DNA of 5,029 nucleotides from a candidate division Zixibacteria bacterium SM23_81. GTDB lineage: Bacteria > SM23-81. The notes below the pieces were generated by a model. That model ran no database searches, was not told the DNA's origin, and was given only the letters and a program-made list of their open reading frames with translations. The translations under genes and the position numbers were made by a program. Shown in pieces: positions 1 through 5,029 of this stretch (position 1 is the first letter of the stretch; each line of letters opens with the position of its first letter). The DNA lies in assembly GCA_001304015.1 (NCBI GenBank), contig LJUY01000098.1, positions 1-5,029 on the forward strand. Direction: 5' to 3'.

Positions 1-36
1 AAATTTTTTGCTGCCGCAGCGAGGACACTTTTTCAT
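1..36 (-). CDS. Zinc-ribbon protein, N-terminal fragment (runs off the window)
   Basis: The reading frame begins at an ATG (36-34) and gives MKKCPRCGSKKF before the left edge. The CPxCG knuckle (C4, C7) is the first half of a typical zinc ribbon; the second CxxC pair would lie outside the window. A TAG in frame eight codons upstream, with no other ATG, GTG or TTG between, supports this start. No Shine-Dalgarno is visible: a perfect inverted repeat (38-61) ends one base before the ATG. A possible promoter would start transcription at about the ATG, giving a leaderless message. Function cannot be assigned because short zinc ribbons occur in many unrelated proteins. Confidence 0.5.
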   Translation of the reverse strand, partial: MKKCPRCGSKKF

Positions 37-37
37 G

Positions 38-61
38 GCTGAAAGATAATGCTCTTTCAGC
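38..61. repeat. Perfect 9-bp inverted repeat before the zinc-ribbon start
   Basis: GCTGAAAGA (38-46) and TCTTTCAGC (53-61) are exact reverse complements around a 6-base centre. The repeat overlaps the candidate -10 and ends one base from the ATG. That position suits a repressor operator; a 5'-leader hairpin is the alternative. No T tract follows on the minus strand, so it does not look like an intrinsic terminator. Confidence 0.55.
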
Positions 62-71
62 TAGTTATCAA
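43..71 (-). promoter_or_regulatory. Possible sigma-70-type promoter of the zinc-ribbon gene
   Basis: On the minus strand TTGATA (71-66; five of six to TTGACA) is separated by 17 bases from TATCTT (48-43; four of six to TATAAT). The start site would fall at about 36, on the ATG. The -10 hexamer and most of the spacer lie within the 38-61 inverted repeat. This is a sequence match only; such matches are common in AT-rich DNA. Confidence 0.3.
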
Positions 72-98
72 GAAATTTAGTGCAACCAAAGAGGACCA

Positions 99-248
99 TT
101 ACCATTTATTTTCAATTTCTCCAGCAGCGTCTTTTGATGTAAAGGCCGCACCATAAACTAGATATTTATCGTTGATACCACTTTCGTCAGATGCGACGAC
201 GTAATCTTGCGGTTTATTTGCTAAGCTCATTGATGATAGTTGATACAT
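99..248 (-). pseudogene. 49-codon frame resembling the N-terminus of DUF3800 proteins (probable remnant)
   Basis: ATG (248-246) to TAA (101-99) encodes 49 residues. Residues 16-36 read YVVASDESG, a short polar stretch and then YLVYGAAF, followed by a helix-like segment ending in ENKW. This resembles the start of DUF3800 proteins: a hydrophobic strand, a DESG motif whose aspartate is thought to be part of an RNase H-like active site, a second strand and a helix. Family members are usually 200 residues or more, so this would be only the first strands and helix. The stop is followed by no recognisable continuation. Codons are AT-rich compared with the hsp20 genes, and only a weak AGG lies upstream. 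A decayed, possibly transferred gene is my preferred reading; a genuine small protein (start here or at the internal Met7) cannot be excluded. The family assignment is from memory of the motif. Confidence 0.4.
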
Positions 249-278
249 AATTTAGAAACCTAACCTGTTCTGAAAACC

Positions 279-343
279 AGCAGGCAGGGATCCTTCTGCC
301 GCCCAAGACCATTGTTTTGGTGAGAATAAGACCCCTGCCTGCT
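279..343 (-). terminator. Long-looped 11-bp inverted repeat downstream of the hsp20 operon; possible terminator or RNA structure
   Basis: AGCAGGCAGGG (279-289) and CCCTGCCTGCT (333-343) are perfect reverse complements enclosing 43 bases, which contain further short pairings (for example ACCA/TGGT). The element begins 40 bases after the stop of the last hsp20 gene and could end that transcript. On the minus strand the stem is followed only by GGTTTTC, a weak T run, so it is not a canonical intrinsic terminator. It could instead stabilise the 3' end or be a relic of a small mobile repeat. Confidence 0.4.
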
Positions 344-349
344 CTTCAT

Positions 350-369
350 GGTCGAGATTCCGATCGACC
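350..369 (-). repeat. Small hairpin just downstream of the hsp20 operon
   Basis: GGTCGA (350-355) and TCGACC (364-369) pair perfectly across 8 bases, 13 bases beyond the stop codon of the downstream hsp20. No T tract follows on the minus strand. It may act with the larger inverted repeat at 279-343 as a 3'-end structure, or may be chance. Confidence 0.35.
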
Positions 370-382
370 TTATCGTCTGAGA

Positions 383-850
383 TTACTTCACCTCGATGGG
401 GATCTCCCTGGGCTTGACCTCCTCTGCTTTGGGCAAATCGATCTTCAGGACCCCATTTTTGTACGAGGCTTTAATCTTGTCGGCCTGGACGGGCACCGGC
501 AGCTCGAAGGATCTCACGAAGGAGCCATACCTTCGCTCCAGGCGATGGCAGTTCTCCTCCTTGAAATGGCAGTTCTCCTCCTTGAATTCCCTCTCCTGCT
601 TTTTCTCGCCCTTGAGCATCAGGACGTTGTTTTCCAGCGAGACCTTGATGTCCTCCTTCTTCATCCCCGGAATCTCCACATCGACGTGGATATTGCCGTC
701 ATTCTCGGAGATATCCACGGCGGGGTTCCAGCGCTGCACGTACCACCCGCGGTGTCTGGGACCACGGACGAAGAAGTCGTCGAACAGACTATCCATCTCG
801 TCCTCAATGCTGACCAGGTCTCCCCATGGTTTCCACCTCATGATCGCCAT
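383..850 (-). CDS. hsp20: Small heat shock protein, Hsp20/alpha-crystallin family, with a 7-residue internal duplication
   Basis: A 155-residue ATP-independent holdase chaperone, expected in the cytoplasm as an oligomer that binds unfolding proteins and passes them to DnaK/ClpB. A short N-terminal arm (MAIMRWKPWG, then amphipathic residues) leads into an alpha-crystallin domain at about residues 43-142: PAVDISEN, VDVEIPGMKKEDIKV, NVLMLKGEKK, the ELPVPV region and the family signature ASYKNGVLKIDLPK. The C-terminal tail ends in IPIEVK, an IxI/V anchor used for oligomer assembly. FKEENCH occurs twice in a row (89-95, 96-102) just before the presumed beta-6 strand; the neighbouring paralogue has one copy and is otherwise the same length. 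The start is set by GGAGGTG seven bases upstream and by identity with the paralogue's N-terminus. It is the second gene of a two-gene operon, 59 bases behind its paralogue. Confidence 0.96.
   Translation of the reverse strand: MAIMRWKPWGDLVSIEDEMDSLFDDFFVRGPRHRGWYVQRWNPAVDISENDGNIHVDVEIPGMKKEDIKVSLENNVLMLKGEKKQEREFKEENCHFKEENCHRLERRYGSFVRSFELPVPVQADKIKASYKNGVLKIDLPKAEEVKPREIPIEVK
545..586. repeat. Exact 21-bp tandem duplication inside hsp20
   Basis: Two identical 21-base units, 545-565 and 566-586, follow each other without a gap. They encode FKEENCH twice in frame. No base differs between the copies, so the duplication is recent or maintained. The paralogous gene has a single equivalent unit (LKEENYH), so the single copy is probably ancestral. 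Confidence 0.97.
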
Positions 851-857
851 TTTTATT

Positions 858-864
858 CACCTCC
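858..864 (-). promoter_or_regulatory. Ribosome binding site of the downstream hsp20
   Basis: GGAGGTG on the minus strand lies seven bases before the ATG at 850. It is identical to the site of the upstream paralogue, which fixes the start at MAIM rather than the internal Met4. Confidence 0.85.
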
Positions 865-866
865 TA

Positions 867-907
867 CTAGTTTTCAACTAGCACAACTATGACGTGTGTT
901 TGCTAGT
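867..907 (-). promoter_or_regulatory. Competing hairpins in the 59-bp gap between the two hsp20 genes
   Basis: Read on the minus strand, three short elements occur in order: ACTAGCA (907-901), TGCTAGTT (883-876) and AACTAG (872-867). Element 2 can pair with element 1 (7 bp, 17-base loop) or with element 3 (6 bp, 3-base loop), but not with both, because the CTAGT core is shared. The second pairing ends two bases before the GGAGGTG site. This could tune translation or processing between the genes; no function is shown by sequence alone. Confidence 0.4.
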
Positions 908-909
908 GG

Positions 910-1356
910 TTATTTCACCTCGATGGGGATCTCTTTGGGCTTGACCTCCTCCGCTTTGGGCAGCATCACATGCAGGACCCCACTTTTGTACGAGGCGTTG
1001 ATCTTGCCGGCCTGGACGGGCACCGGCAGCTCGAAAGCTCTGGCGAAAGAGCCGTATCTGCGCTCCCAACGATGATAGTTTTCCTCCTTGAGCTCCTTCT
1101 CCTGCTTTTTCTCTCCCTTGAGACTGAGCACGTTATGCTCCAGCGATACCTTGATGTCCTCCTTCTTCATCCCGGGAATTTCCACGTCCACATAGAGATT
1201 ATCCTGATCCTCGGAGATGTCCACCGCTGGAAGCCATCGCTCGGCAGCTCCAGCTCGTCTCGCCGGGGCCCGGCCGAAGAAATCGTTGAACATCCGGTTC
1301 ATCTCATCCTGAATATCGACCAGGTCTCCCCATGGTTTCCACCTCATGATCGCCAT
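910..1356 (-). CDS. hsp20: Small heat shock protein, Hsp20/alpha-crystallin family
   Basis: A 148-residue small heat shock protein and first gene of the hsp20 operon. The N-terminal arm starts MAIMRWKPWGDLV, identical to the downstream copy. The alpha-crystallin domain covers about residues 43-135 with PAVDISED, VDVEIPGMKKEDIKV, NVLSLKGEKK, the presumed beta-6 segment YHRWERRYGSF, and the signature ASYKSGVLHVMLPK. The tail ends KEIPIEVK, carrying the IxI/V assembly motif. By hand count about 112 of 148 aligned positions match the paralogue. Most differences cluster in residues 28-42, which are Arg/Ala-rich here and aromatic in the other copy. The start has GGAGGTG seven bases upstream. A sigma-54-type promoter lies about 65 bases upstream, with four repeated boxes beyond it, so regulation is probably activator-dependent. 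The two proteins may form hetero-oligomers; that is inference. Confidence 0.96.
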   Translation of the reverse strand: MAIMRWKPWGDLVDIQDEMNRMFNDFFGRAPARRAGAAERWLPAVDISEDQDNLYVDVEIPGMKKEDIKVSLEHNVLSLKGEKKQEKELKEENYHRWERRYGSFARAFELPVPVQAGKINASYKSGVLHVMLPKAEEVKPKEIPIEVK

Positions 1357-1363
1357 CTTGGTT

Positions 1364-1378
1364 CACCTCCTCAAAGGT
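1364..1378 (-). promoter_or_regulatory. hsp20 ribosome binding site within a short potential hairpin
   Basis: GGAGGTG (1370-1364) is a near-perfect Shine-Dalgarno seven bases from the ATG. In the mRNA, ACCUU (1378-1374) can pair with GAGGU (1369-1365) across a UGAG loop, giving four Watson-Crick pairs plus one G-U and covering most of the site. Weak pairing of this kind is seen in RNA thermometers of other small heat shock genes. Five pairs is short enough to arise by chance. Confidence 0.45.
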
Positions 1379-1421
1379 TCGTGTTCTGGTAACTTTTTTC
1401 GCTTTGCATCTTAGAATAGTC

Positions 1422-1436
1422 GCAAGGGTCATGCCA
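1422..1436 (-). promoter_or_regulatory. Sigma-54 (RpoN) -24/-12 promoter of the hsp20 operon
   Basis: The minus strand reads TGGCATGACCCTTGC. This matches the sigma-54 consensus TGGCAC-N5-TTGC at nine of the ten defined positions and has the invariant GG-N10-GC spacing. Transcription would start near 1410, leaving a leader of about 54 bases with a strong ribosome binding site. The promoter points at the upstream hsp20 and lies within 70 bases of its start codon. Sigma-54 promoters need an AAA+ enhancer-binding activator; candidate binding sites lie upstream at 1547-1629. Confidence 0.75.
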
Positions 1437-1546
1437 GTTTGATCCGACTCAGGAGACGTTCTCAGAAGTCATTGGAAAATTGGGATGTTAAGAAGGCGAA
1501 TATTTTTTGTTACGATGTGAACGCGATCAGAGGCGACGAAAAGAAC

Positions 1547-1629
1547 GTCATTTTGACCCGACGCACCTGTCAAAATGGCAGAAACATGGAGATGCCAGGT
1601 CGTTTTGACAAAAGGACTGTCAAAATGGC
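1547..1629. promoter_or_regulatory. Four near-palindromic boxes, candidate activator (enhancer) sites for the sigma-54 promoter
   Basis: Four 11-bp boxes share the core GTCA-AAA-TGAC: GTCATTTTGAC (1547-1557, a perfect GTCA-N3-TGAC palindrome), GTCAAAATGGC (1569-1579), GTCGTTTTGAC (1599-1609) and GTCAAAATGGC (1619-1629). They alternate in orientation. Start-to-start spacings are 22, 30 and 20 bp, close to two, three and two helical turns, so they face roughly one side of the DNA. Their centres lie about 142 to 214 bp upstream of the predicted start, the usual range for sigma-54 enhancers. The protein that binds them is not in the window. Confidence 0.65.
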
Positions 1630-1790
1630 TTGTTATGGGTCCTTGCGAGCTCATTTAATCTGCGGAAAAGAACCTGGCAGCTAGTTAAATGTTTTAATTA
1701 AAGGATATTAGAGGGATAGTGCAGGGGACGTCTCAGGAACAGCCAGTTTATGGCAAATAATGAAGAAGGGAGTGCCTCTTCGGTGGAGAT
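1630..1790. other. Intergenic stretch without a recognisable gene
   Basis: This lies between the box array and the terminator of the ligase-SDR operon. It is AT-rich in part (a TTAATTAA core near 1700). No ribosome binding site with a credible reading frame, RNA gene or further box was seen. Open frames crossing it on the plus strand show no family signature. Confidence 0.5.
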
Positions 1791-1819
1791 AAAAAAACGT
1801 CCTCTTGGAACTGAGGACG
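1791..1819 (-). terminator. Intrinsic terminator of the ligase-SDR operon
   Basis: On the minus strand CGTCCTC (1819-1813) pairs with GAGGACG (1804-1798) across an 8-base loop and is followed directly by seven T (1797-1791). It lies about 75 bases past the SDR stop codon. This is a textbook Rho-independent terminator; it separates the lipid operon from the hsp20 control region and supports a bacterial origin. Confidence 0.9.
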
Positions 1820-1894
1820 CTACAGGTATCCTTTTCCGTTATGTTTTTGACAAACCCTTGACTATGGACCGCGATAACAGAGGCAAAAGGCTAT

Positions 1895-2992
1895 CTAGCC
1901 GTCGACATGTTCCATCATGTACTCGGCCATTCTGCCGAAGTAACTGCTGACCTTGGGAACTTCCAGTCCTGTGTTTTCTAAAATATCAAGGGTGTTGGAA
2001 TTGTCAAATTTCAGTTGGCTCGTGAGATATGGCAGGTAAATGTTCAACTCATCGATCATGTCGCGCTCTTCGTCGGAAAGACTTTCCTGGGCTTGGTTTA
2101 CATAAGCCATGAATTCCTCGGGCGCTACGATGCGGAACTTCTTCTTGCCAAAGTAATGGCTGGTCAACTCTCCGATTTCCTCTAGGGTGATCAGATTGTT
2201 CAGCCCGGCGCTCAGATGAAAGCACTTGGCTGCGCTGGCTCTCTCTTGGGAGATGAGATAGGTGGCATCGGCCATGTAGTCGACCGGCACGAGATCCAGA
2301 AGGCATGAGGGATTTCCCGGAAGCATCTGTAACCGTCCCAGCAAGTACATTCTCAGCACTCGATAAAAGGCGCTGTGGCTGGAGACACGACCCGTCTTCG
2401 AATCGCAGATCACGATGCTGGGGCGAAAGATGGTCACCGGTAGCTCCGACCAACTTCCCCGCACAAGCTTCTCCGCTTCCAGTTTGCTCTGCTCATAGGT
2501 GTTGTTGTGCTCCTGGCCTTCATCGAGCTCATCTTCTTTGATAATGCCTCTCCTTCTGCCGGCCACATAGGCGGTGCCGATGTAGTCGATTTTCTTCAGC
2601 TCCTTGCACTCTCTCGCCAGGGCCAGGATGTTCTCTGTGCCTTTTACGTTGATCTGGCGTGCCTTTTCGAGTTCCAGGTCAAACCGTGCGGCCGCAGCGC
2701 AGTGGATGATATGGGAGATGTTCTCTGAGAGCTGTTTGTAATCTGAATCTTTCAATCCAAATCCGTCCAAAGAAACATCCCCCTCGACCACCTCTATTCT
2801 CCGAGTGAAATGGGTCATATCGGCATGTGGATAGAGCCCCACAAGCATCTGTTTTATTCTCTCCTGAGGGCTTAGCTCATGTTTTTGTCTGGCCAAGAGA
2901 TGAAACCTGACGTCAGAGCTGTCCATCCATTTCCGCAACAGACTGCGGCCGATAAATCCTGTGACTCCTGTGAGAAACACGTGCGATGTCAT
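1895..2992 (-). CDS. Extended SDR, thioester/fatty-acyl-CoA reductase-like (NAD_binding_4 type)
   Basis: A 365-residue NAD(P)-dependent oxidoreductase, probably cytosolic. The N-terminal Rossmann fold shows TGVTGFIG (8-15, GxxGxxG), a GD pair at 71-72 after strand beta-3, HCAA at 97-100, GTAYVAG at 139-145 with Thr140 in the catalytic Ser/Thr position, and YEQSK (Tyr166, Lys170) as the active-site YxxxK. FRPSIVI (189-195) and LVPVDYMADA (234-243) are typical of the male-sterility/thioester reductase branch, which reduces acyl-CoA or carrier-bound acyl thioesters to aldehyde or alcohol. It is shorter than the roughly 500-660-residue bacterial FARs and has no second reductase domain, so aldehyde formation or another substrate is possible. 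Its ATG overlaps the ligase stop (ATGA), and a weak GGGGGA lies five bases upstream, so translation is probably coupled. The fold is certain; the substrate is inferred. Confidence 0.85.
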   Translation of the reverse strand: MTSHVFLTGVTGFIGRSLLRKWMDSSDVRFHLLARQKHELSPQERIKQMLVGLYPHADMTHFTRRIEVVEGDVSLDGFGLKDSDYKQLSENISHIIHCAAAARFDLELEKARQINVKGTENILALARECKELKKIDYIGTAYVAGRRRGIIKEDELDEGQEHNNTYEQSKLEAEKLVRGSWSELPVTIFRPSIVICDSKTGRVSSHSAFYRVLRMYLLGRLQMLPGNPSCLLDLVPVDYMADATYLISQERASAAKCFHLSAGLNNLITLEEIGELTSHYFGKKKFRIVAPEEFMAYVNQAQESLSDEERDMIDELNIYLPYLTSQLKFDNSNTLDILENTGLEVPKVSSYFGRMAEYMMEHVDG

Positions 2993-4857
2993 CGTGATCC
3001 CCCAGCAGAACCAGACTCGATGTGTTGGTACATGGAGTCAATTTCTCTTCGATATCGCTCCATGATTTTCCCTCTGCGAAGTTTGAGCGTTGGCGTCAAC
3101 AGATAATTATCGACGGTAAAGCCTTCTGGCAGCATCGTGAATGCTTTGACCCGGGCATAGCTGGGCAGCTCTGCGGTGGTCCTCTCGAGCTCTCTGGAGA
3201 TAAGCTGTTCGATGGCCTCGTGCTCTAGCAGATCCGCGTAATCGGCCACCGGGATGTTCAATTCCTGGGCGTACTTCTCGATGGCATCTCTCGCCGGCAC
3301 GATGAGGGCGGTGATGCATTTTCGGCCATCGCCATACAGCACAGCCTGCTCGATATAACCGCTTCTTACAATCATGGACTCTATGGGCACTGGCGCAATA
3401 TTCTTGCCGTAGGAGGTGACGATGAGCTCTTTTATCCTCCCGGTGATAATCAGGTTTCCGGATGCGTCGAATCGACCCTGATCGCCGGTGTGGAACCATC
3501 CTTCCTGGTCGATCGCATCCGCTGTGTCCTCAGGTTTGTTGAAATAACCTCTCATGACATTGGGACCCCTGACCAGGATTTCATCGTTTTCGCCGATGGT
3601 CACCTCAATACCATCGAGAGGCTTCCCCACGGTCGCCAAGCGATTATCCTCCACAGCGCAACAGCAAACGACTGGTGCTGTTTCCGTAAGACCGTACCCT
3701 TCAACGATGTTGAACCCCAGAACGTAGAGAGTCTTGGCGATCCTTCGATCGAGGGCTGCGCCTCCAGACACCAGTAGCCGTAAGCGACCTCCGGCGATCT
3801 TCCTGAATTTCGAGGCCACCACCTCGTCGTAGAAAGAACGTTTTAGGCGCAGAGCAAGGGGTCTCTTCAGGTTCTTGTATTTGCGGTTCGCATATTGGTT
3901 CAGAGTCCGGATAGCTCCGAAGACAAGCCGCCTGCGAATCAGGGAGCTCTCCAGAACCCTCTTTTCGACAGCCTGGTATACCTTCTCGATGATCCTGGGG
4001 ACCGCGATGAGGATGGTGGGCTGAATCGTTTGCACATCTTCCACAATCGTGGTCATATCTTTGGCATAGGCGATCCGACCACCGGCGAAGAGAAAGGTGT
4101 AGTACCCACAGGTTCTTTCAAACATATGACAAAGTGGAAGATAGGATAAGGTGACATCTTCGGATGAGATCTGAAACCTTCTTATGGCAGAAAACGCGTT
4201 GGAGACGATATTCTCATGGGAGAGAACAGCGCCTTTTGGCTCACCGGTGGTGCCAGAGGTGTAGACGATCGTGGCGGGATCATCCCGCGTGATCTGGGCA
4301 AGGTTATCAAAAAAACCCTGGTCAATCGGTTTTTCTATATCGCCCTTCATAGCGGAGAAGCGCAGGAAATCCCTTTGGGCATCAAGTCCACTTGGATCAA
4401 AGACCACCGTGTGTGCAAGGCCTGGGATTTCTTCTCTGATCGTATCGATGACGGCGAACGGTGCGGCATTCTCGACGAAAATCAGCTTGGCTCCCGAATC
4501 ATTCAAGATCAGCGAGACCGATGAGGCCGGCAGCGTTCGATAGATGGGCACCACGATGCCGCCCAACTTCAAAATGGCCAGGTCTGAGATGGCCCATTCG
4601 GGCCTGTTGTTGGAGAAAATGCCCACCCGGTCGCCTTTTTCAATGCCTAAATTTACCAGAGACGCCGCGACCCCGGTTACTGATTCGCTGAGCTCACTAT
4701 AGGTAATACCCTCATATTCATTATGAGTGTTCTTAAACATCAAGGCCACTTTACCGGAATGTAAAGCGGCCGCCTGGCGAAAAGAATCGTATATCGTCTG
4801 GGAAATATGTTCTTTCCCGGCGATGCTCTCTGGCTTCTTCATCTCACCGCCAACCAC
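2989..4857 (-). CDS. Long-chain fatty acid--CoA ligase (AMP-forming, FAA1-type)
   Basis: A 622-residue ANL-superfamily enzyme that activates a fatty acid with ATP and transfers it to CoA. Motifs in order: phosphate loop YTSGTTGEPKG (199-209) followed by LSHENI; LSYLPLCHMFER (237-248), typical of long-chain acyl-CoA synthetases; VSGGAALD (363-370); GYGLTET (387-393) with the Mg/ATP glutamate; GWFHTGD (453-459) with the ribose-binding aspartate; GRIKELIV (473-480), the hinge. LTPTLKLRR (587-595) marks the C-terminal domain, with Lys592 the likely adenylation lysine. Length and this C-terminus fit the FAA1 class. It is first in the operon and shares ATGA with the SDR. The start is uncertain: 4857 is a GTG 10-12 bases after AGGTGGGG, while an ATG five codons later (4842) lacks a well-spaced site. 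Chain-length preference cannot be read from sequence. Confidence 0.92.
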   Translation of the reverse strand: MVGGEMKKPESIAGKEHISQTIYDSFRQAAALHSGKVALMFKNTHNEYEGITYSELSESVTGVAASLVNLGIEKGDRVGIFSNNRPEWAISDLAILKLGGIVVPIYRTLPASSVSLILNDSGAKLIFVENAAPFAVIDTIREEIPGLAHTVVFDPSGLDAQRDFLRFSAMKGDIEKPIDQGFFDNLAQITRDDPATIVYTSGTTGEPKGAVLSHENIVSNAFSAIRRFQISSEDVTLSYLPLCHMFERTCGYYTFLFAGGRIAYAKDMTTIVEDVQTIQPTILIAVPRIIEKVYQAVEKRVLESSLIRRRLVFGAIRTLNQYANRKYKNLKRPLALRLKRSFYDEVVASKFRKIAGGRLRLLVSGGAALDRRIAKTLYVLGFNIVEGYGLTETAPVVCCCAVEDNRLATVGKPLDGIEVTIGENDEILVRGPNVMRGYFNKPEDTADAIDQEGWFHTGDQGRFDASGNLIITGRIKELIVTSYGKNIAPVPIESMIVRSGYIEQAVLYGDGRKCITALIVPARDAIEKYAQELNIPVADYADLLEHEAIEQLISRELERTTAELPSYARVKAFTMLPEGFTVDNYLLTPTLKLRRGKIMERYRREIDSMYQHIESGSAGGSR

Positions 4858-4867
4858 TCAATGCCAT

Positions 4868-4891
4868 CCCCACCTAGGGCGAGTGCCGCCC
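4868..4891 (-). promoter_or_regulatory. Ligase ribosome binding site preceded by a GC hairpin
   Basis: On the minus strand GGGCG-GCACT-CGCCC (4891-4877) forms a perfect 5-bp stem with a 5-base loop, and AGGTGGGG (4875-4868) follows after one base. The latter is the best Shine-Dalgarno for the GTG start at 4857, though 10-12 bases away, which is rather far. Confidence 0.4.
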
Positions 4892-4990
4892 GCTGCTAGC
4901 TTGAAATATCATTGCAAATTGGCAAGTGCGAATTTCAAATTGACCAGCCTGCTGGAATCTTCACAAACAAAGAATATGACCGCGTCTTTC
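4892..4990. other. AT-rich upstream region of the ligase operon with overlapping inverted repeats
   Basis: TTGAAAT (4901-4907) is repeated inverted as ATTTCAA (4932-4938). AATTT-C-AAATT (4931-4941) is a perfect 5-1-5 palindrome, and CCAGC-CT-GCTGG (4944-4955) is a 5-2-5 palindrome next to it. These sit where a promoter and operator for the lipid operon would be expected. I could not settle on one -35/-10 pair. No coding signal was recognised. Confidence 0.4.
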
Positions 4991-5018
4991 ACTGCCTACT
5001 GCTGACTGCCCACTGCCT
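4991..5018. repeat. Four imperfect heptamer repeats (ACTGCCY)
   Basis: ACTGCCT, ACTGCTG, ACTGCCC and ACTGCCT follow one another exactly in 7-base steps and may continue past the right edge. It looks like an intergenic simple-sequence array. The unit is not a multiple of three in any recognised gene here, and no function is suggested by position. Confidence 0.7.
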
Positions 5019-5029
5019 CCTTAGCTTCT

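Follow-up and report, generated by a model that had tools for sequence, protein, structure and literature searches.

Four 11-bp dyads upstream of an hsp20–hsp20 operon act, in our high-confidence reading, as an enhancer of the operon's σ54 promoter. From sequence comparison across genomes it is probable, beyond this, that the boxes are bound by a σ54-dependent activator (EBP) and belong to a heat-shock regulon present in many phyla, with the ERTLYRK family as the most likely source of the activator. The window, that is, the whole stretch of DNA analysed, is the entire contig C89 (5,029 bases) of a Zixibacteria assembly (G000; 3.07 Mb, 99 contigs, 92.6% complete). A first-pass annotation had proposed a σ54 enhancer geometry and a link to stress genes, and both proposals held: the boxes span the region from 110 to 193 bp upstream of the hsp20 promoter, and similar boxes recur at chaperone and protease genes.

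The box array and its promoter

The array (1547–1629; Table 1) follows the pattern GYCA-N3-TGRC, with three exact boxes and one that carries a single mismatch. Read on the hsp20 strand from distal to proximal, the boxes are GCCATTTTGAC, GTCAAAACGAC, GCCATTTTGAC and GTCAAAATGAC, at steps of 20, 30 and 22 bp. None of 5,000 dinucleotide shuffles of positions 1361–1900 had four sites inside 90 bp or three exact sites.

Table 1 Features of the window around the hsp20 promoter.
Feature	Positions	Strand	Details
hsp20 gene 2	383–850	minus	155 aa; Pfam HSP20
hsp20 gene 1	910–1356	minus	148 aa; first gene after the σ54 promoter
σ54 (−24/−12) promoter	1422–1436	minus	TGGCATGACCCTTGC; matches TGGCAY-N5-TTGC; kept in sister genus as TGGCACGACAGTTGC
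Enhancer–promoter spacer	1437–1546		110 bp (109 bp in sister genus); 57% A+T; presumably looped
Box 1, proximal	1547–1557	minus	GTCAAAATGAC on hsp20 strand, GTCATTTTGAC on plus strand; exact; kept in sister genus
Box 2	1569–1579	minus	GCCATTTTGAC on hsp20 strand, GTCAAAATGGC on plus strand; exact; kept in sister genus
Box 3	1599–1609	minus	GTCAAAACGAC on hsp20 strand, GTCGTTTTGAC on plus strand; one mismatch; kept in sister genus
Box 4, distal	1619–1629	minus	GCCATTTTGAC on hsp20 strand, GTCAAAATGGC on plus strand; exact; kept in sister genus

The first-pass annotation had described four GTCA-N3-TGAC boxes of alternating orientation, spaced near whole helical turns and lying 140–215 bp from the promoter. 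The four boxes and their steps of 22, 30 and 20 bp agree with the coordinates, but the strict GTCA-N3-TGAC core is present in box 1 only, and the family is better described as GYCA-N3-TGRC. The steps amount to roughly two, three and two turns, with deviations of +34, −51 and −34 degrees at 10.5 bp per turn, so the phasing holds approximately but is up to 51 degrees off. Orientation alternates in the A/T-rich centre of the boxes, as it does in the sister genus, but not in the boxes as a whole, whose dyad symmetry is nearly perfect. The distance of 140–215 bp is correct only when counted from the transcription start, not from the promoter.

In the whole genome, strict GTCANWWTGAC was not clearly enriched (16 matches compared with 9 for the reversed pattern), because a single box holds too little information, and a plasmid search gave no match. 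The σ54 promoter pattern had 40 matches in this genome, the hsp20 promoter among them, compared with 8 for the reversed pattern (5-fold), and no σ70-type promoter was found in positions 1350–1900. Surveying this genome by pattern searches and short stretches, we found a box together with a σ54 promoter in the window only; 30 other σ54-like sites had no exact box.

The closest relative in our set, a Candidatus Zixiibacteriota metagenome genome from a sister genus of the same family (L058, equal to G001:C81), carries the array GCCATTTTGGC, GTCAAAATGGC, GCCATATTGGC and GTCAAAATGGC with the same steps of 20, 30 and 22 bp, 109 bp from its own σ54 promoter. The two genomes match over 84 bp of array without an indel, and identity is 38/44 (86%) within the boxes compared with 22/40 (55%) between them (Fisher 0.0015), which at the level of sequence marks the array as a footprint with fixed spacing.

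Several other features of this genome were recorded alongside the array. Within hsp20 gene 2, a unit of about 21 bp occurs twice in tandem and in frame at 546–588 (protein sequence EENCHFKEENCH); the paralogue lacks this duplication. Two further minus-strand genes, one resembling long-chain acyl-CoA synthetases (2989–4857; AMP-binding) and one resembling reductases (1895–2992; NAD_binding_4, 'male sterility'), overlap by 4 bp, and the pair (1895–4857) resembles a carboxylic acid reductase divided over two proteins. A terminator-like hairpin with a T-run (1796–1821, minus strand) lies between the reductase-like gene and the hsp20 promoter region, and an Rfam scan of the window found no RNA. A second hsp20–hsp20 pair, with 91% and 78% identity to hsp20 gene 1 of the window, heads a dnaK–hsp20–grpE–dnaJ operon at the very start of contig C37 (L198 1–5148, G000:C37); the promoter of that operon is absent from the assembly.

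Recurrence at heat-shock promoters

A box followed by a σ54 promoter at a gap of 70–100 bp had 41 matches in 290 genomes, compared with 2 for the reversed pattern; at a gap of 101–131 bp in 386 genomes there were 44 matches, the window and the sister genus included, again compared with 2. The excess owed to the box itself is less than 20-fold: reversal destroys the σ54 site of the control as well, and in this genome σ54 sites by themselves outnumber their reversed pattern 5-fold. The genes downstream provide the stronger test. DnaK, GroES/EL, ClpB, Hsp20, Lon or DegP was encoded downstream of box and σ54 promoter in 25 of the 60 regions tested (13/30 in the first search and 12/30 in the second), whereas none of the 37 box-less σ54-like sites had such a gene behind it (Fisher 5e-7, relatedness uncorrected). 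A scan for boxes upstream of σ54 promoters of chaperone or protease genes, as suggested by the first-pass annotation, thus finds such recurrence across genomes. The events are not all independent, because two promoters are common to both searches (L242/L342 and L245/L346) and some genomes come from one family.

Box centres consisting of A/T only were found in 17 of the 25 heat-shock matches compared with 10 of the 35 others, and one genome of the same phylum (G002) has a box, a σ54 promoter and hsp20 (L357). Pairs of neighbouring boxes alone occurred in 44 of 290 genomes. Many of these pairs had GC-rich centres and stood without a σ54 promoter, and pairs are informative only when a promoter accompanies them. 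Upstream of rpoN itself, one genome (L233) has a box-like site and a σ54-like promoter, which may be due to chance because the box centre is GC-rich. Overall, there is good comparative evidence for a predicted σ54-dependent heat-shock regulon that shares the enhancer type of the array.

The ERTLYRK family and other candidate binders

In the sister genus, a σ54 activator gene (L058:787–2319) adjoins the array, in the order activator, boxes, σ54 promoter, hsp20, hsp20, dnaK, grpE; the first-pass annotation had suggested looking for an EBP gene near the boxes. Its product (P0001) comprises a receiver, an AAA+ domain with GAFTGA and a Fis-type helix-turn-helix (PF00158, 6.6e-72; HTH_8, 4.1e-16). 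Relatives of this protein form one clade (support 97/92), nearly all of them ending in an ERTLYRK-type recognition helix, and the clade is separate on the tree from E. coli NorR and from nine other σ54 activators of the window's genome. Many members have an ATPase and a DNA-binding domain without a sensor domain. One sub-clade of 26 rows (support 100/98) is mostly 370–410 aa in length and begins at or near the ATPase domain.

Boxes and this family tend to occur together. Across 74 hsp20 loci (the re-oriented loci L058–L137 only, with L030–L057 left out), an exact box lay upstream of hsp20 in 11/20 loci with the family present compared with 4/54 with it absent (Fisher 3e-5), and a σ54 promoter in 12/20 compared with 8/54 (Fisher 2.5e-4), both with relatedness uncorrected. 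Among 290 genomes, an ERTLYRK profile match was found in 7 of the 20 with box, σ54 promoter and heat-shock gene compared with 32 of the 270 others (Fisher 0.01, hand-counted, relatedness uncorrected). About a dozen genomes with all three elements score too low for the activator profile. Among them, G115 and G252 encode proteins of the same pattern with a long linker, which the ERTLYRK profile misses. Both genomes have two different σ54 activators of about 550 aa in tandem (L363 395–3733 in G115; L372 768–4124 in G252) and boxes at hsp20, clpB or lon.

Full-protein and C-terminal profile searches did not find an ERTLYRK activator in this incomplete assembly. Only 32 bp of contig C37 precede its hsp20–hsp20–dnaK–hsp20–grpE–dnaJ genes, and in the sister genus this place is taken by the activator; an assembly gap is therefore the simplest explanation for the missing gene, likely if unproven. 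Judged by neighbourhood and co-occurrence, the binder of the array is likely to come from the ERTLYRK family of σ54 activators, although not exclusively.

The boxes could also be enhancer sites of a dyad type common to several unrelated EBPs, with an EBP already seen in the genome, rather than an ERTLYRK protein, as the binder. The dyad equals that of NorR, the genome has 11 EBPs, and some genomes with box, σ54 promoter and heat-shock gene have no ERTLYRK profile match. However, 9 of the 11 EBPs were placed on the tree, all fall outside the ERTLYRK clade and their recognition helices differ; the gene adjoining the boxes in the sister genus belongs to the ERTLYRK family, and the two co-occur. 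We consider this alternative unlikely.

The likeness to NorR concerns the motif itself, which the first-pass annotation had not recognised. NorR binds three tandem GT-N7-AC sites (PMC1274295), and of the E. coli norV sites GTCAATTTGAC, GTCATATCGAC and GTCATTTTGAC, the last is letter-identical to box 1 at 1547. On the plus strand, boxes 1 and 3 fit GT...AC, and boxes 2 and 4 are GT-N7-GC. Both the norVW enhancer and the array are clusters of dyads that precede a σ54 promoter, the GT-N7-AC sites of norVW following one another at about 20–24 bp; the norVW enhancer differs in that it controls nitric-oxide reduction and has three sites, and its activator has a GAF sensor domain. That the array is a nitric-oxide-responsive enhancer of the NorR type placed before hsp20 genes is highly improbable, and we reject it. 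The NCBIfam NorR model reported none of ten EBPs scanned from this incomplete assembly (the 11th, L022, was left out) and scored the candidate activator at 326, with a cut-off of 476. The recognition helices of E. coli NorR and the ERTLYRK candidate are different (DVANLHRLAKRLGL and GERTLYRKIKEYGL). The genes behind the array's promoter are hsp20 rather than genes for nitric-oxide detoxification, and those downstream across phyla encode chaperones and proteases.

A dyad by itself is no proof of an activator, and the boxes might instead serve a repressor, or some other factor that is not an EBP, as operators beside an incidental σ54-like promoter. This, too, we reject as having very little probability, given the position of the boxes well upstream of the promoter at a distance kept in the sister genus, and the occurrence of box and σ54 site together far above control. 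A chance cluster, for which we counted nothing in favour, is practically dismissed by the shuffles and by the spacing conserved in the sister genus.

Related systems, proposed mechanism and significance

Activation of heat-shock genes by σ54 systems has precedents. HsfA of Myxococcus xanthus is an NtrC-like response regulator that activates the heat-shock gene lonD (PMC9109919); compared by description only, HsfA/HsfB resemble our proposal in this respect and differ in that genes for secondary metabolites and pili are likewise reported among the targets. In Planctomycetota and Bacteroidota, the σ54 regulons predicted by Carrera-Reyna et al. (2025) are enriched for the GroEL, GroES, GrpE, DnaJ, DnaK and IbpA families; the passages found assign neither an enhancer motif nor an activator to the heat-shock genes (PMC12316311). 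The closest motif in a σ54 study of D. vulgaris is that of the flagellar EBP DVU2894 / FlrA, yGTCA-N6-TGACr, which shares the GTCA/TGAC half-sites of a σ54 activator with the boxes; its centre has six bases rather than three, and its regulon is flagellar (PMC4641369). Thus, the shape of the motif (NorR, GT-N7-AC) was already known, and σ54 promoters at heat-shock genes had been predicted in bulk. In the open-licence literature, we found no account of a GYCA-N3-TGRC enhancer or of an ERTLYRK activator family, and earlier work may exist. The first-pass suggestion of an undescribed regulon therefore stands for the enhancer and activator within that literature, but not for heat-shock control by σ54 promoters, which had been predicted, or by HsfA, which was known.

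In the σ54 systems that have been studied, DNA looping brings an activator hexamer into contact with σ54 polymerase, and the promoter is opened at the expense of ATP. By analogy, dimers of a σ54-dependent activator would bind the four boxes and assemble into a hexamer, which would reach σ54 polymerase by looping over the 110-bp spacer. Under protein-folding stress, the activator would spend ATP to open the promoter of the hsp20–hsp20 operon, and the regulon would comprise hsp20, dnaK, groESL, clpB, lon and degP in many phyla. Many ERTLYRK members have no sensor domain, so that the stress signal probably reaches them in trans; such members must be controlled by their abundance or by a partner. 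Titration of the activator by chaperones is our guess. A fuller version of the model has a single family, ERTLYRK, recognising GYCA-N3-TGRC and governing the σ54 heat-shock regulon of many phyla, its often sensor-less members perhaps kept inactive by free chaperones and freed when misfolded protein occupies these. We put this version forward tentatively, at slightly less than even chances.

Teaching on heat-shock control draws mainly on a few lineages, with RpoH, HrcA, HspR and CtsR as the regulators. The recurrent box arrays at heat-shock σ54 promoters point to a largely undescribed heat-shock switch. If the proposal is true, this would be an activating circuit distinct from control by those four regulators. 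A shared enhancer and activator would account for chaperone control in many little-studied phyla and would supply a mechanism for the σ54 promoters predicted at heat-shock genes, and both the motif and the protein family are directly testable in cultivable relatives.
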